DNA from: Mediterranea sp. An20
Lineage (GTDB): Bacteria > Bacteroidota > Bacteroidia > Bacteroidales > Bacteroidaceae
Assembly (NCBI RefSeq): GCF_002160055.1
Contig: NZ_NFJV01000011.1
Span: 1 to 64,000 of the forward strand
Length of the DNA stretch: 64,000 nucleotides
Reading direction: 5' to 3'
Positions 1 through 64,000 of this stretch are shown piece after piece. Under the pieces are notes generated by a model. The model made no database searches and was not told where the DNA came from. It was given only the letters and a program-made list of their open reading frames with translations. The position numbers were made by a program, and so were the translations under genes. Each line of letters starts with the position of its first letter. The stretch's first letter is position 1.

Positions 1-135
1 TTGTGCATACGGTGTATGTAAATCAGATGTTTAGACACCTCTAATTTACTAAATACCAATAATATGCGCAACTTTTTCTTCATAAAAGTTTTATGCCTTT
101 AATTCCACCAACGGGTTTACTTATATTTATCAGTA

Positions 136-570
136 ATGGGAAAAACTACTTTTTTGCAAGATTTTAAGTCGTTTGCCATGAAAGGCAATGTGGTGGATAT
201 GGCCGTGGGCGTGATTATCGGCGGCGCGTTCGGCAAGATTGTGTCGTCGGTGGTGGCAGATGTCATCATGCCACCCATCGGGTTGCTGGTGGGCGGGGTG
301 AACTTCACCGACCTGAAGTGGGTGCTCAAGCCTGCTGTGATGCGCGACGGCGAGGAGGTGGCTGCGGCAGTGACGCTGAATTATGGCAATTTTCTGCAGG
401 TGACATTCGACTTTCTCATCATAGCCTTCTCCGTCTTTCTGTTTGTCCGTCTGCTTTCGCGGCTCAACCGCAAGAAAACCAAGCCCGCCGCACCTCCTGC
501 ACCTTCGAAAGAAGAGGTTCTGCTGACGGAAATCCGTGACTTGTTGCGCGAGGTGAAAGATAAAAAGTGA
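136..570 (+). CDS. mscL: Large-conductance mechanosensitive channel MscL
   Basis: This protein forms a stretch-gated pore in the inner membrane that releases solutes on osmotic downshock. The 144-residue length is normal for MscL. The N-terminal amphipathic helix (about residues 4-15) leads into a glycine- and alanine-rich first membrane helix (about 18-50) with the family signature [19 protein letters not shown] and the MPPIG turn. The second helix spans about 85-107, and a charged C-terminal helix follows a proline-rich linker ([11 protein letters not shown]). The gene stands alone ahead of guaA, with about 320 bp of gene-free DNA after it. No clear promoter was found in the 135 bases before it, although its regulatory region may be cut by the window edge. 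Confidence 0.96.
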
Positions 571-672
571 AGTGTCGGAGCTTGCCGGACTGTGTTGATG
601 ACTGGTCTGTACCGCTCTTGGAACGGTACTGATTGGCAGTGCGTTACTTCATATATATAACAGCCGTCCTGC

Positions 673-738
673 CAGTAGCTTGGGAGGACGGTGGTTATGC
701 CTTGGAGCCAGGCTTCTTATACCTTGGAAGGGGGCACA
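673..738 (+). repeat. 22-bp degenerate tandem repeat array, site 1
   Basis: Two clear units start at 695 (TTATGCCTTGGAGCCAGG) and 717 (TTATACCTTGGAAGGGGG), exactly 22 bp apart. A more decayed unit precedes them. The same 22-bp step and the core TTATAnCTTGGAAG recur at six other intergenic sites in this window. Confidence 0.6.
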
Positions 739-839
739 TGAAAAAGAAGGGCGACACAGCAGGTCTGCCGGAGGCCGGACTATGGGGAAAAGGTACATTA
801 TTTTCGGCTTACAATGACCGATATGTCCTTGCTTTTTCT

Positions 840-847
840 TACATTTG
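840..847 (+). promoter_or_regulatory. Probable guaA -7 promoter element
   Basis: TACATTTG matches the Bacteroides -7 consensus TAnnTTTG exactly. No good -33 TTTG is seen at the expected distance. Transcription would begin near 852, about 36 nt before the guaA start chosen here. This excludes the further upstream in-frame ATG at 814. Confidence 0.5.
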
Positions 848-888
848 CACTTTCATTTGGATTAACCATCATTCACCAAACGATTTAT

Positions 889-2442
889 ATGGAGGAAAAG
901 ATTATCATTCTTGATTTCGGCTCGCAGACCACGCAGCTTATCGGCCGCCGCATCCGCGAACTGAATGTCTATTGCGAAATCGTGCCTTACAACAAGTTTC
1001 CGTACGGCGACGAGAGCGTGAAGGGCGTTATCTTGTCCGGCAGCCCCTTCTCGGTGTACGACCAGGAAGCCTTCAAGGTGGATCTGGCGGGTATCCGCGG
1101 CAAGTATCCTGTATTGGGCATTTGCTACGGCGCGCAGTATATCGCCTACACCAGCGGCGGCAAGGTGGAGCCTGCCGGTAGCCGGGAGTACGGACGTGCC
1201 CGCTTGGGACGTTTCGACCACGACAATGCGCTGTTGCGGGACGTGCGCGACAACTCGCAGGTGTGGATGAGCCACGGCGACACCATCACTGCCATCCCCG
1301 ACGGCTTCCGCATCATTGCTTCGACAGACGAAGTGGCTGTGGCTGCCTATCAGATAGAGGGCGAGCAGGTGTGGGGCGTGCAGTTCCATCCGGAAGTTTA
1401 TCACAGCGAAGACGGCACGCTGATGCTCAAGAACTTTGTAGTAGGCGTCTGCGGTTGTCACCAGACGTGGAGTTCGGCTTCGTTTGTCGACACTACCGTG
1501 GCCGAACTGAAAGAACAGATTGGAAACGACCGCGTCATCCTCGGACTGAGCGGGGGCGTCGATTCGTCGGTGGCTGCTGTGCTGCTGCACCGTGCCATCG
1601 GGCAGAACTTGACTTGTATCTTTGTAGACCACGGTCTGCTGCGCAAGAACGAGTTCCACGATGTGATGCACGACTACGAGTGCCTGGGGCTGAACGTCAT
1701 CGGTGTGGATGCGTCGGAGAAGTTCTTTAAAGACTTAGAGGGGGTGAGTGACCCCGAACAGAAGCGTAAAATCATCGGCCGCGACTTCGTGGAAGTGTTC
1801 AACGCCGAGGCACGCAAGATTACCGATGCCCGCTGGCTGGCGCAGGGCACTATCTATCCCGACCGTATCGAGAGTCTGAACATCACGGGCAAGGTTATCA
1901 AGAGCCACCACAACGTGGGCGGCTTGCCCAAGGAGATGAACCTCAAACTGTGCGAACCGCTGAAGTGGCTCTTCAAAGACGAAGTGCGCCGCGTGGGTCG
2001 CGAGTTGGGCATTCCCGAACATCTCATCGGTCGTCATCCCTTCCCCGGTCCCGGTCTGGCCGTGCGTATCTTGGGTGACATCACCCGCGAGAAAGTGCGC
2101 ATCCTGCAGGACGCCGACGACATCTTCATCCGCGGCCTGCGCGACTGGAAGGTGAAGGATGCCGACGGCAATGAGACGAGTCTCTACCACCAGGTCTGGC
2201 AAGCCGGCGTCGTTCTGCTGCCTGTGCGCTCGGTGGGCGTAATGGGCGATGAACGCACCTACGAGCGTGCCGTGGCCCTGCGTGCCGTGACTTCGACCGA
2301 TGCCATGACAGCCGACTGGGCCCGTCTGCCTTACGATTTCCTGGCGCAGGTGTCCAACGATATTATAAATAAGGTGAAAGGCGTGAACCGCGTGGCGTAT
2401 GACATCTCGTCCAAACCGCCTTCGACGATTGAGTGGGAGTAA
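889..2442 (+). CDS. guaA: GMP synthase (glutamine-hydrolysing)
   Basis: The enzyme converts XMP to GMP using ATP and glutamine, the last step of guanine nucleotide synthesis in the cytoplasm. The 517 residues cover both usual modules. The N-terminal class I glutamine amidotransferase carries the nucleophile Cys79 in GICYGAQ and His167/Glu169 in QFHPEV. The ATP pyrophosphatase domain has the PP-loop SGGVDSS at 221-227. The C-terminal dimerisation domain ends in the typical [10 protein letters not shown] chose the ATG at 889 rather than the in-frame ATG at 814 because the protein then begins [13 protein letters not shown], as in the family, and a promoter element lies between the two. A strong terminator hairpin follows the stop codon. 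Confidence 0.97.
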
Positions 2443-2470
2443 GAGCCTGCTAAGATTTTATACCCGTTTC

Positions 2471-2503
2471 AGTAGCCTCAGTCCGTAAAGGATTGAGGCT
2501 ACT
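2471..2503. terminator. Terminator hairpin between guaA and the GH43 gene
   Basis: AGTAGCCTCAGTCC pairs with GGATTGAGGCTACT around a GTAAA loop, giving a 14-bp stem with one G-U pair, followed by TGATTTC. It sits between two convergent genes and may serve both. Confidence 0.75.
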
Positions 2504-2536
2504 TGATTTCTGTGCCGCGGGTCTATGCAGGTCGGT

Positions 2537-3703
2537 TCAATGCTTGCTGGCATCCGTCTGGTCAAAGAAATCCAGCGTCCAGTTGTCTATCCATTCGATA
2601 AATGGCGTTCCGTCTGTCTTGAACTTGATAGGCAGCCAGATGTAACGGGCATCGCTCGGGTGTTCCGGTCGCCAGATGTCGGCCATGAACAGGAAAGCGT
2701 CCTGCTTTCCCGGTATCGGCAGGACGAAAGTGCTTTGCCCGCCAAAAGTAAGGTCGGCATTCGGTCCTACGCACGGATTAGGATGCTGTGTCCACGGTCC
2801 CCAGATGGAAGGGGCAGAGAACATACGGGCTTTGTTTGGGGCCCAGCCTGTGCAGCCGGAGGTTATCATCCAGTATGTTCCGTCGGCTTTCTTGAAGATG
2901 GCCGGCGCTTCGTTCTGTCCCGATGGAGCTACCCGTACAAATTTGCCGGAATGGCTCAGATAGTCATCGCTCAGTTCGGCGATTTGCAGGGTCAGATTTT
3001 CTTCGGAAGCATAGATGTGGTATGCCTTACCATCGTCATCCACAAAGAGCTGCATGTCGCGTGCCATTTGTCCGCCTTCCAGGTCACGCTTCAGGAACAG
3101 ACCTTTCACCACGGCTTCCTGCCATGCCGGTGTGTTCCATTCTTTATAGTGTTCGGGATTCAGCGTGTCCAGCACGGCCCGCTCTTCCGGGGTCATGTCA
3201 AACGGAAGCTTACCGGCATTGATGCGTCCCGAACCGATATAGCGGAACGGTCCTGTGGGGGTGTCGCTTTCGGCCACAGCCGAGCGGGCAGCCCCATACC
3301 CTTGTCCTTTCAGCTCTAAGTGGAACCACATGACGAATTTCTTCGTCCGTTCGTTGTAAATCACCTTTGGGCGCTCCATGATGCACCCCTGGATGATGTC
3401 GCTTGTGGAATCCGTCTGTTCCACCGGCAGGGCGACCCCTTCGTTCGTCCAGTCTGTCAGGTTCTTCGACGAATAACACATGATGCCTACCATGGCGCTA
3501 CTTGTTGTATCCGACTTATTCTCGCCATACCAGTAATAAGTCCCGTCGTGCAGCAGGATGCAGCCGCCGTGTGCATTGACATGCACTCCTTGGTTGTCCG
3601 CCCAAATCTCGCCCGAACAGATGGGCTTTCGTTCTTCTTTCGGAGAGCAGGCTCCGCTCAGCAAGGCCAGGCATACGCCCAGCATGAAGATTTGTTTTAC
3701 CAT
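2537..3703 (-). CDS. GH43-family glycoside hydrolase lipoprotein
   Basis: This is a predicted surface or periplasmic lipoprotein that cleaves a sugar polymer side chain. A lipoprotein signal ends at Cys19 (ALLSGAC). The five-bladed propeller fold of GH43 is suggested by NAHGGCILLHDGTYYWYGE (43-61), MERPKVIY with Glu110, RDMQLFVDDDGKAYHIYAS (215-233), and NEAPAIF with Glu265 as likely acid. The NAHGG opening, which lacks the usual Asp base, resembles the galactanase-type GH43 subfamilies 24 and 34, so an exo-beta-galactosyl activity is the best guess. No SusC/SusD pair or other polysaccharide-utilisation gene sits next to it. It converges on guaA. Family confidence is high; substrate confidence is low. 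Confidence 0.82.
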   Translation of the reverse strand: MVKQIFMLGVCLALLSGACSPKEERKPICSGEIWADNQGVHVNAHGGCILLHDGTYYWYGENKSDTTSSAMVGIMCYSSKNLTDWTNEGVALPVEQTDSTSDIIQGCIMERPKVIYNERTKKFVMWFHLELKGQGYGAARSAVAESDTPTGPFRYIGSGRINAGKLPFDMTPEERAVLDTLNPEHYKEWNTPAWQEAVVKGLFLKRDLEGGQMARDMQLFVDDDGKAYHIYASEENLTLQIAELSDDYLSHSGKFVRVAPSGQNEAPAIFKKADGTYWMITSGCTGWAPNKARMFSAPSIWGPWTQHPNPCVGPNADLTFGGQSTFVLPIPGKQDAFLFMADIWRPEHPSDARYIWLPIKFKTDGTPFIEWIDNWTLDFFDQTDASKH

Positions 3704-3789
3704 GCGTGTTGATGATTTATATACAGTTAAACGGTCTGATGCAAAAGATGCGGCAATCTTTCTTTATAGAACACATAGGAGCGCGGTGC

Positions 3790-4719
3790 TTATTTCCTTT
3801 TCAGCGGCAGGCGCGGGAACATTTTGCGGAACCGTACCAGTTGGTGTGTGATATTGCCTCCTGCCACAACCACCGTGACAGCTACCAGAATCAGAGTGAT
3901 GCCCATGCAGTCGCGTGCCGTCAGCCGTTCGCCGAAGACTGTGATGCCGAAGAAGATGGCAGTCACCGGTTCCAGCGCGCCCAGGATAGCCGTCGGGGTG
4001 GAGCCGATACGTTGGATAGCACTGGTGGTGCAGAGGAAGGAAATAGCGGTGGGAAAGACAGCCAGGGCCACCAGGTTACCCCAGAGCCACCAGCGGGTAG
4101 GCAAGGTAAGGTCGTGGCTCATCCATAACCGTACTACGAAGAGCGATACACCAAACAGAAGTACGTAGAACGTGACTTTCAGTGTGGCCATTTCTTTCAG
4201 CGACGGGCGGTTGACACCTACGATGTAAATGGCGTAAGACAGAGCTGAGGCGAACACAAGCAGAGTGCCTGTCAGGCTCAGGGTGGCGCCGTCTCCTCCT
4301 TGGTATAGCATGGCAATGCCGCTCAATGCCAGCAGGATGCACAAGGCAGTCTGCATGGTTACTTTTTCTTTGTAGACTGCTGCCATGATGAGTGCCACTA
4401 AGATGGGGTAGATGAAGAGGATGGTGGAAGCAATGCCTGCATCCATGTAGTTATAAGCCTCAAACAAGGTCAGCGACGAGGCGGCCATCAGCACGCCCAG
4501 CACTACGAGGGGGAGGATGTCGGTACGGTGTATCTTGAAGTCGCGTCCCCGTCCTTTAATCATGGCACCTACCAGGGGAATAGCAAACAGGTAGCGGAAG
4601 AACAGCACGGAGTCGGGGTTCATGCCGTCTGCATAGAGCGGCAGGGCAAACAAGGGATTCATGCCATACGTGGCCGCAGCAATGACAGCCAGTATATAGC
4701 CTTTGGCTTTCTCGTTCAT
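3790..4719 (-). CDS. EamA/DMT-family membrane transporter
   Basis: This 309-residue protein has about ten hydrophobic helices arranged as two EamA repeats. The first begins KGYILAVIAAATYGMNPLF and the second begins LSLTGTLLVFASALSYAIYIVG. GALEPVTAIFFGITVFGERL near the C terminus is the typical second-repeat signature. Family members export or import metabolites such as amino acids or nucleotide sugars, and the substrate cannot be read from the sequence. It lies 30 bp downstream of a Crp/Fnr regulator on the same strand, so the two are probably co-transcribed and may be functionally linked. Confidence 0.85.
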   Translation of the reverse strand: MNEKAKGYILAVIAAATYGMNPLFALPLYADGMNPDSVLFFRYLFAIPLVGAMIKGRGRDFKIHRTDILPLVVLGVLMAASSLTLFEAYNYMDAGIASTILFIYPILVALIMAAVYKEKVTMQTALCILLALSGIAMLYQGGDGATLSLTGTLLVFASALSYAIYIVGVNRPSLKEMATLKVTFYVLLFGVSLFVVRLWMSHDLTLPTRWWLWGNLVALAVFPTAISFLCTTSAIQRIGSTPTAILGALEPVTAIFFGITVFGERLTARDCMGITLILVAVTVVVAGGNITHQLVRFRKMFPRLPLKRK

Positions 4720-4749
4720 AATATAATAATATAGTTTGTGGCAGCTCTT

Positions 4750-5415
4750 TTATCCAAGGAGGTTTTCAAGGCGGTGAACTACGATTTCGCCCCGATGCAG
4801 TTCCACCAGGTCTTTGTCTTGCAGGGCGTTCAGCACTTTCGAGACGTTCAGGCGCGTGTCATTGACGATACGTGCCAGTTCTTCCATCTTTATCTTCAGC
4901 GATTTCTTGCCCGAAGGACGTTCGGCGAGGTTGCTGATAAAATGCACGATGCGGTTCTGCAAGTCGCCTTCGTTGGTACACCACAGGCGGCGTTGCAAGG
5001 TTTGTGCCCGGTTACTGATGATGTTGATGTAGTTCAAGCGGAATATCTCGTATTGCGCCAGTTCGTTCATGACGAATGATTTGCTGATGTTGATGCTATG
5101 GACTTCGTCCAATGCCGTATAAGTGGCGACGTAGTCGGTGTTCATGCCAAACATGGAGTAGGGCTCCAGCAGGTAGGGCGCTTCGTATTGTTCGGTGAAG
5201 AGGAACGAGCCGTCCGTGGCAGGTGTGGTGGCACTGATTCTGCCTTTCAGGATGAAGATAAGGCGGGTGCACGGAGTGCCTGCTTGTACAAGAATTTCTC
5301 CTTTTTTATGCTTGGTAAAGTGCAGTTTGACTTTTGCCAAGATGTTGGTAAAGTCTTCCTGCGCCAATCCCTGAAAGAGGGGAAGTTGTAGCAAAGTGTC
5401 AAACATGCTGTCCAT
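4750..5415 (-). CDS. Crp/Fnr-family transcriptional regulator
   Basis: This 221-residue protein has a cyclic-nucleotide-binding-type beta barrel at about 20-130 (KGEILVQAGTPCTRLIFILKG), a dimerisation helix, and a C-terminal winged helix at about 168-221 (LKIKMEELARIVNDTRLNVS then KVLNALQDKDLVEL). The N terminus lacks the cysteine cluster of oxygen-sensing Fnr. The arginine motif of true cAMP-binding Crp is also not evident, so the ligand is unknown. It is the first gene of a probable pair with the EamA transporter. The start could be Met1 (MDSMFD) or Met4. A perfect -7 element lies 29 bp upstream. Confidence 0.88.
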   Translation of the reverse strand: MDSMFDTLLQLPLFQGLAQEDFTNILAKVKLHFTKHKKGEILVQAGTPCTRLIFILKGRISATTPATDGSFLFTEQYEAPYLLEPYSMFGMNTDYVATYTALDEVHSINISKSFVMNELAQYEIFRLNYINIISNRAQTLQRRLWCTNEGDLQNRIVHFISNLAERPSGKKSLKIKMEELARIVNDTRLNVSKVLNALQDKDLVELHRGEIVVHRLENLLG

Positions 5416-5443
5416 ATTCGTCTGTACGTCTTAAAAATTCGCG

Positions 5444-5451
5444 CAAAAATA
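5444..5451 (-). promoter_or_regulatory. Probable promoter of the Crp/Fnr-EamA pair
   Basis: On the minus strand this reads TATTTTTG, a match to TAnnTTTG. No clear -33 box is found. Transcription would start about 20 nt before the regulator gene. Confidence 0.4.
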
Positions 5452-5514
5452 ATTATTATCGGAATGTCGGCTCTTCCTTCCAGATGTTTTTTATTATTTC
5501 TTAAGTAATGGGTG

Positions 5515-7023
5515 TTATCTGTTTTTCCAGAATGCCGAATAGAACATCAGCATGACAGCAAACATTTCCAGACGTCCCAGCAGCATGAGGAACGAGCTGA
5601 GCCATTTGCCCAGTTCGGGCAGGGCGCTCCACGAATAGGCCGGGCCGAACATGCCCAGGGCCAGACCTGCATTGCCCATGCTGGAAACGCAGACTCCGAA
5701 AGCTTCTGTAAAGTTCACTCCCATCAGCATGAACAATATCCAGCTTACGAACACGCACGCCAAGTAGAGGCAGATGAAGATGGCCACGGTGAGCACGACG
5801 TTGGAGGGCACAGCCTGCCGGTTGACGCGTATCTGCATCACAGCGTTGGGATGCAGCAACTTGCGGAAGTGGTTGCGGATGCCTTTCGTCATGATGAGCA
5901 GGCGCAGGTTCTTGATGCCGCCGCTGGTAGAGCCGGTACATCCACCTGCCAGCATGGCGTAGACCAGCAGCAGCCAGGTGAAGGGGGGCCACAGCATATA
6001 GTCGTCGGTGGCAAAACCGGTAGATGTGTGCAGGGTCACTACCTGGAAGAGGGCTTTCCGGAAGGCTTCCTCCGGAGCGTAACCGTTTTTCCATACCAGA
6101 GCGATGGCGATAATGAGTGTCACGCTCAAGATGGAACCCAAGAACCAGCGTGTCTCCTCGTCGCGCCATATCTTCCCGAATTTGCCTTTCAGGCACGAGA
6201 AATAAAGCGAGAAGTTGATGCCTGCCAGTATCATGAAAATGGCGATGACGTATTCGATGTAGGGCGAGTTCCAATAAGCCACGCTGGCTTGCTTGGTGCT
6301 GAAGCCGCCTGTGGCTACGGTAGCGAAGGTGTGGCATACGGAGTCGAACCACCCCATGCCGCCCAGCCGCAGCAGGATGGTTTCGCTGACGGTCAGAATC
6401 AGGTAGATGGTCCAGAGCCAGCGTGCCATGGTGCTTACCTTGGGATGAATCTTGTCGTGTGTCACGCCCACTGCTTCGGCCGAAAACAGCTGCAGGTTGC
6501 TGCCGTCGCTAAAGGCTGGCAGGATGGCGATGGCAAAGAACACAATACCCAGACCGCCTATCCAGTGCGTCAGGCTGCGCCAGAAGAGAATGGCGTGCGA
6601 CTGCGTGTCGATGTCGTCCATGATGGTGGCTCCCGTGGTGGTGAAGCCCGACATGGTCTCGAAGAAAGCCTCGCCCGGTGTCGCCACACTGTGGCTCAAC
6701 AGAAAAGGCAGCATGCCGAAGAGACTGAACAACACCCACGTCAGGGCCGCCACGCAATAGCCGTCGCGTTTGCTCATGCGCCGTTCAGCTCCCCGTCCAG
6801 CCAGTATCAGCAGAGAGGCCGCCACGCCGGTAATGCCTGCCGAGAGCAAGAACGCCCATCCGTCGCTCTCTTGATAGAGCCAGGCCACGCCCACGCAGGT
6901 CAGCAACATGCACACTTCTACCCATAGCAAGACACCCAGCACGCGCATGATGATGCGCCGGTTGATAAGGCTGTTCCGTTTGCGTCCGGTATTATACAGA
7001 CTGTCTGATATGTATCCTTCCAT
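5515..7023 (-). CDS. trkH: TrkH-family potassium uptake protein
   Basis: This is the membrane pore subunit of a Trk/Ktr-type potassium transporter. Its 502 residues contain roughly ten to twelve hydrophobic segments with repeated P-loop-like glycine motifs, seen in MSGFTTTGATIMDDID, TVATGGFSTKQASVAYWNS, TLHTSTGFATDDYMLW and CVSSMGNAGLALGMFGP. These correspond to the four selectivity-filter repeats of the SKT superfamily. A TrkA partner is not encoded in this window. The start is Met1 at 7023, although Met26 (MRVLGVLLW) is also possible. It follows the rhomboid gene by 33 bp on the same strand and is probably in the same transcript. Confidence 0.93.
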   Translation of the reverse strand: MEGYISDSLYNTGRKRNSLINRRIIMRVLGVLLWVEVCMLLTCVGVAWLYQESDGWAFLLSAGITGVAASLLILAGRGAERRMSKRDGYCVAALTWVLFSLFGMLPFLLSHSVATPGEAFFETMSGFTTTGATIMDDIDTQSHAILFWRSLTHWIGGLGIVFFAIAILPAFSDGSNLQLFSAEAVGVTHDKIHPKVSTMARWLWTIYLILTVSETILLRLGGMGWFDSVCHTFATVATGGFSTKQASVAYWNSPYIEYVIAIFMILAGINFSLYFSCLKGKFGKIWRDEETRWFLGSILSVTLIIAIALVWKNGYAPEEAFRKALFQVVTLHTSTGFATDDYMLWPPFTWLLLVYAMLAGGCTGSTSGGIKNLRLLIMTKGIRNHFRKLLHPNAVMQIRVNRQAVPSNVVLTVAIFICLYLACVFVSWILFMLMGVNFTEAFGVCVSSMGNAGLALGMFGPAYSWSALPELGKWLSSFLMLLGRLEMFAVMLMFYSAFWKNR

Positions 7024-7056
7024 CTCTTGTTCTGTTTTACTTTCTTTATTTAAGTT

Positions 7057-7743
7057 TCAGCGCTCTAAAGGAGCACGGTTTTTGTTCTCGTCTTCGGTTG
7101 ACTGTTCCTCTTCACCGGCAGGCAGCTGTTCATCCTCCTCTTCCTCGTCGGCAAAAGGTTGGGGGCGTTGCGGTCCCCGGTTTCTGAAAGCAAAGGCACA
7201 TGCCGTGCCTGTCACCGCTCCTGCCAGGTGCCCCTCCCACGACGTGCCAGCCTCTGCAAAGTCGGGAAACATGTTCCATACCAGGCTGCCGTAGAGGAAT
7301 GTCACCAGCAGCGATAACGCCACCAACGGTACATGCCTGCGCAGCAGTCCGCTGAAAAACAGAAAGAAAGCCAGCCCATAGATGAGGCCACTGGCTCCCA
7401 CGTGCCATGCCGGCCGGGCGATGATAAACGTCAGCAAGCCGCTTCCCGTCCATACGCAAGCCAGAATGGCGGGGGCAATGCCCCGGTAGAAGTAGAACAG
7501 GCACCACGACAGGAAGAACAGCGGCAGTGTGTTGGCAGCCAGGTGCTCCCAGTCGGCATGTACCAGCGGGTGTAGCACGATGCCCGCCACACCCCGCCAT
7601 TCCAGTGGCCGGACGCCCCACGAGGTGAAATCCCAACCCATTCCCGTTTCCAGTGCTTTCAGCGCATAGAGGGCGAAAACAAGCAGCGCGGGGATGATTG
7701 CCGAAGCGGCCAGCCGTTGCATTTCGGGTCTCATATCGGGCAT
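7057..7743 (-). CDS. Rhomboid-family intramembrane serine protease
   Basis: This protease cleaves membrane proteins within the bilayer. With the start at 7743 (MPDMRPEMQRLAAS) the protein has 228 residues. It carries the rhomboid hallmarks: His62, His67 and Asn71 in VHADWEHLAANTLPL, the catalytic serine 118 in HVGASGLIYG, and the catalytic His172 in SWEGHLAG. Six hydrophobic helices can be counted. A strongly acidic, unordered tail (EEEEDEQLPAGEEEQSTEDE) follows the last helix. The open frame extends to 7899, but the extra 52 residues look non-coding and A-rich. It probably leads an operon with trkH. Confidence 0.88.
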   Translation of the reverse strand: MPDMRPEMQRLAASAIIPALLVFALYALKALETGMGWDFTSWGVRPLEWRGVAGIVLHPLVHADWEHLAANTLPLFFLSWCLFYFYRGIAPAILACVWTGSGLLTFIIARPAWHVGASGLIYGLAFFLFFSGLLRRHVPLVALSLLVTFLYGSLVWNMFPDFAEAGTSWEGHLAGAVTGTACAFAFRNRGPQRPQPFADEEEEDEQLPAGEEEQSTEDENKNRAPLER

Positions 7744-8143
7744 TTTTCTGTTTTTGCGGTGCAATACTACGACAAATACTCCGAAAATTGAAAAAAAAAC
7801 GCCTTTTTTATTTTGTGTATGGGTATAAATTTGTACTTTTGGACGTGCAACACGAGTGGTGGCACACAATGGAATGATTTGAACTTTCCGCGATGCCATA
7901 CAGGGCTGGCAGGCAAACTGCGCCGGCAGGCAGTGGGGGAAACGAACTTCTAAGCTATCAAGGGCTTGCTGCCAAGCTATAAGAAGCGTACTCCTAAGCC
8001 ATAAGAAGCAGGCTTGTTATAGATAAGAAGTAACTTCCTGTCAGTCAATATGATTTCAGGGAAAGAATACGGACATTCATTGTCTGGAAGATGTTAAACC
8101 ATTTCAATGCCTGAATAATTAACCTTTAAATAAATGTACAACC
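7744..8143. other. Gene-free divergent spacer, rhomboid / glucan locus
   Basis: About 400 bp separate two divergent genes. No coding frame is convincing. The spacer contains four units of the 22-bp repeat (7943-8030) and A/T-rich DNA on both flanks where promoters should lie. I could not pick a promoter with confidence. Confidence 0.6.
7943..8030 (-). repeat. 22-bp degenerate tandem repeat array, site 2
   Basis: Four consecutive 22-bp units are present (7943, 7965, 7987, 8009). Read on the minus strand, three of them begin CTTCTTAT and the central part is AGCTTGG or GGCTTAGG. The step is exact and the sequence degenerate. Confidence 0.7.
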
Positions 8144-10093
8144 ATGAGTTATCTACGATTTGACAAGACTCTGATGACTAACCTCCAAGAGTCGCTGCCG
8201 CGGGAAATTCTCCGGACGAATAAATCGGGCGCTTATCATTGTACGTCTATTGTGGATTGCAACACACGCAAGTATCATGGCTTGCTGGTGATTCCCGTAC
8301 CCAATCTGGACGATGAGAATCACGTGCTGCTGTCTTCGTTGGACGAGACGGTGATTCAACACGGTGCCGAATTCAATCTGGGCCTGCATTATTATGGCAA
8401 CGGGCACTTCAGCCCCAACGGGCACAAGTACATCCGCGAATTTGACTGCGAGCACATTCCCGCCACCACCTACCGCGTGGGCGGCGTCATTCTGCGCAAA
8501 GAGAAAATCTTTGTCCATCACGAAAACCGTATCCTCATCCGTTACACGCTGGTCGACGCACATTCTGCCACCACGCTCCGCTTCCGCCCCTTCCTGGCGT
8601 TCCGCAGCGTGCGTGAATATACTCATGAGAATGCGCAGGCCAGCCGCGATTATCAATTGGTGGAGAATGGTATCAAGACTTGCATGTATCCCGGCTATCC
8701 CGAACTCTACATGCAGCTGAACAAGAAAAATGAGTTCCATTTCCAGCCCGACTGGTACCGGGGCATCGTCTACACCAAGGAGCAGGAACGCGGGTATGAT
8801 TTCAACGAAGACCTCTACGTGCCCGGTTACTTCGAGGTAGACATCAAGAAGGGCGAAAGCATCGTTTTCTCTGCGGGGGTTTCCGAGGTGTCTACCCGAC
8901 GGCTGAAGCAGACTTTCGAAGCCGAGGTGGCCGACCGTACTCCTCGCGACAGCTTCCTGCACTGCCTTACCAACTCTGCCCACCAGTTCCACAACAAGCA
9001 GGGGGATGAGCACTATGTGTTGGCTGGCTATCCTTGGTTCAAGTGCCGTGCGCGCGACTTGTTTGTTTCCTTGCCGGGACTTACACTGGCCATTGACGAG
9101 CAGGACGAGTTCGAGGATGCCATGAAGACAGCATCGAAAGCTCTCCGGCAGTTTATGGCAGGCGAGCCTTCTACTTACAAGATTTACGAGATGGAGCATC
9201 CCGACGTACTGCTCTGGGCGATATGGACCTTGCAGCAGTATGCCAAATTCACTTCGCGTCAGCGTTGCAGGGAGATGTATGGCGATCTTATGCGCGAAAT
9301 CATGAAGTACCTCTTGAGCCGCAAGCACGACAATCTCTTCCTTCACGACAACGGTCTGCTCTATACCAATGGCACCGACCGTGCCGTGACATGGATGAAC
9401 TCTACGGCCAACGGCCGTCCTGTCATTCCGCGCACGGGATATATTGTCGAAGTCAATGCCTTGTGGTATAACGCTCTCCGCTTCGGGGCTGATATGGCTC
9501 GCGAGAACGGCGATGAAGTAGGAGCTAATACCCTGGAGGCACAGGCTGAGGTGACAGGCAAGTCGTTCGTCGAAGTATTCCGCAACGAATACGGTTATCT
9601 CTTCGACTATGTAGACGGATACATGATGGATTGGAGCGTGCGGCCAAATATGATTTTTGCTGTGGCTCTGGATTATTCTCCGTTGGATAAGACTCAGAAG
9701 AAACAGGTGCTCGACATTGTGACGAAGGAATTGCTTACGCCCAAGGGACTTCGTACCCTCAGCCCCAAGAGCGGCGGGTACAATCCTAACTATGTGGGAC
9801 CGCAGACACAGCGCGACTATGCTTATCACCAGGGTACTGCCTGGCCGTGGCTGTTGGGATTCTATGCGGAGGCTTATTTGCGCGTCTACAAAATGAGCGG
9901 ACTGTCTTTCCTGGAGCGTGCTCTTATCGGTATGGAAGATGAAATGACTTGCCATTGCATCGGCACGCTGCCTGAATTGTTCGACGGTAACCCGCCCTTT
10001 ACGGGGCGCGGCGCGGTGTCTTTCGCTATGAACGTGGCCGAAATACTGCGCGCACTGAGATTATTGTCCAAGTATAACAACAACGCAGAATGA
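8144..10093 (+). CDS. Amylo-alpha-1,6-glucosidase (glycogen debranching enzyme family)
   Basis: This enzyme is predicted to hydrolyse alpha-1,6 branch points of glycogen or maltodextrins. The 649 residues comprise an N-terminal beta-rich domain opening with LPREILRTNKSGAYHCTSIV and a C-terminal alpha/alpha barrel of the GDE_C type, with GYPWFKCRARDLFVSLPGL and GTAWPWLLGFYAEAYLR as the recognisable active-site loops. There is no signal peptide, so it acts in the cytoplasm. It starts a tightly spaced cluster with a GT4 glycosyltransferase (13 bp downstream) and a GH57 enzyme. This three-gene order is familiar from Bacteroides genomes and points to storage-glucan turnover. Confidence 0.9.
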   Translation: MSYLRFDKTLMTNLQESLPREILRTNKSGAYHCTSIVDCNTRKYHGLLVIPVPNLDDENHVLLSSLDETVIQHGAEFNLGLHYYGNGHFSPNGHKYIREFDCEHIPATTYRVGGVILRKEKIFVHHENRILIRYTLVDAHSATTLRFRPFLAFRSVREYTHENAQASRDYQLVENGIKTCMYPGYPELYMQLNKKNEFHFQPDWYRGIVYTKEQERGYDFNEDLYVPGYFEVDIKKGESIVFSAGVSEVSTRRLKQTFEAEVADRTPRDSFLHCLTNSAHQFHNKQGDEHYVLAGYPWFKCRARDLFVSLPGLTLAIDEQDEFEDAMKTASKALRQFMAGEPSTYKIYEMEHPDVLLWAIWTLQQYAKFTSRQRCREMYGDLMREIMKYLLSRKHDNLFLHDNGLLYTNGTDRAVTWMNSTANGRPVIPRTGYIVEVNALWYNALRFGADMARENGDEVGANTLEAQAEVTGKSFVEVFRNEYGYLFDYVDGYMMDWSVRPNMIFAVALDYSPLDKTQKKQVLDIVTKELLTPKGLRTLSPKSGGYNPNYVGPQTQRDYAYHQGTAWPWLLGFYAEAYLRVYKMSGLSFLERALIGMEDEMTCHCIGTLPELFDGNPPFTGRGAVSFAMNVAEILRALRLLSKYNNNAE

Positions 10094-10106
10094 TAGGAGG
10101 AAGCAA

Positions 10107-11372
10107 ATGAAAGTTTTAATGTTCGGATGGGAATTTCCTCCCAAAATATACGGCGGCCTCGCTGTCGCTACGTACGGAATCACCAAAGGTTTGAGCATTC
10201 AGGGCGACGTGGAAACCACGTTCTGTATGCCTAAGCCTTCGGGGCAGGAAGAAAAGTTCCTGAATATCATTGGCATGAATCAAGTGCCTATCGTGTGGCG
10301 CGATATGGATTACAATTATCTCCAGTCGCGCATTGGTCCGGGTATGACGCCTGAGCTTTACTACGATTTGCGCAACCACATCTATGCTGATTTTTCCTAC
10401 ATGCACGTCAACGACTTGGGGTGTATGGAGTTTGCCGGTGGCTATCCGTCCAACCTGAATGATGAAATCAATAACTTTTCTATCATTGCAGGCGTAGTGG
10501 CCCGCCAGCAGCAGTTTGATATTATCCATGCCCACGACTGGCTGACTTATCCTGCCGGCGTACATGCCAAGATGGTGAGCGGCAAACCTTTGTGTATACA
10601 TGTACATGCTACGGACTTCGACCGTTCGCGCGGTAAGGTTAATCCGACCGTCTACGGTATTGAGAAAAACGGTATGGATTATGCCGATTGCATCATGTGT
10701 GTATCTGAACTGACACGGCGCACGGTCATTAACGAGTATCACCAAGATCCACGTAAGGTTTTCGCTGTGCATAATGCCGTTTATCCCTTGTCGCAGGAGT
10801 ATCAGGATATCCCGCGTCCGGAGCATAAAGAAAAGATTGTCACTTTCTTGGGACGTATCACCATGCAGAAGGGACCGGAATACTTTGTGGAGGCAGCTGC
10901 CATGGTGCTGAAACGTGCGCGCAACATCCGTTTCGTCATGGCTGGATCGGGTGACATGCTCAATGCCATGATTAATCTGGCTGCCGAGCGTGGCATTGCC
11001 GACCGCTTCCATTTCCCCGGTTTCATGAAAGGCAAGCAGGTGTATGAGGTCTACAAGAACAGCGATGTCTTTGTTATGCCTTCGGTGTCAGAGCCTTTTG
11101 GCATTGCACCTCTTGAAGCCATGCAGTGCGGCACGCCGTCTATCATCTCCAAGCAATCGGGCTGCGGCGAAATACTGACCAATGTCATCAAGACTGATTA
11201 CTGGGATATCCATGCTATGGCCGACTATATTCATTCTATCTGTACCAATCCTGCCTTGTTCAAGTACTTGCAGGAAGAGGGCAAGAAGGAAGTGGACGGT
11301 ATTACGTGGGAAAAAGTGGCCTTGAAGATTCGTGGCCTTTACGAGAACGTTTTAAAGAATTATAACAGGTAA
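10107..11372 (+). CDS. GT4-family glycosyltransferase, probable glycogen synthase
   Basis: This is a full-length 421-residue GT-B fold enzyme. The N-terminal half starts MKVLMFGWEFPPKIYGGLAV, with the glycine-rich donor loop, and includes HAHDWLTYPAGVHAKMVSGK. The C-terminal half contains FLGRITMQKGPEYFVEAA and the EX7E motif EPFGIAPLEAMQCGTPSII. These features fit the GT4-type synthases that build alpha-1,4-glucan, and the neighbouring debranching and GH57 genes support that role. Since the GT5 protein nearby is only half length, this is the likely functional elongating enzyme. The nucleotide donor (UDP- or ADP-glucose) cannot be decided from sequence alone. Confidence 0.88.
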   Translation: MKVLMFGWEFPPKIYGGLAVATYGITKGLSIQGDVETTFCMPKPSGQEEKFLNIIGMNQVPIVWRDMDYNYLQSRIGPGMTPELYYDLRNHIYADFSYMHVNDLGCMEFAGGYPSNLNDEINNFSIIAGVVARQQQFDIIHAHDWLTYPAGVHAKMVSGKPLCIHVHATDFDRSRGKVNPTVYGIEKNGMDYADCIMCVSELTRRTVINEYHQDPRKVFAVHNAVYPLSQEYQDIPRPEHKEKIVTFLGRITMQKGPEYFVEAAAMVLKRARNIRFVMAGSGDMLNAMINLAAERGIADRFHFPGFMKGKQVYEVYKNSDVFVMPSVSEPFGIAPLEAMQCGTPSIISKQSGCGEILTNVIKTDYWDIHAMADYIHSICTNPALFKYLQEEGKKEVDGITWEKVALKIRGLYENVLKNYNR

Positions 11373-11396
11373 CAAACCCTCAAACTACATCTAACA

Positions 11397-12746
11397 ATGA
11401 GAACGATTTGTCTTTATTTCGAGATACACCAAATTATCCATCTGAAGCGTTACCGTTTCTTCGACATCGGTAATGACCACTATTATTACGACGACTATGC
11501 CAATGAAACGGGCATGACCGATGTCGCCGAGCGTTCGTACATCCCGGCCTTGAGCACTCTTATCGAGATGGCGAAAAAGTCGGAAGGTGCTTTCAAGGTG
11601 GCTCTGTCTATTTCGGGCGTGGCTTTGGAACAGATGGAAATTTACACGCCTGCTGTCATTGACCTGTTGCACCAGCTGAATGATACGGGCTGCTGCGAGT
11701 TCCTGGCTGAACCTTACTCTCATGGGTTGTCTTCATTGGCCAACGAAGACTGCTTCAAAGAAGAAGTCATGCGCCAGGCTGCCAAGATTAAGGAGATGTT
11801 TGGAAAGATGCCGAAAGTATTCCGCAACTCCAGTCTTATTTATTCTGACGAAATCGGTGCCGTAGTGGCAAGTATGGGTTTCAAAGGCATGCTGACCGAA
11901 GGAGCCAAGCACGTGTTGGGATGGAAGAGTCCGCACTATGTATACCACTGCAATATGAATCCCAACCTGAAGTTGCTGTTGCGTGACTTCAAGCTGTCCG
12001 ATGACATCAGCCTGCGTTTCTCTAACTCAGAGTGGAATGAATTCCCGCTTTTTGCCGACCGTTATATCGGCTGGATTGATTCCATGCCTCAGGAAGAGCA
12101 GGTTATCAACATCTTCATGGAATTGAGTGCGCTTGGTATCTCGCAGCCCTTGTCGTCCAATATCCTGGAGTTCATCAAGGCTTTGCCTGCTTGTGCCAAG
12201 GAAAAAGGTATTACTTTCTCTACGCCGAGCGAAGTTATTTCCAAGTTGAAATCTGTGTCTCAACTGGATGTGCCCTATCCGTTGTCGTGGCTGGACGAGG
12301 AGCGCGATACAAGCTGTCTGCTGGGCAACGTGATGCAGCGTGAGGCTTTTGATAAGCTCTATAGCGTGGCTGAGCGTGTTCATCTTTGTGAGGACCGCCG
12401 TATCAAGCAGGACTGGGATTACTTGCAAGCCAGCAACAACTTCCGTTTCATGACAACAAAGAACAGCGGTGTGGGATTGAATCGCGGTATTTACGAGTCC
12501 TCGTTTGATGCTTTCACCAATTATATGAATATCTTGGGCGACTTTATCAGCCGTGTGAACTCTCTCTATCCCGTGGATGTAGACAATGAGGAACTGAACC
12601 CGTTGTTGACCACCATTAGAAATCAGGGCATTGAGATTGAAGAGTTGCGTAAGGAATTGGAAAAGGCTGAGGCTAAGCTGAAGAAAGAGGAAAAGCCTGC
12701 TCCAAAGCGCAGAACTGCTGCTAAGAAAGCAGACGATGCACAATAA
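11397..12746 (+). CDS. GH57-family alpha-amylase or branching-type enzyme
   Basis: The GH57 fold is indicated by the N-terminal CLYFEIHQ (family region 1, usually HxHQP), by FLAEPYSHGLSSL, whose glutamate fits the family nucleophile region, and by a domain of about 300 residues. Family members hydrolyse or transfer alpha-1,4-glucans. After about residue 400 the protein continues into a charged helix (EELRKELEKAEAKLKKEEK) and a basic tail (PAPKRRTAAKKADDAQ) that is not part of the catalytic fold. It is the third gene of the glucan cluster, 24 bp after the GT4 gene. A 13-bp terminator stem follows it. Confidence 0.87.
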   Translation: MRTICLYFEIHQIIHLKRYRFFDIGNDHYYYDDYANETGMTDVAERSYIPALSTLIEMAKKSEGAFKVALSISGVALEQMEIYTPAVIDLLHQLNDTGCCEFLAEPYSHGLSSLANEDCFKEEVMRQAAKIKEMFGKMPKVFRNSSLIYSDEIGAVVASMGFKGMLTEGAKHVLGWKSPHYVYHCNMNPNLKLLLRDFKLSDDISLRFSNSEWNEFPLFADRYIGWIDSMPQEEQVINIFMELSALGISQPLSSNILEFIKALPACAKEKGITFSTPSEVISKLKSVSQLDVPYPLSWLDEERDTSCLLGNVMQREAFDKLYSVAERVHLCEDRRIKQDWDYLQASNNFRFMTTKNSGVGLNRGIYESSFDAFTNYMNILGDFISRVNSLYPVDVDNEELNPLLTTIRNQGIEIEELRKELEKAEAKLKKEEKPAPKRRTAAKKADDAQ

Positions 12747-12783
12747 GAAGAAACTGTTTACTTCTTCTTGTTTCTTATAAGAA

Positions 12784-12822
12784 AAAAGCTCTCACCTGTT
12801 GGTTTGGGTGAGAGCTTTTATT
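12784..12822. terminator. Strong bidirectional terminator after the GH57 gene
   Basis: AAAAGCTCTCACC pairs perfectly with GGTGAGAGCTTTT around a 10-nt loop, flanked by A and T runs. It lies between the convergent GH57 and DUF4270 genes. Confidence 0.85.
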
Positions 12823-12934
12823 GTAGAATCAGATGAACAAAAGTTGCTTCATTGTTGGATTCTGTATGCCATGCCGTTTATGGCATTATCGGGCATTTTA
12901 TGGCGTACATGTTCTATGGCGTGCATGCCTTTAT

Positions 12935-14512
12935 TCATTCATAAAAGTGCGTGTAGGTTACTTCTAATTTCAGCGGATTCTTTAGCGGAGTACCTTCGCC
13001 GCCTTCACGTTCCGGTCCTCCTTGCAGCCTGGTATAGCTCGGCGCTAAATTATGCTGGATGCCAATGATGCGTGCTGTTTGGCTACTGCTGGAACTGGAA
13101 GAAGTATCGTAAGTGACATTGACAGGTATCAGCAGCACTTTATTCCAATCGGGATGCTCGTTCATCCATTGCTCTTCGTTCCAGTTGCTTCCAGCTTCCT
13201 GCTGTGCCTGCCGTTTTTCGTTGATGCAGGTTGTTACCAGACGGGCTATATTCCGGAACGTATATTGGTTGGTGCCAGTATTATTATGTGTTGTTACGTA
13301 AGAAGTGATATTGTCGGGCACGTCATTGTTCTCGAAGAAGTCAATGTAATCTTGCTTGCGCACTAACAGCACCTGGCTGGGGGCACTCATGCTGAAGTCG
13401 TGCTTGTCTTCCTGGCGGTAGTTGGTGAAAGTCAGGCGGGCTGCGTTCAGCGTGTCGTTGGCCAGTTGCTCATAGATTTCATCATAAGGAAGGGTAGCTT
13501 GCGTGAAAATACCTGCCGGTGACTTTAGGTACGTCCAATCCTTTTCGGCAGCCTTGGCAATAAGCTTCTCTGTGTTGGCGAAATGATTGATTTGCGATAC
13601 CTCCTTAGTAGAAGAGAATACAGTGTTTATGCCGTAATAGGTGGAATCTGTTCCATCTGCCTTCTTAAGTTTCACGCCTGTACTGTCGTTGGTATAGTAG
13701 AATTGGAATTGCAGGCGAAGGTCTACGCGGTCGGCGTAAAGAATCGTTCCGTCACCTTGGTCGGTAGTCAGATATACCCCGTTAAATATATTGTTTTTCA
13801 CCAGTGCGTCCGCTCCACGGAACAGTTCGGGATTGGCTCGGTAGGGTTCAAGAATGCGTTTCTGTCCGAATTCTTCCGGGTCGAGTCTGAAGATGATGCT
13901 CGGCGAGTAGGTAGAATTGCCGCTGGAATCGGTTGCGTTACGTACCGAATCGGGTACAGTTGTGTCGTAGGCCGAATAGGCAACGCGTCCTAACAATCCG
14001 CTTTCATCATAATATTGTTTCGGGTCCAGATTGGTATAGCGTTGGTCGTAATCGAGCGCAGTGTTCAGTTCGTACGCACTCATGCGGCAAGCGTTGAGTG
14101 AATCGCCGAACCAATTGCTATAAAACACCACCAACTGTACCGCCGTCACACTGTCTCCCGTTATGGCACCGGTAGCCTTAATGGCGTTTCCTTCCTCATC
14201 CCAATCCGTTTCTTTGTAAACTTCGGGTAGCGAAAAGTTTTCTGTACTGGCCAGGGCAGTAAGGAATCCGGCCTCGTAGTATCCAAAATCAGGGTCACTG
14301 AAGCGTCCGATATATCCTGTGCTGGATTTGGCGAATACGGATTCGGCCAAGACTGATTCTGTCATTACATCAAAAGAAACAGTATGCGCCGACATTTCAT
14401 CGGAGCTGGGCAGCATGTCCATGCCCAGCGAGCCTGTTTCTTCGTCGCAAGCGGAGAACACCGCGATGGCGGCGAGTAAGGCTCCAAGATGCTTCCATTT
14501 CATAGTTGTCAA
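12935..14512 (-). CDS. DUF4270-family lipoprotein
   Basis: This 525-residue predicted outer-membrane lipoprotein has a signal peptide ending at Cys22 (AVFSACDEE). It contains the beta-rich repeats typical of DUF4270, for example DSVTAVQLVVFYSNWFGDS, GQKRILEPYR and VDLRLQFQFYYTND. The family is found in Bacteroidetes and its function is unknown. It sits 28 bp downstream of the GT5 half-protein on the same strand, so the two are co-transcribed. This arrangement beside glycogen genes is one I recall from other Bacteroides, but the link to glucan metabolism is only positional. Confidence 0.85.
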   Translation of the reverse strand: MTTMKWKHLGALLAAIAVFSACDEETGSLGMDMLPSSDEMSAHTVSFDVMTESVLAESVFAKSSTGYIGRFSDPDFGYYEAGFLTALASTENFSLPEVYKETDWDEEGNAIKATGAITGDSVTAVQLVVFYSNWFGDSLNACRMSAYELNTALDYDQRYTNLDPKQYYDESGLLGRVAYSAYDTTVPDSVRNATDSSGNSTYSPSIIFRLDPEEFGQKRILEPYRANPELFRGADALVKNNIFNGVYLTTDQGDGTILYADRVDLRLQFQFYYTNDSTGVKLKKADGTDSTYYGINTVFSSTKEVSQINHFANTEKLIAKAAEKDWTYLKSPAGIFTQATLPYDEIYEQLANDTLNAARLTFTNYRQEDKHDFSMSAPSQVLLVRKQDYIDFFENNDVPDNITSYVTTHNNTGTNQYTFRNIARLVTTCINEKRQAQQEAGSNWNEEQWMNEHPDWNKVLLIPVNVTYDTSSSSSSSQTARIIGIQHNLAPSYTRLQGGPEREGGEGTPLKNPLKLEVTYTHFYE

Positions 14513-14540
14513 GTAGTAATGTATCTGAATGAGATGTTAG

Positions 14541-15371
14541 TTATTCTTCTTCATTGCCTTCCGAACCTGCTACTAAGTCGTAGAAACTGTTGCAGGCGTC
14601 AGCATAATTGTCGGCGGCATATTCCAAGAAAGGTTTGCCGCTTTGGCGGGCGTACTCCAGCAATTCGGGAGCCACCTGTTCGCTTTGCTGCACAATACCG
14701 TCGGAATAATCTATGGCCAGCTTGTTCAGCGCGATAAAGTCTACGGGCGACTTCACTTCGGCCAAGTCTTTCTTAGTTACCCCCTTCACCAATGTCTTGC
14801 TGACAAAGTTTGCTTCGAAAGGCTGTTTAAAGTCGCTTTGGTAGAGTGAGTATATCACTTTGCTGTCGCGGAAGGAAGGTTCGTCCTTGTATGCCCGTTT
14901 GATATAGAGCGGGGCGAGGGCGGTCATCCAGCCGTGGCAATGAATGACATTGGGACACCAGCGCAACTTCTTCACGGTTTCCAGTACACCGCGGGCATAG
15001 AACACGGCACGTTCATCGTTGTCCGTGTATTCGTTGCCGTTCTCATCGGTTGCTTGCAGGCGGTTCTGGAAATAATCGTCGTTGTCGATGAAATAGACCT
15101 GCATTCGGGCAGACTGTATGGAAGCCACTTTGATGATGAGCGGATGGTCGGTGTCATCGATGATGAGGTTCATGCCGGAGAGGCGGATGACTTCGTGCAA
15201 CTGGTTGCGGCGCTCGTTGATGTTTCCCCATTTGGGCATGAATGTCCGTATTTCACGGCCTCTGTCCTGGATGGCAGCGGGCAAGTTCCGGCCCATCAGT
15301 GCTAATTCGGAGTCAGATACGTAAGGAGTAATTTCCTGGGTAATAAATAAAACCTTGTTCACCTTTGTCAT
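14541..15371 (-). CDS. GT5 glycogen/starch synthase, N-terminal half only
   Basis: The 276 residues match only the N-terminal Rossmann domain of GT5 glycogen synthases: KVLFITQEITPYV, FMPKWGNINERRNQLHEVI, and the conserved NVIHCHGWMTALAPLYIK. Full enzymes have about 470-500 residues. The KxGG donor-binding motif expected near residue 15-18 is replaced (SDSELALMGRNLP), and the whole C-terminal nucleotide-sugar domain is absent. No frameshifted remainder follows, because the next gene is a DUF4270 lipoprotein. It is therefore unlikely to be an active synthase by itself. It could be a structural, primer-binding or regulatory partner of the full-length GT4 protein encoded across the divergent spacer. 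A perfect -7 element precedes it. Confidence 0.85.
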   Translation of the reverse strand: MTKVNKVLFITQEITPYVSDSELALMGRNLPAAIQDRGREIRTFMPKWGNINERRNQLHEVIRLSGMNLIIDDTDHPLIIKVASIQSARMQVYFIDNDDYFQNRLQATDENGNEYTDNDERAVFYARGVLETVKKLRWCPNVIHCHGWMTALAPLYIKRAYKDEPSFRDSKVIYSLYQSDFKQPFEANFVSKTLVKGVTKKDLAEVKSPVDFIALNKLAIDYSDGIVQQSEQVAPELLEYARQSGKPFLEYAADNYADACNSFYDLVAGSEGNEEE

Positions 15372-15396
15372 AATCGCAATGTCTCGTTTTATGGTG

Positions 15397-15404
15397 CAAA
15401 GATA
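15397..15404 (-). promoter_or_regulatory. Probable promoter of the GT5-half / DUF4270 operon
   Basis: On the minus strand this reads TATCTTTG, an exact match to the Bacteroides -7 element, 25 bp before the start codon. The -33 box is not clear. Confidence 0.55.
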
Positions 15405-16086
15405 CGAAAAAAAACGCTTTGACGTACAGAATACTGATTCCTATTATTCCTTATGATTTGTTAAGCGGTTGTTATTCAGGTTTTTAACATTCTCGTACGG
15501 GCTTGTTTTTAAGGATTTGGACGGGCTGTTGGGTTGAATATTAGCCTGATAGCATGGGGCTGTTATGTTACTTTGAGCTTTCATGGAGAGCATCCGTAGA
15601 GGGATTTTTTTTCTTTTTGGAGCGGGAAAGTCACCTGAAGCATCGCTCTTCCTTCTTGGATGCCCCAACATACTGTCTTTTAGCATATTGCCTGGGAAGA
15701 TGGCTTTTCACGCCTCTTTCACTTCCTTCTTATAGCTTAGGAGCGTGTTCTTAAGCGATAAGAAGCTGTCTGCTAATCTATAAGGAATCTGCTGCTGAAG
15801 TATAGGGCGCCCGTTGCCACTACGGCTGCAGGCTGGCAACAGCATGGACAACCCGTTGGGGTGAAATGGAAAATGGCATCTCCTATCTCATGCCAATCAT
15901 ATTTTTGCTTTCTTTCTTGCAGGTTCAGGATTTTCTTGATAACTTGCCGTTGTGTTTTTTCTGAATTCCTCAGAGTGGTAATTGCTTCAAGCCTGGTGGC
16001 TTGGATATGATTTGTAGGGAAAGAAGAAAACTTTTTCAGCTGATAACTTTAAAACTTAATCAGGTTATAAATCAATAATTTTGTTT
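15405..16086. other. Gene-free divergent spacer
   Basis: About 680 bp separate two divergent genes. A short T-rich frame at 15554-15754 on the plus strand shows no domain or plausible ribosome binding site and I do not call it. The spacer includes a decayed 22-bp repeat array at 15726-15790. The remainder shows no recognisable feature. Confidence 0.55.
15726..15790 (+). repeat. 22-bp degenerate tandem repeat array, site 3
   Basis: The first unit at 15726 reads CTTCTTATAGCTTAGGAGCG. The following 22-bp blocks at 15748 and 15770 contain the same words in inverted orientation (GATAAGAAGC, ATCTATAAGG). This is the most scrambled of the seven sites. Confidence 0.5.
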
Positions 16087-17169
16087 ATGAAAATCAGACT
16101 TGTGATTCTTGCGGGCATCTTGGCACTACAGTCTGCGCTTTCTTTTGCCCAGATTTATCCGGTCAACGCAAAATTGGCCGACAAAAATTCTTTTTCCATG
16201 ATAGTGATTCCCGACCCGCAGAGCTATGTTAAATTTGCAGCGAACCAGCCTCTTTTTGAGTTGCAGACAGCTTGGATTGCCAACAACATAGACACGCTCC
16301 GCATTAAAAGTGTCTTGTGTACCGGCGACTTGGTGGAGCAGAACGAAATCAGAGTGCCGGATTATGTGAACGGTGACCAGACCAGTGAAGAACAATGGCA
16401 ATCTGTATCGCGGGCATTCGAACGTCTGGATCATAAGATTCCCTATGTCGTTTGCACCGGTAATCATGATTATGGGTATCAATCATCGGAAGTCCGCCGC
16501 ACGAACTTGCACCGTTATTTCCCGGCAGAGCGTAACAGTTGTTGGAAGAAAACCTTGGTGGCAGTCGGTACCAATTATGAGGGCATTCCGACTTTGGAAA
16601 ACGCTGCATACGAGTTGGTGACAGACACGTGGGGAAAACTGTTGGTGGTTTCTCTTGAATTCTCTCCGCGCGATGAGGCCATCGAATGGGCCAAAAGCGT
16701 GGTCGGAAGTCCGCAATATAAACATCACAAGGTTATTCTGCTGACACACTCTTTCTTGGACTATAAGGGAGAACGTTTTGTGAGTGAGGACAATTACCGG
16801 ATGAGACCGGCCAATTATCCGGAAGCTGTCTGGCAGAAGTTGGTTTATCCGTCGGACAACATTCGGCTGGTGGTGTGCGGCCATGAATGTCTGAACACCC
16901 GCGATTACTCCAAGCAGGTAAGTTTCCGCACCGACAAGAACCACCTCGGCAAGTCGGTGGCACAGATGATGTTTAATGCCCAGACAGCTGACGGGCAATG
17001 GTTTGGCAACGGTGGAGATGGCTGGTTGCGCATCTTGGAATTCAAGCCGGATGGTAAGACTATCGGCGTGCGTACCTTCTCGCCCCTGTTCGCTTTGTCG
17101 CCCCTGACGGAGAAGCTGGCCTGGCGCACGGCTTCTTACGACCAGTTTGACATTGTTATTGACGAATGA
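16087..17169 (+). CDS. Exported calcineurin-like metallophosphoesterase
   Basis: This 360-residue protein has a signal peptide (MKIRLVILAGILALQSALSF then AQ) and the five metal-binding blocks of the metallophosphoesterase family: IPDPQSYV (Gln replacing the usual His), TGDLVEQN, GNHDYGY, LLTHSFLDY and VVCGHECLN. It is therefore a periplasmic or exported phosphatase or phosphodiesterase of unknown substrate. I chose the ATG at 16087 rather than the TTG at 16081. It lies alone between the divergent GT5 gene and panC. A GC-rich palindrome (17245-17266) follows the stop. Confidence 0.88.
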   Translation: MKIRLVILAGILALQSALSFAQIYPVNAKLADKNSFSMIVIPDPQSYVKFAANQPLFELQTAWIANNIDTLRIKSVLCTGDLVEQNEIRVPDYVNGDQTSEEQWQSVSRAFERLDHKIPYVVCTGNHDYGYQSSEVRRTNLHRYFPAERNSCWKKTLVAVGTNYEGIPTLENAAYELVTDTWGKLLVVSLEFSPRDEAIEWAKSVVGSPQYKHHKVILLTHSFLDYKGERFVSEDNYRMRPANYPEAVWQKLVYPSDNIRLVVCGHECLNTRDYSKQVSFRTDKNHLGKSVAQMMFNAQTADGQWFGNGGDGWLRILEFKPDGKTIGVRTFSPLFALSPLTEKLAWRTASYDQFDIVIDE

Positions 17170-17513
17170 ACCGTGGGTTCTGTGTTATCTACGCCTGAAA
17201 ATACCCCGTTGAAGCCGGGGCTCTTCCAGGAAGAAAATAGCCGGACAGGTCCTGTCTGGGACCTGTTCTGGCAATTGTGTTGGCATAAATTTGCACGATT
17301 CCTTCGTTATGTGGCAAATAATGACTTATTTTGCACCCGCTTAGCAGCGGCATGGGCTCGTTGTCAAGCGGGAAACGGTGTGGACAGACAAGCAATGTTG
17401 ATTCTCTGTAGATTGTTTGGATAGAGGGAATGACGGAATGAGCGTTGCCTGCGGTGCCATATCGTAGATAGTAAAGTCGATTTGTAGCTATTTTTACATA
17501 ACTTTTCTGTGCA
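17170..17513. other. panC upstream region
   Basis: This 344-bp spacer has no convincing coding frame. It holds a perfect 8-bp stem (ACAGGTCC with GGACCTGT, 17245-17266). TAAATTTG at 17286-17293 fits the -7 consensus but lacks a -33 box. If that promoter is real, panC has a leader of about 220 nt. Confidence 0.45.
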
Positions 17514-18359
17514 ATGAAAGTAATTCATACAGTCGCAGCCTTGCAGGCCGAGTTGTCTGCCTTGCGGGCCGAAGGTAAGAGTGTGGGCTTGGTGCCCACG
17601 ATGGGTGCGTTGCATGCCGGTCATGCCTCGCTGGTAGACCGCAGTGTGCGTGAAAACGATGTGACGGTAGTCAGTGTTTTCGTCAATCCCACCCAATTCA
17701 ATGACAAAAATGATTTGCAGAAGTATCCGCGCACGCTGGAGGCAGATTGCCGTCTGCTCGAAACGCACGGAGCCACCATCGCCTTTGCTCCGTCGGTGGA
17801 GGAGGTGTATCCTGAGCCTGATACGCGTCAGTTCAGCTACGCGCCACTGGACACGGTGATGGAAGGCCAATTCCGTCCCGGCCACTTCAACGGCGTGTGC
17901 CAGGTGGTCAGCAAGCTTTTCGATATGGTGAAGCCCGACCGTGCCTACTTTGGCGAGAAAGACTTCCAGCAGTTGGCCATCGTTCGTGAGATGGTGCGGC
18001 AGATGCATTTCCCTCTTCAGATTGTGGGTTGCCCGATAGTCCGCGAAGCCGACGGTCTGGCTCTAAGTAGCCGTAATGCCCGTCTGACGCCCCAACAGCG
18101 CACGCAGGCCCTGCAAATCTCGCAGACGCTCTTTGCCAGCGTAGACTATGCCAAGACGCATACCGTGCAGGAGACCAGGCAGTTTGTGGAAGACCGTATC
18201 GCAGCAGCCGAGGGACTTCGTCTCGAATATTTTGAACTAGTAGACGGCAATACGTTGCAAAGCATTGCTGAGTGGAAGGATACGACCTATCCAGTGGGCT
18301 GCATTACTGTGTTCTGCGGTGAAGTGCGCCTGATTGATAACATTAAATATAAGGAATAA
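17514..18359 (+). CDS. panC: Pantothenate synthetase
   Basis: The enzyme joins pantoate and beta-alanine with ATP to make pantothenate, the precursor of coenzyme A. Its 281 residues include the nucleotide-binding HIGH-type motif in [15 protein letters not shown] (His-Ala-Gly-His), the pantoate site region [40 protein letters not shown] and the KMSKS-equivalent GLALSSRN. It is followed after 5 bp by panD, which supplies the beta-alanine, so the two final steps of the pathway are in one operon. Length and motifs are normal. Confidence 0.97.
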
Positions 18360-18364
18360 GGAGA

Positions 18365-18715
18365 ATGTTGATAGAAGTTCTGAAATCGAAAATCCACTGC
18401 GCCCGCGTTACTGAGGCCAACCTCAACTACATGGGCAGCATCACCATTGATGAAGACCTGCTGGATGCCGCGGGCATGATTGCCGGCGAGAAGGTGGCCA
18501 TCGTAGACAACAACAACGGTGAACGCTTCGAAACCTACATCATCAAAGGAGAACGCGGGTCGGGTTGCATCTGCCTGAACGGTGCCGCCGCCCGCAAGGT
18601 GCAACCGGACGACATCGTCATCATCATGTCCTACGCCCTGATGGACTTCGAGGAGGCCAAGTCTTTCAAGCCGATGGTCATCTTCCCCGACCCGGCGACG
18701 AACCGGCTGGTGTAA
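18365..18715 (+). CDS. panD: Aspartate 1-decarboxylase
   Basis: This pyruvoyl enzyme makes beta-alanine from aspartate. The 116-residue proenzyme has the self-cleavage site Gly24-Ser25 in YMGSITIDE. The upstream [11 protein letters not shown], the Tyr in [11 protein letters not shown] and the NGAAARKV loop are all typical. It is translationally close to panC (5-bp gap). The gene ends 36 bp before a perfect palindrome belonging to the REP/transposase unit on the other side. Confidence 0.97.
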
Positions 18716-18751
18716 ACGAATCTGTTTATTGTTTCGTTTGATATGTTTGTG

Positions 18752-18779
18752 GTAGAGACGCGATTAATCGCGTCTCTAC
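18752..18779. repeat. REP-like perfect palindrome, extragenic copy
   Basis: This is a perfect 28-bp palindrome whose half-site is GTAGAGACGCGATT. It lies between the convergent panD and transposase genes, 11 bp from the transposase stop. A second copy is inside the transposase coding region. Confidence 0.85.
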
Positions 18780-18790
18780 ATCATTTAATA

Positions 18791-19342
18791 TCATTCTGCC
18801 TTATTCAATTCATCTAAATCCCACTGGCTGACATTATGGTATATATAGGTGGCGATACGGTTCATTTCATCTTGGTTGCGAATGATATGGTCGTAGAAAC
18901 GGGCCTGCCACCCGAATGGGATACCGTTCAGATGTGCCATACGGCTGATACGTGCCTTCACGCCACGAATGACCGTTCCCAATGATTTATATATCATAGG
19001 ATTTCGTGATATTACCGTTGTCGTTTCTGTTGCAGTAGAGACGCGATTAATCGCGTCTCTATAATTGCCGTCATTACCATCAATAATTACAATGGCGTGG
19101 ATATGGTTGGGCATAACAACGAACAATGGAATTTCTGCATACGGATAATGAATAGATACATTGGAAAAATGGTCAGACGCAATCTTTCCTATAGCAGACA
19201 ATTGCATCTCTCCGTTTTCAATTTCACCGAAATAATGCATACGTCCGGCAGTACATATCGTTATAAAATATGCTCCACCGCTATAGTCATGCCATGTTGC
19301 ACGTGCTGTTGGTATGCGGTATTTGTTCTGATATAGATTCAC
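18791..19342 (-). CDS. REP-associated tyrosine transposase (RAYT, Y1 family)
   Basis: This 183-residue member of the Y1/HUH transposase superfamily is associated with REP palindromes. The HUH metal site is His80-Ile-His82 in VVMPNHIHAIVI. The N-terminal TWHDYSGGAYFITICT block is characteristic, and the catalytic tyrosine is probably Tyr150 in WQARFYDHIIRNQDEM. RAYTs are usually single-copy domesticated enzymes that act on REP sequences in single-stranded DNA. The matching palindrome lies 11 bp beyond the stop, and a second copy forms codons 94-102 (YRDAINRVS). It is preceded 9 bp upstream by a DUF3267 gene. Confidence 0.9.
   Translation of the reverse strand: MNLYQNKYRIPTARATWHDYSGGAYFITICTAGRMHYFGEIENGEMQLSAIGKIASDHFSNVSIHYPYAEIPLFVVMPNHIHAIVIIDGNDGNYRDAINRVSTATETTTVISRNPMIYKSLGTVIRGVKARISRMAHLNGIPFGWQARFYDHIIRNQDEMNRIATYIYHNVSQWDLDELNKAE
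19036..19061. repeat. REP-like palindrome inside the transposase gene
   Basis: This is a perfect 26-bp palindrome identical to the core of the extragenic copy at 18753-18778. It is read in frame by the transposase gene as YRDAINRVS, in a loop after the HUH strand. Confidence 0.85.
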
Positions 19343-19351
19343 GTTTGGCTT

Positions 19352-19990
19352 TTATTTATGATGTATATTTGTATTGTCTGGCGTTGTTGCCGTAGAGACG
19401 TACCAATAATCCCGTCCGTCTTCTCCCTCCTGCATGTATCCTCCGCGCGGAACCTGTCGCCAGGCACAGAGTGCGTTCATATAGTCGGGAGCAGGGCCAA
19501 CGGCACTCATGATGGCGCACCCCCAACACAACGAAGCCAGGGCCTTGGCTTCGGCTGGACAGAGCAGGAAGATAATCCAAGGAAGGATACAGAGCAGCAT
19601 CGGCAGCAGACACATCACGAAATACCTTCCCCGGCTGATGGATGCCCCGCAATCCATATAGAAAAGGAAGCGCTTGTAAAGCACGCCAATATACGCCGTG
19701 GCTCCCTTGGGATAGCACCAGGCATGCAGACACTCGTGCAGAGGCCCCAATAGCAGGGCCAGTGCCATGCCTGCCACTATCCACGGTTTGTCCCGCAGGT
19801 CGGTTTGCAGCAGGTAGTTCTTTAAGTAGAGCGAAGCTAATATGGGGAGATAGACGGGAGCGGCCAACAGGATAGCTTTCAACCAATAGTGCCGCCGGGG
19901 GATGAGAAGCGGGTGGACGTCGGGAGGCAACGGTCGGCGCGGGGCACGAATGACGTGTTCGGTAAATCCTTTCCAGATAATCTTTACCAT
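19352..19990 (-). CDS. DUF3267-type putative membrane zinc metallopeptidase
   Basis: This 212-residue protein has about four hydrophobic helices and an intramembrane HExxH zinc motif, His85-Glu-Cys-Leu-His89, in LLGPLHECLHAWCYPKG. That places it in the DUF3267 (putative zincin) family. Substrate and function are unknown. GTAGAGACG, half of the neighbouring REP palindrome, lies in its 3' coding region at 19392-19400. It probably shares a transcript with the transposase. A terminator ends the preceding gene on its other side. Confidence 0.75.
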   Translation of the reverse strand: MVKIIWKGFTEHVIRAPRRPLPPDVHPLLIPRRHYWLKAILLAAPVYLPILASLYLKNYLLQTDLRDKPWIVAGMALALLLGPLHECLHAWCYPKGATAYIGVLYKRFLFYMDCGASISRGRYFVMCLLPMLLCILPWIIFLLCPAEAKALASLCWGCAIMSAVGPAPDYMNALCAWRQVPRGGYMQEGEDGRDYWYVSTATTPDNTNIHHK

Positions 19991-20004
19991 GTTGAGAAAA
20001 ATAT

Positions 20005-20040
20005 AGGCTTACGTCTTCTGTGGAAGAAGCACGTAAGCCT
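20005..20040 (-). terminator. Terminator of the NfnAB-like gene
   Basis: AGGCTTACGT pairs perfectly with ACGTAAGCCT, with a further CTTCT/AGAAG stem inside. On the minus strand it is followed by ATATTTTTCTC, a good intrinsic terminator. Confidence 0.8.
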
Positions 20041-20063
20041 TTGTTATTGTTAATCAGTTATCT

Positions 20064-22373
20064 TCAGCCGCGCAACTGCTTGTCCATCGCAGCAGCTGCA
20101 CGCCGCCCGTCGCCCATGGCCAGGATGACCGTTGCACCGCCGCGCACGATGTCGCCTCCGGCGAAGAGGAAGGGGATGGACGACTGCATGTCGTCGTTCA
20201 CGGCGATGGTGCCCTTACGGCCCAGTTCCAATCCTTCGACGGAGTGAGGCACGATGGGGTTGGGCGATACGCCCACGCTGACGATGGCCAGGTCAATGTC
20301 CAGCGTTTCCGTGGCACCGGGGATGGGCACGGGGCTGCGGCGGCCGCTGGCATCGGGCTCGCCCAGTTCCATCTTCTGGAGGACGATTTGTTTCACGCGT
20401 CCCTGCTCGTCGGCAATATATTCGATGGGGTTGTGCAGTGTCATGAACTCTACGCCCTCTTCCTTGGCGTGTTTCACCTCTTCGATGCGGGCGGGCATTT
20501 CGGCCTCGCTGCGGCGGTAGACGATGATGGCACGCTCGGCACCCAGACGGCGGGCGGTGCGCACGGAGTCCATGGCCGTATTGCCGCCGCCGATGACTGC
20601 CACACGCTTGCCAAAGGGCACAGGGGTGTCACTGTCTTCGCTGGCAGCGTCCATCAGGTTGACACGCGTCAGGTATTCGTTGGATGAGAGGATGTTTATC
20701 GAGTTCTCGCCGGGGATGCCCATGAAGTTGGGCAGGCCGGCACCGCTGGCCACGAATACACCGCGGAATCCGGCTTCTTTCAGTTCGGCGATGCTGAGTG
20801 TCTTGCCGATGATGCAGTCTTTCTCGAACTGCACGCCCATCTTGGCGAGGTTGTCTATCTCCACGTCCACAATCTTATTGGGCAAGCGGAATTCGGGAAT
20901 ACCGTATTTCAGCACGCCGCCAATCTCGTGCAGGGCTTCGAATACAGTCACGTCGTAGCCCTTCTTCGCCATGTCGCCTGCGAAGGACAGACCGGCGGGA
21001 CCGCTTCCTACGACGGCCACCTTGATACCGTTTCTCTCCTTAATCTCGGGCACGGAGATTTGGCCGCTGTCGCGTTCGTAGTCGGCGGCAAAGCGTTCCA
21101 GGTAGCCGATGGCCACAGCAGGCTCGTTCATTTTCAGATGGATACATTTCGATTCGCACTGCTTCTCCTGCGGGCAGACACGACCACATACGGCGGGCAG
21201 GGCGCTGGTCTCCTTCAGGGTTTTAGCAGCTTCGAGGAACTCGCCTTTTTCGATATGTTTGATGAAGCGCGGGATGTCGATGCCCACGGGGCAACCCTGC
21301 ATACAGCCGGGGTTGGCGCAGTCCAGGCACCGTTTGGCCTCGGTCAGTGCCTGCTCTTCGTTGAGGCCGAGGTTCACCTCCTCGCGGCGGCTGTGGCTGC
21401 GGTATTCGGGGTCGAGCTCAGGCATTTGGACGCGGGGGATGGCGGTGCGCTCCTTCGGTTTCATGGACTTGCGCAGCTCTACGCGCCAGGGAGCGTTGCG
21501 GGTCTTGTCTTCTTCGGCGGGTTGAACGGGTTCGCCCGTGGCCTGGCAGGTGTCGGGATGCTCTAATTTGTGCATCTCTTCCTGCTCGTAGGGCTTGAAG
21601 GCACCCATGCGTTTCAGCATCTCGTCGAAGTCCACCTGGTGTCCGTCGAACTCAGGGCCGTCCACGCACACAAACTTGGTCTTGCCGCCCACGGTGATAC
21701 GGCAGGCGCCGCACATGCCCGTGCCGTCCACCATGATGGTGTTGAGTGACACGTCGGTAGGAATGTTGTATTTCTTGGTGAGCAGGCAGACGAACTTCAT
21801 CATGATGGCAGGGCCGATGGCGAAGCATTTGTCTACCTTCTCGCGCAGGATAACTTGTTCGACACCCTGCGTGACGAGGCCTTTCTGTCCGTATGAACCA
21901 TCGTCGGTCATGATGATGACTTCATCGCTGGAGGCGCGCATCTCTTTTTCCAGTATAATCAGTTCCTTGGTGCGTCCGGCAAGTACGGTGATGACGCGGT
22001 TGCCTGCCGCCTTCAGGGCCTGTACGATGGGCAGCATCGGAGCAACGCCCACACCACCTCCGGCGCAGACCACGGTGCCGAATTTCTCAATGTGCGTGGC
22101 TTGTCCCAGCGGGCCGACAACGTCGGTGATATAGTCGCCTTCGTTCAGTTCGCAGAGGCGGGTGGAGGAGAGGCCCACTTCCTGCACGACGAGGGTGATG
22201 GTACCGGCCACGGGGTCGGCTTCGGCGATAGTGAGGGGCATACGTTCGCCCTTCTCGCCGACGCGGACGATAACGAAGTGCCCGGCCTTGCGCGACCGGG
22301 CGATAAGCGGTGCTTCAACAACGAGTTTGAAGACCTTTTCGGAGAAATGTTCTTTGTGAAGAATCTTGTTCAT
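20064..22373 (-). CDS. Fused NfnA/NfnB-like NAD(P)H oxidoreductase (FNR-type subunit + glutamate synthase small-chain-like subunit)
   Basis: This 769-residue fusion corresponds to two proteins that are separate in many bacteria. Residues about 1-270 form an FAD/NAD-binding ferredoxin-reductase module with a [2Fe-2S] cysteine set in GTGMCGACRITVGGKTKFVC. Residues about 300-769 form a GltD-like module. It has the iron-sulphur motifs CLDCANPGCMQGCPVG and CGRVCPQEKQCESKC, the FAD loop VAVVGSGPAGLSFAGDMA and the NADP loop VAVIGGGNTAMDSVRTARRL. The separated pair bifurcates electrons between NADH, NADPH and ferredoxin (Nfn/SudAB). Automatic annotation often calls the fused form bifunctional dihydroorotate dehydrogenase B/glutamate synthase, which I think is misleading. 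It is transcribed alone from a promoter at about 22448. Confidence 0.88.
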   Translation of the reverse strand: MNKILHKEHFSEKVFKLVVEAPLIARSRKAGHFVIVRVGEKGERMPLTIAEADPVAGTITLVVQEVGLSSTRLCELNEGDYITDVVGPLGQATHIEKFGTVVCAGGGVGVAPMLPIVQALKAAGNRVITVLAGRTKELIILEKEMRASSDEVIIMTDDGSYGQKGLVTQGVEQVILREKVDKCFAIGPAIMMKFVCLLTKKYNIPTDVSLNTIMVDGTGMCGACRITVGGKTKFVCVDGPEFDGHQVDFDEMLKRMGAFKPYEQEEMHKLEHPDTCQATGEPVQPAEEDKTRNAPWRVELRKSMKPKERTAIPRVQMPELDPEYRSHSRREEVNLGLNEEQALTEAKRCLDCANPGCMQGCPVGIDIPRFIKHIEKGEFLEAAKTLKETSALPAVCGRVCPQEKQCESKCIHLKMNEPAVAIGYLERFAADYERDSGQISVPEIKERNGIKVAVVGSGPAGLSFAGDMAKKGYDVTVFEALHEIGGVLKYGIPEFRLPNKIVDVEIDNLAKMGVQFEKDCIIGKTLSIAELKEAGFRGVFVASGAGLPNFMGIPGENSINILSSNEYLTRVNLMDAASEDSDTPVPFGKRVAVIGGGNTAMDSVRTARRLGAERAIIVYRRSEAEMPARIEEVKHAKEEGVEFMTLHNPIEYIADEQGRVKQIVLQKMELGEPDASGRRSPVPIPGATETLDIDLAIVSVGVSPNPIVPHSVEGLELGRKGTIAVNDDMQSSIPFLFAGGDIVRGGATVILAMGDGRRAAAAMDKQLRG

Positions 22374-22917
22374 ATTAGTTAGTATGTGTAATTACGTGTT
22401 GAGCGTGTGGCTGATGATATATCTTTCCATACGTTTTTACTTCCCCGCAAATGTACGAAAAAAAGGAGAACGTCCGTCCCGACATCCTCCTTTCTTGTGT
22501 TTTTTTAGCGTTAGTCCAGGCTCCCGTCAGTCTGCTCTGGCCTGTGTTGTTCTGTCGGTATGACTGCTATATGTATATTGCTTGTCTTTCTAAGGTATCC
22601 GTAGCAAACTTCCCATACCTTTGAAGCTGCTTTCATATATAGATGAAGCAAGGCTGGAAAGGCAGTAAGGTGTATGAAAGATGCGTGAAAGCAGATTCTT
22701 CCCTGGTAAGCTTATCAGAATCAGATATTTCCCAGAAGGAGAGGAGGCTGTTGTTCCACCCTGGTTGAAGCATAGGAAGAAATCGATGATGGAGATGTCC
22801 GCCCTCTCCAGCAGGCGGCTTGTCAGGGCTTCGGTCGATGTCGTGCAGTTGACTTCCCGGTCGGGGAAGGCGAAGATGAGTGGGTTTTCGTTTCCTTCTA
22901 TTTTTGTTATATGGGTG
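22374..22917. other. Gene-free region between the toxin gene and the NfnAB-like gene
   Basis: These 544 bp hold no gene I can support. The part next to the NfnAB-like gene contains its promoter. On the minus strand a frame without any ATG stays open from about 22917 to 22592 and reads like coding sequence for about 40 residues (ENPLIFAFPDREVNC, TEALTSRLLERADISIIDFF). It may be a gene remnant. Confidence 0.45.
22448..22455 (-). promoter_or_regulatory. Probable promoter of the NfnAB-like gene
   Basis: The minus-strand reading TACATTTG is an exact -7 match. It would give a leader of about 70 nt. The -33 box is unclear. Confidence 0.5.
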
Positions 22918-23256
22918 TTATGGGTTATGGGTGTCGCTTCCGGTTAGTCCGTCGGCCTGCCGGACGGGTTCGCGGCGGGTGTCCCAAAGGGCGGCGATGC
23001 GGATAGTATCGGCCTCTACATGGTACACCAACTTGCAATACTTGTGTACTACGATACTCCGGAAGCCTTCAGGGTGCTCTGCCAATAGTGGCTCCTTGCG
23101 ACCCATGCCGGGATTGGCGGCCAGCAACGGCTCATAGCTGAGCAAGCGATGGTAGATGTTTTGCATGACCCGCCGACCAAACTCTTGCTCCGCATAGGCA
23201 AGCAGTTGGTTGAGTTGGCGGGTAGCCTTGGCATTCCATATTACTCGCATAGCCAA
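22918..23256 (-). CDS. RelE/ParE-family toxin
   Basis: This small basic protein of 112 residues has the RelE/ParE fold sequence pattern: MRVIWNAKATRQLNQLLAYA, then PGMGRKEPLLAEHPEGFRSI, KYCKLVYHVEADTIRIAALW and DTRREP at the end of the fold. Family toxins either cut mRNA on the ribosome or poison DNA gyrase, and the sequence does not separate these. The start (Met1 at 23256 or Met3 at 23250) overlaps the last codons of the upstream antitoxin gene by up to 16 bp, the usual arrangement for a coupled toxin-antitoxin pair. The last ten residues run into a CCCATAAC-like repeat. Confidence 0.85.
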   Translation of the reverse strand: MAMRVIWNAKATRQLNQLLAYAEQEFGRRVMQNIYHRLLSYEPLLAANPGMGRKEPLLAEHPEGFRSIVVHKYCKLVYHVEADTIRIAALWDTRREPVRQADGLTGSDTHNP

Positions 23257-23495
23257 GGGTATTTGTTTTCCATCATGTGCCTGACTTCTTCCGTGGTATA
23301 TACTCGTCCGGCCTTTTCATCGGCCAGTGATTCATCAATCCAGCCATTGATTTCCTCCATGGTGTAGGGCTTGAGGCGTTGTTTCTCTTCTTCCTCCACT
23401 TCTTCGTAGAGCTTGCCGGCCAGCCAGCGTTTGTTGTCGGGGCTGAGCGATTGTATCAGTTTCCACAGATAATCCAATGATACGGTTGCTTCCAT
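23241..23495 (-). CDS. Probable antitoxin partner of the RelE/ParE toxin
   Basis: This 84-residue acidic protein is encoded immediately before the toxin and overlaps it. The N-terminal part (YLWKLIQSLSPDNKRWLAGK) is helical. The C-terminal part (EEINGWIDESLADEKAGRVY) matches the short helical antitoxins often seen with ParE-like toxins, whose last helix binds the toxin. I do not see a classical ribbon-helix-helix DNA-binding motif, so autoregulation is uncertain. The promoter overlaps the terminator of the upstream serS gene. Confidence 0.72.
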   Translation of the reverse strand: MEATVSLDYLWKLIQSLSPDNKRWLAGKLYEEVEEEEKQRLKPYTMEEINGWIDESLADEKAGRVYTTEEVRHMMENKYPWLCE

Positions 23496-23528
23496 AGTTT
23501 GTTCCTTCTACTAATTGGTTCGATATGG

Positions 23529-23560
23529 CAAAGGTAAAAGAAAGGCAGGAACTTTGCAAG
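23529..23560 (-). promoter_or_regulatory. Promoter of the toxin-antitoxin pair
   Basis: On the minus strand it reads CTTG, a 20-base spacer, then TACCTTTG (23529-23536). Transcription would start about 28 nt before the antitoxin gene. The element overlaps the serS terminator hairpin. Confidence 0.6.
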
Positions 23561-23574
23561 CCCCTGCCTTCTTT
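23538..23574 (-). terminator. serS terminator
   Basis: GGCAGG pairs with CCTGCC, extended by AAGAAA against TTCTTT. On the minus strand it is followed by TTTCTTTTACC. Confidence 0.7.
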
Positions 23575-23596
23575 TCTTGTGTAATAATAATGTGTA

Positions 23597-24871
23597 TCAG
23601 TCAATCATGTCGAATCCACAGTAGGGCACCAGTGCCTTGGGGATGCGGATTCCTTCCGGTGTCTGGTTGTTCTCCAGCAGGGCAGCCACGATGCGGGGCA
23701 GGGCGAGGGCCGAGCCGTTGAGCGTGTGACACAATTCGGTTTTCTTGTCTGCCGTGCGATAGCGGCATTTCAGGCGGTTGGCCTGGTAAGTATCGAAGTT
23801 AGACACGGAGCTGACTTCCAACCAACGCTTCTGCGCCTCGCTGTAGACCTCGAAGTCGTAGCAGATGGCGGCCGTGAAGCTGATGTCGCCACCGCAGAGG
23901 CGCAGGATGCGGTAGGGAAGTTCGAGTTTCTGCAGCAGACCCTCTACGTGGTCCAGCATCTCCTGATGGCTCTGGCGGCTGTGTTCGGGCTTGTCGATAC
24001 GCACCAGCTCAACCTTGGAGAACTCATGCAGACGGTTCAGTCCGCGCACGTCCTTGCCATAGCTGCCGGCTTCGCGGCGGAAACACTCAGTGTAAGCACA
24101 GTTCTTGATGGGGAGGTCCTTCTCGTCGAGGATGACGTCGCGGTAGATGTTCGTCACGGGTACCTCGGCAGTCGGGATAAGGTAGAGGTCATCCACCTCG
24201 CAGTGGTACATTTGTCCTTCCTTGTCGGGCAGTTGGCCGGTGCCGTATCCCGAGGCGGCGTTGACCACCGTGGGTGGCATCACTTCGGTGTAGCCCGATG
24301 CGCGTGCTTCGTCCAGGAAGAAGTTGATGAGGGCGCGTTGCAGGCGGGCGCCTTTGCCTTTGTAGACGGGAAATCCGGCGCCGGTAATCTTCACACCCAG
24401 GTCGAAGTCGATGATGTCATACTTCTTGGCCAGTTCCCAGTGGGGCAGTGCGTCTTTGGGCAGGGGTGTTTCCATGCCCCCCATCTTGACCACGAGGTTG
24501 TCTTCGGCGCCATTGCCTTCGGGCACTTCTTCGTAGGGCACGTTGGGGATGGTGTAGAGCAACTGTTGCAGGTCGTGTGCCGCCTGGTCCATGTCTGCCT
24601 GCAGGGTTTTGTTGGTTTCTTTCAGCGAGGCCACGCGTGCTTTGGCGGCTTCAGCTTCATCTTTCTTGCCTTCCTTCATCAGCGCGCCGATGGCCTTGGA
24701 GGTGGTATTCACCTCGGCCAGGTTCGTGTCCAGCACGACCTGCGTGCTTTTGCGCTTGTTGTTGAGGGCGAGCACCTGTTCGATGGTCTCCTTGGCATTC
24801 TTGAAGTGTTTCTTTTCGAGTCCGCGCACCACGGCGTCGGTGTTCTCGGTAATTTGTTTGATGGTAAGCAT
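23597..24871 (-). CDS. serS: Serine--tRNA ligase
   Basis: This class II aminoacyl-tRNA synthetase has the normal length of 424 residues. The N-terminal coiled-coil arm that contacts the tRNA spans about 30-105 (heptads in AALMKEGKKDEAEAAKARVA and SLKETNKTLQADMDQAAHDL). Motif 2 is FRREAGSYGKDVRGLNRLHE, and motif 3 includes NGSALALPRIVAALLENNQT. The serine-binding TAEVP is present. It is transcribed on its own from a -7 element 40 bp upstream. Confidence 0.97.
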   Translation of the reverse strand: MLTIKQITENTDAVVRGLEKKHFKNAKETIEQVLALNNKRKSTQVVLDTNLAEVNTTSKAIGALMKEGKKDEAEAAKARVASLKETNKTLQADMDQAAHDLQQLLYTIPNVPYEEVPEGNGAEDNLVVKMGGMETPLPKDALPHWELAKKYDIIDFDLGVKITGAGFPVYKGKGARLQRALINFFLDEARASGYTEVMPPTVVNAASGYGTGQLPDKEGQMYHCEVDDLYLIPTAEVPVTNIYRDVILDEKDLPIKNCAYTECFRREAGSYGKDVRGLNRLHEFSKVELVRIDKPEHSRQSHQEMLDHVEGLLQKLELPYRILRLCGGDISFTAAICYDFEVYSEAQKRWLEVSSVSNFDTYQANRLKCRYRTADKKTELCHTLNGSALALPRIVAALLENNQTPEGIRIPKALVPYCGFDMID

Positions 24872-24910
24872 GGTTCAATAGCTTTATTTGGTTATTTCTT
24901 TTTCGTGCCG

Positions 24911-24918
24911 CAAAGATA
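24911..24918 (-). promoter_or_regulatory. Probable serS promoter
   Basis: The minus-strand reading TATCTTTG is an exact -7 match, 39 bp before the serS start. No -33 box was found. Confidence 0.5.
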
Positions 24919-25000
24919 GGGAAAAAACAAATACGTGTGTACGTAGCGTGTGTTTTGCTTTGGCTGAAAATGTTGGTGTGGACTGTGGCGGGGTATGAAA

Positions 25001-25084
25001 AACTGCGTATATACGCGTTTCAGGCAGTATATACGCAGTTGTAAACGCGTGTATATGTATTTTCAACAATGAATATACGCGTTT
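25001..25084. repeat. Cluster of nested TATACGC palindromes
   Basis: There are two adjacent hairpins. AACTGCGTATATAC (25001-25014) pairs perfectly with 25027-25040. AAACGCGTGTATAT (25043-25056) pairs with ATATACGCGTTT (25073-25084). The cluster lies between the 3' end of the acidic-protein gene and the serS promoter. Confidence 0.75.
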
Positions 25085-25100
25085 TCGGGTCGGCTTGCGT

Positions 25101-25436
25101 TCAGTTTTCGTCATCCAGCGAGTCGGCATATTCCATCTCGCCTTGTACGATGAAAAGCAGTTCCTCGGGGTCATACTCGCCCATTTCATCCTTGCGTGCT
25201 TCTTTGATGATGTAGTCAACGACTTTTTCCAAGTCGATTTCAATGCAGCCATCGTCATCGGGTTGCGCATCGAGAATGCCGCTTTGGGCGTAATACTCGT
25301 CAATCAGGTCGAGGAAGTAGTAGAACTCGTCGTCCGTGAACTTGTCTTTCAGTTCCTGCGGCAGGTAGCTTTTGATGAATTCGATAGTCTTTTCATCATC
25401 GAGGTCATCCTGCAGAAAGTCGTCTTCTTGTCTCAT
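25101..25436 (-). CDS. Conserved acidic protein of unknown function
   Basis: This is a 111-residue, strongly acidic protein (about one third Asp/Glu) without cysteine-rich, membrane or signal features. The sequence MRQEDDFLQDDLDDEKTIEF, LPQELKDKFTDDEFYYFLDL and EARKDEMGEYDPEELLFIVQ suggests a compact helical fold. I recognise it as a type of small protein seen next to trxA in Bacteroides, but not as a named family. It lies 49 bp downstream of trxA on the same strand and is probably in the dnaE-trxA transcript. Confidence 0.75.
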   Translation of the reverse strand: MRQEDDFLQDDLDDEKTIEFIKSYLPQELKDKFTDDEFYYFLDLIDEYYAQSGILDAQPDDDGCIEIDLEKVVDYIIKEARKDEMGEYDPEELLFIVQGEMEYADSLDDEN

Positions 25437-25485
25437 ATCATTTATCTTTTAGAGGGTGAAACGGTCATAGTACATTGCGTCGGTC

Positions 25486-25800
25486 TCAGAGCAGGGCTTC
25501 CAGTTTGCTGACGTAAGTTGCCTTGGGAGCCGAACCGATCTGTTTGTCTGCCAGTTCTCCGTTCTTGAAGAAGAGTACGGCAGGTATGTTGCGGATGCCG
25601 TATTCCATGGCCAGGTCGTTATTCTCTTCCACATCGCATTTGCCGATGACGGCGCGGCCTTCGTATTCAGTAGCCAATTCGTCGATGATGGGGCCTACCA
25701 TGCGGCAAGGACCGCACCACGTTGCCCAGAAGTCGATGACTACAGGCTTGTCGCCTGCCAGCAGTTCTTTGTAATTGTTCTCATTAATGTTCAGTGCCAT
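25486..25800 (-). CDS. trxA: Thioredoxin
   Basis: This is a 104-residue cytoplasmic disulphide reductase. The active site Cys29-Gly-Pro-Cys32 lies in VIDFWATWCGPCRMVGP. The cis-proline loop is IRNIPAVLFFKNGELAD, and the length is normal. There is no signal peptide. It follows dnaE by 53 bp and precedes the small acidic protein. Confidence 0.96.
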   Translation of the reverse strand: MALNINENNYKELLAGDKPVVIDFWATWCGPCRMVGPIIDELATEYEGRAVIGKCDVEENNDLAMEYGIRNIPAVLFFKNGELADKQIGSAPKATYVSKLEALL

Positions 25801-25853
25801 TGTTTTATGTATTAAGAGTTATGAAATGTAAGTTTTTCCCGTGGCAAATATAG

Positions 25854-28800
25854 TCAATTTATCCGGAATTCAAGTTCAGGATGTCCTTTTAAATATGAAA
25901 TCAGTTCGCGTCCCACGTTCAGTTTGACAGGGCGCGACACGAGATCCACCGCCATTTTGCTGTCTTTGTCTGTCACCTTGAAACACAGTTGGGCGTTGCC
26001 CGGATGGCTTTTGGTCAGCTCGGCCAGTTCGGCAATCAGGGCTTTGTTCAGCAGACTCAGGGGAATGAATATCGTAATCTTTTCGATAAGCTTTTCTTTG
26101 ACATCGGGCAACAGCTCTATCGAGGTGATTTTCAGTTCCAGCTCATTCTGTCTCCACTGTTTGGGCTGGCAGCGTGCCTTGATGAAGAGGAAGGTGCGCT
26201 CGCCCAGATAGCCTTGCCACGTCACCCAGTCGTTGCCAAAGAAAGGAATCTCCGCCGAACCCGAATAGTCTTCGATGCGTGCAATGCCGTAGGGATTTCC
26301 GTTTTTGCTGATGCCCCGGCGCAGGGCGGTGACCATGCCTCCCATGGTGATTTCGCGGCTGGCGAGTGCTTCTTTGTTTTCCAGTTCGCTCATGTGCGTG
26401 TTGCACACATTTTCCAGAATCACGGCATATTCGTCCAGCGGGTGGGCAGAGAGGTAGATTCCCACCAAGTCACGTTCCTTGTTCAGCCGGTCCAAGTCGC
26501 TCCATCGTTCGGCAGGCAATATTTCGGGCGTGGCCACTTCTACCAGGTTCTCACCTCCGAAAAGCGAGTTGGCTGCCATGGCGCAGTCTGTCTGGTAGCG
26601 GTTGCCATAGCGCACCAATGTTTCGAGGAAGCTTTCGTTTTTGGCATTGGCCGTGAAGTATTGTTCGCGGGTCAGTTCGGGGAAACTGTCGAAGCCTCCG
26701 GCCAGTGCCAGGCATTCCAGGTTCTTCTTGTTGCAGGCATTCAGGTTGACGCGCTGCACAAAGTCGAAGATGCCTTTGTAAGGACCGTCCTTCTCGCGGT
26801 TTTCTACAATGCTTTGCACGGCACTTTCGCCCACGCCCTTGATGGCTCCCAATCCAAAGCGGATATTGCCTTCGGCGTTGACGGTGAACTTCAGGTTACT
26901 TTCGTTTACATCCGGTCCCAGCACTTTGATGCCCATGGCTTTACACTCGTCCATCAGCTTGGTGATGTCGGTAATGTTCGACAGGCTTCGGCTCATCACG
27001 GCGGCCATGTATTCGGCGGGGTAATTGGCTTTGAGGTAAGCCGTCTGATAGGCCACCCACGAGTAGCACGTGGCATGCGACTTGTTGAAGGCGTAAGAGG
27101 CGAATTTCTCCCAGTCGGCCCAAATCTTCTCCAATACCTTCGGGTCGTGGCCGTTCTTCTTGCCTCCTTCAATGAACTTGGGCTTCATGTGGTCCAGCTT
27201 GTCGCGCAGCTTCTTACCCATGGCCTTGCGCAGGGCGTCGGATTCGCCTCGGGTGAAGTTGGCCAGCAGGCGCGAAAGTAGCATGACCTGCTCCTGGTAG
27301 ACAGTAATGCCGTAGGTATCCTTCAGGTACTTCTCCATGATGGGGATGTCGTATTCGATGGGTTTACGTCCCCATTTACGGTCGATGAAGTCGGGGATAT
27401 AGTCCATGGGGCCCGGTCGGTAGAGGGCGTTCATGGCGATAAGATCCTCGAACGTGCTGGGTTGCAGTTCGCGCAGGTATTTCTGCATACCGGCCGATTC
27501 AAACTGGAAAGTACCCACGGTACGTCCGTCGCAATAAAGTTTATAGGTAGCGGGGTCGTCGATAGGGATATTGTCGATGTCCAGTTCGATGCCCCGGTGC
27601 AGTTTCACGTTGGCCACGGCTTCCTTGATGATGGAGAGCGTCTTCAGTCCTAAGAAGTCCATCTTGATGAGGCCCGTATCTTCGATGACCGAACCTTCGT
27701 ATTGGGTGACGAGCATCTTCTCGCCCGTTTCTTTGTCGTCTGCCGTGCTGACAGGCACCCAGTCGGTGATGTCGTCGCGGCAAATGATGGTGCCACAGGC
27801 ATGTACACCCGTGCCACGCACATTACCTTCGAGCATCTTGGCATACTTGATGGTATTGCGCATCTTGGGGTCGGGCGAAGCTTCGGCAGCCTGCAGTTCG
27901 GGCACGTAAGCGATGGCGTTGGGCAGGTTCAGTTTCTTGTCGGGTATCTTGTCGGGCACCAGCTTGCACAAGCGGTCGGATTCCGACAGGGGAAGTTTCT
28001 CCACACGCGCCACGTCCTTGATGGCCATCTTCGTAGCCATGGTGCCGTAGGTGATGATGTGTGCCACCTTTTCCTGGCCGTATTTTTCTGTCACCCAGCG
28101 CAGCACATCGCCGCGTCCGTCATCGTCGAAGTCAACATCTATATCGGGCAATGAGATACGGTCGGGGTTCAGGAAACGCTCGAACAGCAGGTCGTATTGG
28201 ATAGGGTCTATCTTCGTGATGCCCAAACAGTAGGCCACCGCCGAGCCCGCCGCCGAGCCACGTCCCGGTCCGACAGACACGCCCAGCTTGGTACGGGCCG
28301 CGTTGATAAAGTCCTGCACAATGAGGAAGTAGCCTGGGAAACCCATGGTTTTCATGATGTAGAGTTCGAACACCAGGCGTTCTTTCACCTCGTCGGAGAG
28401 CGGGTCGCCATACAGCTTTTGGGCGCCGTCGAAGGTCAGCTTGGCCAGATAGTCGGCTTCCAGTTTGATGCGGTACAGCTTTTCGTATCCGCCCAGGCGT
28501 TTGATTTTGGCGTTGGCAGCAGCTTCGTCCAGCACCACATTGCCATTCTCGTCTTGGGTGAATTCGTCGAAGAGGTCCTTCTCGGTATATTTCCGGCGAT
28601 ATTCCTCCTCCGTTCCGAAATCTTCGGGGATGGCGAAGGTTGGCATGATGGGGGCATGGTCGATGGAGTAATATTCCACTTTGTCGAGTATCTCCAGCGT
28701 GTTGGAGAGGGCTTCGGGAATGTCTTCAAACAGTTGGTTCATCTCCGCCTTGGTCTTCATCCACTCCTGCTTGGTATAGAGCATGCGGGTAGGGTCGTCC

Positions 28801-29651
28801 AAGTCCTTGCCGGTGCTGAGGCAGATGAGCCGGTCGTGCGCTTCGGCATTTTCCTCGTCCACGAAGTGCACGTCGTTGGTGCAGATAACCTTGATATTGT
28901 ATTTCTTGGCATACTCCAGCAGCTTGGCGTTCACTTTCTGTTGCAAGGGATAGGCTTCGTGGTTGGCACGGGGCACAGTGGCTTTGTGACGCTGAAGTTC
29001 CAGGTAATAGTCGTCGCCGAATAAGTTCTTATACCATTGGATAGCCTCTTCGGCTTCGTCGTAGTGGTCGGCGGTAATCTTCTTGGGCACCTCGCCGCCT
29101 AAGCACGCCGAGCAGACGATTAGTCCCTCGTGATACTTCTCCAGTTCGTTGCGGTCGGTGCGCGGGCGCATGTAATATCCCTTTGTCCAGGCGCGCGATA
29201 CCAATTTGATGAGGTTGTGGTACCCCTTTTCGTTCTTGGCCAGGACGATGAGGTGCCAGCCGCTCTGGTCGGGCTTTCCTTCCTTCTGGTCCATGGTGCG
29301 GCGGGCCACATACATCTCGCATCCGATGACGGGTTTGAAGAGCTTGCTTTCTGCCTCGGCTATTTTGGCTCGGCATTCTGCTATTTCCTCTTCGGGGTGT
29401 TCGCTGCTTTCCGAGCCCTTTTCCAGTTCGGCGATACGCTTCTTCAAGTCTTTAATTTCCCCGCGCGGACCGCTGTTCTTCTTGTTGACGTAGTTGTAAA
29501 ACTCTTTGATGCCGAACATGTTGCCGTGGTCGGTCACGGCGATGCCTTTCATGCCGTCTTTCATGGCTTTGTCCACCAAGCGGCTGACGCTGGCCTGCCC
29601 GTCCAACAGAGAGTATTGGGTATGTACGTGTAAATGAACGAAATCTTGCAT
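25854..29651 (-). CDS. dnaE: DNA polymerase III alpha subunit
   Basis: This is the replicative polymerase of 1265 residues. The N-terminal PHP domain opens MQDFVHLHVHTQYSLLDG. The polymerase core contains GPGRGSAAGSAVAYCLGI, the catalytic acidic motif PDIDVDFDDDGR and MNALYRPGPMDYIP. A helix-hairpin-helix region (GAIKGVGESAVQSIVEN) and a C-terminal OB fold (EIPFFGNDWVTWQGYLGE) follow. I placed the start at 29651; the frame is open to 29693, but the extra 14 residues do not belong to the family. Compared with Escherichia coli DnaE the PHP domain has an insertion rich in charged residues (KDLKKRIAELEKGSESSEHP). trxA and the acidic protein follow. Confidence 0.97.
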   Translation of the reverse strand: MQDFVHLHVHTQYSLLDGQASVSRLVDKAMKDGMKGIAVTDHGNMFGIKEFYNYVNKKNSGPRGEIKDLKKRIAELEKGSESSEHPEEEIAECRAKIAEAESKLFKPVIGCEMYVARRTMDQKEGKPDQSGWHLIVLAKNEKGYHNLIKLVSRAWTKGYYMRPRTDRNELEKYHEGLIVCSACLGGEVPKKITADHYDEAEEAIQWYKNLFGDDYYLELQRHKATVPRANHEAYPLQQKVNAKLLEYAKKYNIKVICTNDVHFVDEENAEAHDRLICLSTGKDLDDPTRMLYTKQEWMKTKAEMNQLFEDIPEALSNTLEILDKVEYYSIDHAPIMPTFAIPEDFGTEEEYRRKYTEKDLFDEFTQDENGNVVLDEAAANAKIKRLGGYEKLYRIKLEADYLAKLTFDGAQKLYGDPLSDEVKERLVFELYIMKTMGFPGYFLIVQDFINAARTKLGVSVGPGRGSAAGSAVAYCLGITKIDPIQYDLLFERFLNPDRISLPDIDVDFDDDGRGDVLRWVTEKYGQEKVAHIITYGTMATKMAIKDVARVEKLPLSESDRLCKLVPDKIPDKKLNLPNAIAYVPELQAAEASPDPKMRNTIKYAKMLEGNVRGTGVHACGTIICRDDITDWVPVSTADDKETGEKMLVTQYEGSVIEDTGLIKMDFLGLKTLSIIKEAVANVKLHRGIELDIDNIPIDDPATYKLYCDGRTVGTFQFESAGMQKYLRELQPSTFEDLIAMNALYRPGPMDYIPDFIDRKWGRKPIEYDIPIMEKYLKDTYGITVYQEQVMLLSRLLANFTRGESDALRKAMGKKLRDKLDHMKPKFIEGGKKNGHDPKVLEKIWADWEKFASYAFNKSHATCYSWVAYQTAYLKANYPAEYMAAVMSRSLSNITDITKLMDECKAMGIKVLGPDVNESNLKFTVNAEGNIRFGLGAIKGVGESAVQSIVENREKDGPYKGIFDFVQRVNLNACNKKNLECLALAGGFDSFPELTREQYFTANAKNESFLETLVRYGNRYQTDCAMAANSLFGGENLVEVATPEILPAERWSDLDRLNKERDLVGIYLSAHPLDEYAVILENVCNTHMSELENKEALASREITMGGMVTALRRGISKNGNPYGIARIEDYSGSAEIPFFGNDWVTWQGYLGERTFLFIKARCQPKQWRQNELELKITSIELLPDVKEKLIEKITIFIPLSLLNKALIAELAELTKSHPGNAQLCFKVTDKDSKMAVDLVSRPVKLNVGRELISYLKGHPELEFRIN

Positions 29652-29865
29652 AATCTTTGAGGTACCTTTCGAAATGAGTGCATAAAGGTACAATCAAATA
29701 TGAAAACGGGCAAACTATTTGGCGGAAAAATCAGTTCTGAAACACTACTTCTTCCTCGGGCGGCACCTGGGGATTGGAATCTTCCTGACACGCGCGGACA
29801 GACTTATCCATAAAGGCGGATAAAGCCGGAAGGATGGGATTTTCTGCTTATATGTCCGAAGTCTA

Positions 29866-29931
29866 CTTCTTATCGCTTGGAAGCGGGGACCTTATTGCTT
29901 GGAAGCAGGCTTCTTATCGCTTGGAAGCAAC
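29866..29931 (+). repeat. 22-bp degenerate tandem repeat array, site 4
   Basis: Three exact 22-bp steps (29866, 29888, 29910) make this the best-preserved site. Units 1 and 3 share CTTCTTATCGCTTGGAAGC, and unit 2 has CTTATTGCTTGGAAGC. Confidence 0.8.
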
Positions 29932-29947
29932 TCTCTCCGCAAACCTC

Positions 29948-30011
29948 AGGGTTACGCCGCTAAAATGAAGGTTTACGCTCCTAAAATGAAGGTTTACGCG
30001 GCTAAAGTGCC
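29948..30011 (+). repeat. 21-bp tandem repeat, three units
   Basis: TTACGC recurs at 29952, 29973 and 29994, each followed by nnCTAAA(A/G)TG. The step is 21 bp and the sequence is unrelated to the 22-bp family beside it. Confidence 0.7.
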
Positions 30012-30028
30012 ATTTTCTGTGTGCTTTA

Positions 30029-30060
30029 TTTGTTTGGTTGTCAAATAAGGCCTATTTTTG
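30029..30060 (+). promoter_or_regulatory. psd-pssA promoter
   Basis: TTTG (30029-30032), a 20-base spacer and TATTTTTG (30053-30060) give a full match to the Bacteroides promoter consensus. Transcription would begin about 54 nt before psd. Confidence 0.75.
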
Positions 30061-30119
30061 CACACAGATTATATTAATGTATAAAAAAGGACTGATAACA
30101 ATACTTGCAATTTGAGACA

Positions 30120-30806
30120 ATGGTTCGTTTGAAGAGATTGAAAAAGATACGCATACACCGTGAAGGTACACATACGTTGGCAGGCAGTTTCCTGTTGTTG
30201 CTCTTTATCAATGCTGCCCTTTATTGGGGGCTGGATACCCGTATTCCGTTTTATATTACCTCCATTGTGAGCCTGGTGGTCTATGGCATCATGGTCAATT
30301 TCTTCCGTTGTCCTATCCGCTTGTTTGGAAAGGATACCGAGAAAGTGGTGGTGGCCCCTGCCGACGGCAAGGTGGTCGTGGTGGAAGAGGTGGAAGAAAA
30401 CGAATATTTTCACGACCGCCGTATCATGGTATCCATCTTTATGAGCCTGGTCAATGTGCATGCCAACTGGTATCCCGTAGACGGCACGGTGAAGAAAGTC
30501 AGTCACCAGAACGGCAAGTTCATGAAGGCGTGGCTCCCCAAAGCCAGCACGGACAACGAACGTTCTACCGTGGTGATTGAGACCCCCGAAGGCGTGGAGG
30601 TGATGGCCCGACAGATAGCCGGTGCCATGGCCCGCCGCATTGTCACCTATGCCGTGGAGGGCGACGAATGTTACATCGACGAACACATGGGCTTTATCAA
30701 GTTCGGTTCGCGTGTGGATGTGTTCCTGCCGTTAGGCACCGAAGTGCTGGTCAAGTTAGGGCAGGCCACTACGGGCAACCAGACGGTGATAGCCAAATTG
30801 AAATAA
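30120..30806 (+). CDS. psd: Phosphatidylserine decarboxylase
   Basis: The enzyme makes phosphatidylethanolamine from phosphatidylserine at the inner membrane. The 228-residue short form (PSD-related, pyruvoyl-dependent) has a membrane anchor at about 22-60 and the self-cleavage site Gly196-Ser197 in [14 protein letters not shown]. Conserved blocks are [10 protein letters not shown] and [21 protein letters not shown] use the ATG at 30120 rather than the TTG at 30105. It is followed by pssA after 19 bp, so the two steps from CDP-diacylglycerol to phosphatidylethanolamine are encoded together. Confidence 0.95.
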
Positions 30807-30825
30807 CTTTTTAACTCTTCTTATT

Positions 30826-31533
30826 ATGCCCAACTGCATTACTTCCCGCATACCCAACACGCTGACTTGCCTGAATCTGTTTTCGGGCTGCGTGGCTGCC
30901 GTCATGGCGTTTCAGCTCAAGTACGAGCTGGCGTTGCTGTTCATCATCATCGGGGCAGTGTTCGATTTCTTCGATGGGCTGGCGGCACGTGCTCTTCATG
31001 CCTATTCCAACATCGGCAAGGATCTTGATTCGCTGGCGGATGACATCAGTTTCGGGTTGGCGCCTGCGGTGGTAGTGTTTTCGCTCTTGCAGGAAATGCC
31101 TTATCCTCCGTACTTGCAGTCAATAGAGCCTTATTTCCCTTATGTGGCGTTCCTCATCGCCGTGTTCTCCGGTTTGCGTCTGGCCAAATTCAACAACGAC
31201 ACGCGGCAGACCACGTCGTTCATCGGATTGCCCGTGCCTGCCAATGCGTTGTTTTGGGCATCGCTGGTAGTGGGCTTTCACCCGTGGCTCACAGACGGTA
31301 CGGTGAACCCGTTGGTGCTGTTGGTGCTTGTCTGCCTTTCGTCGTGGTTGTTGGTGAGCGAGGTGCCCATGTTCTCGCTGAAGTTCAAGAACCTGTCGTG
31401 GGTGGACAATAAGCTGCGCTTCCTCTTCCTGTTGGTCTGCGTGGTCTTGCTGGTTTGTCTGCAGGTTAAGGGACTGGCTGCCTGCATCGTGTGGTATGTG
31501 CTGCTTTCGCTCCTGGCTGGCAGGAACGCCTGA
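30826..31533 (+). CDS. pssA: CDP-diacylglycerol--serine O-phosphatidyltransferase
   Basis: This 235-residue integral membrane enzyme of the CDP-alcohol phosphatidyltransferase family has about eight hydrophobic segments. The full catalytic motif D-G-x2-A-R-x8-G-x3-D-x3-D is present in FFDGLAARALHAYSNIGKDL continued by DSLADD. It makes phosphatidylserine, which the upstream psd product decarboxylates. Confidence 0.95.
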   Translation: MPNCITSRIPNTLTCLNLFSGCVAAVMAFQLKYELALLFIIIGAVFDFFDGLAARALHAYSNIGKDLDSLADDISFGLAPAVVVFSLLQEMPYPPYLQSIEPYFPYVAFLIAVFSGLRLAKFNNDTRQTTSFIGLPVPANALFWASLVVGFHPWLTDGTVNPLVLLVLVCLSSWLLVSEVPMFSLKFKNLSWVDNKLRFLFLLVCVVLLVCLQVKGLAACIVWYVLLSLLAGRNA

Positions 31534-31614
31534 ACCAAAAGTGTGGCACGGTTGTTGTAGTATTACTATTGCATCCTGTTAAGGTATGTTCATCGCTAAC
31601 TAAAAACAAACTGT

Positions 31615-31908
31615 ATGCTTCATTTCTTAGGATTTATACTGATTATCATATTGGCCGTTGCGCTTATCGGCTTTGCCATTCTGCTCCGTGTGGTGCGCGG
31701 GGTGTTCGGTCTGGGCAGAGGAAGAGGGCAGGAAGCTTCTCGCACTGCCCGCGAAGCTTACCGGGCGCAGCAGACACGGCGTACTACTGCCACCGTTTCG
31801 GATGACGGTACCGTCTCCGTGGAAGAAGGAGAACTGCACATCAACCGGAAGAAGATTTTCGGCAAGGATGAAGGGGAGTATGTGTCTTACGAGGAGGTGA
31901 AGGAGTAA
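31615..31908 (+). CDS. DUF4834-family small membrane protein
   Basis: This 97-residue protein has one N-terminal transmembrane helix (FLGFILIIILAVALIGFAIL), a basic glycine-rich stretch (RVVRGVFGLGRGRGQ) and a polar C-terminal part ending KIFGKDEGEYVSYEEVKE. It fits the Bacteroidetes family DUF4834, which has no known function. It lies 81 bp after pssA on the same strand and may be part of that operon. A terminator follows. Confidence 0.75.
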   Translation: MLHFLGFILIIILAVALIGFAILLRVVRGVFGLGRGRGQEASRTAREAYRAQQTRRTTATVSDDGTVSVEEGELHINRKKIFGKDEGEYVSYEEVKE

Positions 31909-31931
31909 GCGCCCATAGATTCTGAACAAAC

Positions 31932-31969
31932 AGGGGGCAGATAAGCGCGTGGTTTGTCTGCCCCTTTGT
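31932..31969. terminator. Terminator between the DUF4834 gene and the BF3164-type gene
   Basis: GGGGCAGA pairs with TCTGCCCC, extended inward by weak pairs and followed by TTTGTCTT. It lies between two convergent genes. Confidence 0.75.
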
Positions 31970-31980
31970 CTTGCTGGGAG

Positions 31981-33006
31981 TTAAAGCTTGGTTTTGCCCA
32001 ACGTATATTCGCCGTCCTTGCCGATGAAGCTGGCGTAGAGCACCTCACCGGCCGGACAGATGGCTGTCACAGATTCGTCCACCTTGAAGAGCTTGTCGAA
32101 AGTGCCGTCAGGCAGGAAGCGCAGAATGTAGTGGCAGCCGTCCACAGTCTTCCCTTCTTTCATCTGCTGGTCTTCGTGCAGGTAGTAAAAATAGTCCCGG
32201 TCGGTGCAGATGTCTAATACCTTGGTGGTGTAGCGGATTTCGTCCGTGAAGTCGCCCTTTTTGGCGTTGCGTTCCAATTCGCCGTTGCCGATGGGGAAAG
32301 AGTTGGATTTCTCCCATTGCCCGTCTTTCCACGTGTAGAACCAGATGGTGGAGGCATAGACCGGGGCTACCATGAGTGTATGGCTGCCCGGATGGTAACC
32401 GGCCTGCCCCTGGAAGCAGAAATATGTCAGGATTTTGTCGTCGGCCTGGTATTCTGTGTACCAGTCCAAATCCTGCACGGGGTTGCCCATCAGGTCGAAC
32501 GCTCTGGCCAGGCGTACTTCTTCCTTGTCGTTCAGGTAAAAGTCCATGCCGATGTAGCCGTAGTCAGTCTGCACGAAGCGGTCTGCGTCTTTCAGGTCGA
32601 TGGTGCGGCAGGCAGTAATTTTGTCTTGCAGCAGGTCGTTCAGGGCGTAACGGTTGATTTTTCCGTTGTTGCGGCTCAGTACGTTGAGCGAGTCTCCTGC
32701 CAGGTCAATCCAGTTGGGAGCCAATACTTCGCCTGGACCCTGACCGATAGACACGGTGCGCACGCAAGACGAGTCGCTGAGGTTATAGAGCAGCACAGCC
32801 TTGTCTTCTACGTGGTCGTTGATAATCAACAGGCTGTCTCCCGCAATGCGTAGTTGTCGGGGGTAGTCCATGATGGAGTCTATGCGGATTTCTTCGAAAG
32901 TCAGTTCTGTGGCGGGATATTGTTTGAAATCTTTGGTTTTCTCATGGGTACAGGCGCTGAAGCAGAGGGTGGTCAGAAGGAGGAGGAGATAGGGATGTCT
33001 TTTCAT
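31981..33006 (-). CDS. BF3164-type six-bladed beta-propeller lipoprotein
   Basis: This 341-residue protein has a lipoprotein signal ending at Cys19 (TTLCFSACTHE). The mature part shows repeated propeller strands: DSLLIINDHVEDKAVLLYNL, WIDLAGDSLNVLSRNNGKIN and a final IGKDGEYTLGKTKL. It matches the Bacteroidetes lipoproteins usually annotated BF3164 or TolB-like. The function is unknown, probably binding or signalling in the cell envelope. It is separated from rpmA by a strong terminator, so it must be transcribed on its own. Confidence 0.75.
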   Translation of the reverse strand: MKRHPYLLLLLTTLCFSACTHEKTKDFKQYPATELTFEEIRIDSIMDYPRQLRIAGDSLLIINDHVEDKAVLLYNLSDSSCVRTVSIGQGPGEVLAPNWIDLAGDSLNVLSRNNGKINRYALNDLLQDKITACRTIDLKDADRFVQTDYGYIGMDFYLNDKEEVRLARAFDLMGNPVQDLDWYTEYQADDKILTYFCFQGQAGYHPGSHTLMVAPVYASTIWFYTWKDGQWEKSNSFPIGNGELERNAKKGDFTDEIRYTTKVLDICTDRDYFYYLHEDQQMKEGKTVDGCHYILRFLPDGTFDKLFKVDESVTAICPAGEVLYASFIGKDGEYTLGKTKL

Positions 33007-33029
33007 TGCTCTTCTTAGGGTGTTAAAAC

Positions 33030-33067
33030 AAGAAAAGGAGAACTATAAGCATAGTTTCCCTTTTCTT
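33030..33067 (-). terminator. rplU-rpmA terminator
   Basis: AAGAAAAGG and AACTAT pair with ATAGTT and CCTTTTCTT around the loop AAGC. This gives a 17-position stem with one mismatch and one G-U pair. On the minus strand it is followed by TTGTTTTAA. Confidence 0.85.
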
Positions 33068-33091
33068 ATTAATTTGTAAAAAGCATCTGTT

Positions 33092-33364
33092 TTATGCTTC
33101 TGCATTAGTTTCGGCCGGAACGACAGATACATAACGTCTGTCTTCACGACCTCTCTTGAACTGTACAGTTCCGTCTACCAAGGCGTAGAGGGTGTGGTCG
33201 CTTCCCATGCCGATGTTTCTGCCCGGGTGGAATTCCGTACCTCTCTGACGAACGATGATGTTGCCTGCCTTGCAAGCCTCACCGCCGAATATTTTCACGC
33301 CTAATCTCTTACTTGCTGATTCGCGGCCGTTCTTAGAACTACCGACACCTTTTTTATGTGCCAT
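33092..33364 (-). CDS. rpmA: Ribosomal protein bL27
   Basis: This large-subunit protein of 90 residues reaches toward the peptidyl transferase centre with its N terminus. It starts [20 protein letters not shown] directly, so there is no cleavable N-terminal extension of the kind seen in Firmicutes. [20 protein letters not shown] is the family core. It follows rplU by 23 bp, the usual gene order. Confidence 0.98.
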
Positions 33365-33387
33365 TTCTTCTTACTGTTTTAATTTGA

Positions 33388-33705
33388 TTAAGCTACTACT
33401 TCTTTGATTGTCAACTCTGTGAACTGTTCGCGGTGACCTTTCAGCTTGCGATAGCCTTTTCTTCTCTTCTTGTGGAACACGAGCACCTTGTCGCCCTTTA
33501 CCAGCGGAGATACTACTTCGCAAACCACTTTGGCGCCTTCTACAGTGGGAACACCTACAGTGATTTCACCGTCTTTGTCCACCAGCAACACTTTGTCAAA
33601 CTCTACCGTTGCACCGCTTTCGGCGTTCTGAATGTGGTGAACGAACAATTTCTTTCCGGCCTCTACTTTAAACTGTTGGCCCTGAATTTCTACGATTACG
33701 TACAT
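33388..33705 (-). CDS. rplU: Ribosomal protein bL21
   Basis: This large-subunit rRNA-binding protein of 105 residues has the core [20 protein letters not shown] and the RNA-binding [20 protein letters not shown] near the C terminus. It is the first gene of the rplU-rpmA operon and has a leader of about 85 nt. Confidence 0.98.
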
Positions 33706-33795
33706 GTTATAAAAATGCTATAAGTTAGCTCCGGCGGGTGGTCCCCTAATCACTTAGAAAACGCTTTGTCGAACCCGTTGCGGAATAATCGGGCG

Positions 33796-33827
33796 CAAAG
33801 GTACTGATTCTATTTGGATTAGACAAT
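33796..33827 (-). promoter_or_regulatory. rplU-rpmA promoter and leader
   Basis: On the minus strand it reads ATTG, a 20-base spacer, then TACCTTTG (33796-33803), giving a leader of about 85 nt before rplU. The leader has small stems (CTAA-GTGA-TTAG and GGGG-ACC-ACCC). These could be a ribosomal-protein autoregulatory site, but the pairing is weak. Confidence 0.55.
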
Positions 33828-33831
33828 ACTT

Positions 33832-34046
33832 TCCCTTGTTTTTTTACCTAACTTCCGCAAGTTTAAATCCAAAATCGTTACGCTGTGTGTGGACGGGTCA
33901 TACAGGGCATCGTGCACTGCCGTGTATTTATCCGGTTCGTTTTCTTGTTTCATAACACCTGACAGGTATTTTCTATCTTTGGTGGAAAAGAGGCAAACGT
34001 TGGTCAGATTGCTTAATGTAATCATGTAAGTCTCTGCGCACGATAA
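33832..34046 (-). pseudogene. Possible remnant of a 3'-5' exonuclease gene
   Basis: A short minus-strand frame reads NVCLFSTKDRKYLSGVMKQE then PDKYTAVHDALYDPSTHSVT. The HDALYD motif and its context resemble the C-terminal part of DnaQ-like exonucleases. It has no catalytic DEDD N-terminal half, it is open for only about 75 codons, and I found no promoter. The resemblance is weak and the call is tentative. Confidence 0.25.
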
Positions 34047-34088
34047 TGGAACTTGCTTTCATAAGATATTTGTATCAGTTTATTGTAT

Positions 34089-36371
34089 TCAATGTTGCTT
34101 CTTCCCGAACAGGTTGCCCTTTCCGTTCTCCACCGCGCGAACGGTCAGGTCGGGCTTTTCACCTTCGGGATAAACAAGACAGGACTCTCCTTTCTGCAGG
34201 TTTACCTGCCAGGTGTCGGTTCCTAATCGGGTGGCGCGGACGGTCTTTCCGTCAGGGGCCTTGAATACCGGGCGGTCAATGTCTGTCACCAGTATGCATG
34301 GTTCTCCTGCCCGGCTCGTGATTTCGATGAAAGCCGTCTTCCCTGCCCGGCGGCTGGCAGAAACGGTAAAGGCACCTTCGGTCCGGAAGTCATAGTAAGC
34401 GACGTCCTGCCAGGCATCCGGCACAGCGGGGAAGACACGTATCTTGTCGCCCCAACTTTGCAACAACATGTCGTGGATGGATTGCGCGCCCGAAAGCGGC
34501 GTTTCGATAACGGGACCGGATTCGCGGTACAGCGTGTTGACGCTCAGGAAACGGCCGAACAGTCCGTTCAGGTAGTTGAGGGCATCGTTGCCGTTGCCCA
34601 AAGCCGATGAAATGGACGAGGCACCGGTCAGCGAGTAGCCCTGGTGGGCACCGGCCTTGCTCTGCCAGTAATCCAACGATTGCTTGATCAGGGCAGAATC
34701 AGCTGCGTCTTCCCTGTTCAGCAGATACAGCGGATAGGCTGCCAGCAGGTGCGAGTAGTGGCGGTGCGAGTTGGCGTAGGGCACATCCCGTCCGATGCGC
34801 AGGCCGTTTTCGTCCTGCGGGTAGGGCGTAAGGTTGGCCAGCACATGTTTCCACTTGGGCAGCAGCGGGTCGTCGATATGCAGACGGTCGGCTGCTTTCA
34901 CCAACGTCTGGCATCCCCAGCGCAACAGAGCAAGGTCGTAGTGGCAGTCTTCCGCGCTGCCATATTCGGGCGAGAAGGTAGCTGGCAAGTGCAGCTTGCC
35001 GTCGGCTTCTTCCTTCAGGAAATAGAGATAATAGTTGACAGCACCCTTGAGGAGGGGGAACAGTTTGTTGCGCAGCAGGTCATCGTCCATCTTGTGCCGG
35101 TAAATCAGCCAGAGGTTGTGGCAGGCCCAGGTGAGGTTGCCCACTTCCGGATTCTTGTCCACACCGGGTATGCCCACTGTTTCCGAAGCGGCATAGAAAT
35201 CTGTGGTGCGAGCCAGTCCGTAAGCGCCTTCCCGGTAGGCTTCGGGCAGGTTTTGTCGGAGCTGGTCCAAGTGGTCATACAACGTATGCTCCAGCGAGCC
35301 TGCCAGCTCCAGCCGGTTGGAGGCGTTCAGGGGCCAGTAGCTCAGCTGTACGTTCAGGTTCCACCAGGCGTTGGGCCAGGGCGTGACCGTCAGCCACGGA
35401 CCGGTGCAGTCCATCAGTGCCCGGTCTCCCCGTGTGGCCGATGCCAGCTTGTACATCTGTATCCAGTAAAAGTTTTCCTTTTGCGCATCGGGCAGGGTGA
35501 GGAAGCTGGACTGATAATAGTCATGCCACCAGGCGCGGTGCGACTGTTGCAGCTTGTCGAATCCCGTGCGGAGGGCTTTGTCCAGGGTTGCCCGGCTCAG
35601 TTCGCGGGCATTGTTCTCTGGATAGGTATGTTGCAGGTTCACCCAAAGGGTGCGCACATTTCCTTGGCGGGTCTCGCGCCAGGTCACTGCCGTTTCGCCT
35701 CCTGCCAGCAGCGGTTGGTAGGAGACACCTTCAGTGCTCGACGAGTCGACCTGTGCAGGAGGGTTGCTGGTATAGTTTTCGGGGACAGAAGGTTTCCACC
35801 CCTTGCTTTGCTTGGCATACAGGTAGCGTGGGCTGTCTGCGATGGCAGGATTCCACTCCCAACGGCAATTCTGTTCATTGCCCTCCGTCCATAATTGGGT
35901 AACGATGACCATCTCTTCGCTGTGTACGAAGCTGCGGATGTGTATCTTTCCGCGGGTGGTGGTAATGTCTGCCGTGGTTTCGGCGTTCCACAAGTCCAGG
36001 CGCATCTGTCCACCAGTGATTTCTCCGCAGGGATGCAGTGCAAAGTGTCCTGTCAGCAGGCGGCATTTATGGATCAGGTCATTGGCTTCCGGTCGGTGGT
36101 CGTGCACTTCGCAATCGCCCGTTTCAAACCGCAGATAATTCTGTCCCGGTTCTTTGTAAATCATCCATCCCAGCATGCCGTTGCCCATATAGGCCGATTC
36201 ATACCAATACTCCGGCAGCACGTTCCAAACCAAGTCCTGTTTGTGCATGAACTGCTCCCAATTGACTTCCAGACGGGCTTTATGGGTTGTTTCTGCCCGC
36301 AATGTGCCTGTTAAAAGCATAAGGAGAGACAGACACAACACTCTCCAGCCGTACTTTGTTTTGTGTAGCAT
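34089..36371 (-). CDS. GH95-type alpha-L-fucosidase-like glycoside hydrolase
   Basis: This 760-residue exported protein has a signal peptide (residues 1-26, ending TLRA). The N-terminal GH95 beta domain carries ESAYMGNGMLGWMIY. The alpha/alpha barrel contains NLNVQLSYWPLNASNRLELA (the N-x-N pair of GH95), a SPEYGSAEDCHYDLALLRWG block around the expected acid, and HRHYSHLLAAYPLYLLN. The C-terminal beta domain carries FRTEGAFTVSASRRAGKTAF. GH95 enzymes release alpha-1,2-fucose or related galactose from host glycans and plant polysaccharides. The gene stands alone with its own promoter, not in a polysaccharide-utilisation cluster. Exact substrate cannot be read here. Confidence 0.82.
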   Translation of the reverse strand: MLHKTKYGWRVLCLSLLMLLTGTLRAETTHKARLEVNWEQFMHKQDLVWNVLPEYWYESAYMGNGMLGWMIYKEPGQNYLRFETGDCEVHDHRPEANDLIHKCRLLTGHFALHPCGEITGGQMRLDLWNAETTADITTTRGKIHIRSFVHSEEMVIVTQLWTEGNEQNCRWEWNPAIADSPRYLYAKQSKGWKPSVPENYTSNPPAQVDSSSTEGVSYQPLLAGGETAVTWRETRQGNVRTLWVNLQHTYPENNARELSRATLDKALRTGFDKLQQSHRAWWHDYYQSSFLTLPDAQKENFYWIQMYKLASATRGDRALMDCTGPWLTVTPWPNAWWNLNVQLSYWPLNASNRLELAGSLEHTLYDHLDQLRQNLPEAYREGAYGLARTTDFYAASETVGIPGVDKNPEVGNLTWACHNLWLIYRHKMDDDLLRNKLFPLLKGAVNYYLYFLKEEADGKLHLPATFSPEYGSAEDCHYDLALLRWGCQTLVKAADRLHIDDPLLPKWKHVLANLTPYPQDENGLRIGRDVPYANSHRHYSHLLAAYPLYLLNREDAADSALIKQSLDYWQSKAGAHQGYSLTGASSISSALGNGNDALNYLNGLFGRFLSVNTLYRESGPVIETPLSGAQSIHDMLLQSWGDKIRVFPAVPDAWQDVAYYDFRTEGAFTVSASRRAGKTAFIEITSRAGEPCILVTDIDRPVFKAPDGKTVRATRLGTDTWQVNLQKGESCLVYPEGEKPDLTVRAVENGKGNLFGKKQH

Positions 36372-36431
36372 AATGATAAGATTTAACGCAAATCAGGCTT
36401 TGTGTTTCTTCAAGGCCGTTGTTTCCTTTTG

Positions 36432-36463
36432 CAAAGATAGACAGTGAATTTTGAACAGCCAAG
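36432..36463 (-). promoter_or_regulatory. Promoter of the GH95-type gene
   Basis: On the minus strand it reads CTTG, a 20-base spacer, then TATCTTTG (36432-36439). The leader would be about 55 nt. Confidence 0.6.
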
Positions 36464-36533
36464 GCTTTGACTGATTTATCTGATTAATTCTATCTTTATC
36501 CGGATACTGTATCCTTTTTTCTTGCCTTGTTCC

Positions 36534-36621
36534 TAAGCTGTTGGAAGCGTGCTTCCGGGGTATGGGCACTGTGCTTCCAAGCTATAAGCCGTTTGCTTCT
36601 GACTTATAGGCCAACCGGGCA
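36534..36621 (-). repeat. 22-bp degenerate tandem repeat array, site 5
   Basis: GCTTC recurs at 36551, 36573 and 36595, exactly 22 bp apart. Units contain AAGCTATAAG and GACTTATAGG. It lies between the HAD-DUF3667 gene and the promoter of the GH95-type gene. Confidence 0.7.
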
Positions 36622-36651
36622 TGAACGTGGGGGCTTGGAAGTGGCAGGAAT

Positions 36652-38595
36652 TTATAAAGTCCGGAGGCATAGCTCACCCAGGATAATGATTCCTGCAAGG
36701 GTTATGCAGACCGCAACGAAAAGCAGACTACCATAGACGTAGACCAGTGCCGAGCGTTTGAGACTGTCCCACCACGAGCAGAGATACAGTTGCCGCATGT
36801 CCCACCAGAAAAGCAGGAAGAGGAACCACCAGGGCAGGGCAAAAAGGTCGTCGGCATAGTCGGTCAGGCCGACCGGCAGGCAGAGAATGCTGAGCAGGAT
36901 GGCTTGGGCGGCAATGTAGGCCTGGATGAAGAAATGTTCCATCAGGTTGAAACGCACCTGTATGGGGTGGCGGCGCAACCGGCGGCGGCTCTGGAATGCC
37001 CAATAGGTACCCACGGCCAGGAAAGGCAGGATGAGGATGATTTGCAGCGTGCGGTTGCCGTGTCCCCAGCGCTCCAGCAGCGTCCATACGTGGGAGAGGA
37101 AAGGACTTTGTGCCAGCCACGAGGATAGATGCTGTCTCAGTCTGCTGTGGTTCAGCAGGGAACTGATGGAATTGTCATCGGTCTCCTTGTGTGTGAGGGA
37201 CGGGGCGATGGAGTCGGCAGACAACAGCCCGTCCAGTTGGGCTTGCATGTTGGCTATGGCGATGTTGTTGGCCGACCGGGAGATGAAGTCCGAGTCTTGT
37301 GCATTTTCTTCCAGCAATTCGACGATGCTTTCTTGCAGTCGCTCAATCTTTACGGAGTCGGGCATCGGGGTAGCTTCCTTGGAGCGGTCTTGTGGCTGGA
37401 GAATGACCAACTGCATGGCCAACAGATAGAAAGCCACGAGCAGGAACAGCGTCTGCAGGGGCATGGAGTAGGCAGCGCGTCGTCCTTGCATGAATCCGCG
37501 CATCAGGTGTCCGGGGCGGTAGAGTAGGGCGATGAGGGTGTGCCCGAACTTGCCGTCCACACGGAACAGGCTGCGCAGGATGTTGCCTGCCGCATGCTTC
37601 AACTGGAAGCGGTAGACTCCGCGCGTCTGGCCGCAGCGGGGACAGAAGTTGCCCGTGTACGTATGTCCGCAGTTGCGGCAGGTGCAGGTCTGTGTGCTGA
37701 GCGGGGCAGGCATCTTGCCGCGTATCTGTCGGATGTGGAAGGCACGGTAGCGCACCGTGAGGGGGTGCAGTTGTTTATTCAGCCACGTCCTGACAACCGT
37801 AGGCAGGATGCGGCGGCAACGGGCCACCTTCCAGAGGTAGAGCAGGAAAAGGGTGAGGAAAATAAAGGTCGGGTCTTCATCCAACGGGAAGCTTTCGGCG
37901 CAGGCAAACATTCCCAGCAGAGACAGCAGAACGATTTGTCCGATGCTGATGCGGGGGGGAGCCAGCAGTTCGTCCAGTGTGGTCATGATGCGTCGGTGGG
38001 GGTAGCGGCGCAGTTCATCGGCCGTGGTGACTCCGTGGGTCACACCTGCAAAGTCCACACCTGCCGCCTGGGCTGTTTCGGCATCCACTGTGCTGTCGCC
38101 AATGTAGAGTATGTGCTTCTTCTTTATACCCAAACGTCCGATGGCAAAGAGGAGGCCTTCGGGGTCGGGTTTGGCGCGGGAGACATCTTCTCCACCCACC
38201 ACAATGTCCAGGAAATCGGCGGGCAAGTACTGGTCCAGCAGTTCGTGGATACGGAAGCGGTATTTGGTGGAGATAATTCCTACGCGGGCACCTCGTCTTT
38301 TTAAAGCCCGCAACACGCGCAGGGTTTCCGGAAAAAGATGGGTGTTGCGCGTCATGTGTATGTCGGCTTCTTGCCGGTATTGTTGTTTGAAGTCTGCTAA
38401 GCGGTCGGCATCGGTAATGCCTGTCAGGATGGAGAACGATTCTTCCAATGTCTTGCCGATGGTGCGGCGGATGGCGTCGTCGGTCACGTCGGCATAACCG
38501 TGTCGTTCCAGTACATTGCGGAAGCACATTACAATGCCGCGCGACGAGTCGGCCAGGGTATAGTCGAAATCAAAGAGATAGGCTTGATAAGACAT
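36652..38595 (-). CDS. HAD phosphatase fused to a DUF3667 zinc-ribbon membrane protein
   Basis: This single continuous frame of 647 residues joins two unrelated modules. Residues 1 to about 215 form a HAD-superfamily phosphatase close to phosphoglycolate phosphatases: FDFDYTLADSS, GIISTKYRFRI, SRAKPDPEG and YIGDSTVDAETAQAAGV. After a hydrophobic segment and a basic linker comes a zinc ribbon (CRNC and CPRC, about 305-325), then the DUF3667 block VDGKFGHTLIALLYRPGHLM. Several membrane helices follow to the C terminus. DUF3667 proteins normally occur alone. I see no frameshift or stop at the junction, so this looks like a genuine fusion. The membrane module may anchor the phosphatase at the inner membrane. 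Confidence 0.85.
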   Translation of the reverse strand: MSYQAYLFDFDYTLADSSRGIVMCFRNVLERHGYADVTDDAIRRTIGKTLEESFSILTGITDADRLADFKQQYRQEADIHMTRNTHLFPETLRVLRALKRRGARVGIISTKYRFRIHELLDQYLPADFLDIVVGGEDVSRAKPDPEGLLFAIGRLGIKKKHILYIGDSTVDAETAQAAGVDFAGVTHGVTTADELRRYPHRRIMTTLDELLAPPRISIGQIVLLSLLGMFACAESFPLDEDPTFIFLTLFLLYLWKVARCRRILPTVVRTWLNKQLHPLTVRYRAFHIRQIRGKMPAPLSTQTCTCRNCGHTYTGNFCPRCGQTRGVYRFQLKHAAGNILRSLFRVDGKFGHTLIALLYRPGHLMRGFMQGRRAAYSMPLQTLFLLVAFYLLAMQLVILQPQDRSKEATPMPDSVKIERLQESIVELLEENAQDSDFISRSANNIAIANMQAQLDGLLSADSIAPSLTHKETDDNSISSLLNHSRLRQHLSSWLAQSPFLSHVWTLLERWGHGNRTLQIILILPFLAVGTYWAFQSRRRLRRHPIQVRFNLMEHFFIQAYIAAQAILLSILCLPVGLTDYADDLFALPWWFLFLLFWWDMRQLYLCSWWDSLKRSALVYVYGSLLFVAVCITLAGIIILGELCLRTL

Positions 38596-38614
38596 GCGGA
38601 TGGGGGAGTGGTTA

Positions 38615-38698
38615 ATGGTTAATGATTAATGGTTAATGGTTAATGGTAAATGGTAAATGACGTCCGGTCGCACGTATTAACCATTAATCATTAACCAT
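38615..38698. repeat. Inverted repeat of TTAATGG words
   Basis: ATGGTTAATGATTAATGG plus TTAAT (38615-38637) is repeated as a perfect 23-bp inverted copy at 38676-38698. The left arm is itself made of tandem TTAATGG/TAAATGG words. It lies between the TraB/GumN and HAD-DUF3667 genes. Confidence 0.85.
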
Positions 38699-38710
38699 TC
38701 ACCATTATTC

Positions 38711-39592
38711 TCATTTCATCGGTTCTACGGTGTAATCTTGCGCTTTCAGCAGTGCGAGCACGCCTTGTTCGCCCGGCAGGTGTCCGGCACCTACGACAAA
38801 GAGGGTAGGAGCCGCTTGCATGATGGCAGGCATCTGTTTCACCCAGGCCTGGTTGCGGTCGTACAGCAGTTGGGCCATCTCTTCGGGAGTTGGGTCGCAC
38901 GAAGTGCCTTCTTTTTCTTCCATCAGTTGAAGCATCTTGTCCAAGTCTTGTGCGGTGTAGGCAGCAATGATCTCCTTGACCTGGCGCTCGACCTTGTCGG
39001 GGTCGCTCACGAAGCAGTAGAGGTCTTCGGCCTGACGGCGGAGTGGTTTATTGAAGAGAATATCCACTTGCGACTGTGCTGTTTCCAATCCACCCACCTT
39101 CTTACCTTGCTCCGTGGCTTCTTGCTGGAAGGAAGCGTCCAACTGCTCCTGGGGGTTATAGCCAGGTGTGTGTTTCATGTAGAACAGCACGGTCAGTTGT
39201 TGGAAGAGGGCAGCGGGTTTCATGCGGTCCAGCAGGGCAATGTCTACCTGCAGGTATTCTGTCACTGCGCGGCTTACTACTTCAAACTCTTCGGGGGTGA
39301 AGAGGCTTTTCAGTGTAGTGTCATTGGGCAGCATCGTCTGTTGTTGCATCTGGGCCAGGAATTCGGGTTTCATCATGTCGGCCATGACCAGTTCGCCGTA
39401 CACCTGCCGGATGTCCTGCATGGCTTGTGGCAGGGAAGCAATGCTGTCTTTGATGCTGAGTGGTGAGAGGTGGTAAGTGCCGAAGATGTAAGATGGTTGT
39501 TGCAGTCCGTTGCCGGAAATTTTCCAAAGCAGTTGTGACTGGGCACCGAGAGTGACTGCGATGAGCAGCACGAGGGTAATGAATCGTTTCAT
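38711..39592 (-). CDS. TraB/GumN-family protein
   Basis: This 293-residue protein has an N-terminal signal peptide (MKRFITLVLLIAVTLGAQSQ). Two GxxH-type motifs mark the TraB/GumN fold: FGTYHL near residue 40 and VVGAGHLPGEQGVL near residue 270. Related proteins form a proposed metalloprotease clan (Tiki/TraB), and the active-site histidines are conserved here. It is probably periplasmic. The substrate is unknown. Inverted repeats flank it on both sides. Confidence 0.85.
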   Translation of the reverse strand: MKRFITLVLLIAVTLGAQSQLLWKISGNGLQQPSYIFGTYHLSPLSIKDSIASLPQAMQDIRQVYGELVMADMMKPEFLAQMQQQTMLPNDTTLKSLFTPEEFEVVSRAVTEYLQVDIALLDRMKPAALFQQLTVLFYMKHTPGYNPQEQLDASFQQEATEQGKKVGGLETAQSQVDILFNKPLRRQAEDLYCFVSDPDKVERQVKEIIAAYTAQDLDKMLQLMEEKEGTSCDPTPEEMAQLLYDRNQAWVKQMPAIMQAAPTLFVVGAGHLPGEQGVLALLKAQDYTVEPMK

Positions 39593-39613
39593 AATAATAT
39601 AATAAATAATGGG

Positions 39614-39743
39614 AGCCCCTCCCAGCCTCCCCCGAAGGGGAGGAGCTTGGAAGCTGAGTTAAGTTAGTTATTTAGTTATCAATCTGTCCGTTAACGCCCG
39701 CAGTTTCGGTCACCTCCCCTTCGGGGGGAGGAGGGAGGGGGCT
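39614..39743. repeat. Large GC-rich inverted repeat (CCCCTCCC type)
   Basis: The left arm (39614-39646, AGCCCCTCCCAGCCTCCCC) and the right arm (39711-39743, ending GAGGAGGGAGGGGGCT) are nearly perfect inverted copies. Each arm also contains its own small palindrome, CCTCCCC-TTCGGGG. The right arm reaches into the last codon of the NlpC/P60 gene. Confidence 0.75.
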
Positions 39744-40344
39744 ACCGTATCCGCCTGCCCCGCATCCAGTGTTCGTCCCAATACTCCTCATCCAATCGGC
39801 TGACGATGACACCACGACTGGTGCTGGCATGGACAAACTTGCCGTCTTTCAGATAGATGCCTACGTGGGAAACGCGCCGTCGGCGTGAACCGTGGAAGAA
39901 CACCAAGTCACCCTCCCGCAATTTGTTCCGGCGTACGCGGCGGCCTTCTTTCACTTGCTCGGAGGTGCTGCGGGGCAGTTCGGTGCGATAAATGGTTTTA
40001 TAAATCTGGCGTGCGAAACCCGAACAGTCCGTTCCGCGCTTGCTCTGTCCACCGCTGCGGTAGGGCACGCCTATCCATTCTGCTGCCTCCAGGTAGAGGG
40101 CGTGGTTGTCTTTGGGACCGATGTCCATGCCGAGGCGGTTGGAAGCACGCACTAAGGCGCGATAGTCTAAATTGGGCGCAGTAGTACGGCAGCTTGTCAG
40201 ACCGACGAGAAGCAGAAGGAGAAAGCAAATTTTTAGTGAGGAATGAGAAAGGAAGGATGAAGAAATTCCGTGTAAAGCGGCAGCTTTGCGTTCGTTCTTC
40301 CATCTTGATATTTCATTCCTTCTTATCAATTCTTTATTATTCAT
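39742..40344 (-). CDS. NlpC/P60 (C40) peptidase lipoprotein
   Basis: This predicted cell-wall endopeptidase cuts peptide stems of murein. Of its 200 residues, the N-terminal part contains a lipoprotein signal with Cys52 (LLLVGLTSC). The catalytic triad of the NlpC/P60 fold is Cys107 (RGTDCSGFARQIY), His160 (VSHVGIYL) and His172 (FVHASTSRG). The first 20 residues are polar and unusual for a signal, so translation may begin later. The start codon overlaps the stop of the ABC ATPase gene (ATGA), so the genes are translationally coupled. Confidence 0.88.
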   Translation of the reverse strand: MNNKELIRRNEISRWKNERKAAALHGISSSFLSHSSLKICFLLLLLVGLTSCRTTAPNLDYRALVRASNRLGMDIGPKDNHALYLEAAEWIGVPYRSGGQSKRGTDCSGFARQIYKTIYRTELPRSTSEQVKEGRRVRRNKLREGDLVFFHGSRRRRVSHVGIYLKDGKFVHASTSRGVIVSRLDEEYWDEHWMRGRRIR

Positions 40345-41078
40345 TCTACATGGTTGTCTGGTTCTTCATTGCCTTCTGCTTTCAGTTCAAAGTAGTCTTC
40401 CAGTTCTTTCTCTGCCTGTCCGTCGCGGTTGTCAATGTCGCGCAGGATGACACCGTGCTCCAGCAGGGCGATGCGGGGACAGATGTCTACGGTGTGGTTC
40501 AAGTTGTGGCTGGAGATGAGGACGGTAGCGTGGTACTCCTCGTTATAGGATTTCAGCAGGTGCTTGATGATGGCCTGGCTGGAGGGGTCGAGGAAGTTGA
40601 AGGGTTCGTCGAGGATGAGCAGCCGGGGGTGGTGCAGCATGGCGCTGATGATGCCAATCTTCTGCTTGTTGCCCATGGAATAATTCCGGATAAACTTCTT
40701 CTGTCCCAGCACCTCACCGTTCATGAAGCGTTCGAAGGGGCGGAGTCGTTCGTCCACGTCTTCTTTCTTCAAGCCATACATGCGGCCGATGAAGTAGAAA
40801 TATTCTTCGGGTGTGAGGTAGTCGATAAGGAAGCCGTCGTCGATGTAGGCACCCGTGATGTCTTTCCAGTCTTCGGTGTGGGTGACGTCGGTGCCTTGGA
40901 TGGCTACCGTGCCGGCATCAGCCTTGACCAGGTCGAGAATGAGTCGGAACAGGGTGGTCTTGCCTGCGCCGTTGTTGCCCACCAGGCCCAGCATGTCGCC
41001 GTCGGCAATGGTGTAGCGGTCTATGTCGATGGCCCGTTTGGAGCCGTAATTTTTTTGCAAATCGGTTATTTCTATCAT
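40341..41078 (-). CDS. ABC transporter ATP-binding protein
   Basis: This 245-residue ATPase has Walker A GNNGAGKTT (34-42), the signature YSMGNKQKI (a variant of LSGGQ), Walker B LLILDEPFNFLDP and the switch histidine in ISSHNL. It pairs with the upstream DUF5687 membrane protein (42-bp gap). Together they look like an exporter of unknown substrate, co-transcribed with the NlpC/P60 lipoprotein. Confidence 0.92.
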   Translation of the reverse strand: MIEITDLQKNYGSKRAIDIDRYTIADGDMLGLVGNNGAGKTTLFRLILDLVKADAGTVAIQGTDVTHTEDWKDITGAYIDDGFLIDYLTPEEYFYFIGRMYGLKKEDVDERLRPFERFMNGEVLGQKKFIRNYSMGNKQKIGIISAMLHHPRLLILDEPFNFLDPSSQAIIKHLLKSYNEEYHATVLISSHNLNHTVDICPRIALLEHGVILRDIDNRDGQAEKELEDYFELKAEGNEEPDNHVE

Positions 41079-41120
41079 GTCTTTTATCTTTTAGGTATGT
41101 GTGATTGTCGTAGATGGTTA

Positions 41121-42614
41121 TTATCGCTGGCGGCTGTCGCGGAATCCCTCCATGTTTTTGTATCTCCGTTTCATCAGTCTGCGGTAGACGTTGCCTATCC
41201 ACAGGCGCGAGGTCAGCATGAAGCCCAATCCGAGAATGAGCAGGGTGGTGTAGGCCACGGTATCGCCAAAGGCAAGCGTCAGCGGATAGTACAGGGCTAA
41301 AGGGATGGCAAAGGAGGCTCCACCCATGATGCTTTGCAGTCCTGTGCCGGCATTACGGCGGGCAGTCATCTTGGCATTGAGGTCGACCGTCTGGTTGTTG
41401 TAGACTGCCACCTGAAAGAAGCAGCAGTACGAGAGCCCGGCAGTGAAGAACATCCACGCAGTATTCTGTAGCAGGGTTATTTTCCCCATAAACACTGCGG
41501 GCAGCATCAGTACGAATGGGAGCAGCAAGGCTATGGTATATAGACGATATTTGGCTGTAAGTAGCGAACGCAGCGATTCGCGACGGCTCATCAGACCGTC
41601 CATGTAGTTGCCTTCGTAACCCAACAATGTACTGAAAAACAGCAGGGCGAAGATGGCGTAGTTGTAAATCATCAGGAAGTTGTTCATTCCTGCCCCGTAT
41701 ATATCTGTAAAGGCAACAATCAGACTGAAGGCCACTACGATGCACAGGCAGGAGATGAGCGATTTGCGGCACATTTTGTTGCGGAGCATCAGCTTCAGTT
41801 CCAGTCTCATGTATTCACCCACTTGGCCGTAGCGGTCGAGGAATTTATATTCCGACAGGTTTTTTACGCGCACGGTAGAGTCTTCTGTTTTGTTCAGTTC
41901 GTTGTATATCGTGCGGCGGATGACGCGGCTGTCGATGAACCACATCAGGGCGATGCTGGCTATGAGCGACAGAAACACCCATATATTACTTGTGATAAAG
42001 CCTTCGCCCAAGTCACGGAACCAGTCGAACACCGGGCTTTCTTCAGGCAGGAACATCCCTAAGGTCAGTCCGCCATAGATAGCTACGGGCAACAGCACCC
42101 ACCAGATGTGTTCGCCAAGGAGTGTGCGGAACAGCAGGAACCAGTAGTTGTTGAACAGCATCAGTAGCCAGATGCCGATGCAATAACACAGCACGCCCCA
42201 CAGCCCGTAGAACTTGGTGACAGTGATGATAGCAAACGGCACAAACAGGAAGAGCCAGATGAAGTTGAATCCGCTCAGTCCCGAACGCACCAGCAGGCAG
42301 TCTATCAGCTTATGCTTTTTTATGGGAAGTAGCAGGTAGGGCTTCACCTCCTGCGTGGGTGTTTTCTGGAAGGGGAAGCGGATGAGGAAATCAAGCGCCA
42401 GCACGAACACCAGACCCGAGTTGAGCACATGGTACGGCTCTACCGACCCGCCATCGAAAGCAAGGGCGAATATCGTTCCGAAGAAGATGAGGTAGCCTGC
42501 CCAGAACACGGCCATGAGATACATCCAGAATCGTCCGAAGCGGTTCTTCTCGTACATAGGGTGGCGTTTGTCGGCCAGACGGCCGTGGCGGCGCAGTTCT
42601 AAAAATAGGTTCAT
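41121..42614 (-). CDS. DUF5687-family ABC transporter membrane subunit
   Basis: This 497-residue protein has about a dozen hydrophobic helices and a central cytoplasmic part (EYKFLDRYGQVGEYMRLELK). It matches DUF5687, a Bacteroidetes family that acts as the permease of ABC-type systems. The ABC ATPase follows directly. The substrate is not predictable. CCCCTCCC-type repeats lie at its 5' end. Confidence 0.82.
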   Translation of the reverse strand: MNLFLELRRHGRLADKRHPMYEKNRFGRFWMYLMAVFWAGYLIFFGTIFALAFDGGSVEPYHVLNSGLVFVLALDFLIRFPFQKTPTQEVKPYLLLPIKKHKLIDCLLVRSGLSGFNFIWLFLFVPFAIITVTKFYGLWGVLCYCIGIWLLMLFNNYWFLLFRTLLGEHIWWVLLPVAIYGGLTLGMFLPEESPVFDWFRDLGEGFITSNIWVFLSLIASIALMWFIDSRVIRRTIYNELNKTEDSTVRVKNLSEYKFLDRYGQVGEYMRLELKLMLRNKMCRKSLISCLCIVVAFSLIVAFTDIYGAGMNNFLMIYNYAIFALLFFSTLLGYEGNYMDGLMSRRESLRSLLTAKYRLYTIALLLPFVLMLPAVFMGKITLLQNTAWMFFTAGLSYCCFFQVAVYNNQTVDLNAKMTARRNAGTGLQSIMGGASFAIPLALYYPLTLAFGDTVAYTTLLILGLGFMLTSRLWIGNVYRRLMKRRYKNMEGFRDSRQR

Positions 42615-42625
42615 AAGAAGAAAGA

Positions 42626-42663
42626 AAGCCCCTCCCCCGACCCCTCCCCCGCAGGGAGGGGAG
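42626..42663. repeat. GC-rich CCCCTCCC palindromic repeat
   Basis: AGCCCCTCCC and CCCCTCCCCCGCAGGGAGG form an imperfect palindrome of the same base composition as the arms at 39614-39743. It lies in the spacer between the DUF5687 and M16 genes. A diverged CGCCGCTGGGGGAGGG copy lies at about 42750-42778. Confidence 0.6.
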
Positions 42664-42782
42664 GACGAGCGAGAGGCTGTTAATCGGTTGTTATATAATA
42701 ATAGGTGTAATCAACATACATAGTAGGTGTGATGGCCGTTTCCCCGTTCCTTCGCCGCTGGGGGAGGGAACGGGGAGGGACT

Positions 42783-45623
42783 TTATTCGGGTACAGTCAT
42801 TACCACCGTCAGCTTGTTGCCTTGGTTCAGCAGGGCCTTGGCAAAGGCTGCCACGTCTTGGGCGGTGATGCTGTTGACGAGGGCTTCATAGTCCTTGGTC
42901 ATGTCCACACCGAGTACCAGGTAGTTTTCCATCTGGTTCATCCAGTAGGAGTTCTCCTTCTGGTTGTCGGCGTATTTCTTCAGCATGTACTCCTTAATCT
43001 TCTGCATCTGCTCTTCCGTGGGGCCGTTGGCAGCGACCTTCTCCAGTTGGGCGTTGATGACGCCGTTCAGGTGTTCGAACTTTTCGGGGTCGGTCTGGTA
43101 GGAAATCTGCAGAGCGGCTTTGTTTTGATGTGAATCAAGCGAGCAATACGTGCTTACGCCATACGTTCCACCTTCTTTCTCACGTATTTCTTCGGTGAAT
43201 ATCATCGTGAGGGCTTGGTTGAAGATGCTGGACAGCACTTCGTTTTTGGGGTTGTACGTGCAGTCGCCATTGATAATGATGCCGACAGTAGCCATCGGGG
43301 TCTGCTGCTCCTTGGCGAAGATGTTTTCTTTGATGCCTTGTTCGGCTGCCTTGCGCAGGCCATCCTTGTTGAGGGCGCTTTCTTTGACATTTTTGGAGGG
43401 CAGGGCACCGAGATACTGCTCGATGTAAGGTTTGATAGAATCCAGGTCGGCATTGCCCACAAAGAGGTACGTAAAGTCGGCTGCATTGGCAAAAGCCTGC
43501 TTGTACAATTCCAGCATGCGGTCGTAGTCGAGTTGGTCCATCATGGAGGCCTTCAAGTTGAGGTAGCGCGGGTCTTTTCCATATATTTCATAACTCAATG
43601 TGTCGCTGAAGGCAGAGAGCGGGTTGGCTTCCGAACTTTCCAGTTGGGCTTTCATGCGGTTTTTGAAGGAAGCAAAGGATTCTTCGTCCTTGCGGGGTTG
43701 TGTGATGTAGAGGTATGTGAGCTGCATCATGGTCTCGAAGTCTTTAGGAGAGCAGCTGCCATACACGCCGGCTGCGGTCGAGCCTACGCTGGCGGTTACG
43801 GATACCTTCTTGCCGGCCAGCATCTTGGTCAACTCGACGTTGCTGAAGTTGCCTGCACCGCCTGCATCTATTACTCCGTTCATAACGGTATAGTTCAGCT
43901 TGTCGGCTGCATCGAAGAGACTCGTTCCACCCATGCTGAAGCCCTGCATACGGATTTCATCGGCCTTGAAGTCGGTCTTTTTCACATAAACCTTCACACC
44001 GTTGCTCAGGGTCAGTTCCGTGGCGCCGAAGAGGGCGTTGTCTTTCTGGCTGACAATCTTGCCGCCTTGGGGAGCCTCCTTGATGAGCGGTTCGTTGGAT
44101 ACCTTGTCTACGTAGGGCTGTACATCCAGTTTGGACATGCCCTTGAGACCGGCAACGACTTCTTCTTTCGTGGGCACTACCACGCCTTCTTTCTCTGGAG
44201 CGGCGATGAACACAGCTTGGTTATTTTCTGTGATGAGTTGCTTGGCCACTTCGTTGATGGCTGCCACGGGGATGTTGGGTGCCAGTTGGTTCATGGTGCT
44301 GTACTCATATTCGATGCCGGGAATGGGTTCGGCGTGCAGGAAGTGTTGCAGGCATTCGTTGACGTAAGCCATGTTGTTGGTCTTCTCGCGCTCGTTGTAG
44401 GCCGACTCCAGGCGTTGCAGGATGTTGGCGCGGGCACGGGCATATTCGCTTTCGGTGAAGCCGTAGCGGCGTACGCGTTCCAGTTCTTCGAGCAATACTT
44501 TCAAGGCGTTGTTCAGACCGTCTTCCTTGGCATAGGCACTTACATCGAGGGCTTTCTTCGTGCCGCTGAGGAAGAAGTCGGCATCCGGCGAGCAGAAAGC
44601 CATGTTGAAGGGCGGGTTGGCCGACTGTGCCAGTTCGCTGAAACGCTCGTTCAGCATGGTGGCGATGGCGTTCAGCATGTAGTTCTGGGCAAGATACATG
44701 ATGCTGCCCTTGATGCTGTCGGGCGTAGCGTCGTGCTTGAAGTAGATATTTACCAAGGGCAGGTCGATTTCCTTGTCCTTGCCGATGTAGACGATGGGTT
44801 CTTCATTGTCGGGCACAGGATACCAGATACGTTCGGCGCGGTTCTCCGGCAGCTTGATGTCCGCGAAGAGAGCTTTGATTTTCTGCTCCATCTGGTCTAC
44901 GTCGATGTCACCCACCACGATGATGCCTTGCAGGTCGGGGCGATACCACTTGGCGTAGTAGTCGCGGATGGCCTGGTAGGGGAAGTTGTTGATGACGTCG
45001 ATGCTGCCGATAGGCATACAGTCGCTATACTTCGAGTCGGGGTAGAACGTGGCCTGTGCGTCGGTGTAGAGGCGGAGCATGCCGACGTTGCGGCTGCGCC
45101 ATTCCTCGCGGATGACGCCGCGTTCCTTGTCAATCTCCTTGTCGCTCAGCAGTACGGCGTTGCTCCAGTCGTGCAGGATGAGCAGGCAGGAATCCACGAT
45201 GGCGGGGTCGGTGCTGGGTACATTATTAATATTATATACCGTCTCGTCCACTGAGGTGTAGGCATTGAGGTTGGTACCGAACTTGATGCCCTTCGTTTCG
45301 CACCACTGCACGATGCCCAGGCCGCGTTCGTCGCCGGGGAAGTTCTCGGTGCCGTTGAAGGCCATGTGCTCCAGGAAGTGCGCCAGGCCGCGCTGTTGCG
45401 GTTCTTCGAGGATGGAGCCTACCTTCTGTGCGATGTAGAACTCCACGCGGTTTTCAGGTTTTTCGTTGTGACGGATGTAATACGTCAGTCCGTTGTCCAG
45501 CTTGCCGATGCGGACGTTTTTGTCCACCGGCAGCGGCGGCAGCTGCATTTGGGCGGCTGCCTGTTGCAGGCTACAGCACAAGATGAGTGCTACCAGCCAG
45601 AGTGTTCTTGTTAAATGTTTCAT
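42783..45623 (-). CDS. M16-family zinc metallopeptidase (two-domain, exported)
   Basis: This 946-residue pitrilysin/insulinase-type protease has a signal peptide (ALILCCSLQQAAAQ). The inverted zinc motif His82-Phe-Leu-Glu85-His86 lies in RGLAHFLEHMAFNGTENFPG. The protein contains the usual active N-terminal half and inactive C-terminal half with repeated M16 domains. It is likely periplasmic, degrading peptides. I start at 45623 (MKHLTRTLW). The frame is open to 45800, but those 59 residues are charged, non-family and precede the signal peptide. Confidence 0.93.
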   Translation of the reverse strand: MKHLTRTLWLVALILCCSLQQAAAQMQLPPLPVDKNVRIGKLDNGLTYYIRHNEKPENRVEFYIAQKVGSILEEPQQRGLAHFLEHMAFNGTENFPGDERGLGIVQWCETKGIKFGTNLNAYTSVDETVYNINNVPSTDPAIVDSCLLILHDWSNAVLLSDKEIDKERGVIREEWRSRNVGMLRLYTDAQATFYPDSKYSDCMPIGSIDVINNFPYQAIRDYYAKWYRPDLQGIIVVGDIDVDQMEQKIKALFADIKLPENRAERIWYPVPDNEEPIVYIGKDKEIDLPLVNIYFKHDATPDSIKGSIMYLAQNYMLNAIATMLNERFSELAQSANPPFNMAFCSPDADFFLSGTKKALDVSAYAKEDGLNNALKVLLEELERVRRYGFTESEYARARANILQRLESAYNEREKTNNMAYVNECLQHFLHAEPIPGIEYEYSTMNQLAPNIPVAAINEVAKQLITENNQAVFIAAPEKEGVVVPTKEEVVAGLKGMSKLDVQPYVDKVSNEPLIKEAPQGGKIVSQKDNALFGATELTLSNGVKVYVKKTDFKADEIRMQGFSMGGTSLFDAADKLNYTVMNGVIDAGGAGNFSNVELTKMLAGKKVSVTASVGSTAAGVYGSCSPKDFETMMQLTYLYITQPRKDEESFASFKNRMKAQLESSEANPLSAFSDTLSYEIYGKDPRYLNLKASMMDQLDYDRMLELYKQAFANAADFTYLFVGNADLDSIKPYIEQYLGALPSKNVKESALNKDGLRKAAEQGIKENIFAKEQQTPMATVGIIINGDCTYNPKNEVLSSIFNQALTMIFTEEIREKEGGTYGVSTYCSLDSHQNKAALQISYQTDPEKFEHLNGVINAQLEKVAANGPTEEQMQKIKEYMLKKYADNQKENSYWMNQMENYLVLGVDMTKDYEALVNSITAQDVAAFAKALLNQGNKLTVVMTVPE

Positions 45624-45804
45624 AATTCTATTTGGTTTAAATAGTTCTTCAGTCTTGTCTGTCGCATCCGGCTCGGAAAAGTCACAGCGGGGAGACATTT
45701 TTTCTTCTTCTGTCCTTTTATATTTTTCATGGTCATTTCTGTTTTCCATTCTTTTAGCTTTTCTTCTTGCCCGATTCTGGTAAATTATCTTATCCCGCAT
45801 CCTT

Positions 45805-46728
45805 CTATGGGATTATCAGGGTGATGGCTTCGTGCAGGATACTGATGTTAAGCGGAAAATGTCGTTCCAGAATGCGGCCGTCCAAGTCGACTACGGCGTT
45901 GCGGGCGCGCAGCACTTTCACTTCGCGGGTGCGGAACGGTTTCACCAACCGGTGGTTGAGGATTCGTCCCTCTATGAGCATCCACAAGCCCCCCCACAGT
46001 TGGCGCAGTTCCGGGCGGTAAATGACAGACACGTCCAACCACCCGTTGTAGGGCACGGCACTGGGCACTTGCCCGTAGCCAGTGGCACTGCCGATGCATA
46101 CGGTCATGATGCGTCCGCGTATGTGTTCACCGTTTATCTTGAGGTGCATGCGGTACAGCTTGCGTTCGAAGATGAGCGAGAGGAAGGCCATGAAATATGA
46201 CAGGTATTTCACTCCCCAGAACCGCTTGCACTGGTCTGTTATCTTGACGATGCGTGCTCCTAAGCCGATGTTGATGGCGTTGAGAAAGTAGCGCGTCACG
46301 TGCTTCTGTCCGTCGTAATACTGGCACGTGCCCACGTCAATCCGCCGTCGCCGTCCGCGCAGGAGGCAATCCACGGCTTCCTTGTAGTCGGAACTTATCT
46401 CCCAATAGCCGGCAAAGTCGTTGCCGATGCCGTTGGGTATAATGCCTAAGGCGATGTCTTCCTTGTTTGTAGCCTTTGAGTGCATGATGCCGTTGATGGC
46501 ATCGTTCAGTGCGCCATCCCCTCCTACTATCACGATGACACGATAGCCGTTGCTGGCCAGGATGCCGGCCAGGCGTTCTACCGAGCCGAAGCCTTCGGAC
46601 TGCACATAGTCGTAGGCCACGCCTTGGCTGTCCATGTAGTTTTTTATCTCTTTCCAGCGTTTCTGCACCTTTCGGGTGCCGGCTTTAGGGTTGTAGATGA
46701 TGCCCCATCTGTCTGGTTCTGCGCTCAT
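45805..46728 (-). CDS. Diacylglycerol kinase-family lipid kinase
   Basis: This 307-residue protein has the DAGK catalytic domain, including IYNPKAGTRK (12-20) and the nucleotide-binding GGDGALNDAINGIM (about 69-82). IIPNGIGNDFAGYW and the C-terminal SVIYRPELRQLWGGLWMLIE are also typical. It probably phosphorylates diacylglycerol or another lipid at the inner membrane. It follows miaA by 3 bp. Confidence 0.9.
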   Translation of the reverse strand: MSAEPDRWGIIYNPKAGTRKVQKRWKEIKNYMDSQGVAYDYVQSEGFGSVERLAGILASNGYRVIVIVGGDGALNDAINGIMHSKATNKEDIALGIIPNGIGNDFAGYWEISSDYKEAVDCLLRGRRRRIDVGTCQYYDGQKHVTRYFLNAINIGLGARIVKITDQCKRFWGVKYLSYFMAFLSLIFERKLYRMHLKINGEHIRGRIMTVCIGSATGYGQVPSAVPYNGWLDVSVIYRPELRQLWGGLWMLIEGRILNHRLVKPFRTREVKVLRARNAVVDLDGRILERHFPLNISILHEAITLIIP

Positions 46729-46731
46729 AGT

Positions 46732-47682
46732 TTAAGTGTGTATTTGTAGGTTGGGTGATTGATTTCCGTCCAGCAGCCGGCATACGGCTTCTACTTTGCG
46801 GTCGGTCGGCAGGGAGGCATCTATCCAGTGGATGTGGAAGCCCCGCCGTTCCATGCCGCGGAACCAAGTCATCTGCCGTTTGGCAAACTGGTGGATGGCC
46901 GTCTCCAGCTGGCGTACCATCTCGTTGTAGCTTAGTTGTCCGGTGACGTAGAGAGTCAGGAATTTATACTCCAACCCGTAATACGTCAGGTCTTCAGGCG
47001 CGATGCCTTCGTCCAGCAACTGGCGCACTTCGTCCACCATGCCCTGTTCTAAGCGCTGTTGCAGGCGTCGGCTGATACGGGCGCGGCGTTCTTCGCGGCT
47101 GATGTCCACCCCAATCAGCAGGCTGGTCAGGTGTGGGAAAGGCCGTTCCTCGGCGGGAGCATGGCGATAATATTCTTCTATTTCGATGGCGCGGATGGCA
47201 CGTTTGGGCGTGTCCACATCGGTGGTATTGTGCAGCGTCTTGTAGGTTTTCAGCAACGCGGTCAGCTCTTCCAGCGACTTGCCGGCAAGGGCAGCTCGCA
47301 GAGACGGGTTCTCAGGGACAGGAAGCAGGCGGTAGCCGCTCAGCACCGACTCTAAGTAAAGCCCCGTTCCTCCGCACACGATGGGTGTGTGTCCGCGCCC
47401 CCGTATGTCTTCGTAGGCTTGCAGGAAGTCGCGCTGGTATTCGAACACGTTGTATTTGGTGCCTGGTTCGGCAATATCTATCAGATGGTAGGGCACAGCC
47501 TTGCTATTTACCACGTAGTCGGACAGGTCCTTGCCTGTGCCCAAGTCCATGCGGCGGTACACCTGCCGCGAGTCGGCACTGATGATTTCCGTGTCGAGGG
47601 CAGCAGCTAAGGCGGCGGCCAGTGTGGTTTTTCCCGAAGCGGTAGGCCCTAATATGGCGATTAAATCGTAGGCAGGCATCAT
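46732..47682 (-). CDS. miaA: tRNA dimethylallyltransferase
   Basis: The enzyme adds a dimethylallyl group to A37 of tRNAs reading UNN codons. The P-loop is ILGPTASGKTTLAAALA, followed by the conserved ISADSRQVYRRMDLGTGK, CGGTGLYLESVL and ITKR-type substrate loops (RAIRAIEIEEY), and a C-terminal TWFRG element. I start at 47682 or 47679 (two adjacent ATG codons), because the promoter -7 element lies at 47708-47715 inside the longer open frame. It is co-transcribed with the lipid kinase gene. Confidence 0.95.
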   Translation of the reverse strand: MMPAYDLIAILGPTASGKTTLAAALAAALDTEIISADSRQVYRRMDLGTGKDLSDYVVNSKAVPYHLIDIAEPGTKYNVFEYQRDFLQAYEDIRGRGHTPIVCGGTGLYLESVLSGYRLLPVPENPSLRAALAGKSLEELTALLKTYKTLHNTTDVDTPKRAIRAIEIEEYYRHAPAEERPFPHLTSLLIGVDISREERRARISRRLQQRLEQGMVDEVRQLLDEGIAPEDLTYYGLEYKFLTLYVTGQLSYNEMVRQLETAIHQFAKRQMTWFRGMERRGFHIHWIDASLPTDRKVEAVCRLLDGNQSPNLQIHT

Positions 47683-47707
47683 GTCTGGTTGGTTTATTGT
47701 TTCACGG

Positions 47708-47739
47708 CAAAGATAGCGTAATTTGGGCAGAAACGCAAC
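47708..47739 (-). promoter_or_regulatory. miaA promoter
   Basis: On the minus strand it reads GTTG, a 20-base spacer, then TATCTTTG (47708-47715). Transcription would begin about 20 nt before the miaA start. Confidence 0.6.
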
Positions 47740-47799
47740 GCGTGTTCCTAAAAAAACGTTCCGTCTTGACATCTGTTTCTGTTTTCTGTTCCTTTTCTT

Positions 47800-47864
47800 A
47801 GAAGCTGTTTAATTTTTGCTCAGTTGAATATGATTCTTAAAAGGGGAAAATTTAAACAGACTCT
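47800..47864. repeat. Short inverted-terminal-repeat element, family M1
   Basis: This 65-bp unit begins AGAAGCTGTTTAATTTTTGC and ends GAAAATTTAAACAGACTCT. The termini match those of the longer element at 48656-48830, so this is probably an internally deleted copy. Confidence 0.6.
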
Positions 47865-47893
47865 TAATCGAAATACTCTTTCTGGGCTTGGGA

Positions 47894-48118
47894 GATAAGT
47901 AAATGTGCAAACTTAAATGATACTAAACACAGAGTCACGGAGACACAGAGTTTTTTGTTTTCTTGTCTACGGCCCACAGGCTTAATTTCCCTTCTCTCGT
48001 ATGCGGCGAAGCCGCGGACTCTGTGCCCTCCCGTCATTTTTACCGACAGACTGTTACAGAACTTTGTGTCTCTGTGTCTCTGTGTTTGATATAAACTAAT
48101 TCTGATTGATTACTTATT
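47894..48118. repeat. Hairpin repeat with ACACAGAG words, family M2, copy 1
   Basis: It begins ATAAGTAAATGTG and contains ACTAAACACAGAGTC. The right side has AACTTTGTGTCTCTGTG and AATTCTGATTGATTACTTAT. The same order of words occurs in a shorter copy at 62312-62427. Confidence 0.65.
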
Positions 48119-48248
48119 CGTTTTATTCTTTATGCGGATTTCTCCTATGCCCAACAGCCATTTGAACCGGCAAAGATGCGGTTTGTAGCTTCCGGGGCAG
48201 AGGCTTTTTTTGAAAACATACGTGAAAACAACTTCGGATTCTATTAAA

Positions 48249-48266
48249 ATATGTTTTAAAGCATAT
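48249..48266. promoter_or_regulatory. Conserved near-palindrome upstream of small RNA copy A
   Basis: ATATGTTTTAAAGCATAT is symmetric at 16 of 18 positions. It ends 16 bp before the -33 box. The same box lies at the same distance from copy B (48928-48945). It could be an operator. Confidence 0.4.
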
Positions 48267-48282
48267 TTTTCTTCCCGTTTTA

Positions 48283-48313
48283 TTTGCAGGTATCGAAAAA
48301 GTCCGTACCTTTG
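48283..48313 (+). promoter_or_regulatory. Promoter of candidate small RNA copy A
   Basis: TTTG (48283-48286), a 19-base spacer and TACCTTTG (48306-48313) give a full consensus match. Confidence 0.8.
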
Positions 48314-48317
48314 CACT

Positions 48318-48379
48318 GTGTTTTTCATGGTATTAGATTTAAGGTTAACAAAGGTTGGGCTCAGCGGAGCCCTTTTTTT
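48318..48379 (+). ncRNA. Candidate small RNA, copy A
   Basis: This unit of about 62 nt has its own consensus promoter and an intrinsic terminator (GGGCTC-AGCG-GAGCCC, 48357-48372, then seven T). The body between them, including CATGGTATTAGATTTAAGG and TTAACAAAGGTTGGG, is conserved in copies B and C. The body contains an ATG followed by only a few codons, so it is not a plausible gene. The 5' end is estimated from the -7 element. Confidence 0.7.
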
Positions 48380-48433
48380 ATGCCCGTACGTTTCCTGTTT
48401 CCGGCGACAAGTAGCCTTTGGGGTCGGAATTGT

Positions 48434-48521
48434 TTATACTTTGGCACTCCATTCCTTATACCTTGGCACCCCATTCCTTATACTTTGGGAGTACGTTTCT
48501 TATACCTTGTCAGTCGGGCCT
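48434..48521 (+). repeat. 22-bp degenerate tandem repeat array, site 6
   Basis: TTATAC recurs at 48434, 48456, 48478 and 48500 in exact 22-bp steps, each followed by (C/T)TTGGnA or CTTGTCA. It lies just downstream of small RNA copy A. Confidence 0.8.
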
Positions 48522-48655
48522 TCTGTAAGAGTGGTTTAGGAGGCTGTAGCATGCAGGGTAACGGAAGAATATCCACCGTTGATGGAAATGGCTGGAATGC
48601 CTGTCTGCTAAGAGAGGTTTTAGTTTCCGTTTCATTTTTGCTCGGCCAGACTCTA

Positions 48656-48830
48656 AGAGCTTGTTTAAATTTTGCTCAGCTTTATTTTGAGTACTGTTTC
48701 CGAGGATATTTTTCCGGTGTACTGAGGAACGTAGCGGGCTACGTGACGAAGTATGCCGGGAAAAGAGACCGGAAAGAGGCTCAAAAGAAGCTGAATATAA
48801 ATCTAAAAGAGGAAAATTTAAACAGGCTCT
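48656..48830. repeat. Inverted-terminal-repeat element, family M1, full copy
   Basis: This 175-bp element is bounded by AGAGCTTGTTTAAATTTT and AAAATTTAAACAGGCTCT (17 of 18 positions match when inverted). A central palindrome GAACGTAGC-GG-GCTACGTGAC lies inside. A related core is found at 58727-58903. It encodes no protein, so if mobile it would depend on enzymes encoded elsewhere. Confidence 0.7.
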
Positions 48831-48927
48831 AAGTAGGGTTAGAGAAAAATTTGTACTGGCTCTAAGCAGCGTGTAAAAGTGTGAAAGAAGTTTTGTATAG
48901 CCTGTAAAATCGGCTTGTTTTCTTAAA

Positions 48928-48945
48928 TTATGTTTTAAAGCATAT
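48928..48945. promoter_or_regulatory. Conserved near-palindrome upstream of small RNA copy B
   Basis: TTATGTTTTAAAGCATAT is the same box and spacing as upstream of copy A. Confidence 0.4.
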
Positions 48946-48961
48946 TTTTCTTCCCAAATAA

Positions 48962-48992
48962 TTTGCAGGTATCAAAAAAGTCCGTACCTTTG
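48962..48992 (+). promoter_or_regulatory. Promoter of candidate small RNA copy B
   Basis: TTTG (48962-48965), a 19-base spacer and TACCTTTG (48985-48992) give a full consensus match. Confidence 0.8.
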
Positions 48993-48996
48993 CACT

Positions 48997-49058
48997 GTGT
49001 TTTTCATGGTATTAGATTTAAGGTTAACAAAGGTTGGGCTCAGCGGAGCCCTTTTTTT
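48997..49058 (+). ncRNA. Candidate small RNA, copy B
   Basis: The transcribed part is identical to copy A, and the terminator hairpin (49036-49051) plus seven T are the same. The identity extends upstream through the promoter and the near-palindrome, and downstream to TGCCCGTACG. This indicates duplication of a unit of about 140 bp. Confidence 0.7.
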
Positions 49059-49176
49059 ATGCCCGTACGCCAACTCCTTTATCAGCGCAGCTTTCCGTTA
49101 GTTAGGGTTTGCCAATCCTTCACTTTCGCACGTTGTTCTTGCTATGTGTGCTTGTGTTGGCAGGTTCCTCTCTTTT

Positions 49177-49797
49177 TTAGAATTTGCAGAAAAACGATAC
49201 GAAGAACGGCACGCTCAGGTCGATGAGCAGTCCGTGGAAGATAGCTACCGGTATCATTTCCTTGCCGGAATGGCGGGTGATGGCAGGAAGCAGTACGTCC
49301 ATCGAATTGACCCCCGCAGCCGAGATGGGAGCTAATTGTCCGAAGTATCTTCGGATGAGCGGTGCGCCGAAAAGGGCGGTCATTTCGCGGAAGATGTTGG
49401 TCAGCAGGGCGATGGTGCCCAGTTCTGTGGCGGCCTGTAAGCCGATAGAGGCTTCTTTGAGCTGGGTGATGAGGATGGACGACAGCGAATAGTAGGCGAA
49501 TCCGCTGCCTACAGCCAGACATTCGGTCACGCTCCAGCGACTCAACAGCAGGGCGGCTGCGGCAGAGAAAACCAGGGTGCCGCACACCGTGGCGGCAGGT
49601 ACCAGCAGCATGCGCAGGTTCAGTGAGCCTAACAGTTGTTTCAGTTCCTTGTTGCTGCCCATGCCCAGCCCGACCTGGAACATGAGGGCATAGAGCACAC
49701 ACAGCGACACTTGGTGTGTGTCGATTTTCACTTCACCCAGCAGGCCTGCCAGGCAGCCTACTGCGAAAAACGCAATGACAATCAGGTTCTGTTTCAT
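49177..49797 (-). CDS. LysO-family lysine exporter, C-terminal half protein
   Basis: This 206-residue membrane protein with about six helices corresponds to the larger, C-terminal part of LysO (YbjE, DUF340). Typical segments are QVGLGMGSNKELKQLLGSLN, GSGFAYYSLSSILITQLKEA, and GVNSMDVLLPAITRHSGKEM with the conserved Asp and His region. Known LysO exports lysine and toxic analogues across the inner membrane. Here the gene is split: the N-terminal part is the preceding small gene, overlapping by 4 bp (ATGA). I start at 49797 (MKQNLIV). Confidence 0.88.
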   Translation of the reverse strand: MKQNLIVIAFFAVGCLAGLLGEVKIDTHQVSLCVLYALMFQVGLGMGSNKELKQLLGSLNLRMLLVPAATVCGTLVFSAAAALLLSRWSVTECLAVGSGFAYYSLSSILITQLKEASIGLQAATELGTIALLTNIFREMTALFGAPLIRRYFGQLAPISAAGVNSMDVLLPAITRHSGKEMIPVAIFHGLLIDLSVPFFVSFFCKF

Positions 49798-50078
49798 TTC
49801 TTTTCCTCCTTTCTGTTCTTGGTATATAGGCGTAGTGCCAGCGAAGCCGCGGCAATGCTGCCTGCCGTGCCGGCTACGGCCAAAAGTGCCGCTTGCCATC
49901 CGAAACGAGCTAAGTTGTCGATAATAAGGTGGTTGGAGCCGATGGACAATCCCAACACAAAGAGCAGCAGGCAGACGGTGAGTGCGGTGCTCTTTTCGAG
50001 TTGACGCACGAAAGATGCGCGGCGCAGCAGGTAGCCCAATATGCCGCCTGCCACTAAGGTCAGTATGATGCTGAACAT
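49794..50078 (-). CDS. LysO-family exporter, N-terminal half protein
   Basis: This 94-residue protein with about three helices (MFSIILTLVAGGILGYLLRR, TALTVCLLLFVLGLSIGSNH) matches the N-terminal part of LysO. Its stop overlaps the start of the C-terminal half gene. The order of the two halves and the clean overlap suggest a normal two-gene version rather than a broken gene. The frame is open upstream to 50174, but the extra 32 residues lie in the leader and do not resemble the family. Confidence 0.82.
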   Translation of the reverse strand: MFSIILTLVAGGILGYLLRRASFVRQLEKSTALTVCLLLFVLGLSIGSNHLIIDNLARFGWQAALLAVAGTAGSIAAASLALRLYTKNRKEEKK

Positions 50079-50370
50079 AATGGTTTCGTTTTTAGGTTGT
50101 GGGTGTAAGGGCAATAAGTCTCTTTCCGGCGGTTTTCGCCGGATGGACAGGAGGGACACCGGAATAGGGGACATGTCATTCTGTCATCCCGGTCATTGTT
50201 CTATGGTGTACCCCCGTCGGAATGGGAAGGAAGACGGGAGGGAGGTCAGATGAAACCGCTGAACCAATGCACGTGCACCAATGCACACCTGCACAGACAA
50301 CCATAGGCGCCTGTGTAGCCGGTAGAGAGATATGTGTACGTGTTCTGTTTCATCTTTGGCGTATTCTTGA
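50079..50370 (-). promoter_or_regulatory. Long structured leader of the lysO pair
   Basis: From a full promoter at 50376-50406 the leader runs about 290 nt to the first lysO gene. It contains GGCGT/ACGCC at its 5' end, a GTGCATTGG direct repeat flanking TGCAC, and a stem TCCGGCG-AAAAC-CGCCGGA at 50125-50143. It also has a 35-codon open frame (50246-50353) with ATG close to the 5' end. I do not recognise the lysine riboswitch core. Confidence 0.5.
50246..50353 (-). CDS. Possible leader peptide in the lysO leader
   Basis: This 35-codon frame begins MKQNTYTYLSTGY about 17 nt after the predicted transcription start. It contains the cysteine-rich word CLCRC and ends HVHWFSGFI. There is no lysine run, so classical lysine attenuation is not indicated. 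The ribosome binding site is not obvious. It may be translated for regulation or may be incidental. Confidence 0.25.
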   Translation of the reverse strand: MKQNTYTYLSTGYTGAYGCLCRCALVHVHWFSGFI

Positions 50371-50375
50371 CGCCG

Positions 50376-50406
50376 CAAAGATACGTAATAATTGTATATT
50401 TGCAAA
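50376..50406 (-). promoter_or_regulatory. Promoter of the lysO pair
   Basis: On the minus strand it reads TTTG (50403-50406), a 19-base spacer, then TATCTTTG (50376-50383), a full consensus match. Confidence 0.75.
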
Positions 50407-50448
50407 ATAAATATTCAATAAATAGGAGTGCCACTCTGTCAGGGCCTG

Positions 50449-51639
50449 TTAGAGCCGGCGGACTTTCCGGCGTATCAGCCACGTGTCGAGCACGGCAGTC
50501 AGCACAAACAGCAGAGCGCCGGTCAGCAGGCAGGGAAGCATCGCGGAGTTTTCCAGTTGCGGGAATATCAGGCGCACACTGTCCATATAGACTGTGCGCA
50601 GTCCTGCTACACAACCGATAGCCGCCAGCAGGCTGACCGCATTCAATCCCGCTGCCAGCAGTTGGTAGGGCAGTGCCACTTGGCTGGGGCTGTACCCCAG
50701 TAGGAGCAGGTTCTCTAACTTGGAGGCGTTTTTCTGCACCAGCAGGAAGATGCTTAGCGAGAGCAGGTAAAACGACAGCAGGCAGATGACGGTGCCCACG
50801 GCCAATACGATGCCTGTGAGCAGACGCAGGAAATAGCCGGCTTTTCCATCGTCCAGCCCATTGCTTTCCGTCTGGTAGTGATGCTGTTCGAAATAAGTGG
50901 CAATGCGGCTGTCGGTCGGGTTCTTTACTTCTACGATGAGGCGGGAGGGATGTGCCTGGCTGCCCGGTGCCAGACGCCGGTTGGCTGCTTCCAGAAAGGC
51001 TTGCGGCACCAGGATGGTGTTCAGGCGGTTGGAGAATCCTACAATATGTCCCCGGTAGGTCTCACTGCGTCCGTTGCCGCGTAAGGTGACGTTCATCCGC
51101 AGGATGCCGGTCAGTCCTTCGGACAGTTTGGGAAGTCCCCGGCTTTGTGCAAATCCGAAGTTGTAGAGGTTGAGGTAGTTGCGCGGGATGATGATGGGCA
51201 AGTCGCCTCCTGCTTCATCGGCATGCCACTGGCTGAGGTCGGTATCGATGAATTCGTCGGGCACCGCTTCGAAGAACATTTCTGTAGACAGATGGATGCC
51301 TGTATTTTCCAGTCCCATGCTGGCTGAAACATCGAACAGGGCAGGGGTGAAGCAGCCGACTTTTTGAGTGAATGCCTGCTTTTGCAGGTCGGATATTTCG
51401 TCTGTGGAGAAAGTGGTACTGTTTCCCAGCAGGTTGCCCAATGTACTGACTTCTTTGGTGGCGATAAGGTAGTCTTTTTTCAGAAAACTGTCACCGCGGG
51501 TAAAGACGGGATGTATGTCGCAATAAGCTTGAATGCCAAGCAGTACAATAGCCATACCCAACAGGTTGGCAAAGAAGAAGCCCGTCAGTTGTCCGGGGCT
51601 GATGTGCTGCCGCAGCAGCTTCCAAACCAGTTTGTTCAT
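50449..51639 (-). CDS. ABC transporter permease (FtsX/MacB-like)
   Basis: This 396-residue protein has one N-terminal helix (LTGFFFANLLGMAIVLLGIQ), a large extracytoplasmic domain of about 220 residues, and three C-terminal helices. These are GIVLAVGTVICLLSFYLLSL, LLAAGLNAVSLLAAIGCVAG and LPCLLTGALLFVLTAVLDTW. This is the topology of FtsX/MacB-type permeases, which act mechanically on envelope proteins or move lipoproteins or peptides. The cognate ATPase is the adjacent gene (13-bp gap). Confidence 0.82.
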   Translation of the reverse strand: MNKLVWKLLRQHISPGQLTGFFFANLLGMAIVLLGIQAYCDIHPVFTRGDSFLKKDYLIATKEVSTLGNLLGNSTTFSTDEISDLQKQAFTQKVGCFTPALFDVSASMGLENTGIHLSTEMFFEAVPDEFIDTDLSQWHADEAGGDLPIIIPRNYLNLYNFGFAQSRGLPKLSEGLTGILRMNVTLRGNGRSETYRGHIVGFSNRLNTILVPQAFLEAANRRLAPGSQAHPSRLIVEVKNPTDSRIATYFEQHHYQTESNGLDDGKAGYFLRLLTGIVLAVGTVICLLSFYLLSLSIFLLVQKNASKLENLLLLGYSPSQVALPYQLLAAGLNAVSLLAAIGCVAGLRTVYMDSVRLIFPQLENSAMLPCLLTGALLFVLTAVLDTWLIRRKVRRL

Positions 51640-51652
51640 CGGGAAAAGGGAA

Positions 51653-52291
51653 TTATAGTTTCAGGATGCGCTGATAGTCCATGGGCAGGCGCCGCCCGAT
51701 GGAAGTGACAATGATGCCGGCGCCTGCGGCTTCTTCTGCCAGCAGGCGTGCCAGGATAGATGCGTTTTCATCGTCTAAGTGGCTCACCGGTTCGTCCAGC
51801 AGGATGAAGTCGGCAGGTTGGCAGAGGCAGCGGATGAAAGCCACCCGCTGCTGTTGTCCGAACGACAGTCGTCCGGCTTTCTCTTCTGCTTTGTCTGCCA
51901 GTCCGGTCGTTTCAAACAGGTGGCGGATTTCTTTCCGGCTGCGTCGGCCTGTCAGCCGGTTCTTCAGCCAGACATTTTCCAGGGCTGTCAGTTCGGGAAA
52001 CAGACGTAGCTCCTGAAACTGCAGGCTGAGCATCCGGCTGCGGCATTCTGTCCATTCGGCGGCAGTCATTGAACGGATGTTCCGTCCGTCGAAGGTAATG
52101 ATGCCTTCATAATCTTTCCGGTATCCGTAGAGGAAGCTGCACAGCGATGATTTGCCCGTGCCGGACGCTGCCTCTATCAGGCAATATTCACCTTTGCGGA
52201 ACGTGAGATCCTTGTGCCACACGTCCGATGAAATGTTGTCCTGTCCTCTGAATACCTGCGGGAGTACCTGCTGTAAACGGATTTCGTTCAT
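51653..52291 (-). CDS. ABC transporter ATP-binding protein
   Basis: This 212-residue ATPase has Walker A in AASGTGKSS (41-49, Ala replacing the first Gly), the signature LSFGQQQRVAFIRCL and Walker B FILLDEPVSHLD. The D-loop has the unusual SHLDDENASIL. The H-loop is altered: where ATPases normally have a histidine after strand 8, the sequence reads GIIVTSIGRRL. I start at 52291 (MNEIRLQQVL). It pairs with the permease downstream and follows the DUF4836 gene by 11 bp. Confidence 0.9.
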   Translation of the reverse strand: MNEIRLQQVLPQVFRGQDNISSDVWHKDLTFRKGEYCLIEAASGTGKSSLCSFLYGYRKDYEGIITFDGRNIRSMTAAEWTECRSRMLSLQFQELRLFPELTALENVWLKNRLTGRRSRKEIRHLFETTGLADKAEEKAGRLSFGQQQRVAFIRCLCQPADFILLDEPVSHLDDENASILARLLAEEAAGAGIIVTSIGRRLPMDYQRILKL

Positions 52292-52302
52292 GGGCGGTTG
52301 GC

Positions 52303-53832
52303 TTATTGTAAGGCGGCCTTGCACAGTTCGGCCAGTTGCTTCAAGGCATTGCTGTTCTGGTCTTTCATTTGCAGGCTTATGAGAGCTGTCTGTCCGTCGC
52401 TTTCGCCTTTCAGGTACGAGATATTGTCGAGGGCGGCAAAGTAGACGGCATTTTTACTTCCTCCGAATCCTGCCAGCATCTTGACAATGGGCAACTGGCA
52501 GATTGCTTCCACATTGAGCACACAAGAGGCTTTCTTGCCTTTCATCTCCGAGGCAAAGGAGGTCTTGGCTGCCGAAGGGTCGCACTTTTTCAGGATGTCT
52601 TTGTAGAGTGTTTCGTCGTTGGTGGCATAGAAATTGCCGTCGCGCACGCCGAAGAACAGGTTGAACTGGCGGGTGCGAAGCACGTACTGGTCAGCTTCCA
52701 GTTCCACGATGCTGCTGCCACGGCCCAGTTGTTTTTTCAGGAATGCATTGTCGGCCAGCTCCTTCAGCGGAGAGGCATCATTCACGGAAGCATAGGCGAG
52801 CAGCGAGGGTAGACGGTTCAGGGTCAGGTTCACCAGTCCTAAGGTGAAGTCGTCCTGGAACATGCCGAACAGTCTCTTGATGTACTCTGCATCTTTGGCA
52901 GAGAGTTCTTCGCCCAGCGACGTATTCGCCATCAGTATGTCATAAGAGGCGGAGCCGTCCATGCCGCTGCTTATCAGGAAGAGAGTCGATTGGGGGAAAT
53001 AGTCTATATATGTGTTCTTGATGGGGCGTGCTGCCTGTGCCTGCTTTTCCATGAGTGCTTTGGCTTCTTCGTTGTCCGTATAGGGAGTTGCGGACAAGTC
53101 GATGCGTCCTTTCTCAAAAGAAAGTCCCGCAGTGATTTGCAGGTCTTTCAGGAAGTCTTTGTTCTTGAGCATCGGATTTCCCATGAATTTTTGGTACTCG
53201 GCCAACAGTCCGCCATACGGGTACAGGAGTTTGATGTCTCCTTTCTGCGCCTGCATCTGTATGAACTCCGGCGCCTGGCTGAAGCTTTGCTCCGCACCCT
53301 GGCTCATCCATGCCTGCAGACTGTCTTGCAGGGCAGGCGTGGGCTGCTGCCCCAGTACAAACAGGGTGGAGGCATTGTAGGCCATGGTCAGTTTACCTTC
53401 GGCCAGCGTGTAGCCTTCGGCTTCGCCGGATTGGGAGATGATGCCTTCTTTTTGCAGGTTACCGACCAAGTTTTCCACGCTGTTCTTGTCTGCTACCCGC
53501 GCCACCAAAGCACCTTGCGGCAGGGTCTTGCTGGTAAACAGATAAAGGGGCGACTCCAAGTCAATGCCTGCCTTGCCAGGATTGTCCAGCAGTTGCTCGG
53601 CATATTCGTAGGTGGCGGCATCCATCTCTTTCTTCAGGGCATCTTTCAGGTTTTGCAGCAGGGCTTGGTTCTCTTTATCACCCGCTCCGGCTTTCTCGGC
53701 CAGTGTAGCAGGTTGGAGGGCGACAAGTGCTTCTATGTCTGCCGGGAGCGAGTTCGTGTATTCGCTTTTTTGTGTACAGGCACCGGTTATCAGCAGCAGG
53801 GCGGCCAGTGCGGGAAACAACATCTTTTTCAT
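52303..53832 (-). CDS. DUF4836-family lipoprotein
   Basis: This 509-residue lipoprotein has its signal ending at Cys19 (LLLITGACTQK). The mature protein carries the DUF4836 features SLPADIEALVALQPATLAEK, YIDYFPQSTLFLISSGMDGS and KKASCVLNVEAICQLPIVKM. The family is restricted to Bacteroidetes and has no known role. Because it is sandwiched between rsmE and an FtsX-type ABC pair, it may be a client or partner of that transporter. Confidence 0.82.
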   Translation of the reverse strand: MKKMLFPALAALLLITGACTQKSEYTNSLPADIEALVALQPATLAEKAGAGDKENQALLQNLKDALKKEMDAATYEYAEQLLDNPGKAGIDLESPLYLFTSKTLPQGALVARVADKNSVENLVGNLQKEGIISQSGEAEGYTLAEGKLTMAYNASTLFVLGQQPTPALQDSLQAWMSQGAEQSFSQAPEFIQMQAQKGDIKLLYPYGGLLAEYQKFMGNPMLKNKDFLKDLQITAGLSFEKGRIDLSATPYTDNEEAKALMEKQAQAARPIKNTYIDYFPQSTLFLISSGMDGSASYDILMANTSLGEELSAKDAEYIKRLFGMFQDDFTLGLVNLTLNRLPSLLAYASVNDASPLKELADNAFLKKQLGRGSSIVELEADQYVLRTRQFNLFFGVRDGNFYATNDETLYKDILKKCDPSAAKTSFASEMKGKKASCVLNVEAICQLPIVKMLAGFGGSKNAVYFAALDNISYLKGESDGQTALISLQMKDQNSNALKQLAELCKAALQ

Positions 53833-53845
53833 ATCTGTAGTCTAT

Positions 53846-54544
53846 TTATTGGTTTTGCAAATTCAGGATGTGGCACGCCACCAAGGCAGCCGTTTCCGTA
53901 CGCAGGCGCGACTTTCCCAAGCTGACCGGAATAAAACCTGCCTTCAGGGCCAGTTGCACTTCTTCTTCGCTGAAGTCTCCTTCCGGACCGATAAGCACCA
54001 GGGCATCTTCACCTTTGCGTACCCGGTCTATCAGCAGCGGTTTTTCTCCCTCATGGCAGTGGGCGATGAATTTTTGCCCGTTAAACGGTTGCGCAATGAA
54101 GTCTTTGAAATCTGTCATTTCGTTTAGCTTGGGCAGGCGTGCCTTCAGCGATTGTTTGATGGCCGATACCAGGATTTTCTGGATGCGGTCGGTCTTGATG
54201 ACTTTCCGTTCCGAATAGCGGCAGTTGAGGAAAGTCAGTTCGTCCATGCCTATTTCGGTGGCTTTCTCGGCAAACCATTCCGTGCGGTCCATGTTTTTGG
54301 TGGGAGCCATGGCTATGTGCAGGTGCCCTGTCCACAGCGGTTCCTGCAGCTCAGCTTCCAGTATATCCACCAGGCAGCGTTTGTGTGCCACCAGGGCGAT
54401 GCGTGCCTGGTAGAAATGGCCGGTACCGTCAGTCAGAGTCACTGGGTCACCCGGCTGCAGGCGCAACACGCGTAGGGCGTGTGCTGCTTCTTCCGCGGGT
54501 AGTTCGTTGCTTGTCTGTATGTCTGGCGTATAAAATATGTGCAT
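53846..54544 (-). CDS. rsmE: 16S rRNA (uracil(1498)-N(3))-methyltransferase
   Basis: This 232-residue SPOUT methyltransferase modifies U1498 in the decoding region of 16S rRNA. The N-terminal PUA-like domain includes EEAAHALRVLRLQPGDPVTL. The C-terminal trefoil knot has LIGPEGDFSEEEVQLAL and VSLGKSRLRTETAALVA, which bind S-adenosylmethionine. Length and motifs are normal. It lies within a six-gene operon, 19 bp after the bifunctional nuclease gene. Confidence 0.95.
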   Translation of the reverse strand: MHIFYTPDIQTSNELPAEEAAHALRVLRLQPGDPVTLTDGTGHFYQARIALVAHKRCLVDILEAELQEPLWTGHLHIAMAPTKNMDRTEWFAEKATEIGMDELTFLNCRYSERKVIKTDRIQKILVSAIKQSLKARLPKLNEMTDFKDFIAQPFNGQKFIAHCHEGEKPLLIDRVRKGEDALVLIGPEGDFSEEEVQLALKAGFIPVSLGKSRLRTETAALVACHILNLQNQ

Positions 54545-54563
54545 AGTGGTGAATGGTTGGTAG

Positions 54564-55130
54564 TTAAGATGCTTTTAGCTGGTTAATCTGGTCGCGCAGG
54601 TGGGCTGCCTGTTCATAGTCTTCTGTCTCGATGGCTTTTTGCAGAGCTTCCTTCAACGAATGCAGCGACTTCTTTTTGGCATTTTCTTCTATTTTTTCCT
54701 GCGGCAGTTCGTCGAAGTTCGGCTGGATGCATGCCGCATCCAGCACATCCTCATAGATGAATATGGAGACGCCCATCCGCAGGGCCAAGGCTATGGCATC
54801 ACTGGTGCGGGAGTCTATCCGTAGAATCATTTCGCCTGAGCGCAGGTAGAGGTAAGCATAGAAAACGCCTTCTTCCACTTTGTAGATGAGCACGCGCAAT
54901 AGTTTGACACCCAATGCTTCGAGTACGGATGCAAACAGCTCGTGGGTCAGCGGCCGGGGTGGAGTCATGCCTTTCAGTTCAAGCGCAATGGCCTGTGCTT
55001 CCGAGTTGCCGATGATGATGGGCAGGGTACGCTCACCATCTGTTTCGTTTAGAATCAGTGCGTATGCACCTGCTTGGGCGCGGCTGCTGACGAGGCTTGA
55101 TACCTGTAGTTCTATTTTTTTTCTATTCAT
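54564..55130 (-). CDS. Bifunctional nuclease-family protein (DUF151) with UvrB/UvrC motif
   Basis: This 188-residue protein has a DUF151 domain at about 10-130 (YALILNETDGERTLPIIIGN, then RIDSRTSDAIALALRMGVSI) and a C-terminal UvrB/UvrC helical hairpin at about 150-188 (LKEALQKAIETEDYEQAAHL). The family was named for DNase/RNase activity in a plant homologue; the bacterial role is not settled. I start at 55130 (MNRKKIELQV), which overlaps the end of the nucleoside transporter gene by 8 bp, so the genes are translationally linked. Confidence 0.88.
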   Translation of the reverse strand: MNRKKIELQVSSLVSSRAQAGAYALILNETDGERTLPIIIGNSEAQAIALELKGMTPPRPLTHELFASVLEALGVKLLRVLIYKVEEGVFYAYLYLRSGEMILRIDSRTSDAIALALRMGVSIFIYEDVLDAACIQPNFDELPQEKIEENAKKKSLHSLKEALQKAIETEDYEQAAHLRDQINQLKAS

Positions 55131-56385
55131 GGTCTCCTTTCGTTTTTTCCGGTGTATGTTTGTATCGGAACACTCCTGCAAACAATATGCCAATTATCAA
55201 GGCGTATGCTGCAAATATCATCCAGATGGGAGTCCATTCGCGGCTCACCAGTCCGCCACCTTCGGCGTAGACAGAGAACATGTCTACCACCGCGCCGCTG
55301 GCATAGCCTCCCACAAAGGCTCCGACACCATTGGTCATCATGAAGAAAAGTCCCTGGGCGCTGGCGCGGATACCGGCATGGGCTTCCATTTCCGTGTAGA
55401 GCGAACCGGATACGTTGAAGAAGTCGAAAGCCATGCCGTAGACAATCATCGACAGAATGAGCATCCATAGTCCGTCGCCCGGATTACCCAGCCCGAACAG
55501 ACCGAAGCGCAGCACCCAGGCAAACATGCTGATGAGCATGACACGTTTGATGCCGAAGTGTTTCAGGAAAAACGGAATGGCTAGGATAAACAGTGTTTCG
55601 CTCATTTGGGAGATGGAGAGCAGGATGACAGAGTGCTTGACGCCGAAGGAATCGGCATATTCCGGAATGGAAGCGAAAGAACTTAGGAAAAGGTCGCCGT
55701 AGGTGTTGGTGATTTGCAACGCGGCGCCCAGCAGCATGGAAAAGAGGAAGAAGATTGCCATCTTTTTTTGCTTGAACAGCACCAAGGCATCCAGCCCGAA
55801 AGCCGAAAGCCACGTCTTCTTCTCGCTCCGTTCCGGTGGACAGGGGGGCAGCGTGAAGGCATACAGCCCCAGCACCAAGGCAGCCGTAGCGGCTACGTAC
55901 AGTTGTGAGGCGCTGTGCTTGAATCCGGTAAGGTCTACCACCCACATGGCGCAGATGAAGCCCACCGTTCCCCATACGCGGATGGGGGGGAAGTCTTTTA
56001 CCAAGTCCATCCGGTATTTCTCCAAGGCGTTGTAAGATACAGTATTGGCGAGCGACAAGGTGGGCATATAAGCCAGCATGTTGAGCAGCATGGCTATGTA
56101 CATTTGTTGGTAGGTGGTGGCGGTAGAGGCATAGAACAAGGCTCCTGCTCCGACGAGGTGCAGCAATCCGTACAGGCGTTCGGCGTTTACCCATTTGTCG
56201 GCTATGATGCCTGTCAGTCCGGGCATGAAAAGGGCTGCTATGCCCATAGTGGCAAAAATGGCGCCAATCTGTCCACCTTCAAAGTGCAAGGTGCTGCCCA
56301 TATAGCCGCCCAGCGAAATGAGCCATGCGCCCCATGTGAAGAATTGCAGGAACTGCATGGCCGTAAGTCTTGTCTTTATATTCAT
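55123..56385 (-). CDS. NupG-family nucleoside:H+ symporter
   Basis: This 420-residue major facilitator superfamily transporter has twelve hydrophobic helices. The start MNIKTRLTAMQFLQFFTWGA, the ALFMPGLTGIIADKWVNAER loop and the C-terminal RASAQGLFFMMTNGVGAFVG are typical of nucleoside permeases related to NupG and XapB. It is the first gene of the long minus-strand operon ending at the ABC permease. A promoter lies about 95 bp upstream. Confidence 0.9.
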   Translation of the reverse strand: MNIKTRLTAMQFLQFFTWGAWLISLGGYMGSTLHFEGGQIGAIFATMGIAALFMPGLTGIIADKWVNAERLYGLLHLVGAGALFYASTATTYQQMYIAMLLNMLAYMPTLSLANTVSYNALEKYRMDLVKDFPPIRVWGTVGFICAMWVVDLTGFKHSASQLYVAATAALVLGLYAFTLPPCPPERSEKKTWLSAFGLDALVLFKQKKMAIFFLFSMLLGAALQITNTYGDLFLSSFASIPEYADSFGVKHSVILLSISQMSETLFILAIPFFLKHFGIKRVMLISMFAWVLRFGLFGLGNPGDGLWMLILSMIVYGMAFDFFNVSGSLYTEMEAHAGIRASAQGLFFMMTNGVGAFVGGYASGAVVDMFSVYAEGGGLVSREWTPIWMIFAAYALIIGILFAGVFRYKHTPEKTKGDHE

Positions 56386-56479
56386 ATAGGTATGTTTTTA
56401 ATGGATAAGCCAACCGGCCCTAATTTAGTTTCGTTAAACATATAGTTACAGAGGCACGGAGTGTATCTGCTCTATGATG

Positions 56480-56511
56480 CAAATGTACGATGTTAGTGCA
56501 AGAAAAACAAG
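56480..56511 (-). promoter_or_regulatory. Promoter of the nucleoside transporter operon
   Basis: On the minus strand it reads CTTG, a 20-base spacer, then TACATTTG (56480-56487). The leader would be about 88 nt. Confidence 0.6.
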
Positions 56512-56554
56512 AGAGCGGGCAAAAAACGGATAAAAAACGGAGAAAGGGGTATAT

Positions 56555-56624
56555 AAAAAAAGAAGGGTATCTATCCCAGACACCCAATCTTTGTTAACCT
56601 TAAATCTAATACCATGAAAAACAC
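56555..56624 (-). ncRNA. Candidate small RNA, copy C
   Basis: On the minus strand the body repeats that of copies A and B (CATGGTATTAGATTTAAGG, then TTAACAAAGATTGGG). The terminator stem is a different sequence, GGGTGTCT paired with AGATACCC (56565-56585), followed by TTCTTTTTTT. The promoter is ATTG, a 19-base spacer and TACCTTTG (56629-56636). Pairing kept despite sequence change supports a functional RNA end. Confidence 0.68.
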
Positions 56625-56628
56625 AGTG

Positions 56629-56659
56629 CAAAGGTAAGGCTTTTCTGTTACGCTGCAAT
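56629..56659 (-). promoter_or_regulatory. Promoter of candidate small RNA copy C
   Basis: Minus-strand ATTG (56656-56659), 19 bases, then TACCTTTG (56629-56636). The -7 element is perfect and the -33 has three of four bases. Confidence 0.7.
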
Positions 56660-56906
56660 ACTTTCGGGTAGAAATCTGTATTTTATTAACTCTTTTTAGT
56701 TATATGGGCGGGCATGTAAGGTTCGTTTACACTTCTGGGCGGGTTCTGATGCTTTGTGAGGTAGAACTGTTTTCCGGGAAAATGTTTCGCTCTTCAAAAC
56801 AACTTCTGATAATTCTTCTTGTTATTGGTTTTATGCTATGGGGTGATTTAAATTTTCTGACCGTTATGTGCCCTATTTGGGCATTTAATTGATAATCAGC
56901 AGTCTG

Positions 56907-56972
56907 GTTCTTATATACAACAAGCTCGCTGCTTAGCGATTGGAAGCGGGCTGCTTAGCGCTTAGCCGTTTT
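56907..56972 (+). repeat. 22-bp degenerate tandem repeat array, site 7
   Basis: Three 22-bp units (56907, 56929, 56951) are present. Units 2 and 3 share CTGCTTAGCG, and unit 2 has ATTGGAAGCGGG. Confidence 0.7.
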
Positions 56973-57300
56973 CCGTGAAGAGCTTATTAAGAAATGCCGT
57001 CTTTATGCACACCTGACCTTCAGAGGACGCAAATTAATTAAACGACTTCTATTTTTTCATTAGTACATTAATATAAATATGGGAACTATAGAAGGGAGGG
57101 AAACAGCCGTTAACCTGTCAAGGCCGGGCAGGCAAAAAAAAGAACAGACCCGTAAATTTCTGGCAAAAATCATCTGTCATACGATTATTTTCCGTAACTT
57201 TAGCCTCCGGGAGCAAAGGGATAATCTCTTCAAGGGTCATCTTGACTGTAAAGAAGCGCAAGAGTTTGTCTCTATCTGTTTCATGCTCAGGCTGAAAGTC

Positions 57301-57418
57301 TTATTCAGCTACGAGTTACGAGCTACGAGCTATCGGTTACGGGCTACAAGCATACTCGCCCTGAGCCTTACAGGCAATCTTACTCGTAGCTCGTAGCTAG
57401 TAGCTTGTCACTGAATAG
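57301..57418. repeat. Large inverted repeat of CTACGAGC words
   Basis: The left arm (57301-57332) is built from TACGAGCTACGAGC words after TTATTCAG. The right arm (57386-57418) is its approximate inverted copy, ending CACTGAATAG. It lies just upstream of ugd and could form a long hairpin in the leader or DNA. Confidence 0.65.
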
Positions 57419-57473
57419 TAGCTTTGCGGATATTCAAGAAACTTAAATAACTAAAGAACGTATAAACTTGTTT

Positions 57474-58727
57474 ATGGAAATGACAGATCTGAAAATAGCT
57501 GTGGCCGGTACCGGTTATGTGGGACTAAGTATGGCTGTCCTGTTAAGCCAGCATCACCAGGTAACCGCCGTAGATGTGATTCCGGAGAAGGTGGATTTGA
57601 TCAACCGGCGTAAGTCGCCCATTCAGGATGAATACATTGATTTGTATCTGCGTGAAAAGAAACTGAATTTAACCGCCACATTAGACGGGGCAAAGGCTTA
57701 CAGTGATGCAGATTTTGTAGTCATAGCTGCTCCTACGAACTATGACCCTGTAAAAAACTATTTCGATACGAGCCATGTGGAAGAGGTGATTGCACTGGTG
57801 AAAAGTGTCAATCCGAATGCCATTATGGTTGTCAAGAGCACTGTCCCTGTGGGATATACAGAAAGCATCCGTCAGAAAATAGGCACGGACAATGTTATTT
57901 TCTCTCCGGAATTCCTGCGTGAAAGCAAAGCCTTATACGACAACCTCTACCCCAGCCGTATCATTGTAGGTCGTCCGGAAGGGGATGCACGTTTGGACGA
58001 AGCAGCCCACGTGTTTGCCGCTTTGTTGCAGGAAGGAGCTGTCAAGGAGCATATTGACACGCTGTTTATGGGGCTGACGGAGGCAGAAGCAGTGAAACTC
58101 TTTGCCAATACCTATTTGGCTTTGCGCGTCTCTTATTTCAACGAGCTGGATACCTACGCCGAGATGAAGGGACTGAATTCCCAGGACATTATCAACGGCG
58201 TTTGTTTGGACCCCCGCATCGGTACCCACTACAACAATCCTTCATTCGGCTATGGGGGCTATTGCCTGCCCAAGGATACCAAGCAGCTGCTGGCCAATTA
58301 TGCCGATGTGCCCGAAAATCTGATACAAGCCATTGTAGAAAGCAACCGTACGCGTAAGGATTTTATTGCCGACCGTGTGCTTCATAAGGCGGGATATTAT
58401 GATTATTATAACCGGGGTGATTTCAATCCGCGTGATGAGCGGCATTGTGTCATTGGCGTGTACCGGCTGACCATGAAGTCGAACAGTGATAATTTCCGCC
58501 AGTCGAGCATACAAGGGGTGATGAAACGTATCAAGGCAAAAGGGGCGGAGGTAATTATCTATGAACCTACCCTGCCGGACGGCAGCACATTCTTTGGCAG
58601 TAAAATAGTGAATGACCTCGCCGAGTTCAAGCGGTTGAGCCAGGCGATTATCGCCAACCGGTATGATACCTGCCTGGATGATGTGAAAGATAGGGTTTAT
58701 ACGAGGGATATTTTCAAACGGGACTGA
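57474..58727 (+). CDS. ugd: UDP-glucose 6-dehydrogenase (nucleotide sugar dehydrogenase)
   Basis: The enzyme oxidises UDP-glucose to UDP-glucuronate in two NAD-dependent steps, for surface polysaccharide synthesis. The 417 residues contain the Rossmann loop [20 protein letters not shown], the central [20 protein letters not shown], and the active-site Cys264 in [15 protein letters not shown]. The start is ATG 57474 or 57480. It stands alone. A large hairpin element lies immediately after the stop and may end its transcription. Confidence 0.93.
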
Positions 58728-58903
58728 GAAGCTGCATTGAATTTACTCCTTTAAAAGGTTATTCGGCTTTTCTGAAGTCTTTTTCGGTCTTTTCCTCTTT
58801 TCTTATGCCGTCACATAGCCTGCTATGCTCCTTATAAGAAAAGAGGGGAAGGCCGAATTTGTTTTTTCAGGATATTGCCGGAATAAATTCAAAGCAGCCT
58901 TTT
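58727..58903. repeat. Inverted-repeat hairpin element related to family M1
   Basis: It is bounded by AAGCTGCATTGAATTTA and TAAATTCAAAGCAGCCT. Inside, TCGGTCTTTTCCTC and TTTTCTTAT pair with ATAAGAAAAGAGG and GGAAGGCCGA. The core GTCAC-ATAGC-CT-GCTAT-GCTCC is an inverted relative of the core at 48656-48830. It fills the whole gap between ugd and the convergent CMD gene. Confidence 0.65.
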
Positions 58904-58905
58904 GC

Positions 58906-60054
58906 TTATTTGATTTTTAATCCCGGGATAAGCGGAGTGGTATCTATCAGCTCCAGATTTTCGACCATCTTCAGCGTGTCTTGCTTGTATTTCCGGAAGT
59001 GAGGTGTTTTCAGGTGGTTCTCGTATGCGGTACGGTCGGCATAGATTTCGAGAATAGTAATCTTGTTGGGTACCTCCTTTTCGGCCACGGCATAAAGAGT
59101 GAGTACGCCCGGTTCAATCCGCAGGGAGGCTTCAATCTCTTCTTTCAGACAAGCGTTGTAAGCTTTCAACTGGGTAGGGTCGACGGTAATCTTTGAGAGG
59201 CGCACCAGGTTGTTCTCGGCAGGGACGCTTCCTGTGTACGCCTGTTTGATGATGCGCAACGCTTTGATGGCAGCAGGGAAACCGATATAGGGCAGGCACT
59301 GGATGACTGCGGCGGTCAGCACTTCAGGGGTGTTGCCCGCATTGATGTTGCCGTAATAGTGTGACTGTAGCTGGCTTTCGGCCTCCAAGGTTGTCAGTAC
59401 ACAATATCCGAGCAGTTCGCGCGTTTTCAGGTCGAGCGCCCCGCGACTGTAGATTTCGCCAAAGAAATAATCCGTGAGAAACTGTTCTACGTCCTCTCCC
59501 AGATTGCCGGGAATGCCTGCCATAACCCCCGATATGCCTCCGGGATAGAGCGTGTCCTGAATGGTCTTGCCTGTCTCGTGGCGGGTTTCTTCCGTCACCA
59601 TGCCCTGTTTTTCCAACGGCAGGGAAATTCCCCGTTCCTTAAATACTTCATTCACCGTGCCCACGGCATTTAACATCTTGGGGAAGCCGATGAACGGAGC
59701 AGTGAGATATATCACCTCGCGTAGTTCTTCAGGAGTGACGCCCACGTTGAGTGCAGCTCCGGCATGGGCTTTCAGCTGCGGGAGGGTCTGCATCGTAGCC
59801 AGGGTGATGCAGGTAATCATTTCGCGTTGCTTCAGGGTAAGTTCCCCGGTTTGAAACACTTCGCCGAAGATAAACTTCTGGAGGATATCCATCATCTCCG
59901 GGTCTGTTCCCTGTCCGGTAAGGGCTTCACCGCCAAACAGGGTATGATAATTCTGTTTACATACTTCAATTCTATCCATATTATGGGTTGTCTGTGCCAT
60001 AGCAGACAGACTGCCTGCCAGTATGATGGCGATTATTCCGATTGCTTTTTTCAT
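58906..60054 (-). CDS. Exported tandem carboxymuconolactone decarboxylase (CMD) domains plus monooxygenase-like domain
   Basis: This 382-residue protein has a signal peptide (KKAIGIIAIILAGSLSAMAQ), then two CMD/AhpD-like domains. The first includes REMITCITLATMQTLPQLKA and PFIGFPKMLNAVGTV. The second includes KTRELLGYCVLTTLEAESQL and LPYIGFPAAIKAL. A C-terminal antibiotic-biosynthesis-monooxygenase-like domain follows (VPNKITILEIYADRTAYENH). A role in peroxide or quinone chemistry in the periplasm is possible but unproven. It is the last gene of a four-gene redox operon (16-bp gap). The start may instead be 60066. Confidence 0.82.
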   Translation of the reverse strand: MKKAIGIIAIILAGSLSAMAQTTHNMDRIEVCKQNYHTLFGGEALTGQGTDPEMMDILQKFIFGEVFQTGELTLKQREMITCITLATMQTLPQLKAHAGAALNVGVTPEELREVIYLTAPFIGFPKMLNAVGTVNEVFKERGISLPLEKQGMVTEETRHETGKTIQDTLYPGGISGVMAGIPGNLGEDVEQFLTDYFFGEIYSRGALDLKTRELLGYCVLTTLEAESQLQSHYYGNINAGNTPEVLTAAVIQCLPYIGFPAAIKALRIIKQAYTGSVPAENNLVRLSKITVDPTQLKAYNACLKEEIEASLRIEPGVLTLYAVAEKEVPNKITILEIYADRTAYENHLKTPHFRKYKQDTLKMVENLELIDTTPLIPGLKIK

Positions 60055-60070
60055 TTGTCTGATCATTGGC

Positions 60071-60724
60071 TTATAAACTCTTGCCCATCCGATAGGCCTG
60101 TTGCGGATAATCTGTATTGCGGACACTTCCTGCTGTCCATACTCCCGAAGCCACTACTTCGCCCACGCTTGTCCAGCCGAGATAATCCATCAGCGTATGG
60201 TAATGCACCAGCATTGGCTCCGCTTCTGTACGGGAGGTGTCGGCGTAGGTCATCAGGAAAGCTGCTTTCTTCGGTGCTCCCTTTATCTGACCGTTGATGG
60301 CATAGAAGCGGTCTATCACCCGTTTCATCTGCGCCGAGATGCCGAAGTAATACATCGGTGTGGCGAATACTACCATATCGGCTTCAATAAGATGCGGACG
60401 GAGCTTCAGGAAATCATCTTGGAATATACAAGGTCCGTTCATGCCGCAACGGTTGCAGGCGCGGCACGGCTCTACTTGGTTAAAAGCGCAGTCGAAACGG
60501 AACACTTCGTGCCCTTGCTCTTCCGCTCCTTTTATAAACTGTTCTGCCAGATACGTGGAGTTCCCGTTTTTGCGGGGGCTTCCGGTCAATACTACTATTT
60601 TCATCTTGTTCGTTTTTGATTTGTCATTGCTGATATGGTTGAAAGCCTGCATTAACCCCGTGCCTGCGATGGCAGAGCCCAGGGCGGTCCATACAGACTT
60701 ACGCAGAAATTCTCGTCGTTCCAT
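60071..60724 (-). CDS. Flavodoxin/NADPH-dependent FMN reductase-family protein with twin-arginine-like signal
   Basis: Of its 217 residues, the first part is MERREFLRKSVWTALGSAIA, a twin-arginine-like (RREFLRK) or other signal. The flavodoxin-like fold then starts MKIVVLTGSPRKNGNST, with the FMN phosphate loop. CRACNRCGMNGPCIFQDDF is the cysteine-containing block of iron-sulphur flavoproteins. VVFATPMYYFGISAQMKRVI and a C-terminal region complete the family pattern. An exported flavoprotein is implied, possibly working with the exported CMD protein. If Met41 is used instead, the protein would be cytoplasmic. Confidence 0.85.
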   Translation of the reverse strand: MERREFLRKSVWTALGSAIAGTGLMQAFNHISNDKSKTNKMKIVVLTGSPRKNGNSTYLAEQFIKGAEEQGHEVFRFDCAFNQVEPCRACNRCGMNGPCIFQDDFLKLRPHLIEADMVVFATPMYYFGISAQMKRVIDRFYAINGQIKGAPKKAAFLMTYADTSRTEAEPMLVHYHTLMDYLGWTSVGEVVASGVWTAGSVRNTDYPQQAYRMGKSL

Positions 60725-60736
60725 CAGGTCATCTGG

Positions 60737-61747
<1,011 letters not shown>

Positions 61748-62308
61748 TTATTTCTCCTTTCTGTATTCTTTCCCGAAAGAGGTGCATTTACCGATGGTTT
61801 CGCCTGTGCGCAGATAGGTATAGTTCGGCATCTCAAAGAGCACCGGTTTCAGCTTGTCATAATCGGGCTTCCCTTTCCCGTTCAGGCAGTCTTCGTCTAC
61901 GTAGGTATTCGTTATCTTGCAGATGAAATTGTCGAAAGTCTCCGTTTCGTAGTTGTCCACTACTTCGCATTCCATGACCAGCGGACTTTCGTCGATGACG
62001 GGTGTTCCGGCTTCGCCCCGATGGAACACGAACACATCCGACTTGTCTGTCTTGGCACCGCTTGTACAACCCACATAGTCGGCACGTTCCAGCATCGCCT
62101 CGTTCACCATATTGACGGACACTTTGCCCGACTGCTTCACCCCTTCATTGGTGTAGTGTTTCTTGAACATACTGAGCATGATTTGGTCGTGCCCGATGAT
62201 GCCCACATGGGCGACAAGCAACCAATTCACTTTTCCTTTCACTTCCGTACCCACTACCACGGCAGGGGTGGGGTACAAAGCCAATACATTTCCGATATTC
62301 TTTTTCAT
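61748..62308 (-). CDS. Flavin reductase-family protein
   Basis: This 186-residue FMN-binding split-barrel protein has VVVGTEVKGKVNWLLVAHVG near the N terminus and the flavin-site region ERADYVGCTSGAKTDKSD. ESPLVMECEVVDNYETETFD forms the barrel core. These proteins reduce free or bound flavin, or act as NADPH:flavin oxidoreductases. I start at 62308 (MKKNIGNVLAL). The upstream extension of the frame runs through a repeat. It is the first larger gene of the redox operon. Confidence 0.85.
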   Translation of the reverse strand: MKKNIGNVLALYPTPAVVVGTEVKGKVNWLLVAHVGIIGHDQIMLSMFKKHYTNEGVKQSGKVSVNMVNEAMLERADYVGCTSGAKTDKSDVFVFHRGEAGTPVIDESPLVMECEVVDNYETETFDNFICKITNTYVDEDCLNGKGKPDYDKLKPVLFEMPNYTYLRTGETIGKCTSFGKEYRKEK

Positions 62309-62311
62309 TGT

Positions 62312-62427
62312 TAAGTAAATGTGTAAGATTTGAGTGATACTAAACACAGAGTCGTTTCTTCGACAGAACATTACGGAACTTTGTGTCTCTGTGTTTCACA
62401 TCAATTAAATCTGATTGATAACTTATC
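62312..62427. repeat. Hairpin repeat with ACACAGAG words, family M2, copy 2
   Basis: It begins TAAGTAAATGTG and contains TACTAAACACAGAGTC. AAACACAGAG pairs perfectly with CTCTGTGTTT. The right end is AATCTGATTGATAACTTAT. It is inserted between the small gene and the flavin reductase gene. Confidence 0.65.
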
Positions 62428-62449
62428 TTGATTTTATATCTCATTCAGT

Positions 62450-62668
62450 TTAATCTTTGACGGCTTCATACAGTCCTTTCAGTATTTCTATTTCATTGGA
62501 TTTCAACGGTATGGTAGTCTGAACCGGCAGTTTCAAGACTTCGGTGGAAGTCTTCCCGGAAAGGAAATAATGCAAAAGCTGTTGTGGTGTGACGCTGTAA
62601 CGGTCTGCTATGAAGCACACCGCCTCGTCCGCGTACAGCTCTTCTGGTAATTCTGTTTTCTGTTCCAT
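62450..62668 (-). CDS. Small protein of unknown function
   Basis: This 72-residue, mostly helical, acidic protein (ELYADEAVCFIADRYSVTPQ, QLLHYFLSGKTSTEVLKLPV) has no signal or membrane segment. I do not recognise a family. Support for a real gene comes from a perfect -7 element 24 bp upstream and its position ahead of the redox operon on the same strand. The M2 hairpin lies between it and the next gene. Confidence 0.55.
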   Translation of the reverse strand: MEQKTELPEELYADEAVCFIADRYSVTPQQLLHYFLSGKTSTEVLKLPVQTTIPLKSNEIEILKGLYEAVKD

Positions 62669-62691
62669 TATCTTCTTGTTTTATCTGATGC

Positions 62692-62699
62692 AAAGTTAC
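62692..62699 (-). promoter_or_regulatory. Probable promoter of the small gene and redox operon
   Basis: The minus-strand reading TAACTTTG is an exact -7 match. No -33 box was found, which would suit an activator-dependent promoter facing the divergent AraC-type gene. Confidence 0.5.
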
Positions 62700-62796
62700 A
62701 CCGGAACGATGGAGTCTTTTGTAACCATACGTAGGCAAACTGTACCATTTTTACAGAATTTGCGTATCCGCATAAGTCATTGTCCGTTAAATGCTT

Positions 62797-62804
62797 TATC
62801 TTTG
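62797..62804 (+). promoter_or_regulatory. Probable promoter of the AraC-type gene
   Basis: TATCTTTG is an exact -7 match without a clear -33. Transcription would start near 62810. The ATG at 62827, preceded by GGAG, is therefore the likely start, rather than the ATGs at 62791 or 62815. Confidence 0.5.
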
Positions 62805-62826
62805 TATCGGTTTAATGGAGAGAACG

Positions 62827-63726
62827 ATGAGCAAGATTCTGAAAGTTAGGAATGTCAATGACTATGGCCGTTACCTCGGATGTGCCGAGCGGCATCCGCT
62901 GGTCAGCGTCATAGATTATGCCGAGGTGTCACCCATCCGCCACAGTCTGAACAATTATAGCGTGTACGGGCTGTTCCTGCGGGATGATGCCGAGGTGGAA
63001 CTCGACTACGGTTGCGGCAAATACGATTACAACAAAGGCACGCTGCTTTGTGTGGCTCCGGGACAGGTGGGCGGCAAGGAGGACAACGGCGAGCGGGTGG
63101 CAATTACGGGCTGGGTGTTGCTGTTCCATCCCGACCTGCTGCACGGATTTCCGCTGGAAAGACGCATCCGGGATTATTCTTTCTTCGATTACCGCGTGAA
63201 CGAAGCTTTGCACATGACCGATGAGGAACACGATATTCTTGTTTCGCTGTTCCGCCAGATACGCGAAGAGTTGGACAAGAAACCAGACGGACTTCAGAAC
63301 GCCATCCTCATGAGCTACATCGAACTGACTCTCAACTTTTGCCAACGTTTCTACAACCGCCAGTTCGTTACCCGAAAGATAGAAAACTCAGACATCCTTG
63401 TCCGCTTCGACCATCTGCTTCGCGATTATTTCGAGGATAAACTTCAACTGACCCTCGGCCTGCCCACTGTGCAGTATTGTGCCGACAAGCTCTGTATGTC
63501 ATCCAATTACTTTGGTGATGTCATCAAAAAGACCACGGGCGATACGGCAAGCAACCACATCCGTCGCTTCGTTATCCAGCTTGCCAAGAATTGTCTTGCC
63601 GCCGGGGAAACTGTCACCCAAGTGTCCGACCGTCTCGGTTTTGAGTACTCCCAGCATTTCAGCCGAATGTTTAAGAAACAGGAGGGCATCACTCCGTCGG
63701 AATACTGCCAAAGGCTGCATTCCTGA
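62827..63726 (+). CDS. AraC-family transcriptional regulator
   Basis: This 299-residue protein has an N-terminal cupin-like effector domain (NNYSVYGLFLRDDAEVELDY, CVAPGQVGGKEDNGERVAIT) and a C-terminal double helix-turn-helix at about 200-299. The latter includes LPTVQYCADKLCMSSNYFGD, the second helix GETVTQVSDRLGFEYSQHFS and the family signature RMFKKQEGITPSEYCQ. It is divergent from the redox operon and is the best candidate for its regulator. Its last codons overlap the remnant of an amidohydrolase gene on the other strand. Confidence 0.9.
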   Translation: MSKILKVRNVNDYGRYLGCAERHPLVSVIDYAEVSPIRHSLNNYSVYGLFLRDDAEVELDYGCGKYDYNKGTLLCVAPGQVGGKEDNGERVAITGWVLLFHPDLLHGFPLERRIRDYSFFDYRVNEALHMTDEEHDILVSLFRQIREELDKKPDGLQNAILMSYIELTLNFCQRFYNRQFVTRKIENSDILVRFDHLLRDYFEDKLQLTLGLPTVQYCADKLCMSSNYFGDVIKKTTGDTASNHIRRFVIQLAKNCLAAGETVTQVSDRLGFEYSQHFSRMFKKQEGITPSEYCQRLHS

Positions 63727-63962
63727 TGAACAGACGTTCGGCATTCTTCCACAAAAACAAGTCGGCATATTGGACAAGTTCTTTATCGGAGGCGAGTGTC
63801 TGTTTCAGTCTTTGCAGGTTGGCGTTCAGTACGGCATCGGGCAGGTAAGGATAATCACTATTCGGGTACGATGATGTGGCTGTGCACATCTATCGTCTGC
63901 TGGGCTTTTGCAGAAAGTGCCAGGGCTACCAGCAGCGGGCCTGTAATCCATTGCTTCTTCAT
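63689..63962 (-). pseudogene. Amidohydrolase gene with an internal deletion
   Basis: The start (ATG at 63962) encodes a normal signal peptide and first strand, MKKQWITGPLLVALALSAKA then QQTIDVHSHIIVPE, including the metal-binding HxH. A stop follows at 63858. Shifted by one frame, the sequence continues as NSDYPYLPDAVLNANLQRLK then LASDKELVQYADLFLWKNAE, the usual C-terminal part of this family. Roughly 250 middle residues are missing, assuming a normal length of about 330. It lies next to the redox operon and AraC regulator and was probably part of that region. Confidence 0.75.
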
Positions 63963-64000
63963 TCCCACTTCCTTTGGTTTATTTCAGTGAGAGCGTTACC
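63963..64000. other. Window edge
   Basis: Upstream region of the amidohydrolase remnant. It is too short to interpret. Confidence 0.3.

Follow-up and report, generated by a model that had tools for sequence, protein, structure and literature searches.

A 64,000-nt stretch of Mediterranea sp. An20 DNA, referred to here as the window, carries the same short unit three times, twice on the forward strand and once on the reverse strand, which raises the question of what the unit encodes and how it might act in this bacterium. Re-reading of the sequence returned all three copies at the positions and on the strands given in the initial annotation, which had taken them for a multi-copy small RNA (sRNA) family with a constant, seed-like 5′ region and had left open whether that family was catalogued. 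Rfam covariance search answered both points: copies A, B and C match RF04319 (BTncRNA_FopS) along the full model, all above the gathering score of 56 bits, so that the family is already catalogued, and its members are described as "paralogous sRNAs" in PMC11697453. Taken as a whole, the best explanation, to which we assign a probability of about 0.93, is that the three units are FopS sRNA genes, whose mechanism has been published for Bacteroides thetaiotaomicron.

In that species, FopS transcripts are annotated, and FopS uses its 5′ end to base-pair with SusC-like transporter mRNAs at their start regions, which blocks translation; the RRM protein RbpB binds FopS and counteracts the repression (PMC11697453). 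FopS thereby serves gut Bacteroides in switching off sugar importers; according to the same source, the classical sRNA chaperones are absent from these bacteria.

Three FopS genes in the window

The features of the three copies are as follows.

48283–48313, + strand: promoter of copy A (−33 TTTG at 48283–48286, 19 nt, TAccTTTG at 48306–48313)
48318–48382, + strand: FopS copy A (RF04319, 72 bits, E 1.4e-8)
48318–48353, + strand: 36-nt 5′ region of copy A, used as the seed in the pairing test
48357–48379, + strand: terminator hairpin of copy A, GGGCTC/GAGCCC, with T run (by folding)
48962–48992, + strand: promoter of copy B (TTTG at 48962–48965, 19 nt, TAccTTTG at 48985–48992)
48997–49061, + strand: FopS copy B (RF04319, 72 bits, E 1.4e-8), apparent local duplicate of A by the A/B identity profile
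56552–56624, − strand: FopS copy C (RF04319, 79.1 bits, E 6e-10)
56565–56585, − strand: terminator hairpin of copy C, GGGTGTCTG/TAGATACCC (by folding)
56629–56659, − strand: promoter of copy C (ATTG at 56659–56656, TAccTTTG at 56636–56629)

The starts of the copies (48318, 48997 and 56624) are those of the Rfam model, not mapped transcription starts. Each copy had been described as following a TAnnTTTG promoter with 19-base spacing; this Bacteroides-type promoter is complete in A and B, but C, which has TAccTTTG, reads ATTG rather than TTTG at −33. The description of a terminal hairpin and T run, with altered stem sequence and preserved pairing, agreed with folding: both GGGCTC/GAGCCC (A and B) and GGGTGTCT/AGATACCC (C, with one G–U pair) form stems, followed by the T run. 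Folding energies of the whole RNAs are ordinary (z −0.52 and −0.93), and the minimum-energy fold of copy A contains a weak 5′ helix that shrinks to two pairs in the centroid and has no counterpart in copy C. The copies in the window thus have the layout of RF04319, a conserved, single-stranded 5′ stretch and then an intrinsic terminator.

Ungapped identity between A and B is high only from about −80 to +80, and the two copies look like a local duplication; A and C have the −10 region and the 5′ region in common and little else. On one side of A and B lies an IPP transferase gene (46732–47772, PF01715) and on the other further genes. Two other sequences lie between A and B: short imperfect tandem units resembling CATTCCTTATACCTTGG (48440–48515) and a stretch of about 190 bases (48640–48835) with near-inverted ends, GAGCTTGTTTAAATTTT ... 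AAAATTTAAACAGGCTC. The latter may be a small dispersed element, because a 22-base piece of it is found again in two other loci of the genome (L146 and L168).

The genome (G000; 3.84 Mb in 88 contigs, a 96% complete draft) contains seven RF04319 matches in total, five of them above the cut-off. The four outside the window are listed below; the seeds of the last two have diverged (edit distances of 6 and 8, respectively).

C13:38550, + strand: RF04319 match above the cut-off
C67:72330, − strand: RF04319 match above the cut-off
C1:248478, + strand: RF04319 match below the cut-off
C56:111652, + strand: RF04319 match below the cut-off

The family described in B. thetaiotaomicron (FopS-01 to FopS-14) agrees with these genes in sequence and hairpin model, in promoter type, in multi-copy organization, in its seed-like 5′ end and in predicted susC pairing; here, by contrast, there are seven copies rather than 14, as genome size predicts, two of these are diverged, and no RRM_1 protein was found. 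The related sRNA GibS has its R1 seed sequence in common with FopS, but is set apart by a second seed, R2, and a PM2 promoter motif, as described in PMC11697453.

An exact search with a 28-nt core in a named genome collection returned 114 matches in 113 stretches, whose titles name Bacteroides, Mediterranea, Prevotella and relatives, Barnesiella, Muribaculaceae, Porphyromonas and Paludibacter; one match lies in a Lachnoclostridium MAG that we regard as mislabelled or contaminated. Some of the named FopS loci also match the window over longer stretches of DNA, for example those of Bacteroides sp. ET71 (88% over 1,580 bases) and of candidate species such as B. merdipullorum and B. intestinipullorum. 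Copy C lies upstream of a nucleoside H+ symporter gene on the same strand (55123–56385, PF03825), and at 11 of the 16 named FopS loci with a relative of this gene, core and gene share a strand and are no more than 500 nt apart. The place of copy C beside the symporter gene (55123–56624) is thus kept, and an effect on that gene is a possibility.

FopS in genomes without a detected RRM protein

The published antagonist of FopS is an RRM protein, and the RRM_1 profile (PF00076) gave no match in the 96% complete draft of this genome, with Bacteroides ihuae matched as a positive control. An eight-sequence RRM profile of our own (A1) gave one noise-level match here (14.6 bits, E 0.0998, in a 132-aa frame). 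Searched at E ≤ 1 against 119 Bacteroides genomes, this genome included as a member of the same genus group, A1 matched in 78, with 68 strong matches (all below 1e-30) and ten weak ones (8.4e-5 to 0.295), eight of which, all except those of G023 and G053, were inspected. Pfam identifies five of the proteins (L243, L244, L246, L247 and L249) as DbpA-domain DEAD helicases, and these were rejected; a sixth (L248) reads, by its sequence and without Pfam, as a DbpA-type DEAD helicase. The weak match in G077 is, by sequence, the end of a genuine RRM protein, truncated where the contig stops. An RRM protein was thereby counted in 69 of the 119 genomes (the 68 strong matches and G077) and in 50 none was found; the count covers RRM_1 proteins in general, with RbpA, RbpB and RbpC pooled, and the absences are those of draft genomes, many of them incomplete. 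Among the 70 genomes at least 90% complete and with at most 5% contamination, 53 had a strong match, four a weak one (three helicases and this genome) and 13 none. PF00076 and A1 agreed in the 25 genomes of the genus that were in both samples, with the same 11 positive.

FopS was found above the cut-off in all 119 Bacteroides genomes; in 16 genomes of other families, FopS was present in five (E ≤ 0.001) and RRM in nine. The strongest single case is G111, rated 100% complete in about ten contigs, with 11 FopS copies and no A1 match. The number of FopS copies follows genome size (Spearman 0.86, 70 genomes): the mean was 6.4 in the 17 RRM-less genomes (mean 3.21 Mb) against 11.2 in the 53 RRM-bearing ones (4.81 Mb), and the lower number in this genome therefore needs no special cause.

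Because the core search demanded an exact core, conservation of the core within the 114 matches is uninformative. A freer comparison took 20 copies, picked by hand among the listed matches, from each of the two kinds of genome: mean pairwise identity of the 5′ region was 0.893 in RRM-less and 0.850 in RRM-bearing genomes, and that of the hairpin and tail 0.44 and 0.45, respectively. As FopS is present in 119 of 119 genomes and RRM in 69, and as the 5′ region is equally conserved in RRM-less genomes, FopS seems, on this comparative evidence, to be independent of RbpB. That FopS persists, 5′ region included, in genomes lacking a detected RRM protein also argues against the binding and titration of RbpB, instead of mRNA pairing, as its main role; the binding of FopS by RbpB in B. 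thetaiotaomicron (PMC11697453) would fit that role, which we regard as improbable, though it is the best placed of the alternatives.

The history of the RRM proteins was followed on a tree of one RNA methyltransferase (53846–54544 in the window, PF04452), which covers 116 of the 119 genomes, three having no match and the row for G072 being partial. With G077 scored as RRM-less, the RRM label requires eight changes (7–9 in bootstrap; the well-supported branches alone force three); with G077 corrected, it requires seven, falling to five for the genomes at least 90% complete (71 rows) and to four if the partial row of G072 is also omitted. The genome studied here belongs to a group of ten, all without RRM (support 99/86).

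Predicted pairing with susC start regions

The initial annotation had proposed target prediction for the conserved 5′ part, and the predicted duplexes were indeed stronger at susC starts than at other starts. A genome-wide search for the complement of 23 nt of the seed, allowing up to three mismatches, returned no start region; its four matches were FopS genes, and pairing was therefore scored by duplex energy, with the 36-nt 5′ region as the query. SusC proteins were identified with TIGR04056 (50 matches in the genome, 20 above the cut-off), and starts were assigned by a 5′-most-ATG rule, which left 17 for scoring after L140, L142 and L144, without an upstream ATG, were dropped. These 17 starts had a mean of −15.85 kcal/mol against −11.81 kcal/mol for 249 other ORF starts (p 9e-6), the latter drawn from about 0.46 Mb of the genome by a crude longest-ORF rule, false ORFs and starts included. 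The 106 A/T-rich starts among these others had a mean of −11.72 kcal/mol (susC versus these, p 1.4e-5), and regions 200–250 nt upstream of susC genes reached −10.55 kcal/mol.

Shuffled seeds were as low as the real one in 0 of 200 cases in each set, including 60 sampled non-SusC starts; because the non-SusC starts also gave 0 of 200, the pairing is in part a general property of AUG-AAA starts. Mean energies at susC starts were similarly low in RRM-less G111 (−15.49 kcal/mol; 29 of 30 loci scored, 34 matches above the cut-off) and RRM-bearing G021 (−16.43 kcal/mol; 30 of 30 loci scored, 56 matches listed). Neither half of the seed distinguished susC from other starts as well as the full 36 nt did: for this genome, G111 and G021, the 5′ half gave p values of 0.014, 0.27 and 0.016, and the 3′ half 0.013, 0.00022 and 0.0013. 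Within the window, the best-scoring start belongs to a candidate target gene.

8144–10093, + strand: glycogen debranching enzyme gene (PF12439, PF06202), predicted duplex at its start of −19.7 kcal/mol

A seed resembling the antisense of susC start regions would also be expected of cis-antisense RNAs of the DonS type, which repress susC homologues (PMC7366714) and are encoded opposite their own susC. The copies in the window are not so placed: there is no TIGR04056 match within the window, none of the SusC matches of the genome adjoins any of the other four copies, and 0 of the 114 core matches face an ORF of at least 150 aa running from the complementary ATG. The longest ORF facing a core match has 118 aa, and one at L015 is still open at 113 aa where the locus ends. 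Action on an adjoining susC in the DonS manner is accordingly most improbable.

Conservation confined to promoter and transcript

Across the 114 matches, TAnnTTTG lies upstream of 113. In the exception, L110 from Prevotella, promoter and seed are partly duplicated in tandem, with two consecutive seed starts, and an incomplete copy of the seed separates TAnnTTTG from the match. A TTTG precedes TAnnTTTG at 19 nt in 24 cases and at 20 nt in another 24; with 48 of 113 at either distance, the −33 TTTG is poorly kept in the family. A foldable hairpin is present in 113 of 114 matches, that of L071 being masked by N. Grouped by their paired letters, the stems are of 24 types; GGGCTC/GAGCCC accounts for 27, some of which contain a bulged A, and GGAGTAC/GTACTCC for 11. 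Information is high from the −10 TA to the T run, with 1.7–1.9 bits at TA and TTTG, and is near 0 downstream of the T run; upstream there are only moderate A/T tracts. These occupy columns −81 to −77, −59 to −57 and −49 to −46 before the core and may represent an upstream element of the promoter or a site for a regulator.

If the unit were a passive, MITE-like dispersed repeat that acquired its promoter and hairpin by chance, its multiple copies and the local duplication of A and B would be accounted for, and conservation would be expected to extend equally through the flanks. Instead, conservation falls to background outside the promoter and transcript and pairing is kept while hairpin sequences vary, which is why we do not read the unit as a passive repeat. 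No common boundary or target duplication was seen outside the transcript in the 114 matches, the place of copy C beside the symporter gene is retained as described above, and the unit belongs to an Rfam family with transcripts annotated in B. thetaiotaomicron (PMC11697453); we give the passive repeat next to no weight. Equally little is given to a leader-peptide or small-ORF gene (ATGGTATTAGATTTAAGG..., MVLDLRLTK), for which an open ATG frame runs in the core of A, B and C, since four of the seven copies in this genome have CATAG rather than CATGG and so lose the ATG, the frame ends within the hairpin in C and passes through it in A, and sORFs were excluded at 14 B. thetaiotaomicron loci (PMC11697453).

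A model for FopS without RbpB

For the FopS genes of this genome, we propose that each copy would be transcribed from its own Bacteroides-type promoter into an RNA of 65–73 nt, consisting of a mostly unstructured 5′ seed and an intrinsic terminator. The seed, roughly complementary to an A/U-rich leader and the AUGAAA that follows it, would pair with the start regions of susC-like mRNAs and block their translation, as the predicted duplexes suggest for this genome; glycogen mRNAs may be paired and blocked likewise. As the seed is kept where no RbpB-type RRM protein was found, repression by pairing is probably the conserved core of the system, and RbpB would be a lineage-specific modulator of it. 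A growth defect on raffinose-type sugars once ascribed to loss of rbpB was due to a gene duplication (PMC11501099).

We lean, by a small measure, towards FopS as a genus-wide, RbpB-independent regulator of Bacteroides: RRM proteins would have been gained or lost several times, with FopS and its seed retained throughout, either with no partner needed or with another RNA-binding protein as a substitute. In the literature passages covered, those of PMC11697453 among them, we found no statement on FopS without RbpB.

The family itself is known, and what is added here is the persistence of FopS where its described antagonist was not found. The separation of FopS from RRM matters because the prevalence of a joint FopS–RbpB circuit in a substantial fraction of the members of the mammalian gut microbiota has been inferred from the conservation of both (PMC11697453). 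Genomes with FopS and without a detected RRM protein would offer a natural test of how FopS acts by itself and of whether any protein, and if so which, assists sRNAs in bacteria described as lacking the classical chaperones.
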